DNA of 64,000 nucleotides from a virus. The position numbers and the translations under genes were made by a program. Shown here one piece after another: positions 1-64,000 of the stretch. Each line of letters opens with the position of its first letter. Position 1 is the stretch's first letter. The notes under the pieces are model-generated. The model saw nothing but the letters and a program-made list of their open reading frames with translations. It did not search any database and was not told where the DNA came from. Where the stretch lies: IMG/VR virus record IMGVR_UViG_3300045012_000066, positions 58,464 through 122,463 of that record. One strand, written 5' to 3'.

Positions 1-291
1 GATGATGTCAAGGTTCGCTGCGCCATGCCCTCCAAGGTGCTCGTAGCTGTCGCAGTCATATGCATTGGTGCCGGGGTCGCAAGGGAACAGGGCGAAGACA
101 TCGCCACCCTCGGACTTCGGCCACTTGCGGAAGATGACTTGCGTCTTGCACAGCGCGAACCATAGGCCAGTGGGGCCGATGACTACGGTGTGGTTGTGCT
201 CGTCCTGAAGGCACTCTTCGCAGTAGTTAAACTCAAACGTTTTCCGCAAGAACTCTTTTGCGGAGATGCCGCTCGCGTCTTTGATTTCCAT
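1..291 (-). CDS. hypothetical protein, C-terminus cut by window edge
   Basis: An open frame of 97 codons runs from an ATG at 291 off the left edge. The start is supported by GGGAGGGG just upstream. The visible part begins MEIKDASGISAKEFLRKTFE and contains a Cys-Glu-Glu-Cys pair near residue 24, then a hydrophobic stretch and an acidic segment. It is the last visible gene of the leftward cluster. I do not recognise the family. Confidence 0.75.
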   Translation of the reverse strand, partial: MEIKDASGISAKEFLRKTFEFNYCEECLQDEHNHTVVIGPTGLWFALCKTQVIFRKWPKSEGGDVFALFPCDPGTNAYDCDSYEHLGGHGAANLDII

Positions 292-326
292 TTCCCCTCC
301 CGGAAACGTGTTTGTGTGAACTAGGT

Positions 327-455
327 TGGGACATGCCGGAATCGAACCGGGATGTTACTAGCACCATGAGTACCTCCAACGGGGCCGCTTACCTAACCAG
401 CTTGACCTAGTAAGCCCACTGGCAATTCGGCGGGTTCCCGCAGTACACATGCCCC
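327..455 (-). tRNA. tRNA-like element, possibly degenerate or interrupted
   Basis: On the minus strand a canonical T-arm (GGTTCGATTCC) is followed by an acceptor 3' strand ATGTCCC and discriminator A at 327. The best 5' partner, GGGGCAT, lies at 449-455 and gives seven pairs with one G-U wobble. An anticodon-like arm (TACTC, loop ATGGTGC, TAGTA) would read GGT (Thr), but has one mismatch at the loop-closing pair. The D-arm region is too long: the whole element is 129 nt, about 50 nt longer than a normal tRNA. It may be a decayed tRNA, a tRNA with an insertion, or a tRNA mimic. A 25-codon ORF (407-484) overlaps it. Confidence 0.3.
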
Positions 456-668
456 ATAAAAAGCTTGCGCTTTCGGATGCCCATCGATGATTCCTGCGAC
501 TGCGCTTGTCCGCAGGACAATCAAGATACTCGCGGCTGCGTCCAGCCGCACTAGATTTCCACCCAGCCCCGCTACACCCGGTAGGGTGCTGTTTCACGAG
601 GGTAGTACCTGACGGGCATCCGAAAGAGCAATGCTCTTCCTTGAAGATACTTACTCGGTACTACGGTG
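456..668. other. hairpin-rich intergenic stretch without convincing gene
   Basis: No open frame here has both a good start and protein-like composition. A perfect 13-bp inverted repeat (470-482 with 614-626, CTTTCGGATGCCC) encloses several smaller hairpins: TTGTCC-GCA-GGACAA, GCGGCT-GCGTCC-AGCCGC and CACCC-GGTA-GGGTG. Just outside the right arm is the near-palindrome AAGAGCAATGCTCTT (624-638), then a CGGTACT / AGTACCG pair near 655-683. The density of pairings suggests a structured RNA between the YodL-like gene and the tRNA-like element. I cannot name a family. Confidence 0.35.
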
Positions 669-1037
669 TCAAGCAGTACCGGGTAATTTAAATTTACGTC
701 CCTCGGCCTCCTCAATGGCCTCGACGGGCAGGGGAACCTCGATCCATCCAACCGGGGCGCACGCATAGGCCGTCTTGCTGTTGAGGACAATCACGTCGCC
801 AACGCTCATGCTGCGGTTGCGGTAGTCGGCAGGGTGACCGATGTTGAATGTCTCAAACAGTCGATTGCAAGCGTCGCGCTCCTCAAAGCGTTCGCGGCCT
901 TCCTGCGTCTCGCGCATATGCGCTGCCAGTTCGCTGTCAGGCTCGACCTCGCCAGCATACGCAAGCTCCAGCGTGTCGCCCTCCCGGTAGCCGCTGAAAA
1001 AGTCTGTCTGCGTGTTCACGAAGAACAGGTACTTCAT
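669..1037 (-). CDS. YodL-like small protein
   Basis: Starting at ATG 1037 gives 122 residues, beginning MKYLFFVNTQTDFFSGYREGD. GGGAGAG lies 5 nt upstream, which fits better than the ATG at 1052. The segment FETFNIGHPADYRNRSMSVGD followed by a hydrophobic strand matches the NxxHPxDYxGxSLSVGDVVxL signature of YodL-like proteins found in mobile elements and phages. Their function is unknown. It lies in the leftward cluster and carries the shared leader motif. Confidence 0.65.
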   Translation of the reverse strand: MKYLFFVNTQTDFFSGYREGDTLELAYAGEVEPDSELAAHMRETQEGRERFEERDACNRLFETFNIGHPADYRNRSMSVGDVIVLNSKTAYACAPVGWIEVPLPVEAIEEAEGRKFKLPGTA

Positions 1038-1072
1038 TTCGATCTCTCCCATGTAAACCAGTTTCAGTGTGG

Positions 1073-1093
1073 CGGGGGAGACTCGCTCCCCCG
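1073..1093. other. intergenic stem-loop
   Basis: A perfect 8-bp stem (C+GGGGGAG / CTCCCCC+G) closes the loop ACTCG, between the stop at 1098 and the next leftward gene. There is no U-run on the minus-strand side, so it looks more like an RNA-processing or stability element than a terminator. Confidence 0.5.
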
Positions 1094-1097
1094 TGTT

Positions 1098-1424
1098 TTA
1101 GCTTCGACTCAGGTAGGGAATGCCGGGGCCTTCAAAGAACACCTCGCCAGCCTTACCATCGTCCGTGCTTGTGAATGACCAGTGCGGCAGCGGCAGAAAG
1201 ACCTTGAACCGCGATACCAGTAACTTAGTCTTGCTGGCCTCGCTTGTCGCTCGCGTGAGGCTTTCTTCAAAGCGTCGCCACTCATCCTCGGGCAGCGTGT
1301 CGCGCAGCGCTGCAATGGCCTGTTCCAGTGCTTTCGGGTCGCGCTGCCGCAAGTGTTCGCGGATGTGCGGCGTAAGCACCAGAACGAGAAGTGCGTTGAT
1401 CGTTTTCCGTTGGCTGTTTTCCAA
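1098..1424 (-). CDS. hypothetical protein with TTG start
   Basis: The frame is open from ATG 1460. However, the CAGGAGAG ribosome binding site sits inside that longer reading, 6-8 nt before a TTG at 1424, exactly where the shared leader places other starts. The TTG start gives 108 residues. The N-terminal half is helical (NALLVLVLTPHIREHLRQRD) and the C-terminus is aromatic-rich. Family not recognised. Confidence 0.6.
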   Translation of the reverse strand: MENSQRKTINALLVLVLTPHIREHLRQRDPKALEQAIAALRDTLPEDEWRRFEESLTRATSEASKTKLLVSRFKVFLPLPHWSFTSTDDGKAGEVFFEGPGIPYLSRS

Positions 1425-1460
1425 TAAGCTCTCCTGTAAACCGGTTTTCGTATCAGGCAA

Positions 1461-1502
1461 TGCGCCTGTTCAAAGCCTCCAGCGAAGCCTTGAATAGGCG
1501 CA
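1461..1502. other. intergenic stem-loop
   Basis: TGCGCCTGTTCAA (1461-1473) pairs with TTGAATAGGCGCA (1490-1502) over 13 bp with one G-T wobble. It lies between two leftward genes, downstream of the 59-residue gene's stop. Confidence 0.5.
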
Positions 1503-1523
1503 CGGGCCGTAGCCCATGCGGGT

Positions 1524-1703
1524 TTAGTGTGTGTGCGGCTTCGATTGCAGGGCGTGCCACGGCGTCATGGCATCCAGCTTTTCCATCAGCGTGCCACCGT
1601 GTACTTGCCAGTACAGGTTCGCGTCCTCGTAGTTGGTGAAGGCTCGCCCGTTGACGCGGTACTTTCGCTCGTCCTCTCGGGGTTGCTGTGCGGGTGTCGC
1701 CAT
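1524..1703 (-). CDS. hypothetical 59-residue protein
   Basis: Begins MATPAQQPREDERKYRVNGR and ends PWHALQSKPHTH. The start at 1703 is preceded by GGTTTACAGGAGAG at ideal spacing, identical in layout to its neighbours, so it is very likely real despite its size. The segment RAFTNYEDANLYWQVHGGTL is compact and aromatic. No family recognised. Confidence 0.7.
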   Translation of the reverse strand: MATPAQQPREDERKYRVNGRAFTNYEDANLYWQVHGGTLMEKLDAMTPWHALQSKPHTH

Positions 1704-1751
1704 TTCAATCTCTCCTGTAAACCTGTTTTCCTGTGTACTTGCGCGATATTC

Positions 1752-2075
1752 TCATCGAACCTCTGGGAACTGCATCCCGGCCTTGTTGCCGTGCTTGGTG
1801 TAGAACGCTTTGATAGGTGCCAGCGTCTTCTTCAGGTCTGCATCTGTCGGCTCGGGCAGTCGTGGATATGCGCCCATGCCCGCGAACATATGACCGTGCA
1901 GGATAGTCATCAGCTTGTCGGCTGCTTTCGTCGGAAGCTTCCAGTAGGCCCAGCCATCGCTGTGCTCGTTGACTTCATTCTTGAACGCGTCCAGAAACCT
2001 TGCGTACTTGCCCAGCACAGGATGCGACTTGAACCTCTCCGCTGCCTCCTCAACTTCCCACTGATTCATCCACAT
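1752..2075 (-). CDS. hypothetical protein
   Basis: 107 residues, beginning MWMNQWEVEEAAERF, behind CCGGGAGGA. Mostly helical, with a Gly/Pro segment (GMGAYPRLPEP) in the middle. Part of the leftward cluster. Not recognised. Confidence 0.65.
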   Translation of the reverse strand: MWMNQWEVEEAAERFKSHPVLGKYARFLDAFKNEVNEHSDGWAYWKLPTKAADKLMTILHGHMFAGMGAYPRLPEPTDADLKKTLAPIKAFYTKHGNKAGMQFPEVR

Positions 2076-2106
2076 AATTTTTTCCTCCCGGTTTGTGTAA
2101 GTTGGT

Positions 2107-2739
2107 TTATCTGTAGGCGCTGCGTCGTTCAGCGCGTCTCTTTGCTTCCTGATTGGCTCGCTCTACCTCCGCGTAATCAAATACGGGGTCAAGCAGTATC
2201 AGCGTCTCGCCATCCACGGCTAAGTTACGCTTGGATATCTCGATCAGATACTCGCCGTAGGAGCATGCCCAGTTCACCAGTGCGCGAACGTCATCGCGGA
2301 TACTCTGCGGCAGTTCGTCGTCCTCTTCGACCAGTGAAGCAAAGTCCTCATTGACTCGCTGCACGTTCAGCCTTTCGTTGTATTTCGGCTGCGCCTCTCT
2401 CAATGCTTGCTCAGCGTAGCGCTGGAGCACCTTGAAAAGGTTCCATGCTGGCCTGTTGCTGGCCGTCAGCGGCTCATAGAACTGTGTGCGATACAGAGTC
2501 TCCTCGGCAGTGAACTGCCCGCACTGTTCCAGCTTGGGGATGTGTACGCCGTCAAGGTGACTGAGTAGTTCTTTGCTGTTGTCTCTGTCGCTCACTTGGA
2601 GATAGACGACGGCAGGATTGGAGACGCTGCGCCATGCAATCGTATAGCGACCCTTGCCCAGCTTCTCCACCTCTGCGGCTGCACCTGTGTCCAGCGTCAG
2701 CATGGCGCGACGCGGCAAACTTTTTAAAGTGACTGTCAC
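2107..2739 (-). CDS. hypothetical protein with GTG start
   Basis: An ATG at 2826 is available, but CCGGGAGGG lies 6 nt before a GTG at 2739, and the longer reading would overlap the next leader. The GTG start gives 210 residues beginning VTVTLKSLPRRAML. An N-terminal beta-rich half is followed by a helical half with an acidic stretch (SLVEEDDELPQ). No known domain is visible. Confidence 0.65.
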   Translation of the reverse strand: MTVTLKSLPRRAMLTLDTGAAAEVEKLGKGRYTIAWRSVSNPAVVYLQVSDRDNSKELLSHLDGVHIPKLEQCGQFTAEETLYRTQFYEPLTASNRPAWNLFKVLQRYAEQALREAQPKYNERLNVQRVNEDFASLVEEDDELPQSIRDDVRALVNWACSYGEYLIEISKRNLAVDGETLILLDPVFDYAEVERANQEAKRRAERRSAYR

Positions 2740-2791
2740 ATTTACCCTCCCGGTAAAGATGTTCTGGTGTGATTGCGTTCTAACCTCGCCG

Positions 2792-3247
2792 TTACTGGCG
2801 GATTGCCGTAACGATGCCGTTCTCAAGAGCGCAGTCTATTTTGCCTAGACGGATGGCTTCGGCTTCGCTGTCCGCGTTCACGGTGACCTCAAAGCGAAAC
2901 GTCCATGTCGGTTTTAACGGATCGTTTATCAGCGTCGCTAAGTCTGGCTTCGGCTTTGCCTCGGCCTCGTCGATCACTGCGATAGCTCGGACAAGCAAGT
3001 CATGCGGACTATTGGCATCGCGTGGTGATGTGTGCTCACGCGCCCAGTCTGTCAGCGCTCGCAGTGCCTCCAGTAATTCAGCGTTGACTGGTGATGGTGT
3101 CGGGAACTCGCCCTCGACTACGATAGGCTCGCGGCTTGGCGCGATGCCAGACTCGTACACCAGCGCCTCCAGTCGAGTATCAAACTGGCGACTCGTCGCC
3201 AGCACATAGGAACCGCTCTCATCGCGGCAGACGACAAAGTGCTTCAT
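2792..3247 (-). CDS. hypothetical protein
   Basis: 151 residues beginning MKHFVVCRDESGSYVLATSR, behind GATTTACAGGAGAG. A short beta-rich N-domain is followed by a helix (ELLEALRALTDWARE) and a C-terminal beta segment WTFRFEVTVNADSEAEAIRLG, of the kind seen where a residue-specific modification or sensing domain repeats. Function unknown. Confidence 0.7.
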   Translation of the reverse strand: MKHFVVCRDESGSYVLATSRQFDTRLEALVYESGIAPSREPIVVEGEFPTPSPVNAELLEALRALTDWAREHTSPRDANSPHDLLVRAIAVIDEAEAKPKPDLATLINDPLKPTWTFRFEVTVNADSEAEAIRLGKIDCALENGIVTAIRQ

Positions 3248-3286
3248 GGTTTTCTCTCCTGTAAATCAGTTGTGGTGTGATGCGGC

Positions 3287-3928
3287 TCATGCCGTGCGGT
3301 TGATAATCTCCTCGGCTTGCTCCCACGTCAGCGGCTGCGTCTCGTCCGAGTATGTCGGCTCGTCGTTGTTAAGTGTGGCCGTTGGATTGAACAGAGTCCC
3401 GTGTGCGGTATGCTTCTCAACGTTAAACGTGATACGTGCAAAGCCTTCCGACCTGTACTTGACAGGTTCAAAGTCGCGGTAATCCTCGTATGTCTGGAGT
3501 AAATACCACTGGTTGCCAGTCAGCTTCGGCTCGCGCTGTGCTGGCAGGTTGCCCTCGTTGCGTGTCGTGGCTGTTGCCGTATCCGTCCACGGACGCGATA
3601 CGTTCGCGGCTGTATTAATCGCGCTCTCGTGCTGCCACGAAGTAAGCACAGCATCCGGTGTGTACGTCTCCGTATACCTGTGCTTGAAACTCCCGCGCAG
3701 AATGGACCCAGCGGGGATAATGGCCGCGCCTTTCAGTTCCAGCGCGATAGAGCGCAGCGCGTTGTCGGCGGACTCGGCACGCGCTCGCTTTTCCTTCTCG
3801 GCTCGCGTGAGTCTCGACTTGCGGTCTAGGATTTTAACTTCTGTGCTTCGCCGCAAAGCTTCCATGTCGATGTATTCGGCCACTTCTTTCAGTAGCTCCT
3901 GCGGTGTCAGTGATTCAAATGCAAGCAT
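3287..3928 (-). CDS. hypothetical protein
   Basis: 213 residues beginning MLAFESLTPQELLKEVAEYI, behind a GTTTACACAGGAGAG leader. It has a charged helical first 80 residues (RKSRLTRAEKEKRARAESAD) and a polar second half. No catalytic motif recognised. Confidence 0.7.
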   Translation of the reverse strand: MLAFESLTPQELLKEVAEYIDMEALRRSTEVKILDRKSRLTRAEKEKRARAESADNALRSIALELKGAAIIPAGSILRGSFKHRYTETYTPDAVLTSWQHESAINTAANVSRPWTDTATATTRNEGNLPAQREPKLTGNQWYLLQTYEDYRDFEPVKYRSEGFARITFNVEKHTAHGTLFNPTATLNNDEPTYSDETQPLTWEQAEEIINRTA

Positions 3929-3965
3929 GTTCTCTCCTGTGTAAACGTGTTTAGGTGTGATGGGC

Positions 3966-4226
3966 TTACTTCGATTGCAAGCTGGCGTTTATCGCCGTCG
4001 CTCCTGCCGGTTGCCGTGCGAGTATGTCTGCCGCTTCCTTGGCCGGGATCGTCACGCGTCCAAGCTCTACCCATTGCTCGCCGCTGCCAACAACTGGAAC
4101 GATCAGCAAGCGCGGCTTGCCCCATGCGTTCTTTACGTCCTTTACCCAGCATTCAACGGTCAGGGACTCAAAGCGGACTAGGACGTGTGCGCCCAGCGCG
4201 GGGATCATCTCTCTTGCTGTTGTCAT
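3966..4226 (-). CDS. hypothetical protein
   Basis: 86 residues beginning MTTAREMIPALGAHVLVRFE. A short beta-barrel-like composition (VLVRFESLTVECWVKDVKN) is followed by a GRVTIPAKEA segment. It is preceded by a CAGGAGAAG site in the usual leader. Function unknown. Confidence 0.65.
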   Translation of the reverse strand: MTTAREMIPALGAHVLVRFESLTVECWVKDVKNAWGKPRLLIVPVVGSGEQWVELGRVTIPAKEAADILARQPAGATAINASLQSK

Positions 4227-4265
4227 TGACTCTTCTCCTGTAAATTGCTTTGTGTGTGAAGGGCC

Positions 4266-4281
4266 GGACCCTTGCGGGTCC
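4266..4281. other. intergenic stem-loop
   Basis: GGACCC-TTGC-GGGTCC, a perfect 6-bp stem directly after the stop of the metallopeptidase gene (minus strand). There is no U-run. Confidence 0.45.
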
Positions 4282-4291
4282 AGCCTGTTGA

Positions 4292-5647
4292 TTACCAGCC
4301 TACGTACACCGTCTCGCCAAAGGGTGCCTCGCGTTCCAGCGTGGCCAGCCAGAGCACCGGGACTTGCGGTTCAACCTGCGGGAAGATGCCCAGCAAGTCA
4401 GTGATGAAGATCGTGCAGACCGGTTGATTCTCGTCTGCGTCGATTGCCTCAAGCACGGGCCGGAAGTCTGTTCCCCATCCGCCCTTCGGCTCCCACACCA
4501 GCGTGTCGCCACGCTCAAGTCGTTGTACGTGGCAGACCTTCTCGTCTGCGAAGTACAGGGTGACTCCAGCGGGTTCGACCTCGTCCAGCACCTCCTGTAC
4601 GATTGCTGCCGCCTTGCCTAGCGCCACTTGATCGATTGATCCAGAGGTATCGATGGCGATGGCCACCTCGCCCATCTCCTTGCTGTGCCGCTTCGGGAAG
4701 AAGTAACCGCTGCCCGCGTAGCGGGGGTTGGGCCTCTGCCAGTCGTAGGACGCTGCGTTGCTCTCTTGCATGAAGCGCAGGACTAAGCTGTACACGTCCA
4801 CGCGTGGTTGCAAGGTCTGCTCGAATGCTCGCGTGAGTGCTTCGCCCGTCTCCAGCCCTTGGCCTTTGGCCAGTGCTGAAGTCTGCGCGACGCGCTCTTT
4901 CCACTCGTCCTCTGAGGGTGGGCCGTCGCCTTCGGCGTCACTGTCAAGCGGTGCATCGCGGCACTCACCCAACTCGTCGCCTTCCTCGTCGCCTTCCTCG
5001 TCGCCTTCGCCCTGACCTTCGCCCTCGCCTTCGCCGTCCTCGTCGCCAGACTCCCCGTCGCCCTCGTCCTCGTCTCCCTCTCCGTCCTCGTCACCTTCTG
5101 GCTCGGACTCGTCGTCGCCGTCCTCGTTCTCGCCGTCCTCTTCGCCCTCTTCCTCGCCAGACTCACCCTTGCCCGGTTCAGGCTTGGGCTTGTCTTGCGG
5201 TTCGTCGAATGGCATGTGGTCGTATATCCACTCCGCTGATTGGCCTTGCTCGTCGCCTTCGGCGTAGTATGCGCCGTCCGGCAACTCGAAACCGAATCCG
5301 CGAAGCAGGGTATTGATTGCCTTGTCGCAAGCAATATTCCAGCGTCGCATATCGCGATTGCCACGCCGCCACGGATGCCCCAGCGCGACGTGCAGGACTT
5401 CGTGGGCTACCAGCGCAATCAACCGCTTCGGAGTCAGGCTTAGGACGAAGTGGGGGTTGAACCCCAGACTCCGCCCGTCTACCCATGCCGTTTTGCAGCG
5501 CGGGTCTGCCAGCAGCTTCAGCCCCATCGCCAGTGCTCCAAGTTGGAACTGGTCGAGTACCAGCGTCTGGCGTGCCTTCTCAAACCGCGTGACGGCTTGG
5601 CCAATGGCCGCGTCCATCGCGGCCTGTGCCTCTACTCGTGCGCTCAT
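4292..5647 (-). CDS. VWA-like metallopeptidase (CobT/ViaA-type partner of MoxR ATPase)
   Basis: 451 residues in three parts. Residues 1-145 hold a zinc-peptidase motif HEVLHVALGH (82-91, HExxHxxxGH). Residues 149-245 form an extremely acidic Glu/Asp/Gly linker encoded by imperfect GC-rich repeats. Residues 320-451 form a von Willebrand A-like domain with DTSGS at 333-337 (MIDAS) and FITDLL near the end. This organisation is known for putative metallopeptidase/VWA proteins that work with MoxR-type AAA+ ATPases. The ATPase gene lies two genes upstream in the same operon, and the intervening gene overlaps this start by 4 nt. The inferred role is remodelling or metal insertion on an unknown host or phage target. 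Confidence 0.85.
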   Translation of the reverse strand: MSARVEAQAAMDAAIGQAVTRFEKARQTLVLDQFQLGALAMGLKLLADPRCKTAWVDGRSLGFNPHFVLSLTPKRLIALVAHEVLHVALGHPWRRGNRDMRRWNIACDKAINTLLRGFGFELPDGAYYAEGDEQGQSAEWIYDHMPFDEPQDKPKPEPGKGESGEEEGEEDGENEDGDDESEPEGDEDGEGDEDEGDGESGDEDGEGEGEGQGEGDEEGDEEGDELGECRDAPLDSDAEGDGPPSEDEWKERVAQTSALAKGQGLETGEALTRAFEQTLQPRVDVYSLVLRFMQESNAASYDWQRPNPRYAGSGYFFPKRHSKEMGEVAIAIDTSGSIDQVALGKAAAIVQEVLDEVEPAGVTLYFADEKVCHVQRLERGDTLVWEPKGGWGTDFRPVLEAIDADENQPVCTIFITDLLGIFPQVEPQVPVLWLATLEREAPFGETVYVGW

Positions 5648-6576
5648 TTCAGCGTGTCCTTTCCAAATGCATTGAGCATGTCGTCCATAATGCTCTGTGC
5701 TCTCGCGGCAGTTTCCAGCCGCACGTTTACGTTTTCGCGGAGCGTGTCCGGCTCGCTCATGGCAAGTAGCTCGGTCTCGCGCCGGTACTTCTCCAGTGAC
5801 GCGTCGTCGGTCACGTTCAGGCGGGTGAGAATGTCGCAGATTTCGCGGGCATTCGTTATCAGAGTGTCCTCGAAACGCTTGTACCCGGACTTCGTGTTCC
5901 CCGCCTTGCCCCCCAACGTTTCCTTGATGCGGTCAAGGCATTTGTACAGCTTCTTGGCCGCTTCGCCCGTGACCTGCTGCGCCATGTCGCGCATATCAGC
6001 TTCTGCGGACTCGCGCAGGACTGCTAGTTCAGCCTCGCCCAGCGTGACGCGGAAGTCAGCGCTCGGCACGGGACGCGGAGTCACTTGCATATCGAAGCGT
6101 GCCAAGGCATCGTCTACATTCGGCCAGACTGCGTCCTTTGCCAGCCCATTAAGCTGAACCTTTGCGCATGTGACCAACTCGCGCCAGTCAAGCTCCAGAT
6201 TGCGCCGCAAGCGGTCGTACTCAGCCTTGAACGTGCGCCATTGATCCATGTACGGCTCATAGTTGAGCATGGGCAGGATGTGCCACCCGTCGCGGTTCCA
6301 CGGCAGGGTGTTTTTGTAGTGCCACTGGCGCACGGCGGACAGGTGCGATACCAGCGCGTGGTATGCGTTTTGCTCCTCGCCCGCTTCGCGCTGCCGCTCG
6401 GTGTATGCCGTCTCAGGCATCAGTCGCTGAGTAAACTTGCCGGAGCCTTTGGCCGCGCCGTGCTTCTCAATCACAGCTTTGGACTCTGCCTTGTTCTCCA
6501 TTGAGTCATTCCAGACCGGCAAGCTAGGATGCACGAGGATGGCTCGCTCGTGCAGGTTCATTATCTGCGTCATCAT
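5644..6576 (-). CDS. middle protein of the MoxR-VWA operon (DUF3150-like)
   Basis: 310 residues, predominantly helical. The opening (NLHERAILVHPSLPVWNDSM, then HGAAKGSGKF and LMPE) resembles phage proteins of the DUF3150 kind that sit between a MoxR ATPase and a VWA protein. Position and gene order support that reading; the sequence match is from memory. It overlaps the metallopeptidase start by 4 nt. The start at 6576 is uncertain: CGGGAAGGGG lies 12 nt away, and an in-frame ATG at 6561 is possible. Confidence 0.65.
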   Translation of the reverse strand: MMTQIMNLHERAILVHPSLPVWNDSMENKAESKAVIEKHGAAKGSGKFTQRLMPETAYTERQREAGEEQNAYHALVSHLSAVRQWHYKNTLPWNRDGWHILPMLNYEPYMDQWRTFKAEYDRLRRNLELDWRELVTCAKVQLNGLAKDAVWPNVDDALARFDMQVTPRPVPSADFRVTLGEAELAVLRESAEADMRDMAQQVTGEAAKKLYKCLDRIKETLGGKAGNTKSGYKRFEDTLITNAREICDILTRLNVTDDASLEKYRRETELLAMSEPDTLRENVNVRLETAARAQSIMDDMLNAFGKDTLK

Positions 6577-6617
6577 GATGTGTGGTTACCCCTTCCCGGT
6601 AACTGCTTTTGGTGAGT

Positions 6618-6639
6618 GGCGCGGTTCCCATGCCGCGCC
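6618..6639. other. intergenic stem-loop
   Basis: GGCGCGG / CCGCGCC, a 7-bp stem with an 8-nt loop, followed on the plus strand by GATTTTTAATTTT. It lies directly after the ATPase stop on the minus strand. On the plus strand it would resemble an intrinsic terminator blocking antisense transcription. Confidence 0.45.
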
Positions 6640-6644
6640 GATTT

Positions 6645-7691
6645 TTAATTTTGCCCCGCCAGAATATCGGCGTACTTGCCTTGCTGCATACGGATGTATG
6701 CGTCCGTTAGGACGACTTCAGGATGCAGCTTCACAGAGGTCCGCATGATGAGGGTGGAAACCTCGCCGTGCTTCGAGTCGAAAAGCCTCTCCGTGTACGT
6801 TGCGACGGCGGGAAAATTGGTGCGTTTGGCCACGCGTGCAAGCGTGACGGCTACGGCATACAGTTCACCGGGTGACTTCGGCAAGGCTGCCGTGCGGGGA
6901 TTCTTGAGGATATCGGCCACGTCTACCAGCGAACGATGCGCCAGCTTGAATTGCCGGTACATCTGGCCAAACGTTGCGCCCACTGCGCCCTCGATAGAGA
7001 TGCGCTCGGTCTCAGCGCTCATGCCCCATGAGTCGATATGCGAGACATGCTCCCATGTACGGGCGCAAGGACTATTGGTCAGGTCCGCAGTGGGTGTAAA
7101 GACGTGGAACGCGTCCGGGTTCAACTTCAGGAAGGCAATCAACATAGGGCTGATGCCATGCGGCAGCGCGAAGTTTTCCAGCCAGTAGTCGAGGTCAGGA
7201 ATCAGTTTCACGATAGTGACCATGCGCGACTTGACCGTTTCCAGCATGCCGCGCACGCCCGCCTTGTGCTGCCGCTCATTCGTGGCTGCAATGAGCGAGA
7301 CGCACTGCGGCAGCTTGTTATTGTGAAAAAGGTGCATGGTGGCCTTCTGCACATCCTCATTGCCTTGCGCCAAGTCGTCGAAGAACCATCCTGTATTCCT
7401 CGTCGCGGCCAGTGCCAGAGCGTGCTCGCCTATCGGCAGGAACGCGCCGCCATTGATCGGAGGCATGCCGCGCAGGTCAGGCGGTTCAATGGTTGCCGGG
7501 TACGTGGTGAGTGAGTCCCACTTCAAAAGATCGGTCAGAACGTGGTTCACGATTGCGGTCTTGCCAATGCCGGGGTCGCCCGCAATGCATACGGGTTGAC
7601 GCGCCGGGATAGCCTTCAAAAGTAGTTCAATCAGTTGCGCCGGTCCCATTGCCGGGACGGGTGTAGCGGTCTGCTGTGCGATTGCTGGCAT
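6645..7691 (-). CDS. MoxR-family AAA+ ATPase
   Basis: 348 residues. Walker A GDPGIGKT (38-45), Walker B WFFDD (102-106) and sensor-1 AATNE (135-139) are all present, with the PPDLRGMPP insertion typical of MoxR/CobS-like ATPases. It heads the three-gene cassette with the DUF3150-like and VWA-metallopeptidase genes. Such ATPases act as chaperones or chelatase motors together with a VWA partner. Preceded by CAGGAGAATG. Confidence 0.9.
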   Translation of the reverse strand: MPAIAQQTATPVPAMGPAQLIELLLKAIPARQPVCIAGDPGIGKTAIVNHVLTDLLKWDSLTTYPATIEPPDLRGMPPINGGAFLPIGEHALALAATRNTGWFFDDLAQGNEDVQKATMHLFHNNKLPQCVSLIAATNERQHKAGVRGMLETVKSRMVTIVKLIPDLDYWLENFALPHGISPMLIAFLKLNPDAFHVFTPTADLTNSPCARTWEHVSHIDSWGMSAETERISIEGAVGATFGQMYRQFKLAHRSLVDVADILKNPRTAALPKSPGELYAVAVTLARVAKRTNFPAVATYTERLFDSKHGEVSTLIMRTSVKLHPEVVLTDAYIRMQQGKYADILAGQN

Positions 7692-7734
7692 TTCATTCTC
7701 CTGTAAAGGTCTTTAGGTGCATATGCGCCTATCG

Positions 7735-7756
7735 CTTGCCTCGTATCTGAGGCAAG
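7735..7756. other. intergenic stem-loop
   Basis: CTTGCCTC-GTATCT-GAGGCAAG, a perfect 8-bp stem after the stop of the 57-residue gene. A near-palindrome AGGTGCATATGCGCCT lies beside it at 7714-7729, in the ATPase leader. Confidence 0.45.
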
Positions 7757-7775
7757 GCATAGAAGCATTTCAGGG

Positions 7776-7949
7776 TTACTTGATATAGGCATTCAGCCCG
7801 ACAATCACGGGCTTGCCGTCCACGGTTGCCGTGGTGGCGATATTCCCGCCGCTGGATGCGACGATCAGCGTCCTGCCGGTCTTGGACGGGGTTGGTTTCT
7901 GCAAAGGAATGCGGATGACTAACTCGTTTTTCTCGATTACAACTTTCAT
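7776..7949 (-). CDS. hypothetical 57-residue protein
   Basis: Begins MKVVIEKNELVIRIPLQKP and ends VIVGLNAYIK, with a GRTLIVASSGGN segment. It has a small beta-rich fold, and AGGAGAG lies upstream of ATG 7949. It is the first gene of the leftward operon. The leader just upstream carries AGGCG-AATG-CGCCT. Function unknown, though this type of protein looks familiar from other phages. Confidence 0.7.
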   Translation of the reverse strand: MKVVIEKNELVIRIPLQKPTPSKTGRTLIVASSGGNIATTATVDGKPVIVGLNAYIK

Positions 7950-9734
7950 TTTTTCTCTCCTGTAAAAGGCGAATGCGCCTATTTCAACCCTCATGCAAAG
8001 GACTGAAGTAGACACACGGTAGAGGCTAAAATCGAAGCTCTACCCGTGCCCTCTCTCCAAACTCTTATGTTTGGTTGCCCGTCTCACGTTCGCTTGCTTC
8101 GCTAGGTCTGAGGTACTTCGCCGGTCACCATCAAGCTTTCCTGTCCCTGAATCGTCGCGCCCGTCTCTATGGACTCCAGCGCTGCTGCTCGATTCAAAGC
8201 TGCTTGTCTATGCTGCCTCACGGCAGTAGATGACCCGTCCGTTTCGCTCTAACTCTCGTGGATCGGGATACGCGCCATTACAGCGCCTTTGGCCGGTGCA
8301 AACGTTGATTGCCGGTTTCAACTCATTCCGCCCGGTAACTCTGCTGACCCCTTTCTCGCCGCCCCTCGTTAGGGACTGAAAGCTCAAGGACTCCATTTCA
8401 GCTTCGGGCTATGTTGTCAAAGATTCGGTGGTCCATCTGCGCCACTAGCGCCCCCACCATGCCCGCCCCTTGGGGCGAACTCACTAAAACAACTATACAC
8501 AAGAACTCGTCAGTATGCGTACACTTGTACATAATTATTTTCGCCTCTTTATTCAAGCATTTGGAAGGTTTTCCACAGGGTGTGCCGTTGACACCTCATT
8601 ACCGAGTAGGCAAACCCGCCCCCACCTGTATCCATATATGGGGGAAAAGTTCCCACGGTACACCGGGACAGGATTACACTAGGAATGCATTTCAGAACTG
8701 GACTCGCCCCCAAGCCAAACCTTGGGGGTATTTTTTGCCCGCCGCACCTCTCCACGCGCCAGCCCGGATTAAAATCACCCTCTCAGGTACAGGGCGCAAG
8801 GAGTCATGCTTCCGGTAAGCCTAGAGACGCGGTCTCTCCGCGTCGCGGGGGTGCTCCCCGCCCGCCATGCTCCAAGCATTCGCCCGCTTGCCACGCCACG
8901 CGCTACACTGCGCCCGCCATGCCTCCGCCGCCCACCCGCCTACTCAATAGCCCGCCCGTGCGACGCCGCACAGTGCCAAGCTTTCGCTGGATGCAGGAAA
9001 GGCTTTTCGCCTCTTTCGGAGCTTCCTTTTTTTCGCGCCGCGTTTTAAAAAATTCGCGCTTGTCCAAACTGCTTTTCCTGTAGTCCACGCGTGTTCCCTG
9101 TCCCGCCAACTGTCCACCTGTCCGTCCACGCTTCGCCCGCTCAAACCCCTATAAACATTGGCTAAAATCCGATTCTCTAGATTCGGACTCCAGCCCAGCG
9201 CTACCCGCCAGCGCCCGCCCTCGATCCCGCATCTCGCCTGTCCATGTCCTCCTTGGAGGTTGTCCCGGACCCCCTGTGACGCCGTTGGCGTCAACGCCTT
9301 TTCGCCTCTCACCTTGACGCACGTAAACTCGGAGGCGCAGCTTTGGCGCAGAAAAAAAATGGCGGGAATTTTTTGGCGGAGATTTGGATAATTCCATACG
9401 AAAATTTAGCTAGAAAAATCTGTGGATTTCTACTCGCTACAAACGTCTAAGGTTACGGCGAGCTAGGCGCAGCTTAGGCGCAGCTTGTGTGATTCGTGCT
9501 ATTTACGCAGAGTGGGAGGAGTGGTAGGGGTAGTGGTGGGAGTAGTAGTAGAACCGGATACAGGGGTAGCGAGATACTTCGCCGGTCAGTTTTCCCCGAC
9601 TTCCGGGAGGCAGAAAGGGGTGTGTTAGCGACCCGAGAGGTGCTGCGACACCCTGATCTATGGAAACGGGGAAGCGAAAGTTCTCTACTACCCCTACTAC
9701 TACCACTACTCCAAGATGGGCCGGGAGGGCAAGT
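7950..9734. promoter_or_regulatory. long non-coding region between leftward and rightward operons
   Basis: About 1.8 kb with no frame that combines a ribosome site with protein-like composition. Visible elements are a 10-bp bulged hairpin (8015-8048), an inverted repeat GTACA-CT-TGTAC (8519-8530), TTGACA near 8588 without a good -10, CCATATATGG near 8629, an AT-rich stretch (9385-9430) and paired AGGCGCAG boxes. The 14-mer TACTTCGCCGGTCA occurs at 8114 and again at 9575. A purine-rich segment (about 9512-9551) is partly complementary to 9685-9712. It probably holds the divergent early promoters. Confidence 0.55.
9465..9483 (+). promoter_or_regulatory. tandem AGGCGCAG boxes
   Basis: AGGCGCAG at 9465-9472 and 9476-9483, 11 nt apart, each followed by CTT. 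A related pair lies at 9333-9340 and 9344-9351. The same pair recurs upstream of other transcription units (20717 and, inverted, 27938), so it is a probable operator. Confidence 0.5.
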
Positions 9735-10295
9735 ATGAAGCACACGCGGGCGGTGGATCAGAAATACCGGCTGCTGCGCGAAGAGGCGCGGTACAGGATG
9801 TGGGAAGGGAAGCGCCAGATGCAGGCGGTATACGAGGCCGAGATCGACGATCTGGTGAAACAGCGGCAGGCGGAGATCGACGCGTTGCCGGATTCCCCGG
9901 AGCGGGTAAGGAGCGACCCCCATCGCGAGGATCGGACGCAGCGCTATTGCGCGACCTGCGGCGGCGCGTTTCTACTGGCTACGGTCAGGAACGCCAAGCT
10001 GCTTCAGCGCGTGATTCACCTTAGGCGGACGGATACGGACAGCGAGGAAGGCTGGCACTATAAGCTGGCCGCGCTGCGCCACCCGCGCAAGAAGTACTGC
10101 TGCTATCCCTGTCAGGTGGGCCGGGAAGATGGGCACAACGCCCCTTGCTGTTTGCTGTCGGAGTTGGAAGCGGACCTGAAATACTACGAGGTGGTTGAGG
10201 GGATCGAGGTGGATCGTGAAGCGGCTGTGGCGGAGACTGTTTCCAAGCTGGGTGGCGGAGATCAGGCGGGAGAGCCGCCAGCGCACGCTGGATGA
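9735..10295 (+). CDS. zinc-binding hypothetical protein
   Basis: 186 residues from ATG 9735, chosen because CCGGGAGGG lies 7 nt upstream. A frame open from 9660 adds a low-complexity Thr/Pro stretch and lacks a site. A helical, charged N-terminus (residues 1-45) precedes two Cys pairs (YCATCGG and YCCYPC) about 45 residues apart, suggesting a zinc ribbon with a long insertion. First gene of the rightward early operon. Confidence 0.65.
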   Translation: MKHTRAVDQKYRLLREEARYRMWEGKRQMQAVYEAEIDDLVKQRQAEIDALPDSPERVRSDPHREDRTQRYCATCGGAFLLATVRNAKLLQRVIHLRRTDTDSEEGWHYKLAALRHPRKKYCCYPCQVGREDGHNAPCCLLSELEADLKYYEVVEGIEVDREAAVAETVSKLGGGDQAGEPPAHAG

Positions 10296-10416
10296 ATTGA
10301 AGGCGTTTTCCACCCATCAGCCGATTGAGGCCGGGGTGGGCGTGGATGTGGAGCGGGCCTATTGGCTGATGAGGCTGGTGATGCGGCAGGAGTGGGTAAA
10401 GCGGGCGGGACGATGA
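10216..10416 (+). CDS. small basic hypothetical protein, overlaps previous gene
   Basis: Reading from GTG 10216 (GAGG upstream) gives 66 residues, very basic at the N-terminus (VKRLWRRLF) and helical after. It overlaps the 3' end of the previous gene by 80 nt. GTG 10252 is an alternative start. Its stop overlaps the next start (ATGA), as is usual in this operon, which supports translation. Confidence 0.45.
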   Translation: MKRLWRRLFPSWVAEIRRESRQRTLDELKAFSTHQPIEAGVGVDVERAYWLMRLVMRQEWVKRAGR

Positions 10417-10688
10417 CCAACAAGGTGCGTGGCGCGAAACCACGACCGGCTCTTCAACAGGTAGCCAACGATTCTATTACCGACGCCGAGTGGCTGGTGG
10501 CGCTTCTGAAGAATAGCGGCTACTCGCCCTGCCGCGCCATCCACGCGCTGCTGAGCGCCATTGTCGTGATCACCATCGGGCAGAAGCAGGAAGAGATACT
10601 CAGCGAGCCGCTGGATGAACTGGTGGGGCATTTTGCCGCGCTGCGCGAATACGAGATCGAACACGGGCCGAAACAACGAGTGCAATGA
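10413..10688 (+). CDS. hypothetical protein upstream of the repeat array
   Basis: 91 residues from ATG 10413, overlapping the previous stop as ATGA. Helical throughout, with a hydrophobic helix (AIHALLSAIVVITIG) near residues 40-55 and an acidic C-terminus. It is the last gene before the alternating repeat array, 29 nt away. It shows no Nop-domain signature that I can recognise. Confidence 0.6.
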   Translation: MTNKVRGAKPRPALQQVANDSITDAEWLVALLKNSGYSPCRAIHALLSAIVVITIGQKQEEILSEPLDELVGHFAALREYEIEHGPKQRVQ

Positions 10689-10717
10689 TGGAAATGCTTG
10701 ACAGCCATAAATACAGC

Positions 10718-11178
10718 GAGTGCCAAAACAAGAGAGTGAACCATCCGGTGTGAGAGTACCAAAGATATGGAGTGAACCAATCGTTGTGAGAGTACCGGAG
10801 AACGTGAGTGAACCAAAATAGAAGCGAGTACCAGAGGTCTTGAGTGAACCAAAGAAAGAGAGCGTGCCACTAAGTATGCGTGAACCAACTCCAGCAAGAG
10901 TGCCAAGGCGGGGGAGTGAACCGATAAGCATGAGCGTACCAAGAACCGGGAGTGAACCAGAATACTTGCGAGTGCCAAAGGGTTTGAGTGAACCACGGTA
11001 GATGCGAGCACCAGTAAAGTGGAGTGAGCCAAGTCAAGTGTGAGCACCAACTGCTCAAGAGCGAACCAGATCAGGAGCGAGTGCCAATTTAAGTGTGTGA
11101 ACCATCCGTGTTGTGAGTGCCACGGTAGTGGAGTGAACCCAGTAAGAGATGAGAGTGCCAAGGATAGCGAGTGAACCA
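10718..11178 (+). repeat. TIGR-like array: alternating dual repeats with 36-nt period
   Basis: Thirteen copies of repeat B (GAGTRCCA, 8 nt) alternate with thirteen copies of repeat A (GAGTGAACCA, 10 nt). B starts at 10718, then every 36 nt to 11042, then 11079, 11115 and 11153. A starts at 10734, then every 36 nt to 11022, then 11059, 11095, 11131 and 11169. Seven A copies are exact and six differ by one base. Spacers are 8 nt after B (9 once) and 10 nt after A (12 once), and all appear different. An alternating two-repeat, two-spacer unit of 36 nt is the published hallmark of TIGR arrays, whose tigRNAs are 36 nt with two spacers and bind Nop-domain Tas proteins. The strand transcribed is inferred from the flanking rightward operon. 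TTGACA (10698-10703) lies just upstream, without an obvious -10. Confidence 0.85.
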
Positions 11179-11181
11179 ATG

Positions 11182-11703
11182 ATGAAGTGCCTGAAGTGTG
11201 GACATGAGTGGGAGCCGAAGGTGGAACAGCCAGCGCGGTGTCCCAACTGCAAGACGGCGACCTACATGTTTCCTCCGGGCGTGGGCTTCGGCAGGGCCGT
11301 GCCCCGCGTCAGCGAAGGGGATCAGGGCGTCTACAACCCGCGTAGGGTGATCGCGGAGCCGAGCTTCGATCCCGATCCGAATTTTTTTCACGGCCCTCCA
11401 AATGAGGCGGTCAGCGTGCGCGAGCGGCTGGCGCAGGGCAAGACCGCCTACCCTATCGAAGAGGGCGAGGCCCTGTTCGCGCTCGACGAAAGCAAAGAGC
11501 CGGATATGGATGAACTCCGGAAAATTGCTTTAGGTGAGTTGGACCCCACCGGCTACAAGCGCCCGCCTATGAGAGAGCCGCCTGTCGGGATGTGCGAATA
11601 CCGCGAGCTTGACCCGGAGTCGAATGAGTGGGTCTACTGTTCGCTGCCGGTGCATGATCCCAAGAAGCAGCGCCATGTGCCGGGACGGAGGGAAAGCGCA
11701 TGA
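11182..11703 (+). CDS. zinc-ribbon protein directly after the array
   Basis: 173 residues from ATG 11182 (ATG 11179 is directly adjacent). An N-terminal zinc ribbon, CLKCGHEW...CPNCK (residues 3-24), is followed by a Pro/Gly-rich middle, an acidic helix and a C-terminal Cys/His segment (CEYREL...CSLPVHD). The final A repeat of the array (11169-11178) ends at the base before the start, so the gene's leader is array sequence. It overlaps the next gene by 4 nt. Function unknown. Confidence 0.7.
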   Translation: MKCLKCGHEWEPKVEQPARCPNCKTATYMFPPGVGFGRAVPRVSEGDQGVYNPRRVIAEPSFDPDPNFFHGPPNEAVSVRERLAQGKTAYPIEEGEALFALDESKEPDMDELRKIALGELDPTGYKRPPMREPPVGMCEYRELDPESNEWVYCSLPVHDPKKQRHVPGRRESA

Positions 11704-12176
11704 GCCGTCAGAAAGCTCTGTGGCGCTGCTGGTTCTGCGGCGTAAAGCTGGTTGACCCGAAGTCCTTATTGATCCCTGATCCGAGTGGTATCGGGGACGC
11801 GGATCATCCGCACTACCTTGATCCAAAGCGCCTCCCCTATCAACGCTGCCACACCAAGCGCGAAGGACTGCTGGCCTGCCTCTCCTGCGCTCTCCGTAAA
11901 AATAAAAGAACGGTAGAAGAGTTCCGCGCCATGCTGAATAGCCACACGCCACAGGGCCTGCTGCGGCACACAGTGGAACGGCTGCACGCAGAACTAGCCA
12001 AGGCGGATATCAGCGATCCGGAGACCTGCGAGATGGTGGCCGATATACAGGATCACCTGCGCTCACTGGAAGCCAGATTCTCACCTCTGCCAACGATTCG
12101 CTTCTACGGTGAGGCCGGTGACGCTCCGGTGTACGTCAATGCGCGTCACCGCAAGCGCGGAAGGGAAAGCGTATGA
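11700..12176 (+). CDS. HNH-like zinc protein
   Basis: 158 residues. WRCWFCG (8-14) provides a first Cys pair. DADHPHYLDP (residues 33-42) supplies a DH motif, and LLACLSCALRKNKRTVEEFRA a second Cys pair followed by the K-x3-RTVEEFR tail common in HNH endonucleases. The core therefore looks like a treble-clef HNH fold. The Asn position is unclear, so activity is uncertain. It lies two genes past the array. Confidence 0.55.
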   Translation: MSRQKALWRCWFCGVKLVDPKSLLIPDPSGIGDADHPHYLDPKRLPYQRCHTKREGLLACLSCALRKNKRTVEEFRAMLNSHTPQGLLRHTVERLHAELAKADISDPETCEMVADIQDHLRSLEARFSPLPTIRFYGEAGDAPVYVNARHRKRGRESV

Positions 12177-12451
12177 AACTCTTCGGCTGGTTCCGCAGGC
12201 AAACACTGATCGTGATGCGTACTGAAGATATGGTGCTGGTCCACCCGGAGACAGACTTCTCGTACCGCTGTTCGGCGTGCGCTTCTGAGGTCGGCATCTA
12301 TCCCTCCGGGCAGGCGCTGATCCGCCAGCTTGGCACCAAAAGGCTGCGCATCGTCTGCAACCGCTGTGTGGATGCGGGCAAGGTGTCGCGAGCGCAGTTG
12401 GCCCCCGGCGCGATGGCCGAGGTCGGCCAGTCGGTCAGGAGAGAACCATGA
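12173..12451 (+). CDS. zinc-ribbon small protein
   Basis: 92 residues. A beta-rich N-terminus is followed by two Cys pairs (CSAC and CNRC) about 30 residues apart. Its start overlaps the previous stop by 4 nt. Function unknown. Confidence 0.65.
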   Translation: MKLFGWFRRQTLIVMRTEDMVLVHPETDFSYRCSACASEVGIYPSGQALIRQLGTKRLRIVCNRCVDAGKVSRAQLAPGAMAEVGQSVRREP

Positions 12452-12717
12452 GCGATTTTATTCGCGTCTACGGGATGAAGATGAGCCACATCGGCACCTG
12501 CGCGAAGTGTGCGAAGTCGCGGGAAAAAGGGAACCACAGCCAGTGCGACCGCTGGCCGGGAATCAACTCCATGCGCTTCGGCTTTCACTACGTGGCCAAC
12601 TCCAAGGAAACCACCCTCGCCGAATTAAAGCGCGTGGTCGAAGCCATCTGCGCAGGCGACAGCGATCAGACTCCGGTGCAGTTCGAGATACGTATCCGCC
12701 AGAGGCTCAATCCATGA
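12448..12717 (+). CDS. hypothetical small Cys-containing protein
   Basis: 89 residues with CAKC and a later Cys near residue 33. A hydrophobic middle (MRFGFHYV) is followed by a helix (TLAELKRVVEAI). ATGA overlaps on both sides show translational coupling. Not recognised. Confidence 0.6.
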   Translation: MSDFIRVYGMKMSHIGTCAKCAKSREKGNHSQCDRWPGINSMRFGFHYVANSKETTLAELKRVVEAICAGDSDQTPVQFEIRIRQRLNP

Positions 12718-13067
12718 CCTTCCCTGATATCTCCCGCGAGGCGTGGGACGCGGCTATGATCGTCGATGATGTCATCGACCACTTCTTCAGAGACCACGAT
12801 CTCACCCGCAGCGAAGGCGTCACCCGGATTCCCGTGGTCATTGCCAAGCTGGTGCAGACCACCATCGATAGAGCCGAGGTCAACTGGGAGTTGGGCAAGC
12901 TGAAGGAGTCGGATGAGGCGCTGGTGATGTACATCATGCGCCACTTCGATGATATCGAGCATGACCCTGTCACCCTGCGTAACCGGGCGGCGGCGGCGCT
13001 CCACGACTATCACGAACATCAGCGCAGGGAGGCACAGAGTGGAACCCGACCCTCTGGAGAAAATTAA
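12714..13067 (+). CDS. hypothetical helical protein
   Basis: 117 residues from ATG 12714 (ATGA overlap). Helical, with acidic patches (AMIVDDVIDHFFRDHD). The longer in-frame ORF from 12330 would run across two other genes and is rejected. No family recognised. Confidence 0.65.
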   Translation: MTFPDISREAWDAAMIVDDVIDHFFRDHDLTRSEGVTRIPVVIAKLVQTTIDRAEVNWELGKLKESDEALVMYIMRHFDDIEHDPVTLRNRAAAALHDYHEHQRREAQSGTRPSGEN

Positions 13068-13072
13068 AAACC

Positions 13073-13510
13073 ATGCCCAAGATTGCCGCACCTCTCGCCC
13101 TCGTCGCCAAAGGCTTACACTGCGACTGCTGTCACGCGCCCGATCCCCAGTACGACTACGACACCAGCAACAATATCGTGCTCGAAGCGTGGGTCGAGTC
13201 CGGCCCCCGGCTCGCGCCGCCGCTCATCCTCGACCGCTGGTGGGTGGTCTGCGGCGACTGCGAAGCCCTGATTCGCGACAGGAACTTTACCGGGCTGCTG
13301 GAGCGCGTGCTCGCGGTCCACGAAGAGCGCGATGGCAAACACTCCGAGGCCGACACCTTGGACCGGCGCAGGATGTTCACCCATCTCTACCGGGCGTTGG
13401 CCGAAACCGGCATGAAGCCCTGCTTCATCTGCGACGCCTGTAAGTCGGTCAGCTACCATCCGGAGGATCGCAGGCATCGCTATTGCGGAAAGTGTCATGA
13501 GTTTCGCTGA
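13073..13510 (+). CDS. zinc-binding hypothetical protein
   Basis: 145 residues with four Cys pairs: CDCC (17-20), CGDC (near 60), CFICDAC (near 118) and CGKC (near 139). It looks like two zinc ribbons flanking a helical core. It lies in the early operon. Confidence 0.65.
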   Translation: MPKIAAPLALVAKGLHCDCCHAPDPQYDYDTSNNIVLEAWVESGPRLAPPLILDRWWVVCGDCEALIRDRNFTGLLERVLAVHEERDGKHSEADTLDRRRMFTHLYRALAETGMKPCFICDACKSVSYHPEDRRHRYCGKCHEFR

Positions 13511-13519
13511 GGAGGCGCG

Positions 13520-13672
13520 ATGACGGAAAGCATCAGTGTAGACCGAAGCTCATGGGAGCGCTGGAAGGAACGCGCTGAAGCCTGTGGCCTGCCCGACATC
13601 CTCTCGAATACCGCCCTGATGGTGCTGTGGCTGCTGCTGGGCGAGAACTGCTGGAGACGCCATGACCCATGA
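13520..13672 (+). CDS. hypothetical 50-residue protein
   Basis: Begins MTESISVDRSSWERWKERAE behind GAGGAGGCG and contains a hydrophobic Leu-rich stretch (TALMVLWLLLGE), possibly one membrane segment. It overlaps the start of the nuclease gene by 11 nt. Confidence 0.6.
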   Translation: MTESISVDRSSWERWKERAEACGLPDILSNTALMVLWLLLGENCWRRHDP

Positions 13673-14171
13673 CGAGCTACGCGCCAAGGCCATGAGCGTG
13701 CTGCGCCGCCCGCCCGTCACGTGGACACGCACCGGCAAGTGGAAGGAGCGCAGAGCGGGCTTTGCCTGCGGCGTGATCCTCTCGGAGTTGGCGTCGGTGG
13801 CAGGCGACATCCCGGACGCCATCGGCTGGAGCTACGGCCACTCGGTGCTGATCGAGTGCAAGGTATCCCGCAGCGACTTCTTCCGCGACGCCAAGAAGCC
13901 ACAGCGCCAGAACGGCTCAGGCGCGGGCGAGCGGCGCTTCTATATGGTGCCCAAGGGGCTGATCGAACAGGCCGATTTGCCGCAAGGCTGGGGGCTGCTG
14001 GAGGTGGATGGCCGGGAAGTGATGGAGGTCGTACCCGCACCCCGTCGTACGCTCGATCTGGCTGCGCACGTTCAGGAAAAGCTGATGCTGCTCTCCACCA
14101 TCCGGCGCATCCGTACACGGGAGTTTTTAATTATCCAGCGCGAGGACGGCGGGGAAGGCGTGGTCGCATGA
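13662..14171 (+). CDS. MmcB-like PD-(D/E)XK nuclease
   Basis: 169 residues. IPDAIGW (Asp52) followed by SVLIECKVSRSDFFRDAKK (Glu65, Lys67) forms the core of a PD-(D/E)XK nuclease. The ECKVSxxDFxxDxK wording is characteristic of the MmcB family of putative DNA-repair endonucleases. The inferred role is phage DNA repair, recombination or host DNA processing. It overlaps small genes on both sides. Confidence 0.7.
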   Translation: MTHDELRAKAMSVLRRPPVTWTRTGKWKERRAGFACGVILSELASVAGDIPDAIGWSYGHSVLIECKVSRSDFFRDAKKPQRQNGSGAGERRFYMVPKGLIEQADLPQGWGLLEVDGREVMEVVPAPRRTLDLAAHVQEKLMLLSTIRRIRTREFLIIQREDGGEGVVA

Positions 14172-14197
14172 AAAGCTCTTTAGGAGACAAGGCATAA
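14168..14197 (+). CDS. possible 9-residue leader peptide MKSSLGDKA
   Basis: ATG 14168 overlaps the previous stop (ATGA) and the TAA overlaps the next start (TAATG). A near-copy, MKTSLGEKNGEAA, occurs at 34453, also fused to a gene start. The recurrence suggests either a translated coupling peptide or an unusual conserved ribosome-binding segment. Confidence 0.35.
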   Translation: MKSSLGDKA

Positions 14198-14718
14198 TGG
14201 CGCTTGAAGTGGAAATGGAACGCGGTTGGGAATGGCTGGAAGATGCGGCGCACGATCTGCGCCTGACCGGCAGCATAGCGATGAAGTTCATCGTGGAAAA
14301 TGAGCGCAGTGTCGTCATCATGCTCGTGCCCGAGTCGGAGGTCATCAACGATCCCGATCTGAAAACCTCAGTCGCCCAAAAGGTGCGCACGCTGGTGGAC
14401 TCGATGGACGCGCATACCGTCTACCATCTCTCCGATGCTTGGACGAGTACGGTGAATAACGCCAGCCAGAGGCCGGAGTTAATCCGCAAGATTGAGGAGC
14501 TAGGCATTCGCTGCGCCTCTGATCTGGGCCTGATTGAGCGCCGTGAAGCCCTGATGTGCTCGATCAGCACCCGTAGCGGCGAAGGTGCGACGCTGCGCTG
14601 GTTCTATCGCCGCGATGGGAAACAGATCACCATGGAAGAACGCGACCGTCCCGGCGGGGCCATGAAAGGCAGATTCTCCCACCTGTTCGACAAGGGGTCT
14701 GACCATGATCGGCGATGA
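14197..14718 (+). CDS. hypothetical protein
   Basis: 173 residues beginning MALEVEMERGWEWLEDAAHD. Mixed alpha/beta, with a basic C-terminus. No motif recognised. It overlaps the following short gene by 14 nt. Confidence 0.65.
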   Translation: MALEVEMERGWEWLEDAAHDLRLTGSIAMKFIVENERSVVIMLVPESEVINDPDLKTSVAQKVRTLVDSMDAHTVYHLSDAWTSTVNNASQRPELIRKIEELGIRCASDLGLIERREALMCSISTRSGEGATLRWFYRRDGKQITMEERDRPGGAMKGRFSHLFDKGSDHDRR

Positions 14719-14812
14719 CTGGTTCGTACAGGCGATTGCTGCTGCCATCGCGTTAGGGCTGATCTTCTGGCTGCTCGAACGGCGCGAGCGCAGACGCAGG
14801 CAAGGGAAGTAA
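14705..14812 (+). CDS. 35-residue single-pass membrane peptide
   Basis: MIGDDWFVQAIAAAIALGLI then FWLLERRERRRRQGK: one transmembrane helix with a strongly basic inner tail. It is the last gene before a long non-coding stretch. It may be a small regulator of membrane processes, or a Rz/holin-like accessory; function unproven. Confidence 0.5.
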   Translation: MIGDDWFVQAIAAAIALGLIFWLLERRERRRRQGK

Positions 14813-15311
14813 GTCTGCTAATAGGTGTGCCTACCTTAGTAATCTAAGTCAATCAGGGTATTTACTGTATTCCGGTGTAGATGGAAATTAATTTCCTTGG
14901 AGTAATGCTCCAAGCATCTTCTCACCGATACGCATCTCTTAAAATCCATCGCAACTCTCGCGGATTTTAAATCTCATCAAAACACTGCAAACGGTAACAA
15001 CCGAACTCTGCATCTGTAACTGCTCTGGTAACTAACAGATCAGGCGCGAAGTCTCACATGCGAGGCGCAGCTTCTGAATCACACGATGCGTGCGAAGTTG
15101 AAAAATATTTGCCCTGCCTGTGCAAAACCATGTGGAAGGGTCTTGACTCAGGAGGATGAGGAAGAGGAATATCACCAAAGTCAGTTTCTAATCTCATCGT
15201 GAAGCAAAGGGCCCTATGTACCGCCGATCAAGTTGAACCCGCCGATGAGTTGTTAGTCCCGAGCAAAAAGATAGGTCAGAGCCAGCTTGGCAAAAAGTTG
15301 GGAGGCTAAAA
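14813..15311 (+). promoter_or_regulatory. regulatory intergenic region with hairpins and promoter candidate
   Basis: About 500 nt without a gene. It holds the palindrome GGAAATTAATTTCC, the 7-bp hairpin CTTGGAG-TAATG-CTCCAAG, a second stem AAAATCC...GGATTTT, an AGGCGCAG box (15063-15070) with a related AGGCGCGA at 15042, and a promoter candidate TTGACT-N18-GAATAT starting near 15142. It is probably the terminator of one operon and the promoter of the next. Confidence 0.5.
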
Positions 15312-15518
15312 GTGTCGGAGCAATTAAGAAAACCCGTGAAGCCAGTGAGGCCGCGCAACCACTGCAACCGTTGCGGGCTGAACTGGACGCAGCGCAAGCC
15401 CGAGGACGGGAAACCACGCGAATGCCCAGAGTGCCACAAGCGCAACTGGAGCGATCCGCCCGACGAGCACCCCAATCCCAATCAAGAAGCGGCACCGCAG
15501 GCTCGCATGAGCGCGTAA
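15312..15518 (+). CDS. zinc-ribbon small protein (GTG start)
   Basis: 68 residues from GTG 15312 with GGGAGG 8 nt upstream. CNRCGLNW and CPECHKRN form a zinc ribbon in a basic, Pro-rich protein. First gene after the 500-nt regulatory gap. Confidence 0.6.
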   Translation: MSEQLRKPVKPVRPRNHCNRCGLNWTQRKPEDGKPRECPECHKRNWSDPPDEHPNPNQEAAPQARMSA

Positions 15519-15568
15519 CCTGCCGTAGCACCTCTGTTAACTGTGTTTACTTCCGGGAGAGTAAGTCA

Positions 15569-15649
15569 GTGGCCGAGTTATTCGTAATTACGCGGAGCAA
15601 CAAACAACCTTACCGGTTGCACCCGAGGTACGGCCATGCGCAGCCTTGA
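15569..15649 (+). CDS. possible 26-residue peptide
   Basis: GTG 15569 follows CCGGGAGAG and a GTTTACTTCC leader like those of other genes here. It encodes VAELFVITRSNKQPYRLHPR plus six residues. It is too short for certainty; the leader is the only support. Confidence 0.3.
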   Translation: MAELFVITRSNKQPYRLHPRYGHAQP

Positions 15650-15815
15650 CGAACTGTACTGGGACAGCCACTGCAATGAGCGCTGTGGCTGCAAGAGCCT
15701 GAAAGAGGCGTTGGCCAAGCACCCGGAATTACGCAAGGCCAGAGACGGCGATGAAAGCGAGGCAAGTTCATGCCAGCCGAATACCTCATCCTCAAAAACC
15801 GAGTCGCACCGATAG
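15636..15815 (+). CDS. hypothetical 59-residue protein
   Basis: Begins MRSLDELYWDSHCNERCGCK behind GAGG. It overlaps the next gene by 46 nt in another frame. Three clustered Cys residues lie near the N-terminus, and the C-terminus is Ser-rich and may be only overlap-driven. Confidence 0.45.
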   Translation: MRSLDELYWDSHCNERCGCKSLKEALAKHPELRKARDGDESEASSCQPNTSSSKTESHR

Positions 15816-16027
15816 AGCGCTGCCCCGACTGTGGGGCGTACCCCTTCGACTGCTTCATGCGCGGCATGGTGAAGAGCTACTGGCGGGCCTTCTGGGGGCG
15901 TCCCTGCTGGTGTGTCATCTGCTCCCAGTGTAAAGAGATCGTGGGCTACGAGTTGGCCTGCCCGCGCAACTCCCTGCGGCGCACTCTGTACGACATCTTC
16001 ACCTCGTTCAGAGCAAGGCGCTCGTGA
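15770..16027 (+). CDS. zinc-ribbon small protein
   Basis: 85 residues. CPDCGAYPFDC and CWCVICSQC give a zinc ribbon, followed by a basic C-terminus (RNSLRRTLYDIFTSFRARRS). It overlaps both neighbours. Confidence 0.6.
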   Translation: MPAEYLILKNRVAPIERCPDCGAYPFDCFMRGMVKSYWRAFWGRPCWCVICSQCKEIVGYELACPRNSLRRTLYDIFTSFRARRS

Positions 16028-16065
16028 TGACCCAACCCATTCACCCAAAAGAAAGGACTATCCCC

Positions 16066-16293
16066 ATGGCCTACATCCGTGAACGTTCGAACGGCACCAG
16101 TGTCGTCCATCCCCATAAACTCCGCGCCATGCTGAAAACTAAAATCTCCGAGCTACTCACCCGCTACTCACTGGACGAGGTGTTGAGCGAAGTCGCTGCC
16201 CAGCGGCCCAGCTTCGACATCCACATCTGTCCAGCCAAGACCGATACGGTCCCCGGCACCAAACCTGAAGAACAGGAAGCAGTGGAGGTCTAA
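16066..16293 (+). CDS. hypothetical protein
   Basis: 75 residues from ATG 16066, chosen because AAAGGA lies 8 nt upstream. The frame extends back to an ATG at 16027. Contains a helix (LRAMLKTKISELLTRYSLDE) and an acidic tail. Confidence 0.55.
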   Translation: MAYIRERSNGTSVVHPHKLRAMLKTKISELLTRYSLDEVLSEVAAQRPSFDIHICPAKTDTVPGTKPEEQEAVEV

Positions 16294-16295
16294 CG

Positions 16296-16574
16296 ATGCC
16301 CTGCGGCGGCGTGTATCCAGTCCGTATCATTCCCGACGATGGCGGCATTCGACCCGCCACCATGACTCCCGCAGAGAAGCGCACCTGCTTCTGGTGCCGC
16401 AGACCGGGTGCAGGGCACTTCTATGAAGAGTGGGACGCGTACGTCCACGCCGCCTGCTTCCTGCATGATCTGCGTAACCATCCGGACGGTGAAGCTGCCA
16501 TCGCACTGATCCATGGGCACCAGATTTACCTCGACACCACCGCTGACCAATATCCCGTGCTGACGCCGCAATGA
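16296..16574 (+). CDS. zinc-binding small protein
   Basis: 92 residues. CFWCRRPG and a downstream His/Cys pair (YVHAACFLHD) suggest a CCHC zinc site. It overlaps the next start by 4 nt. Confidence 0.6.
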   Translation: MPCGGVYPVRIIPDDGGIRPATMTPAEKRTCFWCRRPGAGHFYEEWDAYVHAACFLHDLRNHPDGEAAIALIHGHQIYLDTTADQYPVLTPQ

Positions 16575-16816
16575 GCAGAGGGCGTGACACGTTGCTGGCG
16601 GAAATTAAAAACGGGGGTAAGGAATCGCCCTGCCCCCTGTGCGGATTACCCCGTGTCAAGCGCAGCGACTACATTCGCTGCTGCCGGTGCGGGACCAACT
16701 GGGTAGAGGGTGATCCGCTGGACAAAGACCCACGGAATTTCCGCCAGCGCAGGTTGATCGACGATATGCAGGCCATGCAGATTAAAAAGAAGGAGGAGCC
16801 GGATGGACGAAGCTAA
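16571..16816 (+). CDS. zinc-ribbon small protein
   Basis: 81 residues with CPLCGLPR and CCRCGTNW: a classical zinc ribbon followed by a basic and acidic helix. It overlaps the next gene by 14 nt. Confidence 0.65.
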   Translation: MSRGRDTLLAEIKNGGKESPCPLCGLPRVKRSDYIRCCRCGTNWVEGDPLDKDPRNFRQRRLIDDMQAMQIKKKEEPDGRS

Positions 16817-17024
16817 GTTCTCAGTCCATGGAGACGAGGTCGTGATCCGCATCAGCACCGATGACTACGACCGGCTCCTGATCCTGATGGGCTTTGCCGT
16901 GGGCGCGGCCTATGAAAAGGATCGGGGAATGGCGTACCGCTTTCTCGATCTGATCAACCGGGTGAACAAGGGAAATCCCAAGTTCATACCGTACGAGATA
17001 CCGCAACACCTGAAAGGAGACTAG
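16803..17024 (+). CDS. hypothetical protein
   Basis: 73 residues beginning MDEAKFSVHGDEVVIRISTD; a short beta segment then a helix (DRLLILMGFAVGAAYEKDRG). GGAGG lies upstream. Not recognised. Confidence 0.6.
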   Translation: MDEAKFSVHGDEVVIRISTDDYDRLLILMGFAVGAAYEKDRGMAYRFLDLINRVNKGNPKFIPYEIPQHLKGD

Positions 17025-17034
17025 GCAATCCGTT

Positions 17035-17238
17035 ATGGCTCACTATCAGGTCTATCTGCGCGGCGGCGTGACCACCGAAATACAGGTCGAGAAGAACATC
17101 ATCGTCAACTCCACCAAGCTGGAGAACGCCATCGGGTTGAGCTTCGCAAGGTTCAGCGCATGGGTCAAAGAGAAGGGCGGCGAGATCGTTCTGGTCATGG
17201 AGCCACCCTCTCTGGAAAGGATCAGCAAGTTATGGTGA
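17035..17238 (+). CDS. hypothetical protein
   Basis: 67 residues beginning MAHYQVYLRGGVTTEIQVEK; beta-rich N-terminus and a hydrophobic C-terminal strand. It overlaps the J-domain gene by 7 nt. Confidence 0.55.
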   Translation: MAHYQVYLRGGVTTEIQVEKNIIVNSTKLENAIGLSFARFSAWVKEKGGEIVLVMEPPSLERISKLW

Positions 17239-17900
17239 CAACACAGAAAAAGTCCGCAGCATCCGGCAGGGTAGAAGTTCAGGACGAATTAAAATTGCGC
17301 TGGCCCGAGGGCTGGAAGCGAACCCTGATTGAGTTGCGTAGGGGGCAAAAGCGATGGGGCAAGACCTCTTCCTACTACCACCAGAGCGTCATCAAGGAAC
17401 TGACGCTGATGGGTGCCACCGCCATCCTGATCACCCATTGGCCCAACGACAAGGAACGCATGGACCCCGGCGTTGCCGTGTGGTTCTCGCTGGTCAAGGA
17501 AGACTACTCATGGCAGACGCTGCTCGATCTGCCGCCCGCGCCCACACTGGATGAGATTGACCGCGCCTTCCGCGACAAGGCGAAGCCCATCCACCCCGAC
17601 CGGACGGACGGCGGCGATCCCGAGATGTTCAAACGGATGGGTGAGGCCAAGAGGCGGGCCAGAGATTGGGTTCTGGGCGAGAATGCGGGCCGTCATGAGC
17701 ACGTGATGGCGCTGGACCTTTACACCAGCATCCACTCCAATCTGGCCGGACTCGCGCAAGCCTTCAAGGCGTTCCGATCCTTGCAGCGATTGGGTATGCC
17801 CACCATTCTGGAGCGCGTGCTGGAGGGAGCTTTGAAGGGCGTACTGCCTATGACGGCATCGGGAGGTGCCAATGAGCCTCGTACTGAACGTTCCGCATAA
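17232..17900 (+). CDS. J-domain (DnaJ-like) protein
   Basis: 222 residues from ATG 17232. Residues 104-146 (TLDEIDRAFRDKAKPIHPDR and following) form a J-domain helix II/III pair around the HPD triad at 121-123, the site that stimulates Hsp70 ATPases. The first 100 residues and the last 75 are not recognised. The inferred role is recruiting host DnaK to a phage process. It overlaps the next gene by 29 nt. Confidence 0.7.
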   Translation: MVTTQKKSAASGRVEVQDELKLRWPEGWKRTLIELRRGQKRWGKTSSYYHQSVIKELTLMGATAILITHWPNDKERMDPGVAVWFSLVKEDYSWQTLLDLPPAPTLDEIDRAFRDKAKPIHPDRTDGGDPEMFKRMGEAKRRARDWVLGENAGRHEHVMALDLYTSIHSNLAGLAQAFKAFRSLQRLGMPTILERVLEGALKGVLPMTASGGANEPRTERSA

Positions 17901-18360
17901 CCCGCAAGACATGATTGCCTCACTTCAGCGCGAACTGCATGACCGAATCGTGCGCATTCGCGAACTGGAAGATGAACTCGACAAAGAGAAGCTGCGCAAC
18001 CGGGGCGTCGAGGTCAGCGCCGCAAGCCTGCGCAACATCCTGACCCCGCTCTACAACGCCATTGGCGGCATTCTCGGCCATATAGACGCCATGGATATCA
18101 CCACCACGGACGGACGCAGCGGCAAGCCCGCCAGCAGCGAAGACGACAAGGTGTGGGAGTCGTGGAAGCAGAAGCTGGGGGGAAAGACGGCAGCGGCTAT
18201 CGACGCGCTGCGCATGCACGGCCCCATGACACAGGCACAGTTACGAATTCAATTAGGCTGCGCGACGCGTACGGTCACCAACGTAGTCGGAGCACTGAAC
18301 AAGGCCGCGCTCATCAATAAGGCCAACGGAAAGATCGCGCTCAAGGAGTTGTACAAGTGA
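17872..18360 (+). CDS. coiled-coil plus winged-helix DNA-binding protein
   Basis: 162 residues from ATG 17872 (GGGAGG upstream). Residues 17-45 form a charged coiled coil (ELHDRIVRIRELEDELDKEK). Residues 100-162 look like a winged helix: MTQAQLRIQL then CATRTVTNVVGALNKAALI as the recognition unit. Probably a transcription regulator of the early region. Confidence 0.65.
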   Translation: MSLVLNVPHNPQDMIASLQRELHDRIVRIRELEDELDKEKLRNRGVEVSAASLRNILTPLYNAIGGILGHIDAMDITTTDGRSGKPASSEDDKVWESWKQKLGGKTAAAIDALRMHGPMTQAQLRIQLGCATRTVTNVVGALNKAALINKANGKIALKELYK

Positions 18361-18554
18361 CACTCTGGACGTTGAGCAACCCACACAGCTTGTCTATGGT
18401 GATCGAAATCATAGGCGTACAAACGGTGCGAGCTACCTTCCCGGCGATCCCCGGCTGCGAAGGAGAGGGCACCCATCTCGATCCTTGGAAAGCACGCGAT
18501 ATGGCGATCCTCAATTGCGCACAGTCAATTGTGGCGAAGCTGCAATCGGAGTAA
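18357..18554 (+). CDS. hypothetical protein
   Basis: 65 residues, ATGA-coupled to the previous gene. The layout (ATFPAIPGCEGEGTHLDPWKARDMAILNC, split into strand-turn-helix) resembles HicB-like small alpha/beta folds, but no HicA partner is seen, so the family is left open. Confidence 0.5.
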   Translation: MTLWTLSNPHSLSMVIEIIGVQTVRATFPAIPGCEGEGTHLDPWKARDMAILNCAQSIVAKLQSE

Positions 18555-18559
18555 ACGTC

Positions 18560-18796
18560 ATGCATATTCAGGTCGTCAGCACAGAAGGTGGAAGACACGA
18601 ACTTATCACGCTCACTGAACCAGTGACGATTTTGTGCGGCGAAACATTGGACCGTTTAATCTGCGGAGCCACGGAACACTGGTTCAGGAAAGACGGCACC
18701 TACGACGGTTGGGGTATGAATCTGGCCGACACCAAGATGACTCCAGAGGAAATATCCAAGCTTGTCGATGAGGTCGAGAAGGGCCGGGTGTTCTAA
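18560..18796 (+). CDS. hypothetical protein
   Basis: 78 residues from ATG 18560. Beta-rich N-terminus; Trp/Gly-rich middle (FRKDGTYDGWGMNLAD) and an acidic helix at the end. Not recognised. Confidence 0.55.
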   Translation: MHIQVVSTEGGRHELITLTEPVTILCGETLDRLICGATEHWFRKDGTYDGWGMNLADTKMTPEEISKLVDEVEKGRVF

Positions 18797-18813
18797 AGAA
18801 CACGGAGGCAACG

Positions 18814-19179
18814 ATGGGTCTAAGCGCACACAACTTCGACACAGAGCTTTCAATCTGGGCAAGGGTTCACAGGATTCACAACTCCCATCCGGGAAGGGTT
18901 CTCCTCGACGGTCGGGAGGTTTCCCTAGAAAAGCTTCACGGCACCTTGTCTGACACCTTTGAACCAATAGCAAGGAAGAGGAAGGTAAAGCCGCCAGAGA
19001 ACCGGCCCCGGTCGGCAGATTGCCTCGTTCACCACAATGCGGAGTTTGCCCAAGCGCATGCGGAGAGGCTGGAGCGCCTGACCGGCGACCACTGCGAGGT
19101 CAGGAAGTACGGACCTACCCTCTTCAAGGTGATCCGGTATGACGCCAGCGGCAAGTGGGTCTTGAACTGTTCGTACTGA
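18814..19179 (+). CDS. hypothetical protein
   Basis: 121 residues behind CACGGAGGC. Basic and His-containing, ending in a beta segment (KYGPTLFKVIRYDASGKWVL). No known domain. Confidence 0.6.
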   Translation: MGLSAHNFDTELSIWARVHRIHNSHPGRVLLDGREVSLEKLHGTLSDTFEPIARKRKVKPPENRPRSADCLVHHNAEFAQAHAERLERLTGDHCEVRKYGPTLFKVIRYDASGKWVLNCSY

Positions 19180-19191
19180 GGGAGGGAAGCG

Positions 19192-19332
19192 ATGCGTGTT
19201 CTGTTGATAGACGAAGAGGCCAAGGAAAAAGTTGCGCAGGCGATGTCTTATGCGCGGCAGCACATCTACCACCCCGGCACAGATACCAAAGTGCCGGGAG
19301 ACCCCACTGTATGGTGCTGGCCGAGGAGTTGA
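19192..19332 (+). CDS. hypothetical 46-residue protein
   Basis: Begins MRVLLIDEEAKEKVAQAMSY behind GAGGGAGGG, an excellent site. The middle (HIYHPGTDTKVPGDP) is typical of a small phage protein family I have seen but cannot name. Confidence 0.6.
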   Translation: MRVLLIDEEAKEKVAQAMSYARQHIYHPGTDTKVPGDPTVWCWPRS

Positions 19333-19336
19333 CGCA

Positions 19337-19594
19337 ATGAGTGACGACAAGGAAATTAAAACGCATACAACTGAAGACGACGAGTACTTGGAGCGGGCGA
19401 AGAAACGCGCCTTGGCCTACCTTGATCAGCTACACGATCCGGCGCAGGCGTTCACGTCGATGCTCAGCGACATGACCAAGAACCCGCATTTCAGGAACCA
19501 TGCAGGCAACATGATCGGCACGGGGATGATGCTGATCCCCGGTTGGATCACCAACCCGGTCGAGGTGCGACGCTGGATTGAGGGCTATCGCTGA
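19337..19594 (+). CDS. hypothetical protein
   Basis: 85 residues from ATG 19337. An acidic N-terminus is followed by a helix pair and a hydrophobic glycine-containing segment (NMIGTGMMLIPGWI). It converges with the next, leftward gene with a 1-nt gap. Confidence 0.55.
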   Translation: MSDDKEIKTHTTEDDEYLERAKKRALAYLDQLHDPAQAFTSMLSDMTKNPHFRNHAGNMIGTGMMLIPGWITNPVEVRRWIEGYR

Positions 19595-19595
19595 G

Positions 19596-20381
19596 TTATT
19601 TCTTAGTCTTTTTCTTAGCTCTTGTGACCCTTGCGACTGGCTCCGGTTCCGGCTCTGGCTCAGGTTCTGGTTCAGGCTCTTCTTCTTCCGGCTCTTCAGG
19701 TTCCTCTGGCTCTGGCTCTTCTGGTTCCGGTTCTGGTTCCGGTTCTGGTTCTGGCTCAGCCGGTGGTTCCGGTTCAGGCTCTGGCTCAGGTTCAGGCTCC
19801 GGCTCTGGCTCAGGTTCAGGTTCTGGTTCAGGCTCAGGCTCAGGTTCAGGCTCCGGCTCTGGCTCAGGTTCAGGTTCTGGTTCAGGCTCCGGCTCAGGTT
19901 CAGGCGTTGGCGGTTCCGGTATAGGAAGCCCAGCCAGCGTCAGCAACTGGACGTATCCCTGTTGCACCATGGCGTCTAACTCTTCCTGTGTATGCTGGCC
20001 AACCCGCACGCGTTCGTCGCCGATGTCAACCGCTTCCCCCGGAGCCGCATCCCCGGATTGCATACTGGGCAAGGAAACCCAGTAGAACGTTTGTTCGTTG
20101 ATGCTGATCCGCCAGATGGCGCAGTACCCAATCTCACCGTCCGGGACATGGCCAAGCTGCATCATCCCCCATTCGTCATAGCCAGCGATATCCGCCAGCC
20201 AGCCGCGAAAGCTGGCACGCTGCATCTCCAGTTGTTCACCGGGAGCCACACCTAGTGCTACGAGAATTGCATTGGAGTTCGGCCTGCCTTCCTCCATGCG
20301 CATGGTGGCGTCTTGAATCTTGAGCATGTCTTCGCGACGCATTGCTTCTGCGAACTCTTCCAGTGTTGCGACCTGCTGCAT
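19596..20381 (-). CDS. protein with long Pro-Glu repeat tail
   Basis: 261 residues from ATG 20381 (GTGGAGG upstream; a GTG four codons earlier is weaker). Residues 1-155 form an ordinary globular domain ([13 protein letters not shown]...[10 protein letters not shown]). The rest is about 90 residues of Glu-Pro dipeptide repeats, with a lysine-rich end (RAKKKTKK). Such PE/EP rods act as stiff spacers in surface or TonB-like proteins. It lies on the strand opposite its neighbours and may be a late-acquired cassette. Confidence 0.7.
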
Positions 20382-20430
20382 ATAAACCTCCACTGCCTAT
20401 AGTAGGTCTAGAAGCTAACTTATCCGACAC

Positions 20431-20631
20431 TTATTGTCCCCAGATAGATTCTTGCTCCTTACGATGCGCGGCCAGCACGCGATTGCGGTGCGGCGCAGGG
20501 AGATAGACCATGCCACCCATGCCACCGGGTTTAGGAGCGAGGCACTTGCCCGACACGGCTGCGTTGCACTCTGGACACTGAATGGAGAGGGTCTCGTCAT
20601 CGTAGTTGTCGAAGTCTAGGTGCAGGTCCAT
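20431..20631 (-). CDS. zinc-finger small protein
   Basis: 66 residues behind GAGGAGGAAC. CPECNAAVSGKCLAPKPGG, followed by His-x3-Arg (APHRNRVLAAHRKEQ), is the C-x2-C...H/C pattern of a small actinophage-like zinc-finger family. It diverges from the rightward gene at 20765. Confidence 0.7.
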   Translation of the reverse strand: MDLHLDFDNYDDETLSIQCPECNAAVSGKCLAPKPGGMGGMVYLPAPHRNRVLAAHRKEQESIWGQ

Positions 20632-20670
20632 TGTTCCTCCTCTTCCTCCTCTTCCTCTTAACTACTCTAG

Positions 20671-20735
20671 TTATCCACAAAAGTTTTTCCACTTATGCAC
20701 CAGTGTTCTTGACTTAAGGCGCAGCTTAGGCGCAT
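20671..20735 (+). promoter_or_regulatory. divergent promoter region with DnaA box and AGGCGCAG pair
   Basis: TTATCCACA at 20671-20679 is a perfect consensus DnaA box. TTGACT (20709-20714) is a good -35. The 11-nt spaced AGGCGCAG / AGGCGCAT pair (20717-20724, 20728-20735) lies just downstream, inside the -35 to -10 spacer, where a repressor would block RNA polymerase. Confidence 0.5.
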
Positions 20736-20764
20736 GTTAGCAGAGTCGTGAAGGCTTATTCACC

Positions 20765-20959
20765 ATGCCGCTGTTGGAAAAGATTTACATGCAGGAGAGA
20801 ATCACTGACCTGCTCGTTCGCTTCTGGGGGTTGGGCAAAGAACTCAACGCCGAGGAGAAGGACACGCTTCTGACGGCACTTGACGCAGAAAATAAATCCA
20901 TTCGCGGGCCGATCCATGTGCGAGCACTGGAACGGCTCCGGGAGATGGGGATTGAGTAA
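20765..20959 (+). CDS. hypothetical helical protein
   Basis: 64 residues beginning MPLLEKIYMQERITDLLVRF. All-helical with a charged surface. First gene after the divergent promoter region. No family recognised. Confidence 0.55.
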   Translation: MPLLEKIYMQERITDLLVRFWGLGKELNAEEKDTLLTALDAENKSIRGPIHVRALERLREMGIE

Positions 20960-20961
20960 AC

Positions 20962-21180
20962 ATGCCAGCCGACAAGGACGCGCCCTGTGGACGCTGCCAC
21001 ATGCCTCTGAGCGAGCACTGTCCGGGGGATGTGGTTCACGGCGGCATCAAGTGCCGCACTCGCCACTGCCTCGCGCCGTTGTGTGACTGCATAGACTATG
21101 TGGAGACGAGAGATGCCGCGATCCCAGCCAAGGGCGAAAGCCGAATCGCAGACCGAGGACGTAGACCTGAAACAGCGTAG
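20962..21180 (+). CDS. Cys-rich small protein
   Basis: 72 residues with CGRCHM, then CxxxHCxxxxCDC later (residues 33-45), suggesting one or two zinc sites. It overlaps the next gene by 68 nt, so its C-terminus may be partly overlap-derived. Confidence 0.5.
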   Translation: MPADKDAPCGRCHMPLSEHCPGDVVHGGIKCRTRHCLAPLCDCIDYVETRDAAIPAKGESRIADRGRRPETA

Positions 21181-21415
21181 AAAACGCGCCAACGACTGGA
21201 AGCTGTTCCGTCGTAACAACCTCTTTACACAGAAGCGGTTGGCCGAAGTGATCGGCGTGTCGCGTCGCACCATCCAACAGATCGAGGGCGGTCACATTAC
21301 GCCGCGTGACGTGACGCTGCGCCGCTTCGCCGTCTTTAAACAAAAGTGCAAAGTCAACGCAGATTTAAATCTGCAACTTGTAGAAGGAGAAACTGATGGC
21401 AACGGAAGTAGATGA
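21113..21415 (+). CDS. XRE-family HTH regulator
   Basis: 100 residues from ATG 21113. Residues 39-60 (TQKRLAEVIGVSRRTIQQIE) form a classical lambda-repressor-like helix-turn-helix. The flanking tails are basic (N) and polar (C). Small size suggests a Cro-like regulator. It lies 400 nt from the AGGCGCAG operators and is the best candidate to bind them; this is inference. Confidence 0.75.
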   Translation: MPRSQPRAKAESQTEDVDLKQRRKRANDWKLFRRNNLFTQKRLAEVIGVSRRTIQQIEGGHITPRDVTLRRFAVFKQKCKVNADLNLQLVEGETDGNGSR

Positions 21416-21794
21416 GTATGTCGAACCCTTGAGTGGCGAAGAGATTGTGATTGATCTGTGCTCGCGGATCGCTGAAAAGCTGCGAGCGGATTGCAACCTG
21501 AGAGAGAGCGACGCCTACAGCGGCGGCTACATGGCCAAAGTAACCGTCCATCTGGAGGCTTACGGGATGGACACGGCCAACGTGGACGTGGCAGTTGTAA
21601 CCGGCAAGCCACAGGACACCCCGGATGAACTGCTTGACACCGAGTACGAGATTCCCCGCGAGGAAGCTCTGAACAAGGTGCGCGAGCGCTCCGACCAGCC
21701 GGTGCCCACGCTCACGAGCGAAGGCGGTCAGCCGGTGGTGAAGCAGCGCCGTTACGTGAAGGGCGCTGAAAAGGTGGGCGGGGGAGCAAATTAA
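21396..21794 (+). CDS. hypothetical acidic protein
   Basis: 132 residues beginning MATEVDEYVEPLSGEEIVID; acidic N-half with a beta segment (YMAKVTVHLEAYGM), basic C-terminus. Overlaps the HTH gene end by 20 nt. Unknown function. Confidence 0.6.
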   Translation: MATEVDEYVEPLSGEEIVIDLCSRIAEKLRADCNLRESDAYSGGYMAKVTVHLEAYGMDTANVDVAVVTGKPQDTPDELLDTEYEIPREEALNKVRERSDQPVPTLTSEGGQPVVKQRRYVKGAEKVGGGAN

Positions 21795-21818
21795 ATTTTC
21801 CGCGCACTGTTACGCGGC

Positions 21819-21861
21819 GTGCGGCAGTCTTCGAGGGAACGGGAAGCCCAGACTGCCGCAC
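21819..21861. terminator. 12-bp perfect stem-loop
   Basis: GTGCGGCAGTCT (21819-21830) pairs exactly with AGACTGCCGCAC (21850-21861), loop 19 nt. It lies between two genes, 22 nt before the next start. There is no U-run, so it is either a Rho-independent-like attenuator or a processing site. Confidence 0.5.
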
Positions 21862-21882
21862 GTATTCCGCCGAGGTTCAGCG

Positions 21883-22218
21883 ATGACCGACGACCAGATG
21901 AATGCGTTTGTCGAACGTTTTGTGCTATCGTTCGAAAAAATAGGGACAGCGCTGGAGGGTCTGGATGAAACCTACCGACGACACCTCGACAAGCTCTACC
22001 CGGCCCGCGCAGAGCGCCGGGAAGCGGTCGTTACGCGGGTCCAAACCGAAGAAGACCGCATCCGTGAAGCCCAAGGCTCAAGCGCGAAGCCACTCGACCA
22101 ATGGCTCAGCGAAGTCGAAGAAGAAGAAGAAGAGCGGGAATATATTGGAGTTCGCGAGCGGGTCTGGCTCGACGGTCAAAAGCGTAAGCAAACTGAAGAG
22201 AAACCAGCAGGGGATTGA
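21883..22218 (+). CDS. hypothetical protein overlapping the next gene
   Basis: 111 residues behind CCGAGGTTC. Helical and acidic (VEEEEEEREYIGVRERVWLD). It overlaps the next frame by 254 nt. Both frames have good ribosome sites and protein-like composition, so both may be expressed. Confidence 0.5.
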   Translation: MTDDQMNAFVERFVLSFEKIGTALEGLDETYRRHLDKLYPARAERREAVVTRVQTEEDRIREAQGSSAKPLDQWLSEVEEEEEEREYIGVRERVWLDGQKRKQTEEKPAGD

Positions 22219-22840
22219 TCGCTCGGCAAATGCCCTCAAGCGCATCCGCGTCTCCCCGGAACAACTGGCGCTCGCTCCCCAGATCACGCCGCTGCTGAAG
22301 CAGGCCGCAGGTGGACTGCAACAGGTCATTACGGCACTGCGCTTCTCTGCCGATACTCTCGCGCTGGCGTTCCTTGAAAAGTACGACTCTATCCCGACTG
22401 GAGACCGCGAGTATCTGTCGATTGAGTCCATTGCTCTAGCCGCGCAGATCGACATCACCCATCTGCTGGGATCGATCATGGTCTCTCTTCAGCAGCATGC
22501 GGTCAACGCAACACGGATTATCGCCATGACGAATCACCCCAAGATTACGGAGGCTAGAGTTGCGTACGGCATGCTTCCGCTGGGTGAGCGCGACCGCACG
22601 GCGCTGGATACGGCGATGGGCTTCCTGCCTTCGCCCAAGGGGCCGACCTTCATCGGCAAAGCTATCTTCGGTTCCGGCAAAAATACGATGGATCAGCAGC
22701 GGAGTGATGAGGACGACGATCCGGGAGACGATGGTGATGGCCCTGATCTGGACAAGCTCTTTCCACCTGCAAACACGATGCAGAATAAATTAACCGCGAT
22801 CCGGCAGAGAGCGTTACCGCCTCCCCCGAATCAGCAATGA
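21965..22840 (+). CDS. candidate small terminase subunit
   Basis: 291 residues from ATG 21965 with GGAGG 7 nt upstream. Residues 1-75 are Lys/Arg/Ser-rich, the middle is helical (EQLALAPQITPLLKQAAGGL) and the C-terminus is acidic and Pro-rich. It lies immediately upstream of the large terminase, where small subunits usually sit. No HTH can be seen with certainty, so the assignment rests on position. Confidence 0.45.
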   Translation: MKPTDDTSTSSTRPAQSAGKRSLRGSKPKKTASVKPKAQARSHSTNGSAKSKKKKKSGNILEFASGSGSTVKSVSKLKRNQQGIDRSANALKRIRVSPEQLALAPQITPLLKQAAGGLQQVITALRFSADTLALAFLEKYDSIPTGDREYLSIESIALAAQIDITHLLGSIMVSLQQHAVNATRIIAMTNHPKITEARVAYGMLPLGERDRTALDTAMGFLPSPKGPTFIGKAIFGSGKNTMDQQRSDEDDDPGDDGDGPDLDKLFPPANTMQNKLTAIRQRALPPPPNQQ

Positions 22841-22865
22841 ATTTAATTGCGGCAGCGTTTCCTTC

Positions 22866-22971
22866 TTGACGCCTGCCGAAAACAAGCTTAAGTATTGATT
22901 CGATAGGGACACAGGCTCCTCTTCTCAGAGAAGGGACAGGCAATGGCTCTGGCGACAACGCCAGAGCCATT
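22866..22971 (+). promoter_or_regulatory. promoter-leader-hairpin module 1 (before terminase)
   Basis: TTGACG (22866-22871), 17 nt, TAAGTA (22889-22894) form a promoter. The leader has GGGACACAGGC and a small hairpin CTTCTC-A-GAGAAG. A perfect 13-bp stem follows (22942-22954 with 22959-22971), loop ACAA and a U-rich tail TTTCTATTT. The stem ends 15 nt before the terminase start. This works as an intrinsic terminator or attenuator. Confidence 0.65.
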
Positions 22972-22985
22972 TCTATTTGCGGCTC

Positions 22986-25139
22986 ATGTACTCCAACAGG
23001 ACCATCGTCGATAACTTGGAGCAGTTCGAAGCGCAGGAACGGTGGATGCCTATCTACCATACCTACGACGAGGTGCGCGAGTTCATCGCCTACATCGACT
23101 CGCTGACCAAGATCGAGTCGAACTCCAAGACCAGCTATATCTCCGTGGTGAAGCCGATCAGCGGCCAGCGCCAGAAGGACATTGCCCGCTGGGTGGAAAA
23201 CGAGCAGGTGTTATGCGGCTTCGACAGCAGCTACTGGGAGCAGAACTACGCGTGGGTCTGCGACGAAAAAGGGCAGATTTTTAAATTTCATAATCGCAAA
23301 TCGCAGGATGTGTTTGACGCTGTCATCGCCGACTTCGATGAGCGGCAGGTCTCTATCGAATTACTAATCCTGAAGGCACGGCAGGTGGGCATCTCCACCA
23401 AGACGGCGCTGAAATTTATTCACCGGCTGATGTTCATCCCGCACACGCAGGCGGTGATGGCGTCGGTGATGAAAGAAAAGTCGGAACTGATCGGGCGCAT
23501 CCTCGATACCGCGTACAATCGCTCGCCATGGTGGCTGGTGCCGCGCCGCATGCCGAAGCGGTCGTTCGACAACGGCTCCATCCTCTCCATTCAATCCGGT
23601 ATGCAGGCCACTGGACTGGCGCAAGGCTGGACGCCCACCTGCGTCCATGTTTCCGAGCTTGCTGACGTTCCGAATCCCAAGGTCACCATCGAGGAAGGAT
23701 TGTTCCGCGCCGCGCACTCATCCAGAAACCTGTTCATGGTTCTCGAAGGAACGGGTGGCGGCAACACCGGATGGCTGGCGGAGACATGGAGAGCGGCGAA
23801 GGCGGATTGGCCCAAGGGGCTGGCTCGTCTGTTCCCTATGTTTATCCCTTGGCCCATGTGCCCGGACATCTATCCGGAGCCGGACTGGCTCAGAAAATTC
23901 CCCGTGCCCGCCGAGTTCGAGAGCCGCCAGATGCACGACATCACGCGGAAACACGTGACCAAGTGTGAGTCGTATATCCGTAACACGCCCTACCTCGCCA
24001 AAATCGCTGGCACTGGCTGGCGCATGCCGGTCGAGCAGAAGTGGTTCTGGCAGTTCTACTACGACGCGGCCTGCAAGAACCACACGCAGAAGACGTGGTC
24101 TGCGCAGATGCCCGCCGACGATTATGAGGCGCTGACCGGCGTGCATGACACCGTCTTCGATCCCGAAGTGCTGGCCGAGGTGGAAGACCGTATCTACGAA
24201 GTCGAATCCGACGACTACAAGCGCAAGCGCAAACAGCCGGTCGAGATATACGCCATCACCGGCCACGATGTAGACGAGGTCTTCTACCCGCCAGAAGAGC
24301 GCATTGACTGGGAAAAAGAAGTGGTACGCGTCGAGTGGGACTCATATCGCGGCCACCACTACGAGTGGGACATGATTCCACTGCTCACGCTGGACGAAGA
24401 CAACGAGCGGAACACTCTGGACTACCTGCTGATCTACGAATGGCCCAAGAGGGGACAGCGCTACTCCTGCGGGATCGACACGGCAGACGGGCTGGGCAAA
24501 GAAGACGAAGAGCGCACCTGTCTGTCGGTGGCCAAAAACCGCTTTGGGGGAGACTGCGACCAGCAGGTCGCCGAGCTTACGTCGAATCGTATCAACTCCG
24601 CGCAGGTCGTCGCCTTTGCCGCCTGCGTAGGAGCGCTGTACGGGCCAGCCTGCCCGGATGCGAGGGGTATGAAGTACTGCATCGAGCAGATTCAGGGGCC
24701 GGGAGACACCTGCCAACACCAGTTGAAGATGATGGGCTTCTTCAATCACCATATCCCGCGCCGTTACGACTCGAAAAAGATCAGAGACGAGTCATCGAGA
24801 AAAGAAGGCTTCTATGCCAGCACGTGGTCCATTCCCCTGCTCATGACGCGATTCGTCGAGGCAGTGAATGGCGGCTGGTACGAGCCACGGTCGAAGTGGC
24901 TCATCGAGGAGTTGCGCACGCTGGAGCGCCACGTCACTACCAACAAATCAAAAATGGAGCACCAGACCGGCAAGTTTGATGATCGCGTACGCGGCGCGGC
25001 GATGTCGTACTTCACCGCGCACGACATGGACGTGCTGACGGATCGGGCACAGAAACGCTACGCGCTGCCGGTGAACAAGCGGCCCGTGGCCTACAAAGCG
25101 GCGTGTAGCGCCAGTCGGGCATCAGTGGGGAATTGGTGA
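22986..25139 (+). CDS. terL: terminase large subunit
   Basis: 717 residues from ATG 22986. KARQVGIST (about 130-138) is the Walker A variant of large terminases. CVHVSELADV (219-228) supplies Walker B with the catalytic Glu, and GIDTADGLG begins the C-terminal RNase H-like nuclease (DxAxG metal site). The enzyme powers DNA translocation into the capsid and cuts the concatemer. No strong ribosome site precedes 22986; an in-frame ATG at 23046 behind AGGAACGG is a possible alternative. Confidence 0.9.
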   Translation: MYSNRTIVDNLEQFEAQERWMPIYHTYDEVREFIAYIDSLTKIESNSKTSYISVVKPISGQRQKDIARWVENEQVLCGFDSSYWEQNYAWVCDEKGQIFKFHNRKSQDVFDAVIADFDERQVSIELLILKARQVGISTKTALKFIHRLMFIPHTQAVMASVMKEKSELIGRILDTAYNRSPWWLVPRRMPKRSFDNGSILSIQSGMQATGLAQGWTPTCVHVSELADVPNPKVTIEEGLFRAAHSSRNLFMVLEGTGGGNTGWLAETWRAAKADWPKGLARLFPMFIPWPMCPDIYPEPDWLRKFPVPAEFESRQMHDITRKHVTKCESYIRNTPYLAKIAGTGWRMPVEQKWFWQFYYDAACKNHTQKTWSAQMPADDYEALTGVHDTVFDPEVLAEVEDRIYEVESDDYKRKRKQPVEIYAITGHDVDEVFYPPEERIDWEKEVVRVEWDSYRGHHYEWDMIPLLTLDEDNERNTLDYLLIYEWPKRGQRYSCGIDTADGLGKEDEERTCLSVAKNRFGGDCDQQVAELTSNRINSAQVVAFAACVGALYGPACPDARGMKYCIEQIQGPGDTCQHQLKMMGFFNHHIPRRYDSKKIRDESSRKEGFYASTWSIPLLMTRFVEAVNGGWYEPRSKWLIEELRTLERHVTTNKSKMEHQTGKFDDRVRGAAMSYFTAHDMDVLTDRAQKRYALPVNKRPVAYKAACSASRASVGNW

Positions 25140-25528
25140 TGAAAAATACGCAGCTAAGAAATAAGGTCGTGTACTGGGTGGACCGGAACCAGCAGCTTTA
25201 CATGGGCCTGCCGGAACAGTTTCCCGCGCCATTCGGGATGGAAAGAATTATCTGCGCCACTGCCCAGCAGGCCGAGTACTGGTCGAAGCGTATGCGCGAG
25301 CAGGAGCGAGTCAGAGAAGAGGCGAAGGACGAGGAGCGCGAGAAGGTCGAGGGGCCGATCCGTAAAAACCTGCGCAGCCACATCCTGCATCTGGCCGGGA
25401 ATGCCCGCAACAACATGAACCGCGATTTTCTTCTGATGCACCTTCGCCAGTACGACCAGCGTGCGGACCTCACGAAGACGAGGCGGACCAGCTATCTGCA
25501 CAGCGAAGCGTTTGAGCAAGGGCGTTAA
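25139..25528 (+). CDS. hypothetical protein between terminase and portal
   Basis: 129 residues from ATG 25139, overlapping the terminase stop (TGATG). A compact N-terminus (VVYWVDRNQQLYMGLPEQF) is followed by charged helices (EEAKDEEREKVEG). Position suggests a packaging or head accessory factor. Confidence 0.6.
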   Translation: MKNTQLRNKVVYWVDRNQQLYMGLPEQFPAPFGMERIICATAQQAEYWSKRMREQERVREEAKDEEREKVEGPIRKNLRSHILHLAGNARNNMNRDFLLMHLRQYDQRADLTKTRRTSYLHSEAFEQGR

Positions 25529-25530
25529 TT

Positions 25531-27630
25531 ATGCCGGTCATTCTCGAAAGCGCGGGATACGTAAATTCGGCCAGTGATCGGACGTACTGGGCTGCGCCGA
25601 AATTCGAATCGCATCCCAGTGCCATCTTCGGTTGGGTCGAGGAGCAGATTCAGGAAGGTGAAGGCTTTCTGGAGGGCCAGCAATGCTATCGGGAATGGGC
25701 CTCCAACCTGCGCGTGTTTAATGCGATCTTCCGCGACACCACCAAATCGAAGCTGGTCACCAACGAGCTTAAGTACGACATCCGCAAGTTCTGCGAGACG
25801 CTGGCGCAGGTAAGAGAGATTGCCGGGTATGCCTCCGACTTCCCCGGATTTAAAAAGATGGCCGACATGCTGTCGAAAGTCTCCAAGGCCGTCTATCACG
25901 AATCCGATTTCCCTTTTCAAATCCTGAAGGTTCTCCAGTACGCCAGCGTGATGGGCATCGGTTACCTGTGGCCCAAGGTGCGAGCCGACGAGTACGGCTA
26001 CGGCGAAAGGAAGATGGAGTTCGACGCGCTGGGACTGCTGGATGTGGTCCCGGTGCAGATACCGCCACGCACCAACAACGTGCAGGACGCGTACGCGATC
26101 ACTCTGTACGACTACATGCCCATCGCGGAGGCGTGTACAAGGTATCCACTGTTTCAGGGTGACATTCAAACGGTCGGCCCGCGCAACTTCAGTACGCGCT
26201 TGCAGGCCCGTCGCCTCGACTTTGCGGAGCGCACCCGCTACGGTCAGCAGGGCAGGAGCTTCGGCGATCTCTACGCGGAAATCCGCTGGACTTTCATTCG
26301 CGACACCCGCATCAACACCACCGGCTACGAGCTTCCCATGGGGGATTTGGGAACGACGTGGTTCTACAAGGTGCCCTTCGTCGGCCAGCAGATTCTCGGC
26401 GGCGTCTTCAATGGGCAGCCCTACATGCGTTCTGCCACTCCGGAAGACTGCCGCGTCTATCCCAACCTGCGGCTGATCATCACTTCGTCCGGCATGAACA
26501 AGCCGATGTACGACGGCCCCGGATTCGACTGGGATTCGAAGATGCCGGTCATTCAGTACACCGTGGACGACTGGGCATGGGAGCCGCTGGGCCGCTCGCT
26601 GGTGGGTGACGTTTCTACGATTGAAGTCACCACGCGCAAGATCGAGCGCAAGATGGACGCGGTCATCACCGTCACGCTCAATCCGCCGCTGGGCTACAAC
26701 AATACGGAAACCGGTGGTCCCAAGATCGAGCACTTTGACATCTTTGAAGAGGATGTTCGTCTGGGCGTGGATGGCAAGCCGCGTGAGACGTTGCAGTCGG
26801 TGCTACCCGACAGTGTGCGCGTCGAGGGCGAACATTTTAATTTCCTGAAGTACCTGAAGGAAGCCAAGCAGAGCCAGCTTGGCCTGACCGATCTCGGCAA
26901 CCTTCAGAATATGAAGATGAATCTCGCCAACGACACCGCAGATAAGATGCTGGAGTCGATTGGACCCATTGCCAAAGGTATCGCGGCCCGCATCGAGCGC
27001 GGCAACAAGGCGGTTGGCCAGCGGATGAAATTCCTGATCCTTCAGTGGTTCGACGTACGCAGGATCATGGAGTACGTAGGTCCGGAAAACATCGCCCCGG
27101 AAACCTTTGACTACAATCCGGACGATCTTGTTCCCAGCCACATGCCCAACGAAATGATATCCGGCAACTTCCCCAGCGGCGCGTCGCAGTACACGCAGCT
27201 TGATCGAGCGCGGTGGTTTGCCCGGAATATTCGTCTCATCTCCGTACCCAGCACATTGCTGAAGATTACCCAGATGCAGCGTCAGTTGATGATGCTGCAA
27301 CTGAAGCGCGGTGGTGCGCCGCTCTCATGGCTCACGGTGTTCCAGAATATGGACATCGCGAATCCGGAACGGGAGATCGAGAACAGCTTCAAGGAAGATG
27401 CCAAGCTGCAAGAGATGAAGATCATGGAACAAATCTCCATCATGGCGAAGCTGAAGGAGATGGGCGTCGATCCTCAGGCGTTGATGGGCGGTGGCGAAGG
27501 CGGCGGTGGCGGAGCAGCTAAAGGACAAGGCAAGGGCGGCGGTAGACCATCGAGTGCGCAGAGAGCGCCGCGACTGGGAACCAAAGGTGCTGCCGGTGGT
27601 CAGCCACGCACCGTAGTGAAAGAGTCGTAA
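25531..27630 (+). CDS. portal protein
   Basis: 699 residues. Gene order (terminase, small gene, portal, scaffold, capsid), length and composition fit a portal. Characteristic stretches include YASVMGIGYLWP, WEPLGRSLVGD and a C-terminal helical stem (EREIENSFKEDAKLQEMKIM) followed by a glycine-rich tail. It would form the dodecameric DNA channel at one capsid vertex. The antisense 402-codon frame is a shadow. Confidence 0.8.
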   Translation: MPVILESAGYVNSASDRTYWAAPKFESHPSAIFGWVEEQIQEGEGFLEGQQCYREWASNLRVFNAIFRDTTKSKLVTNELKYDIRKFCETLAQVREIAGYASDFPGFKKMADMLSKVSKAVYHESDFPFQILKVLQYASVMGIGYLWPKVRADEYGYGERKMEFDALGLLDVVPVQIPPRTNNVQDAYAITLYDYMPIAEACTRYPLFQGDIQTVGPRNFSTRLQARRLDFAERTRYGQQGRSFGDLYAEIRWTFIRDTRINTTGYELPMGDLGTTWFYKVPFVGQQILGGVFNGQPYMRSATPEDCRVYPNLRLIITSSGMNKPMYDGPGFDWDSKMPVIQYTVDDWAWEPLGRSLVGDVSTIEVTTRKIERKMDAVITVTLNPPLGYNNTETGGPKIEHFDIFEEDVRLGVDGKPRETLQSVLPDSVRVEGEHFNFLKYLKEAKQSQLGLTDLGNLQNMKMNLANDTADKMLESIGPIAKGIAARIERGNKAVGQRMKFLILQWFDVRRIMEYVGPENIAPETFDYNPDDLVPSHMPNEMISGNFPSGASQYTQLDRARWFARNIRLISVPSTLLKITQMQRQLMMLQLKRGGAPLSWLTVFQNMDIANPEREIENSFKEDAKLQEMKIMEQISIMAKLKEMGVDPQALMGGGEGGGGGAAKGQGKGGGRPSSAQRAPRLGTKGAAGGQPRTVVKES

Positions 27631-27654
27631 GATTAAACTTCCGGGAGAATGGTC

Positions 27655-27933
27655 ATGGCAATAAAGCTCCAGACGCAGAACGATTACCTGCTTACCGAAG
27701 TAGTTATCGATATACCTCCTGACCGAACGGAGCAAAATAAGCTGCTGAGCGAGATCGATGCCCTGATGAGGGCGTCGCGTGGCACAGGTAAAGTGGTTGC
27801 ACAGTACTCCAGCGGCGGGTTAAACGGAATTAATGTGGAGCAGCGATCAAAAATTCGCGGTGCAGTCGCAGATAGAGTGCGCGACCTCGTTGGTATCGAG
27901 AGCGTAGAAATAAATAATGGCTACCATAAGTAA
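27655..27933 (+). CDS. hypothetical protein
   Basis: 92 residues from ATG 27655, behind TTCCGGGAGA. Contains two alpha/beta halves with a glycine loop (SSGGLNGINVEQ). It follows the portal; unknown role. Confidence 0.6.
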   Translation: MAIKLQTQNDYLLTEVVIDIPPDRTEQNKLLSEIDALMRASRGTGKVVAQYSSGGLNGINVEQRSKIRGAVADRVRDLVGIESVEINNGYHK

Positions 27934-27937
27934 GCTG

Positions 27938-27966
27938 CTGCGCCTAACTGCGCCTGATCTGCGCCT
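27938..27966 (-). promoter_or_regulatory. triple CTGCGCCT boxes (AGGCGCAG inverted)
   Basis: CTGCGCCT at 27938-27945, 27948-27955 and 27959-27966, 10 and 11 nt apart. On the minus strand this is AGGCGCAG, the same box found before the early promoters. Confidence 0.5.
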
Positions 27967-28023
27967 ATCTTCCATACCTTTGAGTTAAGCTCGCAAGTAT
28001 TGCAGATTCTGCAAAATAAAATC

Positions 28024-28133
28024 TTGACGACAGGGAATAGTTAGGCTTAGGTTTTTATGAAGATAAGTTGAGACGCAGACTCCTCAGTAGGTACTGGGAT
28101 AGGTCATGGCTCTGGCGGAAACGCTAGGGCCAT
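28024..28133 (+). promoter_or_regulatory. promoter-leader-hairpin module 2
   Basis: TTGACG (28024-28029), 17 nt, TTAGGT (weak -10), then GAGACGCAGACTCC, then a 12-bp stem (28106-28117 with 28122-28133), loop GAAA, tail TTTCATTT. Its layout and stem sequence (ATGGCTCTGGCG) are nearly identical to module 1. It precedes the 34-residue basic gene. Confidence 0.6.
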
Positions 28134-28172
28134 TTTCATTTGACCTAGCCCCAACCGAAAAAGGAGACTACC

Positions 28173-28277
28173 ATGGCCGGTCGTCGTCGTCACACCGCTG
28201 CTGTAACCCACATCAGGAAAGTCACCCGCAAGCGCCGCACCCGTCGTAGCGGCAAGCGGTCAGCCATCAAGGCGTAG
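28173..28277 (+). CDS. 34-residue Arg/Lys-rich peptide
   Basis: MAGRRRHTAAVTHIRKVTRK continues with another 14 residues, mainly Arg/Lys. AAAAGGAGA lies upstream of ATG 28173. About 40 percent of residues are basic, so it probably binds DNA or RNA, as a packaged DNA-condensing or capsid-interior peptide. Confidence 0.6.
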   Translation: MAGRRRHTAAVTHIRKVTRKRRTRRSGKRSAIKA

Positions 28278-28304
28278 TTGTAGCCCACCGTTCGAGGTCA
28301 ATCG

Positions 28305-28625
28305 ATGGCTACAGCACCGCCAATGCCGGATCAAGGAGCACAGGGAGCGCCGCCACCCCCGCAGGGTGGTGGTGCCCCTCCTCCTCCTCCCGACCAGAAC
28401 GGGCAACAGCCCGGTCAGGGAGATCAGCCGCAGTCTTCGTTTCAAGCTCCCGCAAATCCTATCCAGATACTCCTCGCGAAATGGTCCAAGGTGGCCGAGC
28501 AAATGGCCGCTGCCGATCCTCGTCTCGCGGCGGGTGCGCAGAAGGTGCGCGAGGGCATTCGCGACATGCAGCAGGCCATGATCACGCCACAGCAACCGAC
28601 GCCGCTGGGGCAGCAGCCTCAGTAA
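28305..28625 (+). CDS. Pro/Gln-rich hypothetical protein
   Basis: 106 residues. The first 50 are low-complexity Pro/Gly/Gln; the middle (ILLAKWSKVAEQMAAADPRL) is helical. Located before the scaffold gene, it is likely a head-assembly accessory. Confidence 0.55.
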   Translation: MATAPPMPDQGAQGAPPPPQGGGAPPPPPDQNGQQPGQGDQPQSSFQAPANPIQILLAKWSKVAEQMAAADPRLAAGAQKVREGIRDMQQAMITPQQPTPLGQQPQ

Positions 28626-28664
28626 TCAATCAACCGCCTGTTTATTTCCGGGAGAAATAAAAAT

Positions 28665-29618
28665 ATGCCAACCGTTGAAGAGGTTTTGAGACAAAGCGGA
28701 TTTACGGATCAGCAGATCAGCGAGATGGATGCGCGAGCGATCACTGCCTTTACCGGCGTGCTCGGCCAAGCAGAGAAAGAACGGCAGGAAGCCAAGGCTG
28801 CGCAGGACGCAGCCGAACTCGCACAGCGTAGCAACGTCGATTTTTACGAAAACCGCATCGCGCCCAGCCTGACAGCGTGGGAAGAAGAGAAGCAGCGGCT
28901 CGAAAACGACCGCGCCAAGGCGAATGCGGAAGCGGCCTTCTATCGCGTGCAGGCCGAAGAGGCCAAGAAAACCGGCTTTATCCCTGCCGAAGCTCCCGGA
29001 TTCGATCCCGCCAAGTTCGCTCCTCCCGCAAATGGTCAGGTCCGCGATCCGAATAACGGTCGCTACGTGGCTGGCGTACCCGGTGCGACCCCCGGTTCCC
29101 CAACTTTCAATGTGAATGAGTTTGCTGCTAAAGCAGGTGATGCCATGGGCATCATCGCGGATATCAACTGGAACTACCAAACATTGTTCGGCAAGCCGCT
29201 CCCCGTTTCCCCAACGGAATTAATTAAAAAGGCCGATGAACAAAAGCTCGATCCCATGACGTACGCGTCCCGGATATTTAATTTCGACGCCCGCCGACAG
29301 GAGCTTCAGAAGCAGGAGCAGGAAGCCCGCGACCAGAAGCTTCGCGAGGAAGCGATAGCCCCATACGAGCAAAAGCTCAAAGAAAAGGACGAGGAGTCCA
29401 AGAAGGCTTTGGCTAACAAGGATCGCGAGTGGGCGGAGCGCACCGGCAACAACCCCGATATACGCAGGCCGCAGGACAACGCCCAGATGTCATCCATTGC
29501 CAAGGCGGCGAAAACCGACCCCGCGAATTTCGACCCCTTGTTATTGAACGATCAGCAGCGCAGGTCGCTGACCGCGCAGATGATCCGCAAGGACATGGAA
29601 GCCAATACAGCCGCGTGA
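28665..29618 (+). CDS. scaffold-like capsid assembly protein
   Basis: 317 residues. It is Glu/Lys/Ala-rich and mostly coiled coil (residues 40-100 and 195-265). It sits immediately upstream of the capsid gene, which is the classical place for scaffolding proteins. The central region (NGQVRDPNNGRYVAGVPGAT) is unstructured. Confidence 0.7.
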   Translation: MPTVEEVLRQSGFTDQQISEMDARAITAFTGVLGQAEKERQEAKAAQDAAELAQRSNVDFYENRIAPSLTAWEEEKQRLENDRAKANAEAAFYRVQAEEAKKTGFIPAEAPGFDPAKFAPPANGQVRDPNNGRYVAGVPGATPGSPTFNVNEFAAKAGDAMGIIADINWNYQTLFGKPLPVSPTELIKKADEQKLDPMTYASRIFNFDARRQELQKQEQEARDQKLREEAIAPYEQKLKEKDEESKKALANKDREWAERTGNNPDIRRPQDNAQMSSIAKAAKTDPANFDPLLLNDQQRRSLTAQMIRKDMEANTAA

Positions 29619-29667
29619 CCTGCGGCGGACGAAGTTTTGAAGTTACCGACGATAGGAGATATCAGCC

Positions 29668-30909
29668 ATGCCGACCGATCCGCTTTACAACGAGATAGAC
29701 GCCAGTAACTTAGAGTCTGTCCGGCGCAATGTGGTATTCAACAACCTATTCGTCGGCACCCCCTTTCAGGCGAAGCTGCGACGCGCTGGCGTATGGGATG
29801 AGTTCCTTGGCGGCGCGGGCATGATGGAAGGCATCCTGTACGGTCGCACCCAAGGCGCGGCTGTCAATCCCGGCCAGACCATCACGGTCACCCGCCAGCA
29901 GATCAACACCGGAATTAAATTCCTGCCGAAGGCGTATGCCACGTGGTATCCGCTCGACGACTGGGAGATGGATGACGGCTCGGGCACGGGCGGAGTGATC
30001 AACTCCGGCCCATCGTTGATCGTTGACTCGTACCAGCTATACATGGAGAACCTTGTCCTGACCATGAACACCATGCAGGAAATGGACTCCTTCCGGCACG
30101 GTCAGGCGTCATCGGCATTCATCACCGATAACCGGACCAAGACCATCAACGGTCTGGACGAGGCGCTGAATAACGGGATCGATCCGTCCGTCTATGGCAA
30201 CGTCTACAAGTCCTACGGCGGACAGCAGCGCAACGGCAACGTCGGCGTCGCGCTGAACTCGACACCCATCTACTGCGGCACTCCGACCGGAGGCACCGGC
30301 CAGATCGACTTCGCAGTGCTGATGCAACTGTGGTCGCAGTGCAAGGTGACAGGCGGCTCTCCTTCTCTGGGTATCACGAATGTGTTCGGCTTTAAGGCTG
30401 TCGCTATCGCACTCGATGCGCAGCGCCGCGATATTTCGAACACGCGTCACGATATCAAGTGGGATGGGCTGAACTTTAACGGTGTGGATATCTACGCCGA
30501 TCCTCTGGCTCCTTCGGCGCAGGCACAGAACTACATCGCGCTTGGGTCGGCGGTCGGAGGTGGACAGGGTAACGCCAGTCTGGTGGATGGTGTTGGATCG
30601 AGCACCACGACCGTCGCTTTCACCACGCCGCAGTTCGTCAACCCGACGACTGGCGCACCGATGCCGGTATCGCCGACAGGATCGGGGTTGCCGTCCAATC
30701 AAGCCATTTCACCGGGTGAGGTTCTCTACTTCTTGGAGCCGGAGTCGTTCAAGATCAGGCCGACTAATAAGAAGGGCTGGAACTTCGGACTGCGCCGTGC
30801 GCCGATGCCGAACAACGTAAGCATCGATGCCTTGTTTATGAGGCTGGGTATCAACCTCTATAACACGCAGCCGCGCCACAATTGCTACGCATTTAGCTTC
30901 TCCGCATAA
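29668..30909 (+). CDS. major capsid protein
   Basis: 413 residues, located after the scaffold-like gene. Motifs such as FQAKLRRAGVWDEFLGG, the TWYPLDDWEMDDG loop and the C-terminal FGLRRAPMPNNVSIDALFMR fit an HK97-like capsid subunit. No N-terminal delta domain is seen, consistent with a separate scaffold. An extra insertion with Ser/Thr/Gly (residues 285-345) may protrude. Confidence 0.75.
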   Translation: MPTDPLYNEIDASNLESVRRNVVFNNLFVGTPFQAKLRRAGVWDEFLGGAGMMEGILYGRTQGAAVNPGQTITVTRQQINTGIKFLPKAYATWYPLDDWEMDDGSGTGGVINSGPSLIVDSYQLYMENLVLTMNTMQEMDSFRHGQASSAFITDNRTKTINGLDEALNNGIDPSVYGNVYKSYGGQQRNGNVGVALNSTPIYCGTPTGGTGQIDFAVLMQLWSQCKVTGGSPSLGITNVFGFKAVAIALDAQRRDISNTRHDIKWDGLNFNGVDIYADPLAPSAQAQNYIALGSAVGGGQGNASLVDGVGSSTTTVAFTTPQFVNPTTGAPMPVSPTGSGLPSNQAISPGEVLYFLEPESFKIRPTNKKGWNFGLRRAPMPNNVSIDALFMRLGINLYNTQPRHNCYAFSFSA

Positions 30910-30939
30910 CGCAGGTAAGAGGGTTCTTAGAAGGAAACG

Positions 30940-31779
30940 ATGCCGCAGCAGCAGATCATCCCGACATGGTTGGCGTGGAACAACGCTAACTTTGCCACCG
31001 AGTCCGGCATTCAGGACTTTCGTACAGGGCAGAACTTTCCTGCCGGTGGACTAGGTCTGGGCGACTACTTCGATGCGACGGAAAAGGAAGCCAATACCGC
31101 ATCCTTCCTCCAGAACGGTCTCCTTCACTCGGGTCGATACCGCCTCGTGCAGGTGGATTCAGGTGCCACGGTTGCCAATGTCAAGACGGGCACAGTCGGC
31201 TTTATACGCCCCGGCCAGTTTTTGCAGGCGATAGCGATTGCCGTTCCCGGCACGGGCGGGACTCCCGGTACTTACAACATCCTAGCGACACCGGGCAGCG
31301 GCGCTGGCGTCGGCGCGGCGATTCAAGTGGTGGTCGGGCCGACAGGCGGCATTCAGTCAGCAAGCGTGCTTAAGGGCGGATTTAATTATGTATACGCCGC
31401 TCCCACATTCGACCTGACCGTCACTGGTGTTACTGGCGCGGTGCTGTTATCGCGCCTGAATTCCTCGCCCAATATCGTGACGAGTTCAGACGCCGGACTT
31501 GTGCCACGTCCGGTCGTGTTTCTGAATGCAATCACGCCGGGGAACTTCGGCTTCGTGCAAGAACTAGGTCAGGCCACTGTGTTATGCGGCCCGACTGCTG
31601 GCTCCGGTACTCAGGGTCAGGGTGACTGGGTGAACGTCACCATCGCCAGCGGAACCGTAACGTCCACGCCCCTAACCGGGTCGCCGCTTGGGCTGACTGT
31701 CGGGAAAGCGTTGGAGCCGGTTTGGGCCAACACGATGTTGAAAATCTATATGACCAATATTCCGGTGGTTCAGGACTAA
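30940..31779 (+). CDS. capsid decoration or minor head protein, copy 1
   Basis: 279 residues. Nearly the same as the next gene over most of its length (MPQQQIIPTWLAWNNANFAT at the start, NIPVVQD versus EVPVVQD at the end). A Gly/Thr/Pro-rich middle (residues 95-185) has the modular beta pattern GTPGTYNI...GGIQSASV...GGFNY. Placed directly after the capsid gene, it resembles a surface decoration protein. Confidence 0.6.
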   Translation: MPQQQIIPTWLAWNNANFATESGIQDFRTGQNFPAGGLGLGDYFDATEKEANTASFLQNGLLHSGRYRLVQVDSGATVANVKTGTVGFIRPGQFLQAIAIAVPGTGGTPGTYNILATPGSGAGVGAAIQVVVGPTGGIQSASVLKGGFNYVYAAPTFDLTVTGVTGAVLLSRLNSSPNIVTSSDAGLVPRPVVFLNAITPGNFGFVQELGQATVLCGPTAGSGTQGQGDWVNVTIASGTVTSTPLTGSPLGLTVGKALEPVWANTMLKIYMTNIPVVQD

Positions 31780-31789
31780 GGAGCAAGTT

Positions 31790-32617
31790 ATGCCACAGCA
31801 ACAAATCATCCCGACTTGGTTAGCTTGGAATAATGCTAACTTCGCGACTGAGTCCGGTCTTCAGGATTTAAGAACAGGTGCAAACTTTCCCGCTGGCGGT
31901 TTGGGTCTCGGCGATTACTTTGACGCAACGGAGAAGGAAGCGAACGCTGCATCCTTTGCCGCAAATGGCTTACTCCATGCGGGCCGGTATCGTCTGGTGC
32001 AGGTGGATTCCGGAGCGACGGTCGCCAACGTCAAAACTGGCACGGTTGGCTACGCACGCGTTGGCTCGTTCGTACAGGGCGTACTTGTCTCTGCTCCCGG
32101 TACAGGTGGAACTCCGGGCACGTATAACATCCCAGCTACACCGGGAAGCGGTGGCGGCAGCGGCGCGGTACTTACGGTCGTCGTCGGATCGACCGGCGTG
32201 ATCCAGTCTGCCAGCGTGGCTCAGGGTGGATTTAATTATGTCTCTGCGCCTACTTTCCCGCTGACTGTCACAGGTGTGACCGGCGCTACGCTATCCGCGC
32301 AATTGAATTCTTCAGCCAATCTTGTAACCAGTCAAGACAAGGGTGTTTCAGCGCGTCCCGTGGTCTTCCTGAATGCGATTACGCCGGGGAATTTTGGCTT
32401 CGTGCAGGAGTTGGGTCTGGCCACTGTGCTGGCTGGTGCGTCTGCTGGCACTGCCGGTGTCGGCGACTGGGTGAATGTCGGCGCAGGCGGAACGGTAACG
32501 ACAACTGCGGCGACCGGGTCGGCGATTGGAGCGACTATCGGAAGCGCGGTCGATGTGGCGGTTGCGAACTCGCTGTTCAAAGCCTACCTGTCTGAGGTTC
32601 CGGTAGTTCAAGACTAA
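31790..32617 (+). CDS. capsid decoration or minor head protein, copy 2
   Basis: 275 residues, a tandem paralogue of the preceding gene with 10 nt between them. The N-terminal 90 residues are almost identical, the middle repeat domain diverges, and the ends again match. Recent duplication followed by divergence is the simplest explanation. Confidence 0.6.
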   Translation: MPQQQIIPTWLAWNNANFATESGLQDLRTGANFPAGGLGLGDYFDATEKEANAASFAANGLLHAGRYRLVQVDSGATVANVKTGTVGYARVGSFVQGVLVSAPGTGGTPGTYNIPATPGSGGGSGAVLTVVVGSTGVIQSASVAQGGFNYVSAPTFPLTVTGVTGATLSAQLNSSANLVTSQDKGVSARPVVFLNAITPGNFGFVQELGLATVLAGASAGTAGVGDWVNVGAGGTVTTTAATGSAIGATIGSAVDVAVANSLFKAYLSEVPVVQD

Positions 32618-32629
32618 GGAGCGGAAACG

Positions 32630-32971
32630 ATGCAACTCACATTGCTCAAAGGCTATCCCGATTTTGTCGGCAAACGAGCTACGTTTGTTGGCTGGGGAAA
32701 CGGACCCGCTTCGTATAACCAGACAACCGGCGATGTAATCAGCCTGCCGCAACGAAACTACTACATCGATGCGGTTGCAGGCGGGGTCAACAGCATAAAC
32801 CTGACCACGGGTGTGATGGGCGGCTTCTATGTCAGGGCGCAGTCCTCCGGGGTGGGGCCGCGAATGACGTGGGCGCTGTTCTGGTTCACGCCAGCGGGGT
32901 TGCCGGTCGGGAACGGCGTCAACCTCTCAGGCGAGCAGGTACAGATCGGCGGGAATTGCGGCCAGTACTGA
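32630..32971 (+). CDS. hypothetical structural protein
   Basis: 113 residues, beta-rich (QLTLLKGYPDFVGKRATFVG, then DAVAGGVNSINLTTGVMGGF). It lies in the head block and may be a small capsid or head-tail joining protein. Confidence 0.55.
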   Translation: MQLTLLKGYPDFVGKRATFVGWGNGPASYNQTTGDVISLPQRNYYIDAVAGGVNSINLTTGVMGGFYVRAQSSGVGPRMTWALFWFTPAGLPVGNGVNLSGEQVQIGGNCGQY

Positions 32972-33000
32972 GGCGCAACACGAAGTCTCGACCCCTCCCG

Positions 33001-33052
33001 GAAGAGACACAGGCAAACGCCCTTGCGGGGGAGCATCTTCGCAAGGGCGTTT
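33001..33052 (+). promoter_or_regulatory. leader-hairpin module 3
   Basis: GAGACACAGGC, then AAACGCCCTTGCG (33015-33027) paired exactly with CGCAAGGGCGTTT (33040-33052), a perfect 13-bp stem, loop 12 nt. No convincing promoter is seen. It precedes the 38-residue basic gene by 27 nt. Confidence 0.6.
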
Positions 33053-33079
33053 GAGTTATAGGGGCAAAGGAGAAACGTC

Positions 33080-33196
33080 ATGGCGAAGCGGAAGAAGGTA
33101 TCGGTCCAGTGCGATAGCGATATGGGGCAGGGTGAAGAAGCTCCGGTGAAAAAGACCACGCGGAAGAAGACACGCAAGCGGGTGTCGAAGAAATAA
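33080..33196 (+). CDS. 38-residue Lys/Arg-rich peptide
   Basis: MAKRKKVSVQCDSDMGQGEE then PVKKTTRKKTRKRVSKK. GGAGA lies upstream of ATG 33080. Strongly basic ends flank a short acidic middle. Second of the small basic peptides that follow the hairpin modules. Confidence 0.6.
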   Translation: MAKRKKVSVQCDSDMGQGEEAPVKKTTRKKTRKRVSKK

Positions 33197-33205
33197 AGGA
33201 GCGCA

Positions 33206-34444
33206 ATGTCTCTGGGGTCCATGCGGCAAGAGTTACTCGGCATACCGGGTTCGAACTTCGGTCTTGTGACCACTCGAATCAATGAGGCTCTTGCTGCGAT
33301 TCAAAATGAGAACGTGTTCTCCTTTCAGCTTCAGGTCAACGGGTGGCTTACTCCCGGCCTGTTGGGCGGGCCGACGACTACCTTTCTCAGCCCCGGCCTG
33401 ATCACGATCAAACCGTATACCAACACGGTTACTGGCGATCCGGTAGCCTCGCAGATTTGGCAGGCCACCATTTTTAATCCGCCCTTATTGACCCAGCAGC
33501 AAATTCGCGTGCCTTACTACTCGCTGTACAACATCATCGCGCTGGGAAATAACGGCACCGTTTCTTATGCGAACATCATCAGCCCCGGCTCCGGGCAGAC
33601 GCCGGGAACTTATGCGGTCCCGGTGATCGACGGTGCAGGAGTGGGCGGCGGCGGCATGGTTTCGATCACCGTAGGGTCGGACGGGACGGTAAGCATTCCT
33701 CCGGTGGTGCTGGCTGCGGGAAGCGCGTACATCATGCCGATCATCGACTTTTCCCAAGGCGGAAATCCAGCAGCCTTCAATGTCGGCTTGCAGGCAGTGC
33801 TGACGCTGGATCGGCCATGGACGGACCCGAATCAGTTAAACGCGGGCTACCTGATCTATCAGGCTTACTTTCCCGCGCCGCCCGGATTTAAACGTTGGTA
33901 CTACATTCTCGACACCACGAATAACAACTGGTTGGACTGGTGGTCGTACACACAGGTCAATCTCTCGGAGAAGGATGCGCAGCGAGTTAATTTTCTACAG
34001 CCCACCAATGTGGTTCCGTATGGCATGGATACGCGGCAGGGAAGCGCAACTCTCGGGCAAATGCTGTACGAGTTATGGCCACATCCGATTATGCAGTTAC
34101 CGTACACCTTCGGTTGTCAGACGAACTGGCCCGCGCTCCAAGCTCCGGGCGACACGGTCCCGTTCCCGCTGACCGACGAACTGGTCAAGATGCGTGCTTA
34201 CGAAATGATGTACCTCTGGAAGGAATCCCAGAAGGGCGATGAGATGGAGCGCGGATCGGGAGCCAACTGGCAATTTCTGGTGCAGGCCATGCGAGCGGAA
34301 TACACAGATCGGCTCAAGAGAATTCGCATCATGGATCGCCATCTGGTCGATCTCTACTTTACGAAGATGCGCAGAATGCCAATGAGTCAGCAGGTGTGGG
34401 GCACGGTGACAGGTCAAGCCAACGTAGGCGGCTGGAACAGCTAA
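33206..34444 (+). CDS. head-tail connector or adaptor protein
   Basis: 412 residues. Mixed alpha/beta with an inserted domain (NIISPGSGQTPGTYAVPVID, residues 125-190) of the same beta type as in the decoration proteins. The C-terminal half (EDLVK-like helices, MDRHLVDLYFTKMRRMPMSQ) suggests a connector. A T7 gp11-like adaptor is the best guess; sequence proof is lacking. Confidence 0.5.
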   Translation: MSLGSMRQELLGIPGSNFGLVTTRINEALAAIQNENVFSFQLQVNGWLTPGLLGGPTTTFLSPGLITIKPYTNTVTGDPVASQIWQATIFNPPLLTQQQIRVPYYSLYNIIALGNNGTVSYANIISPGSGQTPGTYAVPVIDGAGVGGGGMVSITVGSDGTVSIPPVVLAAGSAYIMPIIDFSQGGNPAAFNVGLQAVLTLDRPWTDPNQLNAGYLIYQAYFPAPPGFKRWYYILDTTNNNWLDWWSYTQVNLSEKDAQRVNFLQPTNVVPYGMDTRQGSATLGQMLYELWPHPIMQLPYTFGCQTNWPALQAPGDTVPFPLTDELVKMRAYEMMYLWKESQKGDEMERGSGANWQFLVQAMRAEYTDRLKRIRIMDRHLVDLYFTKMRRMPMSQQVWGTVTGQANVGGWNS

Positions 34445-34452
34445 GGGATCAC

Positions 34453-34494
34453 ATGAAAACCTCTTTAGGTGAGAAGAACGGAGAAGCGGCATGA
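34453..34494 (+). CDS. possible 13-residue leader peptide MKTSLGEKNGEAA
   Basis: ATG 34453 to TGA 34494, overlapping the fibre start (ATGA). Closely resembles the MKSSLGDKA micro-ORF at 14168. It could be a coupling peptide, or a repeated ribosome-recruiting segment. Confidence 0.35.
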   Translation: MKTSLGEKNGEAA

Positions 34495-36875
34495 GCGGCG
34501 GCTACGGCGGCACCGGACAGGCAGCACTTCTGCGCCAGAATCAGCAGGTAGCTCTGTTTCAGCAAGCGACAAACATTGTCGGCAGGGCGAGCATTGCCAT
34601 CCAACCGGAGCGCCTTTCGTTTCCGACCTCGTTATCCGTCCAAATTTATTTCACTGACGTAAACGGTAATCCGTCCAGCCCCGGCGCGTTCGAGGTGGAT
34701 GTCCAAGCATCGGACCTCGATCAGGATTCGCAGTATTACACCGCCAGCACATGGACCGGCCCTCTGAACGCAGGAGATGTGGGCCGAATTGAACTAGGCT
34801 CGATCCTCGCCAGATATGTCCGCATCGTAGTGAAGTCGCTGACCAATGCTGTCTACACGACCGCATACCTCACCAGCTTCGCTGGCGGAGGCGGTGGCGG
34901 CAGCAATGGCGGAGGTGGTGGCAGTGGCCCCGCATTGCAGGTCAACGGGACACCGACTGCGGATCAGGCACTTTTAAATCTGGTGGCCGGTCCCAATGTG
35001 ACCATCGCCGACAATGGCGGTGGTGCTGTTCAGATTTCTGCTGCCGGTGGCGGAGCACCCTCCGGCCCTGCTGGCGGCGACCTGACGGGCACGTACCCCA
35101 ACCCAACTGTGAATGGGATTGCTGGCGCTGCCTTACCAGCCAACTTCTTAGCTAGTGGCGCAGCCAGTCTACCCGCTGTCACAATGACGGGCGCACCGTT
35201 CGTAGGGACCGCCATCACCGCGACGCCGCTCCTTCTTCTTAGCCCGAGCGGCACACCTGCTGTTTCGACGTGGATTGCAGCCGGAACTTTCCTTGGCATC
35301 AACTCACCGACTGGCTTCTCAGGAAATTTAATCGACACCAAGCTCAACGGTGTTACCGTCTTCAGCGTAGGACAGGCGGGCGGGGGAAATGTCCAACTCA
35401 GCACATCGTTTCAGGTCATTCCAAATCTCTTCACAGCGACTTCAAACTCGCTTCTCGCGTGGTTTAGTGCCACGACGATAACAGGCGCTCGCGACACGAC
35501 CCTTGGTCGCGCAGCGGCAGGCATATTGCAACTGAACTCCGGATCGACGGCAGGGAATACAGGCCAGCTTAACCTTGGTGCAATTCAGTTGATCGGTGGC
35601 ACGGCTGCTGCATCGGTATCGCAGTTGCTCTGCACCACTCCGCCGTTTACGGCAGGCACGGCCACGACTAACTTGCCGGTTCTCTATCTCAATAGCAGTG
35701 CGATCTTGCCGACGTGGAGCACTCTTGGCACCATACTCGGCATCAATGCTCCAGCCGGGTTTGCCGGGAACTTTATCGACCTCCGTCTCAATGGAGGTGC
35801 CTCTGGTTTCGCTGTCGCTAACAACGGAACGACAAGCGTCGCGAATTTAAATATCGGCACATTTTTCACCGGGCTGGCTTCTCTCTCAAGAATGGGGATG
35901 AACAACGCGACGTATCTGGCGTGGTCGTCCACCACCGGTACGTCGGCAGGGATGGATACCACCCTGTCCCGCGCCAATCCCGGCGTACTGCAACTCGCCA
36001 GCAGCGCGACACAAGGGAATAACGGCGAACTTGATCTCGGCTCCCTTCAGGTGATTGGGGGCACCGCTGCGGCGTCCGTGTCACAGATGTATTGCACCAC
36101 GCCACCGTTTACAGGTGGCACCGGCACGACAAATTTCCCAGTGTTGTACCTGAATAGCGGTACGACACAGCCGACAACCTTCAGCGTGAGCGGCACAGTC
36201 CTTGGGATCAACGCTCCCGCTGGATTTACCGGGAACCTCGCGGATTTCCGCGTCAACGGAGGAGCAGCAGTACTTAGCGTGAACGCAGCCGGAGGCGTCA
36301 CAACCCCTAGCTCTGTCTCGGCTACTGGCGGCTTCGGTGTTACTTCTACCGTAACGATAAATTCCACACTTACCCGATTCCAAAATGCTTACGTTTTGGG
36401 ATGGTCGTCCACCACTTCCATCGTATCGGCATCGGACATAACTCTCTCCCGTGTTGCTGCTGGCATCCTTGGCGTAGGTGCGGTAAATGGAGCCGGAGTC
36501 CAAGGCACGATTCAGTTGGGCCAGATCATGGGCGGCGGCGGTACGCCCAGTATTGCGGCAGGTGCAGCCGCTGGGACAGCCCCAACGGTCACCATCGTCT
36601 CCAATAGCTCCAATCTGGCGGGCAGTGTCAGCGTCACGATTGGCACGGCACCCGTTGGTGGTGCGCCGATCCTGACCATCACCTTCGCAAACGCCTTCAC
36701 CTTCGCCAACGCTCCTTTTAGCATGCTCACACCCGGCAACGCCAATAGCGCCGCACTGACCGGCCCGACACAGGTCTACACAACAGAGACTACGACCACG
36801 ATTGTCATCAACGCTGGAGCAACCGCGCTGACAGCGGGCACGCAATACGTCTGGAAGTATCACGTAGTCGGGTAG
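34491..36875 (+). CDS. tail fibre or appendage protein 1
   Basis: 794 residues. The first 140 (MSGGYGGTGQAALLRQNQQV onwards) are shared with the next gene as a probable virion-anchoring domain. A glycine hinge, a VNGTPTADQALLNLVAGPNV segment and GGDLTGTYPNPTV (a common phage fibre stretch) follow. The rest is made of diverged repeats around VLYLNSS...GTxLGINAPAGFxGN, Thr/Ser/Ala-rich and trimeric-fibre-like. Confidence 0.65.
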   Translation: MSGGYGGTGQAALLRQNQQVALFQQATNIVGRASIAIQPERLSFPTSLSVQIYFTDVNGNPSSPGAFEVDVQASDLDQDSQYYTASTWTGPLNAGDVGRIELGSILARYVRIVVKSLTNAVYTTAYLTSFAGGGGGGSNGGGGGSGPALQVNGTPTADQALLNLVAGPNVTIADNGGGAVQISAAGGGAPSGPAGGDLTGTYPNPTVNGIAGAALPANFLASGAASLPAVTMTGAPFVGTAITATPLLLLSPSGTPAVSTWIAAGTFLGINSPTGFSGNLIDTKLNGVTVFSVGQAGGGNVQLSTSFQVIPNLFTATSNSLLAWFSATTITGARDTTLGRAAAGILQLNSGSTAGNTGQLNLGAIQLIGGTAAASVSQLLCTTPPFTAGTATTNLPVLYLNSSAILPTWSTLGTILGINAPAGFAGNFIDLRLNGGASGFAVANNGTTSVANLNIGTFFTGLASLSRMGMNNATYLAWSSTTGTSAGMDTTLSRANPGVLQLASSATQGNNGELDLGSLQVIGGTAAASVSQMYCTTPPFTGGTGTTNFPVLYLNSGTTQPTTFSVSGTVLGINAPAGFTGNLADFRVNGGAAVLSVNAAGGVTTPSSVSATGGFGVTSTVTINSTLTRFQNAYVLGWSSTTSIVSASDITLSRVAAGILGVGAVNGAGVQGTIQLGQIMGGGGTPSIAAGAAAGTAPTVTIVSNSSNLAGSVSVTIGTAPVGGAPILTITFANAFTFANAPFSMLTPGNANSAALTGPTQVYTTETTTTIVINAGATALTAGTQYVWKYHVVG

Positions 36876-36889
36876 GTAAGGGAGGACTT

Positions 36890-38266
36890 ATGAGTGGTGG
36901 CTATGCCGGAACAGGACAATCGACGCTTTTGCGCCAGAACCATCAAATAGCCCTGTTCCAGCAAATGACGGGCATTGTTGGCGCGGCGAGTATTGCTGTG
37001 CAACTGGAGCGCGTTCGCCTTGCAGCCCCCACTTCAGTCGCTGTCCAAATTTATTTCACCGACGCGCAGGGAAATTCATCCAGCCCCGGTGCCTTTGAAG
37101 TCGATATTCAAACTTCAGACATCGATCAGGACTTGCAATACTGCACCGCTGAGACATGGACTGGCCCTCTGAACGGTGGCAACGCGGGCCGGGTTGTGCT
37201 GGGGCCGGTCTTTGCCAAATACGTTCGGATATTTGTGAAATCGCTGGCCAATGCAGCCGTTTATACAACTGCCTATCTCACCAGCTTTGCAGGCGCAGGG
37301 AGCGGCAGTAGTAATGGTGGCGGCGGAGGTGGAGGAGGTGGTCCTGTGTTACAAGTCAATGGCACGCCGACCGCAGATCAGGCGCTACTCAATCTGGTGA
37401 ATGGTCCCAACATAACCATCACCGATGAAGGGGCAGGAGCCGTTCAGATATCGGGTACGGGAAGTCTCAGCGGAAATGCTCCTCCGTTCTTCCGGTATTT
37501 TGGCGACGGCTCCGACGGCTCGTGGACTGACCTTGTTCCCGCTATCGGCCTCTTTGAAAACTGGTATACGACCTTCACTCTCAATGCTGGAGTCACGCTC
37601 ACTGCCGGATCGGGTGGACAGTATCCGATGGTCATTCGTGCCACACAAAAAATTACCATCGCGGGGACCATTACGATGCCCGCATTACGGCCTTTCCCGA
37701 TGGGCTTGGGCGGAGGCACGGGCGGTGGTGGTGGTGGCGGCGCTGCGGCGGGTACGGCGGGCACATTCATGGGCTACGCGGGGTCAAATGCTGGCACAGG
37801 CGGAGGTGGGGGCGGCATCGGGCTTGTGGGTGCGGTCGGCAATACGATGCCTCCCAATACGTTGCGCTTTGTGCTCACGACGATGGGTTTCCCCGGTTCT
37901 CCGGCCAGCGTCCCGAATACGCAAATTGGCGCATACGGCGGAACCGGAGGAGGGCAGGGAGGTTCGAGCGGTGGGGCTGGCGGCGGTGGCGGGGGCGCGG
38001 TGTTCCTGATTGCCCCGATCATCGATTTTCAATCGACAGCCGTCATCAACGCTCCCGGCGCTGCTGGGACGGCAGCTTCCGGCGCTAGTATCGGCGGTGG
38101 CGGCGGAGGTGGCGGCGGACTTGTCGTTCTCGCGGCTGCGACCTTCCTGAATCAGGCGGGGACGATCAACCTCCAAGGCGGTGCTGGCGGAGCGAGCGGT
38201 GGCACCGGCTCCGGTGCTGGCGGTGCTGGCGGAGTTGGCAACTTTAGATTTATGACCATCAGTTGA
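36890..38266 (+). CDS. tail fibre or appendage protein 2
   Basis: 458 residues. The N-terminal ~180 residues are paralogous to the previous gene (MSGGYAGTGQSTLLRQNHQI onwards, VNGTPTADQALLNLV). The C-terminal half is a glycine-rich array (GGGGG blocks alternating with short strands), like the polyglycine sandwich tips of some fibre adhesins. Probably an alternative receptor-binding tip. Confidence 0.6.
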   Translation: MSGGYAGTGQSTLLRQNHQIALFQQMTGIVGAASIAVQLERVRLAAPTSVAVQIYFTDAQGNSSSPGAFEVDIQTSDIDQDLQYCTAETWTGPLNGGNAGRVVLGPVFAKYVRIFVKSLANAAVYTTAYLTSFAGAGSGSSNGGGGGGGGGPVLQVNGTPTADQALLNLVNGPNITITDEGAGAVQISGTGSLSGNAPPFFRYFGDGSDGSWTDLVPAIGLFENWYTTFTLNAGVTLTAGSGGQYPMVIRATQKITIAGTITMPALRPFPMGLGGGTGGGGGGGAAAGTAGTFMGYAGSNAGTGGGGGGIGLVGAVGNTMPPNTLRFVLTTMGFPGSPASVPNTQIGAYGGTGGGQGGSSGGAGGGGGGAVFLIAPIIDFQSTAVINAPGAAGTAASGASIGGGGGGGGGLVVLAAATFLNQAGTINLQGGAGGASGGTGSGAGGAGGVGNFRFMTIS

Positions 38267-38278
38267 GTCGATGACTTT

Positions 38279-38761
38279 ATGGATAAAGAGCGGGCGCGAA
38301 AGCTGATCGAACAACACGAAGGGCGGCGGAACCGGGCCTACGCCGATACCAAGGGAATTATGACGATTGGCATCGGATTTAATTTAGAGCAACTGAGCGC
38401 CCGTGCCCGCATCGAAGCGCTCTTGGTGGATTACGACGCACTGTTCGACCGGCGCTGTGCGCTGACCGATCCGCAGATCGACCAACTGTTCGGCAGCGAT
38501 CTCGATACTGCTGTCACGGAAGCGGCGAAGCTGGTGCCGGATTTCTGGAATCATCCGGAAGATGTGCAACTCGCCGTCGTGGACATGATTTTTAATTTGG
38601 GCGGGCCACGCTTCTCTGGGTTTGTGAAGTTCATCGCGGCGCTGAAGGCGAAGGACTATCTGACGGCAGCGGCGGAGATGGCTGATTCCAAGTGGGCGCT
38701 GGTCGATGTTCCCAATCGTGCCGCCAACGACATTGCGCTGGTACGCGGGTGCGCAACGTGA
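38279..38761 (+). CDS. endolysin, T4-lysozyme-like (GH24)
   Basis: 160 residues. Glu14 (QHEGRR), Asp23 (YADTKG) and Thr29 (MTIGIGF) make the E-D-T catalytic triad of GH24 muramidases. Length matches T4 lysozyme (164). No signal peptide, so it needs the holin candidates that follow directly. Confidence 0.85.
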   Translation: MDKERARKLIEQHEGRRNRAYADTKGIMTIGIGFNLEQLSARARIEALLVDYDALFDRRCALTDPQIDQLFGSDLDTAVTEAAKLVPDFWNHPEDVQLAVVDMIFNLGGPRFSGFVKFIAALKAKDYLTAAAEMADSKWALVDVPNRAANDIALVRGCAT

Positions 38762-38771
38762 GGGAGAACTT

Positions 38772-39035
38772 ATGCAGCAACCGGACCCAATCGACAAGCT
38801 CAAGATGATTTACGGCCTTATTTTACTGGTGAGTCTCGTAGTCCTCGCTGGAACTTTTGGGTTCGGCAGGATAGAGGAGAAGACCAGTTACGGCCTGATG
38901 CCGATTATTACCACGCTGTCTACTTTGGCCGGTTTGTTCGGCGGCTGGGCCTTTCGCGAGAAGCGTCCCGATCTACCGCAACCGCCTCCCCCTCCGCCAG
39001 AGGAAGACCATGCAAAGGAGGAATCCCATCTATGA
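38772..39035 (+). CDS. holin-like membrane protein
   Basis: 87 residues from ATG 38772. Two transmembrane helices (about 13-32 and 41-60) and a charged, polyproline C-terminus. Directly downstream of the endolysin. Function inferred from location and topology. Confidence 0.6.
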   Translation: MQQPDPIDKLKMIYGLILLVSLVVLAGTFGFGRIEEKTSYGLMPIITTLSTLAGLFGGWAFREKRPDLPQPPPPPPEEDHAKEESHL

Positions 39036-39370
39036 CTCCCGCAATGGAGAAGGCTAAGCACTGGATTGTGACCACCACCGTAGCCATGCTGGGCGGCGGC
39101 GCTGCGGCGGGATTTTCTGCCGCGATGGACCCGACAAAGTACCACTTCCCGCAGGACTTCGGCTCCGGCAAGCTGTGGAAATATGTCTTCATGGGCTGGG
39201 CGCTGACCTTCGGTGGCGTCCTCATTCACTCCCCGCTTGGCCAGAAGGTAATCGCCATTTCCAAGCAAAGCAAGGAACAACTGGATCAGACGCAAAAAGA
39301 CTTGGATCAGGCCAAGGCGGATTTAAAATCTGCCGCCGCTGCGAAGCCAGCGGACAGCACTAAATCTTGA
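39032..39370 (+). CDS. second holin or spanin-like membrane protein
   Basis: 112 residues, ATGA-overlapping with the holin candidate. Two hydrophobic segments (about 12-32 and 48-66), then a coiled coil (QSKEQLDQTQKDLDQAKADL). It may be a holin partner or an inner-membrane spanin component. Confidence 0.55.
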   Translation: MTPAMEKAKHWIVTTTVAMLGGGAAAGFSAAMDPTKYHFPQDFGSGKLWKYVFMGWALTFGGVLIHSPLGQKVIAISKQSKEQLDQTQKDLDQAKADLKSAAAAKPADSTKS

Positions 39371-39483
39371 TGACACCGCAGTTGGAAGCGGTGTATAAAT
39401 GCCGGTAAGACACGCGCTCTGCGAGATATCGACGAGCAATAGGCGGCGGCTTCCCGGTGAAACATCAACCCGGAAGCCGCCGC
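39371..39483 (+). promoter_or_regulatory. promoter-leader-hairpin module 4
   Basis: TGACAC (39371-39376), 17 nt, TATAAA (39394-39399); the spacer contains the inverted repeat CACCGC...GCGGTG, a possible operator. The leader has AGACACGCGC. A 12-bp GC-rich stem (39443-39454 with 39472-39483) is followed by TTTTCGTTTT, a textbook intrinsic terminator, 32 nt before the next gene. Confidence 0.7.
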
Positions 39484-39514
39484 TTTTCGTTTTGCGGCAA
39501 AGGAGAACTCACTC

Positions 39515-39739
39515 ATGAAGCGGAAAAGACATTCAACTGAAGGGTCAAAGGCGGGGCAGGCTGCTGATTTCGGAAATCTGCCCACTCACCCGAACGCGCC
39601 AGAGAAGGCGACCTCCAGAAGGGATGTGGCGAATTCCTTCGTGAGTGGAGGCGGCAGGGAAGGGCACGTCGGACACCGCAAGGGCATCGGCAAAGGCAAG
39701 GCCAGCCGTCGCAGGAAGGCCGTAATCGCGAAGAAGTAG
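39515..39739 (+). CDS. 74-residue basic protein
   Basis: Begins MKRKRHSTEGSKAGQAADFG; basic at both ends (C-terminal GKASRRRKAVIAKK) with a polar middle. Behind AAAGGAGAA. One of a series of small DNA-binding-like proteins between structural genes. Confidence 0.55.
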   Translation: MKRKRHSTEGSKAGQAADFGNLPTHPNAPEKATSRRDVANSFVSGGGREGHVGHRKGIGKGKASRRRKAVIAKK

Positions 39740-39904
39740 ATGCCTGTCGAGAGCTTCAGCAGTCCGGAAAAGTATCGGAAGTACCGGGCATTCGTGCATA
39801 TCCACGGCATACCCACGCACGCAAAGCGCGTGTGTATTCAGGGCAAGTGCCACACGGTGAAGCACTCGGCGAAACGCAAACATGGACGAAAGAGGCTGTC
39901 ATGA
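39740..39904 (+). CDS. 54-residue basic His/Lys-rich protein
   Basis: Starts at 39740, overlapping the previous stop (TAGATG), and ends by overlapping the tailspike start (ATGA). Contains AFVHIHGIPTHAKRVCIQGK and a basic tail (KHSAKRKHGRKRLS). Translational coupling supports it. Confidence 0.5.
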   Translation: MPVESFSSPEKYRKYRAFVHIHGIPTHAKRVCIQGKCHTVKHSAKRKHGRKRLS

Positions 39905-42846
39905 GATGGCTGCTAGCAGCGCTTCTATCCCTGTTGTCGTTTCCTCTGGCATTGGCACAGACGCAGATCAACAACGTCCCGATCTTCGGTTATTGCGACA
40001 ACGGGGCAAAGCCAGCCATTACCAGCGGTCTACCCTCCAGCAACTTCAATCAGAATTTAATTCCGAAATGTACGGTGACGGTTGTTTTAACCGGGACCAC
40101 GTCTCTGGCCACCATCTACGCAGATGCAAACGGGACTCCACTCACAAACCCGTTTACCGCCAATCAAGATGCTTCGTGGAAGTTTTACGTAGGGTCAAGT
40201 GCTGCGGGTCAGGGCTACGACATTACACTTTCAGGTGGCATTCCGCCGAACACTTACAATCCACCACTCACGCTGGTGAACCGGTCCCCTTCGGGCAGTG
40301 GCGGGGGCGGGGGCGGCGGTGGTCCAACCAACCCCATGAACCTGATGGCATTCGGAGCGGTGCCTGATGAGCGCGATATCTATGATGCTACGGCTTCGGG
40401 AACTGCGCTTCTTTCGGCCACAGGCCACTTTACGCCCTTAGATAACAAGCGTATTTTCCTAGTCCCCGATGGAGCGCAGGGCGTGCTCTATGCGACCTAT
40501 GTATCTGGCGGAACGCCAACGGGAACCACCGGACAGACCTGTACAGTCACCGGCTTCAACGGCGGCGGCACGGGCGTATCGGGCGTGATCTATCTCAATG
40601 GCACAAACACCTTCGCTGCCAATGCCACCATCTACACCAGCCCAAGCTATGGAACCGGGTTTACCAGCGCACCCACTTCCGCCACGCTGGGCACAGGTGG
40701 TCCGAATCCCGCTGCGTCCTGTTCGGGCGCGATCACCATTACGTCAACGATGGCAACCTATCCCATGCTGACTACGGCAACCTATGTCAGCGCAACCCAG
40801 ATGAACTTGGCGACTCCGGCCATCACGAACGGCACAAGTTTGCACGTGAGCATCGGAACCGATAATGCGACGCCCATTCAGAATTGGATCAATGCCTGCC
40901 AAGCGGCTGCACAGTCCGTATCCTGCTATGTACCCGCTGGCCAGTATCTGACTACGCAGACAGCAGCGGTCACACAGCCGCTACGCTTTCAGGGTGACGG
41001 AGCGTATGCGCAATTTGGCTCTGGATCGACCTTTAGCCAGTTCTATCCGGTGACGGCTCCGTTTCTGACGGGTTCGGTTTTTGTGGAAGCGGGCATGGGC
41101 ATTGACGCCTTCGATATCAACACGCAGGCTGCTGCGGTGAACATCTTCGATATTGGTGTGCGCTTTGCCCCTGCCATTGCTTTCTGGGATACAGGGAACG
41201 GCTTTAACTCCGCGTCAACGGCGACCATCGGCGGCTTCCCGGCTTGGGGCGTGATGAGCTTCTCGTGGGAGCGCGATACGGTCTGGGGGCAGGATGGCAA
41301 TCACTATGCATGGATGATCACCAATTCTGAAGCCGGAAGGCTGATCGGCCTTAGCTCATGGGGCGGCGGTGGCTTGTTCTGGACTGCGAACACAAATCAA
41401 TGCTGTCCCGGCAATTCGACCGTCGATCAATTTGTCGCCGGAGTAGGTGTGGGTGGTGCGGCTGGCACGACTCCGACAGGCGGCGCTGGCGGTATCGTGC
41501 TCTATAACCAGCCAACCACGACTGCGAATAATAACCTGATGTGGATCATGCGCCCGAACATCGGCGTCTATCCTATTACCGGGTTTTCCCCCGCTGGGAA
41601 TATCGTTCTAAGTTTCAATCTGCCTCCAATATCGCCATCGCAGCCGCAATATTACCTTGACGACAATCAACGGAATATCTATATGGCTGCGACGGACTTT
41701 GAAGGCAGCGCTGGCGGCGGATCGCGCTTTCCTGTGCGGCCTTACGACTTCGCCATCTTTGGGGAAAGTACCGGCTTTAGTTTCATTCCGCTGCAATTCG
41801 CGATTGCTCCGAATTCTCTCAACGGGGCACCGTATGCCTACAATGCAAATCATCACAGCGCTGCGGTTCCAATTATGCAGGTCGGGGATACCGGCAGAGG
41901 GGTCGGCACCAACTTCGAACTCGGACTCCTGCAACCTTTAGCAGGCCCGACCAGCGTACAGGGGTTAGGGATAGGGCAGACTCTTGCGCGAGGAGACTCG
42001 CTTGCGCTGCTCTTCAATTACGAAGGCGACAACTCACCAAATAGCTGGATTCAGTTGGGCATCTATGACGATAGCCCTCTGCTCATTTCGCCTGCGGGAT
42101 GGCTGGGGATTATGACTGGCACTCCCTCAATTGCAGCGCTGCCGACTGCACCTCTTCAGGTGGGCACGAACGCAGGGAATCCGATCCCGGCGAATACAAC
42201 CGTTGCGCAATTCTATGCCAACGACTCGACGATCAGTACTCCGGTTATCGCGGTAGAGACGGATGCGGTGATCGGTGCTCCAGCGGTCTTAGAAACACAA
42301 CTGGCCCCGGATGCTTCACCCTCAGCGGGCGCATTTCCTTTTACCTGTACTGGCGTGGATATCACTACACCCGGTGACTGCCTGATCTTTGGCATGCACT
42401 ATGTTGGCCCCGGAGACCCCGGAAATTATGGCGATATCCACCTGTTTAACAGCCCCGGCGACATCGTCATCGATTCGGCTGGGCATGTTGGGATCAACAG
42501 TGGGAACACGCCGTTGAAATACACAATGAGCGTGAATGGTAGTCTCGAATTTGGCCAGCTTGTAAGCGGAGGACACCCAAATATCACGGGTTGCAACCTC
42601 AATAGTTCAGTCGGCAGTCAGATAGCAGGCACTTTCGCTTCCGGTACTGCCGGAACATGCACGGTCACGGTTACTCCGGGCCTCACAGCGCCCAACGGAT
42701 GGTCGTGCGGTAGGCCCAGCGACTTGACGACGCCAGCGAATACGTCAAGCTGGCAGCAGACAGCTACCACAACCACCACGGCAACACTGGCAGGAACCAC
42801 GGCTTTAGCAGACGGCATAATCTGGGGGCCGTGCGTGGCGTATTAA
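39901..42846 (+). CDS. tailspike candidate with Sec signal peptide
   Basis: 981 residues from ATG 39901. The N-terminus MRWLLAALLSLLSFPLALA followed by QT is a clear signal peptide (basic n-region, Leu-rich core, ALA cleavage site), which is rare in virion proteins. Later NLMAFGAVPDERDIYDATAS (residues 163-182) and PIQNWINACQ...CYVPAGQYLT resemble the entry of pectate-lyase-like beta-helices of tailspikes. A GTGFTSAPT beta domain occurs near residues 240-280. An envelope-targeted or cell-surface enzyme is an alternative to a virion spike. Confidence 0.6.
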   Translation: MRWLLAALLSLLSFPLALAQTQINNVPIFGYCDNGAKPAITSGLPSSNFNQNLIPKCTVTVVLTGTTSLATIYADANGTPLTNPFTANQDASWKFYVGSSAAGQGYDITLSGGIPPNTYNPPLTLVNRSPSGSGGGGGGGGPTNPMNLMAFGAVPDERDIYDATASGTALLSATGHFTPLDNKRIFLVPDGAQGVLYATYVSGGTPTGTTGQTCTVTGFNGGGTGVSGVIYLNGTNTFAANATIYTSPSYGTGFTSAPTSATLGTGGPNPAASCSGAITITSTMATYPMLTTATYVSATQMNLATPAITNGTSLHVSIGTDNATPIQNWINACQAAAQSVSCYVPAGQYLTTQTAAVTQPLRFQGDGAYAQFGSGSTFSQFYPVTAPFLTGSVFVEAGMGIDAFDINTQAAAVNIFDIGVRFAPAIAFWDTGNGFNSASTATIGGFPAWGVMSFSWERDTVWGQDGNHYAWMITNSEAGRLIGLSSWGGGGLFWTANTNQCCPGNSTVDQFVAGVGVGGAAGTTPTGGAGGIVLYNQPTTTANNNLMWIMRPNIGVYPITGFSPAGNIVLSFNLPPISPSQPQYYLDDNQRNIYMAATDFEGSAGGGSRFPVRPYDFAIFGESTGFSFIPLQFAIAPNSLNGAPYAYNANHHSAAVPIMQVGDTGRGVGTNFELGLLQPLAGPTSVQGLGIGQTLARGDSLALLFNYEGDNSPNSWIQLGIYDDSPLLISPAGWLGIMTGTPSIAALPTAPLQVGTNAGNPIPANTTVAQFYANDSTISTPVIAVETDAVIGAPAVLETQLAPDASPSAGAFPFTCTGVDITTPGDCLIFGMHYVGPGDPGNYGDIHLFNSPGDIVIDSAGHVGINSGNTPLKYTMSVNGSLEFGQLVSGGHPNITGCNLNSSVGSQIAGTFASGTAGTCTVTVTPGLTAPNGWSCGRPSDLTTPANTSSWQQTATTTTTATLAGTTALADGIIWGPCVAY

Positions 42847-42904
42847 CGGGATTTTGTGTGACAAAAGAAGCTAGAATGATTCGGTAATTTAAATTTTTTG
42901 GGAC

Positions 42905-42968
42905 GCATGCCCCTCCGCAGGCGCGGGGATAAGCAATGGCTCATGACCAGCAATGGTCTTGGGCCATT
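42905..42968 (+). promoter_or_regulatory. leader-hairpin module 5
   Basis: GGGACGCATGC, then a long stem with one internal mismatch (42935-42949 with 42954-42968), loop GCAA, tail TTTATTTT. The stem base repeats the AATGGCTC of modules 1 and 2. A promoter around 42857-42877 is only weakly supported. It precedes the 84-residue basic gene. Confidence 0.6.
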
Positions 42969-42992
42969 TTTATTTTGGAACGGAGGTGAAGA

Positions 42993-43247
42993 ATGGCGGC
43001 ACTTACCACCAAGCAGCGTAACCGGCTTCCGAGCAAAGTCTTCGCTCTGCCGGGGCGGCGCTATCCGCTTGATACCGCCAATCGCGCCAGCAGTGCGTTG
43101 TCTCGTATTTCCGCACACGGTACGCCGCAGCAGAAAGCTATCGTGCGCAGGAAAGTGCATACGCGTTATCCGGGCATCGCGGTGAGCGGGCTACAGAAGG
43201 GCAACAGAAAACATGGGCAGCGCAAGCGCGTCAGCGCACGGAGGTGA
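42993..43247 (+). CDS. 84-residue basic protein
   Basis: Begins MAALTTKQRNRLPSKVFALP behind GGAGGTG. Arg/Lys-rich; the layout (NRLPSKVFALPGRRYPLDTANRA, split by turns, and QKAIVRRKVHTRYP) is like the small DUF6582-type or 'RNLPDSAFA' phage proteins near capsid genes. Function unknown. Confidence 0.55.
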   Translation: MAALTTKQRNRLPSKVFALPGRRYPLDTANRASSALSRISAHGTPQQKAIVRRKVHTRYPGIAVSGLQKGNRKHGQRKRVSARR

Positions 43248-43249
43248 GC

Positions 43250-43453
43250 GTGGCTAGCAACGAAGTGAATGTGAATAATCAGGAATCCGTGTCATGGGAC
43301 ACCGATCCCGAGAGACGGGGAGGAAGCCGCGATCCGCAGCATTCGCCTAGCCCCGGCACCAAGCGCCTCAGGATTGTGACCAGCGTCGATCCGACTATCG
43401 CGGCCAGACCGAAGCTGAAGCACACCAAGAAACCTCCTTACAAACGGGATTGA
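43250..43453 (+). CDS. hypothetical basic protein (GTG start)
   Basis: 67 residues from GTG 43250, six nt after GGAGG. Polar, with a basic C-terminal tail (KLKHTKKPPYKRD). No family recognised. Confidence 0.5.
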   Translation: MASNEVNVNNQESVSWDTDPERRGGSRDPQHSPSPGTKRLRIVTSVDPTIAARPKLKHTKKPPYKRD

Positions 43454-43466
43454 AAGGCGGCAGACC

Positions 43467-43754
43467 ATGGCAAGGAAGAAGAAGGGCGCGATGCAGAGTC
43501 AGCCCGCCTCGATTGGTGGCGGCAGCGACCGGATGAGCACGGACATCTCCTCGGCGGAGAACGGATTCATCGTCAACGTTTCCGGCGAAACAGGTGGGAA
43601 GACTCCCAGCTACTTCAGTAAGCGATTTATCGCAACCAGCCGTCCGGCAGCGCTGCGGATCGCGAATCACCACATGGCCGGTGCCGGTTCCGCGAAGGGC
43701 AAAGGTGGAAGGAAGAAGAGCAGAGGCGGTCTGCTCAAAAAGAGTTCGGCCTAG
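43467..43754 (+). CDS. small basic protein
   Basis: 95 residues beginning MARKKKGAMQSQPASIGGGS. Basic at both ends, polar middle (ENGFIVNVSGETGGKTPSYF). Same class as the other small basic genes of the structural block. Confidence 0.55.
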   Translation: MARKKKGAMQSQPASIGGGSDRMSTDISSAENGFIVNVSGETGGKTPSYFSKRFIATSRPAALRIANHHMAGAGSAKGKGGRKKSRGGLLKKSSA

Positions 43755-43775
43755 CCTTTCCGCTGGTGCGTAGCG

Positions 43776-45098
43776 ATGCCTAACTATCAATGGATTAATT
43801 TCGTCACGGGCCGGAACGAGCTAGCACAGCGGCTTTACGACGAGAACAAGGTCTGGACGGTTGACGCGGAACTGGGAATTTATATCCAGCAGGCGCTACG
43901 CATGTTCAATGCGCTGACCTACACATGGAAAGTGGATTACGTCTTCAATCCCACCACGCTATGGAATTCGCTGGGTGCGTTGCCGGGTTCGCCGCGTGTA
44001 CGCACGCTGACCGATATCGACTGCTACACGCAGATGGAGTACATGCTCTTGGAGCCGCCCTCGGGCGGTTTTTGGACCGGCACTCCGCAATTTGCCATCG
44101 CTGATTTCGCACAGGCGCTGCAAGGACGCAGGGATGAAGTGTTGCAGGTATCGAACTGCAACCAGCAACTCATGGCGAACATCGCGCTGACGCCGAATAC
44201 GCGGCGCACCGTGCTGCCTGACAACGTCATTGAAGTCGCCAGAACGCGCTATCTGCCGATCCCGTCGCTGGGATCACCCACCACACTTTTCCGCGACGAC
44301 ACGATTGCGCAGGAGTTCTACGAGTACGGCTTCATGCAGGCGCAGCCGAACACACCTAACACGTTCATGCTTTCGTCGGAGCCGCCGCTGTCTTGGGATG
44401 TCGATATCCCGCCGAGTCTGCCGGGAACGTACGAGGCCGTCACCCTTCTGTCGGGTCAGGCATTCGTTCCACCAGCACGTACGCTGCTGAATATTCCCGA
44501 CGACTTTATGTGGATGCTGATCTGGGGAGCGATGTCCGACCTGCTGGGCCGGGAGTCGGAAGCGGTAGACAGGCAACGCGCCGACTACTGCCTGAAACGC
44601 TACTTGGACGGGATGAAGTTAATGCTCAAGTCGCCATGGATCATGCTGGCGAATGTTACCGGCGTGCCTGTGACCACGCAATCCATCGTGGCGGCTGATC
44701 GTTACTCGCCGGAGTGGGATTCCAGCCCGACGACCTTCGGCCCTTTCATTGTGACGGGCGGCATCGATTTCTTTGCCTCGCCGCAGGGCACCAGTATCGG
44801 TTTAACCGTGTTAGGAAATGCGCCTGTACCGGTCGCGGATACCGATTTTATTCAGGTGTCGCGCAGCAACTGGAACACCATTCTTGATCTGGCGCAGTGC
44901 TTCGCCTGCTTCAAGATGGGCGGCGAAGAATTTCAAGCAGCACTGGAACTGGAAGCGCGGGCGGTACAGGCGTGTGCTGCGGAGAACTCACGGCTGAAGA
45001 GCACGGGAGCCTTCGCCGACATCCTGATCCAGCGCGGTCTGATGCAAGAGGTCGATCAGGAGCGGTACGCAACGGCATCGCAGGCTCCGTCGAGGTAG
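43776..45098 (+). CDS. tail or head-tail connector protein
   Basis: 440 residues. Helical N-terminus (ELAQRLYDENKVWTVDAELG), aromatic beta middle, then helical. It lies immediately upstream of the nozzle candidate, and its composition resembles the 33206-34444 connector. T7-like adaptor role inferred from order only. Confidence 0.5.
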   Translation: MPNYQWINFVTGRNELAQRLYDENKVWTVDAELGIYIQQALRMFNALTYTWKVDYVFNPTTLWNSLGALPGSPRVRTLTDIDCYTQMEYMLLEPPSGGFWTGTPQFAIADFAQALQGRRDEVLQVSNCNQQLMANIALTPNTRRTVLPDNVIEVARTRYLPIPSLGSPTTLFRDDTIAQEFYEYGFMQAQPNTPNTFMLSSEPPLSWDVDIPPSLPGTYEAVTLLSGQAFVPPARTLLNIPDDFMWMLIWGAMSDLLGRESEAVDRQRADYCLKRYLDGMKLMLKSPWIMLANVTGVPVTTQSIVAADRYSPEWDSSPTTFGPFIVTGGIDFFASPQGTSIGLTVLGNAPVPVADTDFIQVSRSNWNTILDLAQCFACFKMGGEEFQAALELEARAVQACAAENSRLKSTGAFADILIQRGLMQEVDQERYATASQAPSR

Positions 45099-45107
45099 CG
45101 AGGATCA

Positions 45108-48100
45108 ATGCCTCCACAAAATTACCAGCGAGACAAGGACGGCGTCCGCTTCGATCTGATCGGCGGCATGAATACCATGCTGCCTACCGATTTAATGCAG
45201 CAGACGTTCCCTTATCTCCAGAACGTGCGCCGCAACCTTGCCGGACGCGCCATCTCGCGGCCTACTCTCTCGGGCAACTTCCTCCCCGCCGTCATCTTGC
45301 CGCCCACCTCGATGACCCTGATGAACGACCCGTACATGGTGACGCCGCCAGCGCTTGGGCCGACTACGTATGTGCTCATCCTTGGCGCGTCGGGGTTTTT
45401 GTATGTCAACGCGACGCAGTTAGTGTCCGGGCTGACCGGCCTGCCGCTGAGTTTCATCATCTTCGGCCCGAACACCACGCCGCAGCCATGGTGCTATGTG
45501 GCCGATGGGTCCATGGCAGTCACCATCCCGAATTACCCAGCCACGATTTACGGAAACCCCATCGCCGGAATGGTGAAGGTGCGTTCCGACAAGACTGTGT
45601 ACAAGACGGGGATCGCGGAGCCGCAGGTTGCGCCGAACGTCACACTGACCCAAGGCGCGGGTCCAAACTGGACGATCTATCGGTATGTCTATCGCTCCTC
45701 AACCACAGGAGCGATTTCCAATCCGTCCCCGGAATCCGGAGCGCTGGTGGCGGAGCAAGGTACGGATATCGGTGGTCCGATCAATGCGACGGCCACCGGG
45801 GTCACGTACAACGCCTCTCAGTACGAACCCAATCCAGACGATGCCGATCAGCTTCGGACCAGCGGGAACGTGGGCGGCGGAGTGTTAACGGATTTCATCA
45901 TCGTGACCGGCTTCGGCCTAGACGTTCCGGAGAATGTGCCCATCCAAGGCGTGACTGTTTCGATGAACTGGTATGGACAGAACGCCGGAGCGGGCCTGCT
46001 GTTCAATGTGTCCCTCTACTATCAGGGCAATCAGTTTGGGGCACCGAAATCTCCGGGCATATCCAACACCGGGCCGGACGACACAACGGCCACCACGACG
46101 CAGGGAAGCAACATTGATAGCTGGGGCGCGACTCTGAGTCCGGGAGTGGTCAACGATCCCACCTTTGGCTTCGGCGTGCAGATCGAGGCGGTCGTTGCCG
46201 ACAGCACGAACAGATCGTTCATCAACAGCTTCACGCTCACGGTGTATTACGCCAACCAGAATTCCACGGTCACCGCAACTGCTTCTCCTGACCCGCAGGT
46301 GGATAAGATCGATTTCTATCGCAGTGATCCGGGCTTGGATAACTTCACCTATGTAGGAACGATTTTAAATAGCGGGGCTGCGGCTGGACTGAGCGACACT
46401 CTGAGCGATCTGGCGGTCGCCGACAATCCTACCTTGGAGTTCGATAACTACGAGCCGTTCCCATCTATCGACCTGCCGCGTTCGGGAATCTGTAACGTGG
46501 CGGCGGTGAGTCAGTTTGTGAGTGGCGTCCAGATCGCCTCTCCGGGCAGCGGGCAGGCGAATGGAACCTACGTCATCCCGTCAACCGGTGGCGGAGGGAC
46601 GGGCGCGACGGTACAGATTGTGATTGCAGGCGGAATCATCACTACAGCCATAGTCCTGACTGGTGGGTCCAACTACACCTCATCGCCGACATTCCTAGTC
46701 CCGACGACTACTGGCACGACGGGAACTCTGGCCGCTAGCATCAGCCCGATCAATCCGGGAGCGCCGAACGTTACGTGGGTATCAGGGGATCAGTTCAACG
46801 TGCGCTGGCTTCCCGGTGACATCCTTCTTCTGGGCGGTTATCCCGGCTCCACGCAGCAGATTGCTTGGACGCTCTACGCCCGACCCATCTCGCCGACGCA
46901 GTTGCAGGTGTATCAAAGCATCATCGATCCAACCACCGGCATCCCCACATTTAATTTTCCTGCGGCAGGAACCAACCTGACCTTTGAGATCAGCGCAGCC
47001 ACGCTGGCGGCGCAACCTAGTCCTGTCATCTGGGGGCCGACGCCGGAGAATCAGGGATCATTTTATTTCGGTGTGGACCCACTGAATCCCGGTGATCTCG
47101 TGTGGTCGAAGGGAAATAATTTCGACTCCGCTCCCGACACCAATCGCATGATCGTCACATCTCCTTCTGAAATGCTGATGAACGGAACGATCACATCAGA
47201 GTTGAGCACTGTGTTTTCGACCGAGCGCTTCTGGCTGATCTATCCGAACTTCGCCGACGCTATCGCGACCGTGACCGGAATTACAGGTCCGCAGTGGACA
47301 CTGACACAGGCGCAGGCCACGCGTGGGCTGTACATGCGCTATGCGATTGCTTCTCTTGGTTCAATGATTGCTTACCGGGCTAAGGATTGTATTGCGGTGT
47401 CGATGGGCGGAGGCCCGGAAGAATCGATCACCGACCCCATCTATAACCTGTTTCCCCATGCCGGTGCGGTCCCGCAGCCGGTCGTGATCGCCGGGAATAC
47501 GGTGTATCCGCCCGATGATACCAAGCCTGCGGCGCAGACCATCACGCTTACGCCGAGCTACTTGTTTTATGACTACCAAGATACGACGGGCACGCCGCGA
47601 ACGCTGGTCTTCGATCTTCAGGCGAAAGGCTGGGGCGTCGATGTTTACAATCCAACCGTTAATTGCCACTTGTCCACGGTAGCCGGATCAGCCGCCCGAC
47701 TTCTGGCTGGTTGTTCCGATGGCACCGTGCGCGTGATTGGTGAAGGTCTGCCCAGCACGGAAACAGGTACGTCGATCATCCTGACGCGCTCTGAGAATGG
47801 CGGCGATGCGCGAGCACTGAAGCGCATGGGAGACATATTCTTCAAGGGTGAAATTCAGGCCAGCGCTCCCGTCACTTTGCAGTTCTGGCAGACGCAGTAC
47901 ACCCAGCAACTCTCAGGATTCTCTCCGGCAGTCCTCGCCGGGACCGGGAGCGTGAAGTACTTCATCGTCGATTTCACATCCGGCTTCGGCGAAGATGTGG
48001 ATGATATCGGCGCTGTGCTTTCATGGCCACTTGGCAGCAGTGACATTCTTGACTTATGGCAACCGGGTTGGACGTGGTTACCGGAAACAGTTCAGGATCG

Positions 48101-48749
48101 GCCATCGGACTGGGACGATGGCGGAACTGCGGGAAATAAATATGTGCAGGGCTTGCTGCTTGAATGCGATACGTTTGGCCAACCGAAAACCTTTCAGGTA
48201 GAGTCCGACGATGGCATCCTGCACACGCCTGTGCCCATGCCCTTCACCCAGAATGGGCAGGCGGTGGTGTCGTTCACCTTCAATCCTCCATTTACCGCGC
48301 ACATGATCCGCATCGTTTCAACCGATGGGGTTCCATGGAGATTCGGCCCGTCCGGAGGCTGGACATCTTCGTGGATTACGCAGCCCTATCCGGAGGCTAG
48401 CTCTTCGTGGACGACGCAGATGTCGAGCTTGGGACTGCTGGGCTGGAACCATATTTACCAGATCAATCTGGCTTACATTTCAGCTACGCCGATTACGCTG
48501 ACGATTAACACCGATCAGGGACCGTTTACGCTCACTTACCCTCCCAGCGCGGGCAATGTACCGTCGAAGATTCTCCTGAAGTGCCCAAGGAATAAGTGGA
48601 AAGTCGTTTCCTTTACCGCCACATCCACCGCCGCATTTTCGCTCTGGAAAGACCTGACGGAAGTGTGGGTGAAATCGTGGGGAAGCATGGGAGAGTACCA
48701 GAAGGTGAATCCCTTCGGCGGTGACTCATCGCCTGCTGCCCCAATTTAA
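45108..48749 (+). CDS. tail nozzle-like protein
   Basis: 1213 residues. The opening (FDLIGGMNTMLPTDLMQQTF, then NVRRNLAGRAISRPTL) follows the GGxNxxxxPxxL...N...G...RP pattern seen at the start of T7 gp12-type tail nozzle proteins. A beta insertion at about 465-550 (SPGSGQANGTYVIPSTGGGG...NYTSSPTF) is shared with other structural proteins here. It ends in beta-sandwich-like segments. Confidence 0.55.
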   Translation: MPPQNYQRDKDGVRFDLIGGMNTMLPTDLMQQTFPYLQNVRRNLAGRAISRPTLSGNFLPAVILPPTSMTLMNDPYMVTPPALGPTTYVLILGASGFLYVNATQLVSGLTGLPLSFIIFGPNTTPQPWCYVADGSMAVTIPNYPATIYGNPIAGMVKVRSDKTVYKTGIAEPQVAPNVTLTQGAGPNWTIYRYVYRSSTTGAISNPSPESGALVAEQGTDIGGPINATATGVTYNASQYEPNPDDADQLRTSGNVGGGVLTDFIIVTGFGLDVPENVPIQGVTVSMNWYGQNAGAGLLFNVSLYYQGNQFGAPKSPGISNTGPDDTTATTTQGSNIDSWGATLSPGVVNDPTFGFGVQIEAVVADSTNRSFINSFTLTVYYANQNSTVTATASPDPQVDKIDFYRSDPGLDNFTYVGTILNSGAAAGLSDTLSDLAVADNPTLEFDNYEPFPSIDLPRSGICNVAAVSQFVSGVQIASPGSGQANGTYVIPSTGGGGTGATVQIVIAGGIITTAIVLTGGSNYTSSPTFLVPTTTGTTGTLAASISPINPGAPNVTWVSGDQFNVRWLPGDILLLGGYPGSTQQIAWTLYARPISPTQLQVYQSIIDPTTGIPTFNFPAAGTNLTFEISAATLAAQPSPVIWGPTPENQGSFYFGVDPLNPGDLVWSKGNNFDSAPDTNRMIVTSPSEMLMNGTITSELSTVFSTERFWLIYPNFADAIATVTGITGPQWTLTQAQATRGLYMRYAIASLGSMIAYRAKDCIAVSMGGGPEESITDPIYNLFPHAGAVPQPVVIAGNTVYPPDDTKPAAQTITLTPSYLFYDYQDTTGTPRTLVFDLQAKGWGVDVYNPTVNCHLSTVAGSAARLLAGCSDGTVRVIGEGLPSTETGTSIILTRSENGGDARALKRMGDIFFKGEIQASAPVTLQFWQTQYTQQLSGFSPAVLAGTGSVKYFIVDFTSGFGEDVDDIGAVLSWPLGSSDILDLWQPGWTWLPETVQDRPSDWDDGGTAGNKYVQGLLLECDTFGQPKTFQVESDDGILHTPVPMPFTQNGQAVVSFTFNPPFTAHMIRIVSTDGVPWRFGPSGGWTSSWITQPYPEASSSWTTQMSSLGLLGWNHIYQINLAYISATPITLTINTDQGPFTLTYPPSAGNVPSKILLKCPRNKWKVVSFTATSTAAFSLWKDLTEVWVKSWGSMGEYQKVNPFGGDSSPAAPI

Positions 48750-48754
48750 ATTTT

Positions 48755-49219
48755 ATGAGTACAGGAAGCACAGCATTACCGACATTCGCACCAAGGATCG
48801 AGCCGACGATCCCTCGCGACGTACAGCGCCATCTTCAATTGATCTACCAGACGCTGAATAACCATACGTCAGCCTTTCAGGCGCTGCCCAAGGCGACCAG
48901 CAACAGCACGACGGCTACCAATAAGACCTTTTTCCCGAGAATCTCTCCGTCGATTCCCCATGACGTACAGAACCATCTTCAATTAATTTACGGGGCGCTC
49001 AATAATCACACGGTTGCCTTCGGCAAGCTTCCGAAAGTAACCGCGACGCCGGAGACAGCCGCCACGCTTCAGCAGCAAGCGACGACGAAGTCGCTCTTTC
49101 CCCGCGTCGAGACGACGATTTCGCCATTAGTGCAACTGCACCTGCAACTTATCTACGGGAAACTCGACAACCACGCGCAGGCGTTCGCATTCTACAAACA
49201 GCACATGCCCACGAGCTAA
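48755..49219 (+). CDS. protein of three tandem repeats
   Basis: 154 residues. Three copies of about 45 residues each contain FxPRIxPTIPxDVQxHLQLI followed by YxxLNNHTxAFxxLPK. The start lacks a clear ribosome site (it follows AATTTAAATTTT). A helical tail-associated repeat protein; no family recognised. Confidence 0.55.
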   Translation: MSTGSTALPTFAPRIEPTIPRDVQRHLQLIYQTLNNHTSAFQALPKATSNSTTATNKTFFPRISPSIPHDVQNHLQLIYGALNNHTVAFGKLPKVTATPETAATLQQQATTKSLFPRVETTISPLVQLHLQLIYGKLDNHAQAFAFYKQHMPTS

Positions 49220-49238
49220 AGGAATGAATTCTCCGTTG

Positions 49239-49328
49239 CTTAACCGGCTGGAAGCGGCGTATTATCGGCGCAAAGAGACACGCGATCCCCGTGCGGACAG
49301 TCGGCGGCTCAACCTAACTGGTTGAGCC
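49239..49328 (+). promoter_or_regulatory. promoter-leader-hairpin module 6
   Basis: TTGCTT, 18 nt, TATTAT near 49263; upstream sequence GCTGGAAGCGGCGTAT aligns with the module 4 promoter. The leader has AGAGACACGCG. A 9-bp stem GGCTCAACC (49306-49314) with GGTTGAGCC (49320-49328) is followed by ATTTGTCGTTT. It precedes the internal virion gene set. Confidence 0.65.
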
Positions 49329-49351
49329 ATTTGTCGTTTATGGAGGAATAA

Positions 49352-49861
49352 ATGAGCTTCTGGTCTTCCATGTTCGGTGGTTCGAATCCGACGCTGAATT
49401 CCGGGATCAACCAAGCGGGTCAGGTTGCCGGGTTCGGCACCAGTCAAGGCGAGGGGTTGCTCAGCAGCGCCGGGAACTTTTTCCAGACGCTGCTGGGCGG
49501 TAATCCGGCGCAGACAGCCAAGCTGCTGGCTCCGCAGATCAAGGCGCAGCAGGATCAGACGCAGCAGGCCAAGCAGACCATGGCACAGTTCGGCAACCGC
49601 TCAGGCGGCACCAACGCTTCAGCCCAGACCCTCGACGACAAGAGCCGCGCCAACATCAGCGACATGATTTCGAAGCTCACTGGAGAGGCTGCGACGGGAG
49701 CGGCGAGCACCGGATCGAACCTGCTCAGCACCGGCATACAGGCGCTGAACATGCAGGTCGGTTTCAGTCAGGACCAGATGCAGAACTGGGCGAACTCCAT
49801 CTTCGGGCAGGGCATGGCAGGCGCGGCTGGCTTTGGCGAGTCGGCAGCGCTGGGCGCTTAA
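49352..49861 (+). CDS. internal virion or ejection protein A
   Basis: 169 residues behind GGAGGAA. Ala/Gly/Ser/Gln-rich and helical (QIKAQQDQTQQAKQTMAQFG), typical of T7 gp14-like ejection proteins. It heads a run of four large or internal proteins. Confidence 0.55.
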   Translation: MSFWSSMFGGSNPTLNSGINQAGQVAGFGTSQGEGLLSSAGNFFQTLLGGNPAQTAKLLAPQIKAQQDQTQQAKQTMAQFGNRSGGTNASAQTLDDKSRANISDMISKLTGEAATGAASTGSNLLSTGIQALNMQVGFSQDQMQNWANSIFGQGMAGAAGFGESAALGA

Positions 49862-49882
49862 GCAAGCAGGAAGGGACGCACA

Positions 49883-50227
49883 ATGGCAACCAACGCGTTT
49901 ATGGCAGGCTTCAACCTGAGGAAGAATAAGACGGGCGACGATAGCCAGTCCGGCACTGGAGCCAAGGGCACCAGCGGAGCGAGAGGAAAGGCCAGCGGTG
50001 GGATTCCGGGCCTGATCAGCGGAGCCATCCAGAAACGTCGGCAAACCAAACAGCAAACCAAGTCTCCGACTGCACCAGACCTTTCAAACGCCACGATTCC
50101 TTCTTTCAAAAAAGGCGGGCGCGTGAAAAGGACCGGCTTAGCATTCGTGCATCGCGGGGAACGGGTCATCCCTGCCAAGCGTTCCCGTACGAAGAGGTCC
50201 AGCAAACGGACTGTCACCAAGCCCTAA
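49883..50227 (+). CDS. small virion protein with GG-hairpin motif
   Basis: 114 residues. Basic, low-complexity first 80 residues. Near the end FKKGGRVKRTGLAFVHRGER followed by VIPA is a motif common in phage tail-associated proteins (GGxV...TGxAxVHxGE). Ends in a Lys/Arg tail. Confidence 0.6.
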   Translation: MATNAFMAGFNLRKNKTGDDSQSGTGAKGTSGARGKASGGIPGLISGAIQKRRQTKQQTKSPTAPDLSNATIPSFKKGGRVKRTGLAFVHRGERVIPAKRSRTKRSSKRTVTKP

Positions 50228-50242
50228 TATGCGGAGCGCACA

Positions 50243-52450
50243 ATGGCCAGTTCGGCATTTCAACTCGGCTGGGAAGCCGCGCATCAGAAGAACGAGGAGA
50301 AGCGCCAGCGCAAGCTGAAGCTGGAGGACGAGGCTCGTCAGGACAAAGTAAAAGACCTGTTCGAACAGCGGCAGGCGATCCGGCAAAATCTGGCCGACCT
50401 CAATCTGCTGGACGCAACCAAGCCAGAGATCGCGAATGACCCTCGCCGCAAGAACGCTGACGCCGCGATGCTGGGCATCCAGACGCAACTGGACGAGCTT
50501 CACGACCCCGTCAAAAATCCCGGCGCACTCCAGCGAGACTGGGAATTCATCAAAGGGCTGGTTGGCCGAAAAAAGACGCAACCAGCCGCCGCCCCAGCGG
50601 CTCCGCCAGCGGCAACTTCAGCAGGGGCACCAGCAGCAACCGCAACCGCAGCCGCGCCACCGCCGACCCCCGCCCAGCTTCGTGCGCAGAATGAGGTGTC
50701 GCAGTTTTTGCTGGCCGCACCGTTGACGGAGCAGCAGAAAGCAACGTTTCAATCTCAGTCAGACTTCGACAGTAGGAGGCTGCAAATTGAAAATTCAAAT
50801 CGACTGGGCAAGCAACTGTTCGGCGACGACTGGACAAAGGAAGATGAAAAGAACACATTCCAAACTGCGCTTGGCGTCAACAAGACGCCAAAGTACTTCT
50901 CGCAGATCGTAACCACCAAAGACCCGGCTACTGGAGTAGATCACTACTGGCGCGTTCCACAAGACCCTTCGATGCAGCCGCAGGAGGTCGATTTTAACGG
51001 CCAGCGCATGATTCCGAAGCAGGTCAGAAAGGTCAAGATTGGCGTTGTGCCAAGCAAACAATCGCCCACCGGGTATGCTGAGATTTGGGGCGATCCCTAT
51101 GGTCCGGGAGATCAGACGCAATGGTCTTGGACGCCTATCGCAGCCACTCGCTATCAGCAGACAATCCAGACAACCGGGTACTCAAAAGACCCGTTCGGAG
51201 CGATTACCTCATCGGGCCGCGTCACAGGACCGGCGAATCAGCAGAGCATGGACCTGTCTGGGATCGGCGTGAGGCCAGAGGGTTATGCGGGCATCGAAGC
51301 GCCCACTGGCGCACCTCCGGGTGCAGCACCAGCGACCACCGCGACAGCACCGGCAGTGGGTGGCGATGCGGACTGGGCAGCAAATTATCGAGCGCCTCGG
51401 GGTATACCGACTCCGATTGCGCCACCGCGTCCTAGCGCTCAGACTGCGCCAACTCGTCCTAACATTCAGACAGCGCCAACGCCGCAAAATTTAAAACAGC
51501 AAGTCCCGACGCAACCGGTTGTCACCAACCCGCACGCTGCGGTCGGAACGTACGGCAACCCGCTCCCGCTGGACGAGAACCTGCACGTGCCGGATTCGGC
51601 AGGAATGCCCGAAAACATCAAAGGGTTCGTGGATCGACTGCTCGACGGCGCAGACATCGACAAGATGGGGCTGGCCGCTAAAGATAAGGCGATAGTTCAG
51701 CAGAATGCCGAAAAGTACGGTTGGTCACAAGGTCTTTTCACGCCGAAAGAGAAGCTGCTGATTCGTGAAGCTGGGTCGTTTTTAAAAAAGACACGCAACT
51801 CCAAGTCTCTTGATGTTCTGGGTAACTACTGGTCGCGGCAAAAAATCAGTAACGCCATCGAAGCGGCTGATCCTAAGGGTACGGGTGGATTTCTAAGCCA
51901 CCAGATCGCTATGACTTTTAGTCTCACCCCCGAGGAATCCGATTTCGTGCAACAGTTCCTGCAATTAAGGGGTGTTGTCAGCGGCCTGAGTGGCCTGTCC
52001 AGAGGCGGGAGGACGACGGAAGCAGGAATCTCACGCTTGCAGGCTGAACTGCCAAACCCCATGCTTACGCACGACGCGGCAACCGCGAGACAGCAGCTTG
52101 ACCGCTTATTGTCGGAGATCACTGTGGCGCAGAAACAAGGCTTCATTGCCGACACGGAAGAGGACAGCGTCGGCAGCAGGGTCGATGCGCTTGACAGGCT
52201 AGTTGGCGGGATGCCCGCGTTGCCAGCCGGTAAGGGTGGTGGTGCGCCGCCAGCGCCTAAGGCAGCGCCCAGCGCCGCACCGCAACCGCCGCCGAAGGCT
52301 GGACAGCCTGCACCGAATTTAAAACCCGGTGGTATCGTGTACCGCACGAATCCGGATGGAAGCAAGACCCCGATGAGGTACAAGGGTGGCGCGAAAAACG
52401 ACCCCAACAACTACGTAGAGGTGCCGAATGCCCCCGCAGCAAACCGCTGA
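50243..52450 (+). CDS. large internal virion protein B
   Basis: 735 residues. A helical, charged N-terminus, two Ala/Pro/Gln-rich linkers (about 110-150 and 350-430) and a central folded region. It resembles ejection or internal virion proteins in position and composition. It overlaps the next gene by 23 nt. Confidence 0.5.
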   Translation: MASSAFQLGWEAAHQKNEEKRQRKLKLEDEARQDKVKDLFEQRQAIRQNLADLNLLDATKPEIANDPRRKNADAAMLGIQTQLDELHDPVKNPGALQRDWEFIKGLVGRKKTQPAAAPAAPPAATSAGAPAATATAAAPPPTPAQLRAQNEVSQFLLAAPLTEQQKATFQSQSDFDSRRLQIENSNRLGKQLFGDDWTKEDEKNTFQTALGVNKTPKYFSQIVTTKDPATGVDHYWRVPQDPSMQPQEVDFNGQRMIPKQVRKVKIGVVPSKQSPTGYAEIWGDPYGPGDQTQWSWTPIAATRYQQTIQTTGYSKDPFGAITSSGRVTGPANQQSMDLSGIGVRPEGYAGIEAPTGAPPGAAPATTATAPAVGGDADWAANYRAPRGIPTPIAPPRPSAQTAPTRPNIQTAPTPQNLKQQVPTQPVVTNPHAAVGTYGNPLPLDENLHVPDSAGMPENIKGFVDRLLDGADIDKMGLAAKDKAIVQQNAEKYGWSQGLFTPKEKLLIREAGSFLKKTRNSKSLDVLGNYWSRQKISNAIEAADPKGTGGFLSHQIAMTFSLTPEESDFVQQFLQLRGVVSGLSGLSRGGRTTEAGISRLQAELPNPMLTHDAATARQQLDRLLSEITVAQKQGFIADTEEDSVGSRVDALDRLVGGMPALPAGKGGGAPPAPKAAPSAAPQPPPKAGQPAPNLKPGGIVYRTNPDGSKTPMRYKGGAKNDPNNYVEVPNAPAANR

Positions 52451-54152
52451 TCGTCAGTCACAAAACGATACTCTGCCCAGCGGCATGTCGCAGGATGGCG
52501 GCGATACCTCTCCGGCGACTCCTCAGCAAGCTCTGGATACTGCTCACCAGCAACAGCAGGCCACTGAAGACTTCAAGAAGAAGTGGCTGGGCATGTCGCG
52601 TAAGCAGAAGGAGGACTACGCGAAGGGTTTGAGTGCCGATCAGGTGGGAACGATCCTCGATATCGACAATGCCCAGCACCCGACCGGAACGCTGGAGATG
52701 CGTGCCGCCCCACCATTGTGGTCAAAGGCGGGACTCAAGCAGCTAGGATACGATGCGATGGCCAAAGTGCTGACGGCGCTGCCTTCAATCGGTGGCATCG
52801 GCGGTGCATGGGGTGGCGGTGCGATGGGCGCTGGTGCAGGAACCATGGCACTACCGGGAGTCGGCACTGTTTCCGGCGAAGCTACCGGGCAGGTGGTCGG
52901 GTCTGCTCTCGGCGGTGGAACCGGCGAAGCGGCGCGGCAGGGGATCGAGCACCTGCTGGGATGGGACGAGGGTGAATATGCAAATGCGGGACAGCGCTGG
53001 AAGGATATCGGACTTGAAACTGCATATAACTCGCTAAGCGAATTAGTCGGAAGGGGTGTGGGTAAGGCTCTGACCGGTGGCACGGCTGCGGGCAAGGCAG
53101 AGAGGCAGGCGGCTAAGCTGGCCTTTGCTGGCGGGCTTGAGCACGGCGCAAACGCGCTGGGGCCGAGCGATCTATCGGTCATCCTTCCTGACCTGATCAC
53201 ACTGGAAAAGAAGTTTCCAGTTAGACCAAAGACGGGTACGGCGGACTTGGCCAATCTCATCGGTCAGCTACGAAAGAACGTTGGTGCGCAGGTTGACGAC
53301 GCTTATCTGCAAACCATCAATCAGGGAGGCACGCAAGTTCCACTTGGCATGGCGCAGGCCAACACGGCGAACATAGCCAACCGCGTGAACTCCCTTCTCA
53401 ATGATCTGAAGGTGAACCCGGATATCAATGCGCCAGCCATCAGAGAGGTGGAACAGGTCAAGCTGCTGGCTGCGAAGCCACGAACCTACGCGCAGTTGGC
53501 CGACTGGCGTATTCGCATCAACGACGAGATCAGGTCGTTCTACGAGATGAATCCGGGAGTAAAAAGAGTCGCAATGAATAACAACCCGGAGTTGGCGGCG
53601 AAGAAAGAGGTGGCCGACGCCATCCGCGACATTACTTATCCAGAGATGGACCTCGCATCCGGACATCCGAAGGGCACCACGGCGGCGCTGCAAAAGAAGC
53701 GCGGGATCGCCATGGACCTCGAAAGACAGGTACTGGATCACCGGAACAGGCTGCTCTCGAAGACAGCGATAGCCAAGGGCGAAAGTCCGCTAAAGCGGGG
53801 CAATTTCTCAATGTATGTGACCGGCAGTGGAAGGCCGGGTGGAGCGATGCACAAAGTGAAAAGCATCATAAGTGCCCCGGATGTGCTCAGCGATGCGGAT
53901 AAGCGGGCAGCGAGCGCCTTCGGTCGCACGTTTCCATCGAAGACGGCCAGAGCCTTAGCTCATCCGGTAACGCGTCGCTTTGGCCAAGGTGCCGCAGTCT
54001 ATGCCTTAACGCCCGGAACAAGAAGGCCGACAGGTGCGGCCACCCCACTGAAGACATACAAATTTAATTTCCAGAACAAGGACGGCCATAAGATCGGCAG
54101 CGACGATGGGACGATATGGTACGACCGGGAAACGGGAGAGCAGGTCCAGTAG
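52428..54152 (+). CDS. internal virion protein C with membrane-like glycine zipper
   Basis: 574 residues. Polar Gln-rich start. Residues 120-170 (IGGIGGAWGGGAMGAGAGTM and VGSALGGGTGEAARQG) form a glycine-zipper segment fit to insert into a membrane, followed by charged helices. A pore-forming ejection protein is plausible. Confidence 0.55.
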   Translation: MPPQQTADRQSQNDTLPSGMSQDGGDTSPATPQQALDTAHQQQQATEDFKKKWLGMSRKQKEDYAKGLSADQVGTILDIDNAQHPTGTLEMRAAPPLWSKAGLKQLGYDAMAKVLTALPSIGGIGGAWGGGAMGAGAGTMALPGVGTVSGEATGQVVGSALGGGTGEAARQGIEHLLGWDEGEYANAGQRWKDIGLETAYNSLSELVGRGVGKALTGGTAAGKAERQAAKLAFAGGLEHGANALGPSDLSVILPDLITLEKKFPVRPKTGTADLANLIGQLRKNVGAQVDDAYLQTINQGGTQVPLGMAQANTANIANRVNSLLNDLKVNPDINAPAIREVEQVKLLAAKPRTYAQLADWRIRINDEIRSFYEMNPGVKRVAMNNNPELAAKKEVADAIRDITYPEMDLASGHPKGTTAALQKKRGIAMDLERQVLDHRNRLLSKTAIAKGESPLKRGNFSMYVTGSGRPGGAMHKVKSIISAPDVLSDADKRAASAFGRTFPSKTARALAHPVTRRFGQGAAVYALTPGTRRPTGAATPLKTYKFNFQNKDGHKIGSDDGTIWYDRETGEQVQ

Positions 54153-54155
54153 CTC

Positions 54156-57100
54156 ATGGCTCAACAAGCTCAACAGGACACATTGCCACCGGGATTCAGT
54201 TTTGACTCCCCGGCCAGTCCTCCGCCGTCATCGCTTAACGATCTAAAGGCGGAAGCTGTCAAGCAGAAGCCAGTCACGCCGCCCAAGGGCTATTTTCAGG
54301 ACGCCTCAGCAGCGCCGACCGCGACCGCAACCCCGACCCCGCCAGCAGGATACTTTGAAGATACCGAAGCGGGCGAGAGTCCCGGCACGAAGCAGTTGCA
54401 CAAGGTTGCCAAATGGGCGACCACTCCGCTGATCCCAGAGCCAAGCGAAAAGACCAAGCTGAAAATAGCCGCTACGCTCACTGGCAGCACACCTGAGAAG
54501 GTCGCGCAGGAGCATCCGATTGCACTGGGCGTCGGCGAAGGCGTATTGGAATTCGGGCGCAGTCTGTCTGAGCCATTAAACATCGCCACGATTGCCGGTG
54601 GCCCGATCATCGGCAGTACAGGAGAAGCTCTCAATCTCTCTCCAAGGGTTATTCAGGGCGTCTCTGCTGCGCTGTCCGGCGTGTTCGCAGCGCAGGCGGC
54701 GCACGGAACATACAAAGACGCCAAGACCGCCTACCAAGCGTATTTGCAGGGTAATAACCGCGTTGCTGCGGAGTCTGCAACCAACGCTGCTTTAAATCTG
54801 GGCGCGGCGCTATTCGCCGGGAAGCACGCGGTGAAGGGCGGTTACGAGGCTTTCAAGGGGCGCATGGGAGAGTCTCTGTCCGGCCCCGAGATTGTCGAGC
54901 CTCCGGATGAAGGTGCCCCGCCGTCACCACCTCCCGGTGGAGGTGGTGGGGGTGGTGATCTTGAGGAGCAGATAAGACTGGCACGTCAACGGGAACTGGA
55001 AGAGACGCGTGCGATTCAGGATCGTAAGGCCAAACACGCGGAAGTCTCCGCCGCAGTGCGCCGCGATCTGGAGCAGGTACTTCCTGAGGATCGACAGGCC
55101 GTCTTAGATGAACTCAATCAGCGCGGGAAGACGGCATACGATCAAGGGAACTTGGATGCAGCAGGCGAAGCGGCCCATCACGCATGGGTGATGGAACAGA
55201 TCATGCAAGAGGCGCTTCCGCAGCCCGCTCCGCAGCCTGTCGTTAGCGAGGTTCCTCCGGAAGAAGAACCACCGGCCCCGGCTACTCCTATTGTTTCTTC
55301 GGACCCGCGACTGGCCCCGCGTGGCGGTGGCGGCGGTGGGGCACCATCCGCAGCGCCCCAACGCGGTGCGCCTGTGGCCGTGATGGAGCGCGAAGAAGCT
55401 CCTGAAGCAGAGTCGGTACAGGGAACGCTGTTTAGCGGTGCTCCTGAAGTGGCTGAGCCTGTCGAAGAGCCGACGAAAACGGTAGGGGAAACCGCCGCCG
55501 AGATCGAAAGGATGGATCGACAGGCAATACTGGACGAACTCGGCGTAAAGGAAGGCTCTTTCGATGCAAAGCAGTCAAAGAAGCGGCTGGCAAAACTGCT
55601 GGCCCTGAAGCGTGCCGGTGAGAAGAAGCCTGCATCGGCTACGGCTGGTCCTCAGCCCATTACGCCAAAAGCTGCGGCCAAAAAGCCGTCAAGGAAGGCA
55701 GCGGCAGAGCAAGCGGCGGCAGATCGGAAATTGGCTGACCACTTCACTCCCGGCAACGTTATCTTCAACGACTACTGGAAAAACTACGACAAAGTTCTGC
55801 AATTCGAGCCATCGGCAGAGGGTGAGCCATGGAAGGTGCAGGTCATTGGAACGGACGTAGACGGCAATCCTCGCCCCGGAGAGCGCCCGAGATGGCACTT
55901 TACCTATCCAGACAGCAAGGACACGGTCGTTTCCCGCGCCCCGCAGGCTGCGCCAGCGACTCCCATCCTCATACCGACATCCACGACACCCCCAGCCACC
56001 ACACAAACGCAAGAGCCGGGACTTGTGGACAAGGTGGCAAAGGAGGTCAGCGCGAAAAAGAGGGGCGCGAAGCGCGAAAAGGTCGCGGCTGCACCTGAGA
56101 CGGCTCCTGTTGCGACTGAGACTGTACAGCCGCCTCCCCCGGCTCCTGTAGCCACGCCAGTGATCGAACCGGAAGCGCCTGTGGCTGAACAACCGGCCAC
56201 GCCATCGCCAAATCTACGCAGGCAGCGCTTGTTATACGAAGAGGCGAACCGCAAGCTGGAGGAATCGAAAAGGCAGAATCCGAACACGCCATCCGCCTAC
56301 CGTGCGCAGGCGGGCGCAGTTACGAAAGCCTTCAATCGTCTTGCCAAGCAGTACACAAACGAGTTTCCACAAGATACGGAGCGGCAAGGATTGGCGGATT
56401 GGCTCAGGAAAAAGCCGGAAGACTCTATCGTGCCGCCAGTACCAGAAGAGGCTGTAGCCGCCGAACCCGAGACTCCTGCGCCAACCCCGGCTGCTGCACC
56501 GACACCGCCTACCCCCGCGCCAACTGCTAAGCCAATCACAGTAAACCGTCTTTCAGGGATGGTGTGGGAAGTTCCGGGCACGGATTACACCATCCACTAT
56601 CTCGGTGATGACAAGTTCGATGTCCGCAAGGGCGGTGAACCTATCGGTACAGCGCCGAGTGTGGGCGATGCTAAGGCTCAGATACAGGCACATCAAGCGT
56701 CAGCTTGGGAAGCACCGACGCCCGGTGAACTCGGGGCCACGGCGAGGGCGAATAAAGCACGCCGCGAAGCTCTCACAGCAGCCGCGCCACCAACTGGTCC
56801 GGATACCGCAGTAGTTAAAAACGCGCTGACCAAGGCCGGATTGCATGATCGAACCACAGCACGAGTGATCAATCAGGCCGTGAAAAAGAGGCTGATCCAG
56901 TCGCCAGAGCAATTAAGTGAGGTTCTTCAGATCGCCAACGCTATCAGGTCGATGGACCCGAAAGTCACAAAAGCTGCGGCGGTGATTGAAGCGAGTCAGT
57001 TCGACGGGTTGGCGCATCTGGAGGCAACAGCGGCGGCGAAAGAGGGAGACTTTCCACCGGGTGTTGTTGCGCGGGCGCGGCAGGTCTGGCACGCGGCCAT

Positions 57101-60100
57101 GGAAGAAGAGGCTGATCCTTACGTATCAGCAGCCCGCGTAGCAGGCGGCAAGGTCAAGATGGGTGCTGATCCAAAGGCGCTTGCTGAAGTACTGGGTTCC
57201 AGTCTCTACGGGAAAGACCCTGCAACTGTAGTTACAAAAGAGTTGACGCAGAATGCATGGGACGCACTCCGGCCCGCAACGGGCGCGAAGGAAATTAATA
57301 TCCGTCTCGATCACAGCGAGAATACGGTCACTGTTAGCGACACCGGTCTCGGTATGACAGAGCAGGAACTGGTAACAGTTTTTACTGATCTCGGTCGCAC
57401 GGGAAAGCTTACTCAGGTAGATGCGTCTGGTGGATTCGGGATTGCCAAAGCAGCACCATTCATGATGCCTGAATCTCTTACGGTGACTACCGTAGTGAAA
57501 GAAGGCGGGAAGTTCTTGGAGCACTCCTTCGTTTCGACACCGAAAGAGATTGTGGGCAAGGGTGTGGAGATTCACACGAGGGAATTACCGTCGCATCCGG
57601 AGCCACAAACGGGCACGGTAATTAAAGCGAAGTTCGCAGCAGATACGAGCCTGTACTACGCTGAAAAGTTTGCCCGCCAGTCACAGCACTCGATTAATCC
57701 TCCGGGAACGCTGAAGGTTTCGAATGGCTACGGCGATGACAGTCCAGCCGCTGCGGAACTTGGCACGGCTCCGCTGGTGGTCGCGAAGGCCACGGGAGCA
57801 AAGCTGTCACTCTATGCCAGCCCGGAAACAAGACTGGGAACTGGGGGTAAGTACAGCGGATTAAAAGTTGAGGTCAATAACAACGGAATTTACCAATTCG
57901 ATATCGAGGTCCATCCCCCCGCGAAAGACATGAAGCTCCCGGCGCGGGTCGCCGTCAATGTACAGGCAATAGTACGGGAGCGCCACCCAGACTATCCGTT
58001 TCAGGCAAATCGCGAAGCGTTCCGCAATGCGGAGGTTGAAAGCAAGGTTAGAGATTTAGTGAAGGAGCACATCTTCAGGGAAATCTTCAATCAGCGCAAC
58101 CGGGAAATCTCGGCTGCGATCCGCGATCTGCCAACGATAAACATCGGCGCAACGGAAATTCCGATTTTCGATTCCGGTAAGCGGTTGACGCCGGTTGAAA
58201 TCGAGCAGCTACAGACAGACCCGGCATTCATCGATCTGGTACATACCATTCATCAGCTTACGCAAGCCGCGATTGCCCGTCTTTCAACAGAAAAGCTCCC
58301 GACAATAAGAGATCATTACGGGCAGGTTGTTGACCTAAATGGCTTGGGTAGCAAAATTAAAAAAATTGGCATGGTATTCAGCGATACGTTGCACGGAGTG
58401 CATATCACCGATCCAACGGACGCAGACAATACTCTGCTGTTTGTAAATCCGTTTTCGTTCGCGCAGAACAGTACCAGCACGGCCCGTGCCGCCAGCACTG
58501 TCTGGCATACAATTAAGCATGAGATTATTCACGACAAGGTAAAGGGTCATAACGAGACTTTTACCAGCGCAGAAGCGATAGTAGCGGGAGCACTGGGCAG
58601 CAGAAGTGAACTAGCCTCAATTCAGGAACTAGAGGATGTTTATGCGGACACCGATAACCCCGGAGCAATACGCCCAGACCTTAATTCAGCGCTACAACTC
58701 TATGCGGACTCTCGTGGACGACCAGAAACTGTTTCAGATCTTTTTAGGGGCGAAGGACTCGATACAGGAGAGCACGGTGGGGCCGAAGGTGGCGCAGGAG
58801 ATGAGGGACGCCTACGACCTAGCCCAGAGGGGACTCTTCCCGAACATGTCCAACCCCTGAGGGCGAAGAAGGGGCCGGGGACAGTCACCGAAGTCAAAAC
58901 TGAAGCAGAAGCCGGTAAGCCAGACTGGCTGCAACGCGGCGTGCAGGAGTTCATCGAAACACGCGGCGGGCGATTCTCCGTTGCCCCTGAAGTGGCTCCT
59001 GATGTCAACGCCACGGACATCGCTGACGCCTACGACGCGATGAAGCACGAGCCGGATAGTCCGGCAGTCAAAGCTTCCTATGAGGCCCTGAAGAAGGACC
59101 ACAGGGGCATTGACGCGCAGTGGGATTACGCCACCAAGAAGCTGGGCATCACCTTCGAGCCGTGGAACAAGCCCGGACAGCCATACGCTAATTCCGCCGA
59201 GATGAAGGCGGATGTAGACAACAACAAGCACCTCTACTTTTTCCGGGGTGGCGAGATGCCTGCGGATCACCCCATGGTGGAGGTCGATCCGAAGACCGGG
59301 TATACCTACAACGAGAAGATGCGGGCCATCCACGATCTGTTTGGCCATGCCATGCGCGGTCACCAGTTCGGCGCGAAGGGCGAGGAGAATGCGTGGGCCG
59401 ATCACTCGCAGGCATTTTCCCCGGCAGCGATCCCGGCCTTAACCACCGAAACCAGAGGCCAGAACTCTTGGGTGAACTACGGGCCGCAGATGCGGCGTGC
59501 GGACGGTACGCTAATTAAGAAAGGCGACCCGGATTGGATACACCCATCTAACCGGAAGTACGCCGAAAATAAAGCCGGGTTACTACCACAAAGATTTCAT
59601 TACCGGCAGGATGCCCCTCTGGTGCTGGTCAGCCCCAACACCTTCAACCTGAACGTGACGCAGGCGGAAGCACAGCTAAAGACCCGTCTCCACAAGCAGT
59701 TTGCACAGCAGGCTCACCAACTGGCGCAGGACATGGGCCTGAACGTAACCATTGAGCATTCGCTGGGATCGTGGAAGGGCGGAGCCGAAAACTCCATTGC
59801 GATCCGTCTTCCATTCGGCACCGATCCCGACCTCGTGAAGTTCTACGAAGCCCAGCTTGGCCGCTTAGGGTTTCAGTTTGCGACCGGTAGCTTCACTCCC
59901 AGCCCTGAAGGTAAGGACCATATCTACCATTTCTGGGTAGATAAGAACATATCAACTGGCACGCTGGCCAAGGCTTTGCTGAATAACGACATCGGAAATA
60001 GTACAATAGTTCCAGTAAAGGACGGTTACGGAGTTACTCTCGTCGGCAACGGCGATGAGTTAGATGAAAGAGTTACTAATCTTGCCAAAGAACTGGAGTT

Positions 60101-62564
60101 AAAAAATGTACGAAGAAATAGAGGAGTGGCTGAATTCCCCGGTTCCGAAATCGACCGCCCAACAGCAGAACGATTCTTTCTGGGACGAAGTCAAGACATT
60201 GAGCAAAGACGGCCATCCCTCGGCCTCGGGGCTATTCGTCGAAGGTGGGAATCTCGGCCCGACTATAAACATCTCTACAACGAACTCCGCAGCGCCAAAG
60301 AACCCAGCTTCGTCGAAGTAACCCACGGTTCGCGCACGCCGGAACTGGTTCAGATCGACCCCGCCTTCCACGGCAAAGGTCCACAGGGCGGGGGAGAGTC
60401 GAAAAGAAAAACAGCCTTCCCGGAGTACTGGGTTGACCGCTCCTACTTCCAGATCGAGGGCACTCCCGGCGAGCGGCCCTATAGCACCTACATCCACCAG
60501 TACGAAGGCGTATTCAATCGCGAAAACCTGTACAACTTCAGCGACGATCCCGATAACCTGAAGGCGAAAATCCCAGATCGTCTCCGGGGGAGCGAAGCCG
60601 GGTTTTCCACTTACTACGAAAAATTAATTCACGATGCTGGCTACGACGGATATTACAGTCCTGAGCGGGGGACGGTCGCCGCCTTCAGCAGGACACCTGT
60701 CGAGCAGAGGTTGAAAGCGGGCGAGGTGAAGCTGCCCGCCGCAGGAGAGCCGACCGAGGGCTTCACCAAGGGAGGACACTGGGCCGGGGCCGGGAACGCC
60801 GCCAGCGGTGTCCTGCTGATCTCGGAAAAGACAGGCCGCATCGGACTTCCCCTGCGCGGTCCACGGGTACACACCCCCAACAAGTGGGGAACCGTAGGCG
60901 GAGCCGTGCAGCGCGGCATGACGCCAGAGGAAAGCGCACGCGCAGAAGTCGCTGAGGAGACGGGATACACGGGGCCGATGGAGATGATTCCGGCGCACGT
61001 GTTCGAAGACCGTGGATTTAAATATCACAACTTCATCGGCATCGTTCCCGAAGAATTCCCTTATCGGCCCGAGCCGCACGCCGCGTGGGAGACGCAGCGC
61101 TTCCAGTGGTTCGACCCGGAAGAGATCAAGCAGGGGATGCGCGAGCTTCCGAGCCAGTACCATCCCGGCCTGATCGAGTTATTCAGCAAGTCGGGAGACC
61201 AGATTGAGAACGCGCTTCCGAAACAAGGGCCGGGGCCGATTGAACAGGTAAAGGCTGAAGCGAAGCGCAAGGAGCCGAAGCCGCCGCGTGGCTCAACTGT
61301 GCCGCTGATGCAGTCCGTACTGCTGCCGCGCTACAAGGTGATCGAGGATATCGGCGGGCATCTTGAGGACTACACGCGCAAAACTCTGGATGAATTAGAA
61401 CCCGGCAAAACGTCCGTCGAGCACAGGGTTATGGTGAACCGGGCGGTGCGGATTCTGAGGGATGAACTCAAGTATCAACTGGCGCAGGAGAACAGCGGCG
61501 CGGACTGGTACAAGGGCGACATCAAAGTGCTCTTGGATGAGATGAAAAAACTGCATCCTGAACTGGACGACCTGACCAACGAACGGATGTTTCTTCTCCA
61601 TGTCGCGGCCACTTCGCCGGGTAAAACTGCGGCCTTTGAAAACGTCAACGTCGCCGAACAGGCGTACAGCCTTTACAAGAAAGATGGCGTGATACCGGAG
61701 ACGCAGGAAGACGGGACGCCTTGGGGAGTCTACGGGCCTGCACCTCTCAGGAGCGGTCAGGGCCTGCTGAGGTATTTCAAGGGTGACGTGGCCAAGGCGA
61801 TGGAATGGATGCTCACCAAGCATCCCCTGAAGGAAGTCGAGGATGTGAAGGCGAGGTCAGGCTACAGCAGAAACAATGTGAAAAAAGCGCTGCCGCCTGA
61901 TTACGATCCGGATGCAGTGTACGGCGCGTACATTCTGGGCGAGAAGGTTGGCCCCTTCTTCATGAACCTGAATGGCATCTCCACGGAGTTGACCGTGGAT
62001 CGCTGGTTTATGCGTACATGGAATCGGCTGATGGGCACGCTGATCGGGCCGAATCCGAAAACCGGGGAACTGCAAATCCAAGACGTACCACGCGGCAAGC
62101 ATGAGCGGGCTGCGATGGTCGATGCTATCGATAGACTACGCGAGGAATTCGGCCTTGAAACCAGTCAGGTCCAAGCTGCACTTTGGTACTACGAGCAGGG
62201 GCTATACTCACGGCTGGGACAGAGGGGGATGTTTGGAGGAACTTATGCCACCGCAGCGAAAGATGTCTACGATCTTCGATCCAAAGGCCATGCAAGTCGA
62301 GGCGAGGCAGATGCTCAAGAACGGAAAGATGCCTTCCGGGGCGGCGCTGGCGGCGGCGCTGGACCGCCTGCGGAAGGAGTACGGCCCGAAGATACTGAAG
62401 GCGAGGGAGTTGGACGAACAGGAGAACTCTTCGGAGACACCTCCTTCGACCCCGGAGAGTTCGGAGAGCCAAAAGTCATCCCGCTGAAAGAAGCGCAAGC
62501 GATAGCCAAGCGACAGACCCCGCGTGAGAAGCTTGCTGCCAGTCGAAAAAACAGGGGCCAGTGA
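54156..62564 (+). CDS. giant polyvalent (multi-enzyme) protein
   Basis: 2802 residues. In order: Pro-rich start with GxYFxD repeats; a Gly/Ala membrane-like segment (about 145-230); long Pro/Ala/Glu linkers; a GHKL ATPase (ELTQNAWDA near 1029, DTGLGM near 1062, GGFGIAK near 1092); an HEIIH zinc-peptidase motif near 1455; a conserved phage domain with HDLFGHAMRGHQFG near 1727; an ART-like segment (HGSRTPELVQIDP, near 2055-2190); a Nudix box GGAVQRGMTPEESARAEVAE then ETGY near 2248 (with Ala for the usual Arg); and a helical domain to the C-terminus. Such proteins are co-injected with DNA to condition the host. Position after three ejection-type proteins fits. Confidence 0.75.
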   Translation: MAQQAQQDTLPPGFSFDSPASPPPSSLNDLKAEAVKQKPVTPPKGYFQDASAAPTATATPTPPAGYFEDTEAGESPGTKQLHKVAKWATTPLIPEPSEKTKLKIAATLTGSTPEKVAQEHPIALGVGEGVLEFGRSLSEPLNIATIAGGPIIGSTGEALNLSPRVIQGVSAALSGVFAAQAAHGTYKDAKTAYQAYLQGNNRVAAESATNAALNLGAALFAGKHAVKGGYEAFKGRMGESLSGPEIVEPPDEGAPPSPPPGGGGGGGDLEEQIRLARQRELEETRAIQDRKAKHAEVSAAVRRDLEQVLPEDRQAVLDELNQRGKTAYDQGNLDAAGEAAHHAWVMEQIMQEALPQPAPQPVVSEVPPEEEPPAPATPIVSSDPRLAPRGGGGGGAPSAAPQRGAPVAVMEREEAPEAESVQGTLFSGAPEVAEPVEEPTKTVGETAAEIERMDRQAILDELGVKEGSFDAKQSKKRLAKLLALKRAGEKKPASATAGPQPITPKAAAKKPSRKAAAEQAAADRKLADHFTPGNVIFNDYWKNYDKVLQFEPSAEGEPWKVQVIGTDVDGNPRPGERPRWHFTYPDSKDTVVSRAPQAAPATPILIPTSTTPPATTQTQEPGLVDKVAKEVSAKKRGAKREKVAAAPETAPVATETVQPPPPAPVATPVIEPEAPVAEQPATPSPNLRRQRLLYEEANRKLEESKRQNPNTPSAYRAQAGAVTKAFNRLAKQYTNEFPQDTERQGLADWLRKKPEDSIVPPVPEEAVAAEPETPAPTPAAAPTPPTPAPTAKPITVNRLSGMVWEVPGTDYTIHYLGDDKFDVRKGGEPIGTAPSVGDAKAQIQAHQASAWEAPTPGELGATARANKARREALTAAAPPTGPDTAVVKNALTKAGLHDRTTARVINQAVKKRLIQSPEQLSEVLQIANAIRSMDPKVTKAAAVIEASQFDGLAHLEATAAAKEGDFPPGVVARARQVWHAAMEEEADPYVSAARVAGGKVKMGADPKALAEVLGSSLYGKDPATVVTKELTQNAWDALRPATGAKEINIRLDHSENTVTVSDTGLGMTEQELVTVFTDLGRTGKLTQVDASGGFGIAKAAPFMMPESLTVTTVVKEGGKFLEHSFVSTPKEIVGKGVEIHTRELPSHPEPQTGTVIKAKFAADTSLYYAEKFARQSQHSINPPGTLKVSNGYGDDSPAAAELGTAPLVVAKATGAKLSLYASPETRLGTGGKYSGLKVEVNNNGIYQFDIEVHPPAKDMKLPARVAVNVQAIVRERHPDYPFQANREAFRNAEVESKVRDLVKEHIFREIFNQRNREISAAIRDLPTINIGATEIPIFDSGKRLTPVEIEQLQTDPAFIDLVHTIHQLTQAAIARLSTEKLPTIRDHYGQVVDLNGLGSKIKKIGMVFSDTLHGVHITDPTDADNTLLFVNPFSFAQNSTSTARAASTVWHTIKHEIIHDKVKGHNETFTSAEAIVAGALGSRSELASIQELEDVYADTDNPGAIRPDLNSALQLYADSRGRPETVSDLFRGEGLDTGEHGGAEGGAGDEGRLRPSPEGTLPEHVQPLRAKKGPGTVTEVKTEAEAGKPDWLQRGVQEFIETRGGRFSVAPEVAPDVNATDIADAYDAMKHEPDSPAVKASYEALKKDHRGIDAQWDYATKKLGITFEPWNKPGQPYANSAEMKADVDNNKHLYFFRGGEMPADHPMVEVDPKTGYTYNEKMRAIHDLFGHAMRGHQFGAKGEENAWADHSQAFSPAAIPALTTETRGQNSWVNYGPQMRRADGTLIKKGDPDWIHPSNRKYAENKAGLLPQRFHYRQDAPLVLVSPNTFNLNVTQAEAQLKTRLHKQFAQQAHQLAQDMGLNVTIEHSLGSWKGGAENSIAIRLPFGTDPDLVKFYEAQLGRLGFQFATGSFTPSPEGKDHIYHFWVDKNISTGTLAKALLNNDIGNSTIVPVKDGYGVTLVGNGDELDERVTNLAKELELKNVRRNRGVAEFPGSEIDRPTAERFFLGRSQDIEQRRPSLGLGAIRRRWESRPDYKHLYNELRSAKEPSFVEVTHGSRTPELVQIDPAFHGKGPQGGGESKRKTAFPEYWVDRSYFQIEGTPGERPYSTYIHQYEGVFNRENLYNFSDDPDNLKAKIPDRLRGSEAGFSTYYEKLIHDAGYDGYYSPERGTVAAFSRTPVEQRLKAGEVKLPAAGEPTEGFTKGGHWAGAGNAASGVLLISEKTGRIGLPLRGPRVHTPNKWGTVGGAVQRGMTPEESARAEVAEETGYTGPMEMIPAHVFEDRGFKYHNFIGIVPEEFPYRPEPHAAWETQRFQWFDPEEIKQGMRELPSQYHPGLIELFSKSGDQIENALPKQGPGPIEQVKAEAKRKEPKPPRGSTVPLMQSVLLPRYKVIEDIGGHLEDYTRKTLDELEPGKTSVEHRVMVNRAVRILRDELKYQLAQENSGADWYKGDIKVLLDEMKKLHPELDDLTNERMFLLHVAATSPGKTAAFENVNVAEQAYSLYKKDGVIPETQEDGTPWGVYGPAPLRSGQGLLRYFKGDVAKAMEWMLTKHPLKEVEDVKARSGYSRNNVKKALPPDYDPDAVYGAYILGEKVGPFFMNLNGISTELTVDRWFMRTWNRLMGTLIGPNPKTGELQIQDVPRGKHERAAMVDAIDRLREEFGLETSQVQAALWYYEQGLYSRLGQRGMFGGTYATAAKDVYDLRSKGHASRGEADAQERKDAFRGGAGGGAGPPAEGVRPEDTEGEGVGRTGELFGDTSFDPGEFGEPKVIPLKEAQAIAKRQTPREKLAASRKNRGQ
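58642..58860 (+). CDS. possible overprinted gene inside the giant gene
   Basis: Frame +2 relative to the giant gene. 72 residues from ATG 58642 (AGAGG six nt upstream): MRTPITPEQYAQTLIQRYNS then DDQKLFQIFLGAKDS. Composition is that of a normal folded helical protein. At the same place the giant frame reads Gly/Glu-rich low complexity, so the inner frame looks more gene-like. Confidence 0.45.
   Translation: MRTPITPEQYAQTLIQRYNSMRTLVDDQKLFQIFLGAKDSIQESTVGPKVAQEMRDAYDLAQRGLFPNMSNP
60106..60321 (+). CDS. possible overprinted gene inside the giant gene
   Basis: 71 residues from ATG 60106 with GGAG seven nt upstream: MYEEIEEWLNSPVPKSTAQQ, then FWDEVKTLSKDGHPSASGLF. Located between two domains of the giant protein. 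The C-terminal third looks less natural, so confidence is modest. Confidence 0.35.
   Translation: MYEEIEEWLNSPVPKSTAQQQNDSFWDEVKTLSKDGHPSASGLFVEGGNLGPTINISTTNSAAPKNPASSK
62245..62487 (+). CDS. possible overprinted gene at the end of the giant gene
   Basis: 80 residues from ATG 62245 with GGAGG five nt upstream. Contains MSTIFDPKAMQVEARQMLKN and GAALAAALDRLRKEYGPKI, a compact helical sequence, then a Ser/Glu tail. The overlapping giant frame here is Gly/Glu-rich. This is the best-supported of the three nested ORFs. Confidence 0.45.
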   Translation: MPPQRKMSTIFDPKAMQVEARQMLKNGKMPSGAALAAALDRLRKEYGPKILKARELDEQENSSETPPSTPESSESQKSSR

Positions 62565-62668
62565 ACCGGCCAGCGCGACGTGCCCGCCCCACGTCAACAG
62601 GGAAGGCCAGCAGTCCAACCCGGAAGCAGTGGAGCGAGAGCGCCTGCGCCTTTCCTATTATTGCTTAG
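62561..62668 (+). CDS. doubtful 35-residue basic peptide
   Basis: GTG 62561 overlaps the giant gene's stop; the frame encodes an Arg/Ser/Thr-rich peptide. Only the overlap supports it. It contains a CTGCGCCT box (62644-62651) that may instead be regulatory. Confidence 0.2.
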   Translation: MNRPARRARPTSTGKASSPTRKQWSESACAFPIIA

Positions 62669-62724
62669 GTGCGGTTTTAAGCATCCAATGTTTCTGCCGG
62701 GAGGGGTTGAGATCGAGGTGTCGC

Positions 62725-62913
62725 ATGATCTCAATTCTCATCACCATTATTATCGTCGCGCTTGTACTGGGACTGCTGTTCTGGGCGTTGTCGTTTCTGC
62801 CGATCCCGCAGCCGTTTCTCAATATCATCAAGTTTGCGATTGTGCTGGTGTTCGTTATCTGGCTGCTGTACACGCTGCTGCCGCTGGCTGGGGCGCATCC
62901 GATGCTGCGCTAA
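62725..62913 (+). CDS. Thivi_2564-like two-helix membrane protein
   Basis: 62 residues from ATG 62725 (GAGG upstream): MISILITIIIVALVLGLLFW then PIPQPFLNIIKF and a second hydrophobic helix. The N-helix, IP-x-P-x2-N loop and second helix resemble the small Thivi_2564 family membrane proteins. Could be a holin-like accessory. Confidence 0.6.
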   Translation: MISILITIIIVALVLGLLFWALSFLPIPQPFLNIIKFAIVLVFVIWLLYTLLPLAGAHPMLR

Positions 62914-62922
62914 AATTATGTC

Positions 62923-63831
62923 GTGAACTCCCCGGAACTGTTAACCGGCTTTGAGCGCTGCGGACGCATCCCGTACTGGGGTAGGAGTTGGAAGTTCCGC
63001 AAATTGAAGCCGGTGGAAATGCTGGAGGCCGGGGTCCATGCCGGACTCACGGAACTCACCAGAAGTGATTATGGTGAGTTAGCCGGGGAAGAGGTCTACG
63101 GCTTTGGCTCCGATCCCGGTATCGATTCCAAGCAATACGACCAGCACACCGAGGTCGTACATCTGGCCTGTATCGCCGACATCGTCACGTCCGCGATCCG
63201 CCGACCCGGTGGCGATCCATGGGTGCCAGCGCCGCCACTCGATCACTGGAAGTCAGGCTGCTACCTTTCGCCTCAGCGAAATTACCTGCGCAGGATCGTC
63301 TTCGTCACAAGCTGGAGCGACGACAAGCATTACAGCCTCTGCCGCTCGTGGGAGAGCCTTGCTGAAACCTGTTTTCACAACCTGCCTATGCAGTTGGTGG
63401 TCGTGCATCTGGGCAAGCACCTAAACGGGAAGTATCACTCCTACTGGTCGCACGGCCTGCGCCACCCGGCCAACAAAGTACTGCGCTTCCGCAAGCGGAA
63501 TAACACCGCTGAGCCGTTCAAGGAATCGTGGATCGAGGTCTGGCGCGAAGACTACGACGATATCTCCACACACGACTGGCTACAGGGAATGCTGGCAGAC
63601 GGCGTGCTTCAGGATTGCTTAAAGAGGTACGACATCCCGGTGCCGAAAGAGGAAGCGCGGGAGCGCATCAAAGCGCTGGCGCTGAAGAAGCTGGAAATGA
63701 TCCGCAATACGACCGAATTGCCGGATCAGCAGATGAGTACCTGCGATTGGCCCGTTCCTTGTGTTTTCCGCACGCCCTGTCACGCCCAGCAGGAGCCGGG
63801 TCCGGCGTATGGGTTCATCCGGATCAGCTAG
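62923..63831 (+). CDS. possible Fe-S PD-(D/E)XK nuclease (Cas4/RecB-like)
   Basis: 302 residues from GTG 62923. N-terminal PELLTGFERCGRIPYWGRSW with VEMLEAGVHAGL resembles the opening of Cas4/AddB-type nucleases (Cys, aromatic, then G-x2-x-H). Three Cys at the C-terminus (CDWPVPC...TPC) could complete a 4Fe-4S site. The catalytic D-ExK residues are not clear to me. Could otherwise be an unrelated metal protein. Confidence 0.4.
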   Translation: MNSPELLTGFERCGRIPYWGRSWKFRKLKPVEMLEAGVHAGLTELTRSDYGELAGEEVYGFGSDPGIDSKQYDQHTEVVHLACIADIVTSAIRRPGGDPWVPAPPLDHWKSGCYLSPQRNYLRRIVFVTSWSDDKHYSLCRSWESLAETCFHNLPMQLVVVHLGKHLNGKYHSYWSHGLRHPANKVLRFRKRNNTAEPFKESWIEVWREDYDDISTHDWLQGMLADGVLQDCLKRYDIPVPKEEARERIKALALKKLEMIRNTTELPDQQMSTCDWPVPCVFRTPCHAQQEPGPAYGFIRIS

Positions 63832-64000
63832 TGCCACGCACCGCCCGCGACCGTACTCTCATTCAGGAACTTATTCTCGTCTTCCTCAGCGCCCCCATCG
63901 CCTTCTACCGGAAGCTCGACCCCGATAGCGCCACCCCCTCCGCGAGAACTCAAGGTATTGGCCGGGTGAAGCTCCTGCGGGACAGGCATTCGCGGCACCT
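63831..64000 (+). CDS. partial hypothetical protein, runs off the right edge
   Basis: GTG 63831 overlaps the previous stop (TAGTG) and stays open for 56 codons to the window edge: VPRTARDRTLIQELILVFLS then APIAFYRKLDPDSATPS. Helical start. No family recognised. Confidence 0.5.
   Translation, partial: MPRTARDRTLIQELILVFLSAPIAFYRKLDPDSATPSARTQGIGRVKLLRDRHSRH

What the first reader, a model, noticed from the sequence alone, without database searches (positions are those of the whole stretch)
10718..11178. TIGR-like dual-repeat array with 36-nt period in a phage operon
Seen: 13 GAGTRCCA repeats alternate with 13 GAGTGAACCA repeats. Period is exactly 36 nt for the first ten of each (then 37, 36 and 38 nt steps for B; 37, 36 and 38 for A). 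Repeats are conserved, while the 26 spacers of 8-12 nt differ. Known: TIGR arrays in phages and parasitic bacteria have two alternating repeats and two spacers per unit and are processed to 36-nt tigRNAs that guide Nop-domain Tas proteins to DNA. Inference: this is a TIGR array, or a close relative, with repeat sequences specific to this phage.
Basis: partly seen in the sequence, partly recalled or inferred. Interest (0 to 1): 0.97.

Follow-up and report, generated by a model that had tools for sequence, protein, structure and literature searches.

The report
TIGR guide-RNA array in a phage

Summary
The array is real. Thirteen units of 36 nt each consist of edge GNGAGYRCCA (10), spacer A (8), loop GAGTGAACCA (10) and spacer B (8); random sequence gives none. 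The window is the second half of a 122 kb phage contig whose near-identical 182-bp ends suggest it is complete. In the first half lie two more arrays with the same repeats (about 52 and 27 units). Between them sits a 297-aa gene that matches NCBIfam TIGR_Tas (184.9 bits, cut-off 100) and the solved TasR and TasH proteins. Its predicted fold is all-helical with no nuclease domain, so it is TasA. The published Salicola phage CGphi29 locus has the same 10+8+10+8 layout and the same CCA box. The array is a satellite with no Tas gene nearby and must be served in trans. A sister phage (mostly 94-98% identical where aligned) keeps the repeats but shares only about 45% of A and B spacers, and only 22% of A+B pairs. 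Whole-unit gains and losses often break at loop repeats, which re-pairs guides. No target sites were found in the phage or its relatives. Family membership is near certain; the biological role is inferred.

The parts
10716..11178 (+). TIGR array 3: 13 units of edge (GNGAGYRCCA) - spacer A (8) - loop (GAGTGAACCA) - spacer B (8); 36-nt period. A 13th spacer B may run on into 11179-11186, overlapping the next gene's start codon
10362..10688 (+). ORF directly upstream (108 aa, no family match); context only
   Evidence: 99% identical in sister phage G025
11182..11703 (+). ORF directly downstream (173 aa, zinc-ribbon-like N terminus); its start abuts the last loop repeat; context only

Best explanation
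The feature is a satellite TIGR array of a phage-encoded TIGR-TasA system. Shown: three arrays with one repeat family (about 92 loop repeats) and one nuclease-less Tas/Nop protein (TasA) on the same 122 kb contig, which appears complete; the window's 13-unit array lies about 59 kb from tasA. Inferred from TIGR-Tas biochemistry (Faure et al. 2025, PMC12045711): the array is transcribed, probably with the surrounding + strand genes, cut inside edge repeats into 36-nt tigRNAs, and each tigRNA is loaded in trans on a TasA dimer through its CCA (box C) and GNG (box D equivalent) ends. Spacers A and B then pair with opposite strands of an adjoining 16-bp site, opening and bending the DNA without cutting it. 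Most likely effect (inferred, weaker): blocking replication or transcription of a competing mobile element or of the host.
For: Array architecture. tasA at contig 8758-9651, between array 1 (about 6710-8756) and array 2 (9654-10639). TIGR_Tas equivalog model well over cut-off. phmmer to 9MTY TasR 8e-15 and TasH 1e-6; 17-sequence profile 3e-24 and 1e-13, IS621 4e-5. AlphaFold model (pLDDT 82, pTM 0.81) is all helical and its ten best PDB matches are TasH or TasR. The Salicola CGphi29 SpTIGR array shows the same 10+8+10+8=36 plan, 5' triplet AAG and 3' CCA in both repeats. 23 of 27 viral records reached through the repeat or Tas carry a Tas homologue. Inner loop-repeat length varies (10-13 nt) with its GAGTG start and CCA end kept, while edge repeats fit a fixed 10-nt motif (the 10-nt edge length was imposed by the parser). 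Only one Tas gene is found in the contig, whose ends are near-identical over 182 bp.
Against: No RNA data. No consensus promoter or terminator near the array. Naked 36-mers do not fold better than shuffles, though that is expected if the RNA folds only on the protein. No half-site target enrichment in own, related or capsid-related phages. Box D is GNG, not the UG of TasR.
Confidence: 0.93

Rival explanations
1. Array 3 is a decaying relic or landing copy of the main arrays that is not processed or used.
For: It lies far from tasA; two of its loop repeats carry substitutions in CCA (CCG, CCC) and several steps deviate by 1-2 nt at its 3' end.
Against: Box positions are kept in nearly all 13 units; the array sits at the same gene junction with 13 units in sister phage G025, where repeats are kept while spacers have changed; arrays away from tasA also occur in G007, G016, G019 and G023.
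Confidence: 0.1
2. The repeats are iterons or protein-binding sites (origin or partition site), not guide RNA.
For: Tandem short repeats in a phage genome.
Against: Two alternating repeats with fixed 8-nt unique spacers, a Tas gene between two of the arrays, and the same plan as a published TIGR locus.
Confidence: 0.02
3. The repeat is a coding repeat: a 219-aa ORF on the minus strand runs through it.
For: One minus-strand frame is open across array 3 in G000.
Against: The corresponding frame has a stop in G025, every frame of arrays 1 and 2 has stops, and steps of 37 and 38 nt break the frame.
Confidence: 0.01
4. In this family the mature RNA is centred on what I call the edge repeat (cut inside GAGTGAACCA), so that spacer B and the following spacer A form one guide.
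For: B-edge-A neighbours are conserved more than A-loop-B neighbours between sister phages (37/87 against 23/85, p=0.04; second set 12/17 against 3/14, p=0.01, partly overlapping comparisons).
Against: The A-rich inner part with variable length (TGAA, AAAA, GGAA) fits the TasR loop repeat (PMC12045711); better-conserved loop repeats may simply recombine more.
Confidence: 0.12

Closest known systems
SpTIGR / TasH of Salicola phage CGphi29 (NC_020844)
   Same: 10-nt edge, 8-nt A, 10-nt loop, 8-nt B, 36-nt unit; common 5' triplet (AAG) and 3' CCA in both repeats; phage genome; homologous Tas/Nop protein
   Different: TasH has an N-terminal HNH nuclease and one array of roughly ten units beside the gene with a terminator; here there is no nuclease domain, three arrays with about 92 units, and one array about 59 kb away; repeat letters differ (GNG...CCA)
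TaTIGR / TasR (PDB 9MTY)
   Same: Tas core homologous (E 8e-15, profile 3e-24); CCA box C; two spacers per 36-nt unit
   Different: TasR has RuvC and 9-nt spacers with box D UG; here box D is GNG and spacers are 8 nt
FpTIGR / TasA (Flavonifractor plautii), from PMC12045711
   Same: Nuclease-less Nop protein with dual-repeat array
   Different: 18-nt combined spacer there, 16 nt here; its sequences were not compared here
IS110/IS621 RNA-guided transposases
   Same: Shared Nop/IS110 RNA-binding domain (Pfam Transposase_20, E 8e-5; IS621 profile E 4e-5)
   Different: No DEDD catalytic domain, no bridge RNA; multi-unit arrays instead

Membership tests
TIGR-Tas (dual-repeat class) | Two alternating 8-12-nt repeats separated by about 8-9-nt unique spacers, 36-nt unit | tested here: met
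TIGR-Tas (dual-repeat class) | Edge and loop repeats share box D-like 5' and box C (CCA) 3' ends | tested here: met
   Both repeats G-N-G ... CCA; 449 units counted; same plan in SpTIGR. Box D differs from the UG of TasR, as the paper allows.
TIGR-Tas (dual-repeat class) | Associated Nop-domain Tas protein | tested here: met
   tasA at contig 8758-9651 between two arrays of the same repeat; NF052498 184.9 bits; 9MTY and TasH. The generic Pfam Nop model does not detect it.
TIGR-Tas (dual-repeat class) | Array adjacent to the tas gene (typical of described loci rather than defining: the paper searched only within 5 kb of tas genes) | tested here: not met
   True for arrays 1 and 2; array 3 is about 59 kb away and is assigned by its identical repeats.
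TIGR-Tas (dual-repeat class) | Processing to 36-nt tigRNAs | not testable with these tools
   needs small-RNA sequencing
TIGR-Tas (dual-repeat class) | Tandem-spacer targeting of both DNA strands | tested here: inconclusive
   No enrichment of A/B half-sites in about 3.5 Mb of own and related phage DNA; the true target pool is unknown
TasA subtype | No nuclease domain | tested here: met
   297 aa, all-helical model from residue 8; the aligned core begins near residue 32-62 against 124-140 in TasR
CRISPR array | Single 25-36-nt repeat with longer spacers | tested here: not met
   Repeats are 10 nt, two kinds, spacers 8 nt

The most novel reading that the evidence does not exclude
TIGR arrays diversify by recombination at the short repeats, mainly at loop repeats, so that the two half-guides behave as separately inherited modules that are constantly re-paired. 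Satellite arrays far from tasA form part of one multi-array guide pool. This would give a first account of how TIGR arrays change, and would mean that most present A/B pairs are not inherited copies of an original 16-bp target.
Probability: 0.35. Interest if true: 0.78.

Novelty: new member of a known kind. Interest (0 to 1): 0.62.

Why it matters
TIGR-Tas was first described in 2025, mostly from metagenomes; its natural targets and the way its arrays arise and change are open questions stated in the original paper. Here there are two sister phage genomes that appear complete, each with one TasA and about 90 guide units in three arrays, one of them far from the gene. They show spacers turning over far faster than flanking genes, with A and B spacers inherited nearly independently. 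That makes array evolution and trans use of guides directly testable, and warns that looking for arrays only within 5 kb of tas genes will miss some.

Tried and rejected
Pfam Nop (PF01798) search of the contig: nothing, misleading because this Tas is too diverged for that model. Rfam: nothing. RNA folding of 36-mers: no better than shuffles. Mutual information between repeat positions gave mainly alignment-shift effects and no clear edge-edge covariation. Target search for adjoining A/B half-sites, exact and with 1-2 mismatches, at offsets from -30 to +30: no enrichment in own and related contigs, capsid or terminase relatives or 1.5 Mb of relatives without TIGR arrays; the IS621-like order (offset -8, recalled from memory) is slightly high at one mismatch (10 units against a mean of 6.1, sd 2.3, in one set and 10 against 6.5, sd 2.5, in another) but not convincing. 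Two 16-17-bp targets from conserved array 3 units in all viral contigs: 0 and 14 hits, scattered, about what I expect by chance. The six genome-contig hits of the repeat pattern were single matches, not arrays. Minus-strand coding repeat rejected by stops in the sister phage and in arrays 1 and 2. CRISPR rejected on repeat size. PADLOC: no match for TasA or the genes flanking array 3.

Full report
Observation. The array is as described, with small corrections. Thirteen loop repeats (GAGTGAACCA, seven exact and six with one mismatch) alternate with thirteen edge repeats at 10716-11178. Aligning all units shows that the edge repeat is 10 nt, G-N-GAG-Y-R-CCA, so that each unit is edge 10 + spacer A 8 + loop 10 + spacer B 8 = 36. 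Random sequences of the window's composition gave no such unit in 20 trials, against 12 observed.

Where it lies. The window is bases 58464-122463 of a 122,463-base virus record. The two ends of the record match over 182 bp at 99.5% and are joined in the sister record G025, so the genome appears complete and circularly permuted. I read the other half. It holds two much larger arrays of the same repeats: contig about 6710-8756 (at least 52 loop repeats) and 9654-10639 (27 or more).

The protein. Exactly between those arrays is an ORF, contig 8758-9651, 297 aa. Its start codon falls inside an edge-like repeat (GATGAGCACCA). Pfam sees only Transposase_20, the IS110 RNA-binding domain; PHROG 4285 calls it transposase. 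NCBIfam NF052498 'TIGR-Tas system RNA-guided endonuclease' matches at 184.9 bits, cut-off 100. The nearest solved proteins are TasR 9MTY (E 8e-15) and TasH (E 1e-6); a 17-sequence profile gives 3e-24 and 1e-13, then IS621. The AlphaFold model (pLDDT 82, pTM 0.81) is all helical and its ten best PDB matches are TasH and TasR chains. There is no room or fold for RuvC or HNH, so despite the model's name it is a TasA. It is the only Tas gene found in the contig.

Comparison with the published system. In Salicola phage CGphi29, whose TasH was studied by Faure et al. (PMC12045711), the array next to the gene reads AAGCGAGCCA-8-AAGACAACCA-8, again 36 nt, with 5' AAG and 3' CCA common to both repeats. 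Ours has GNG and CCA. CCA is box C of TasR. The inner part of our loop repeat is A-rich and varies in length (10 to 13 nt in all) with its GAGTG start and CCA end kept; the edge repeats were parsed as 10 nt throughout. This is what the TasR structure predicts for a loop repeat. Which of the two repeats is cut is inferred from this likeness and not shown.

Relatives. The exact dual pattern was found on 31 stretches of viral contigs, most of them true arrays; 23 of 27 records carry a Tas homologue, often next to an array. Arrays away from tasA occur also in G007, G016, G019, G023 and G025. Among 35 records related by capsid or terminase only one more has a Tas, so the system is patchy in this phage group; some of these records are fragments.

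Turnover. G025 is a sister phage, mostly 94-98% identical where aligned (some stretches lower), with an identical TasA protein. Its three arrays occupy the same places and array 3 also has 13 units. Of 90 A spacers 39 and of 87 B spacers 41 are shared, but only 19 of 85 A+B pairs, about what independent turnover would give (0.43 x 0.47 x 85 = 17). Gains and losses come in whole units, mostly with breaks at loop repeats, for example loop GAGTGCCAACCA of one unit joined to spacer B of the next. Neighbours joined by an edge are conserved more than neighbours joined by a loop: 37/87 against 23/85, p=0.04; in a second phage group 12/17 against 3/14, p=0.01, from partly overlapping comparisons. Given that both spacers survive, the difference in the first pair is not significant (37/42 against 23/32, p=0.13). 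The simplest reading is recombination between the better-conserved loop repeats, which re-pairs half-guides. The caveat is that all are metagenome assemblies, in which strain mixing could imitate re-pairing.

Targets. Adjoining A/B half-sites were sought at every offset with 0-2 mismatches in the phage itself, relatives, and capsid relatives lacking the system; no offset in the expected geometry stood out. If pairs are constantly re-formed, few will match any one site. Spacers are rich in A and poor in C (A 0.35, C 0.155, against 0.22 and 0.28 in the genome), a strand skew that random-strand capture of DNA would not give.

Mechanism. Shown: arrays, boxes, TasA, their linkage and the spacer turnover. 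Inferred: transcription of array 3 with the + strand gene run around it, cutting in edge repeats, loading on TasA in trans, and strand-split binding of a 16-bp site without cleavage. The role (blocking a rival element or host locus) is a guess of the kind also offered by the authors of the TIGR paper.

Verdict. A new member of a known kind, near certain, with two features worth following: a satellite array far from its effector, and fast, pair-breaking guide turnover.

Noticed in passing
L001 (contig) 6710-8756 and 9654-10639: Two further TIGR arrays with the same repeats, at least 52 and 27 loop repeats, flanking tasA; much longer than the 5-15 units the TIGR paper gives as most common.
   Followed up: yes
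L001 8748-8770: The tasA start codon lies inside an edge-like repeat (GATGAGCACCA), so the array runs into the coding sequence.
   Followed up: partly
G000 arrays against G025: Spacers A and B turn over nearly independently between sister phages; unit gains and losses mostly break at loop repeats.
   Followed up: partly
all arrays: Spacers are strand-skewed: rich in A, poor in C on the array strand.
   Followed up: no
Tas homologues of G015 (L130), G016 (L101), G019 (L088) and G023 (L098): Several Tas homologues carry insertions of about 30-60 aa within the Nop core, at different places.
   Followed up: no
window 19645-19905: Long in-frame PEPEPE repeat in a minus-strand ORF (19596-20393).
   Followed up: no
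L001 18975-19328 and L002 4788-4862: Cluster of phage tRNA genes (Ser, Ser, Glu, Lys) and a tRNA-Trp.
   Followed up: no
window 22977-25139: Terminase nearest, among sequenced phages, to two Tunturiibacter phages at 30% identity; a weak hint at the host group.
   Followed up: no
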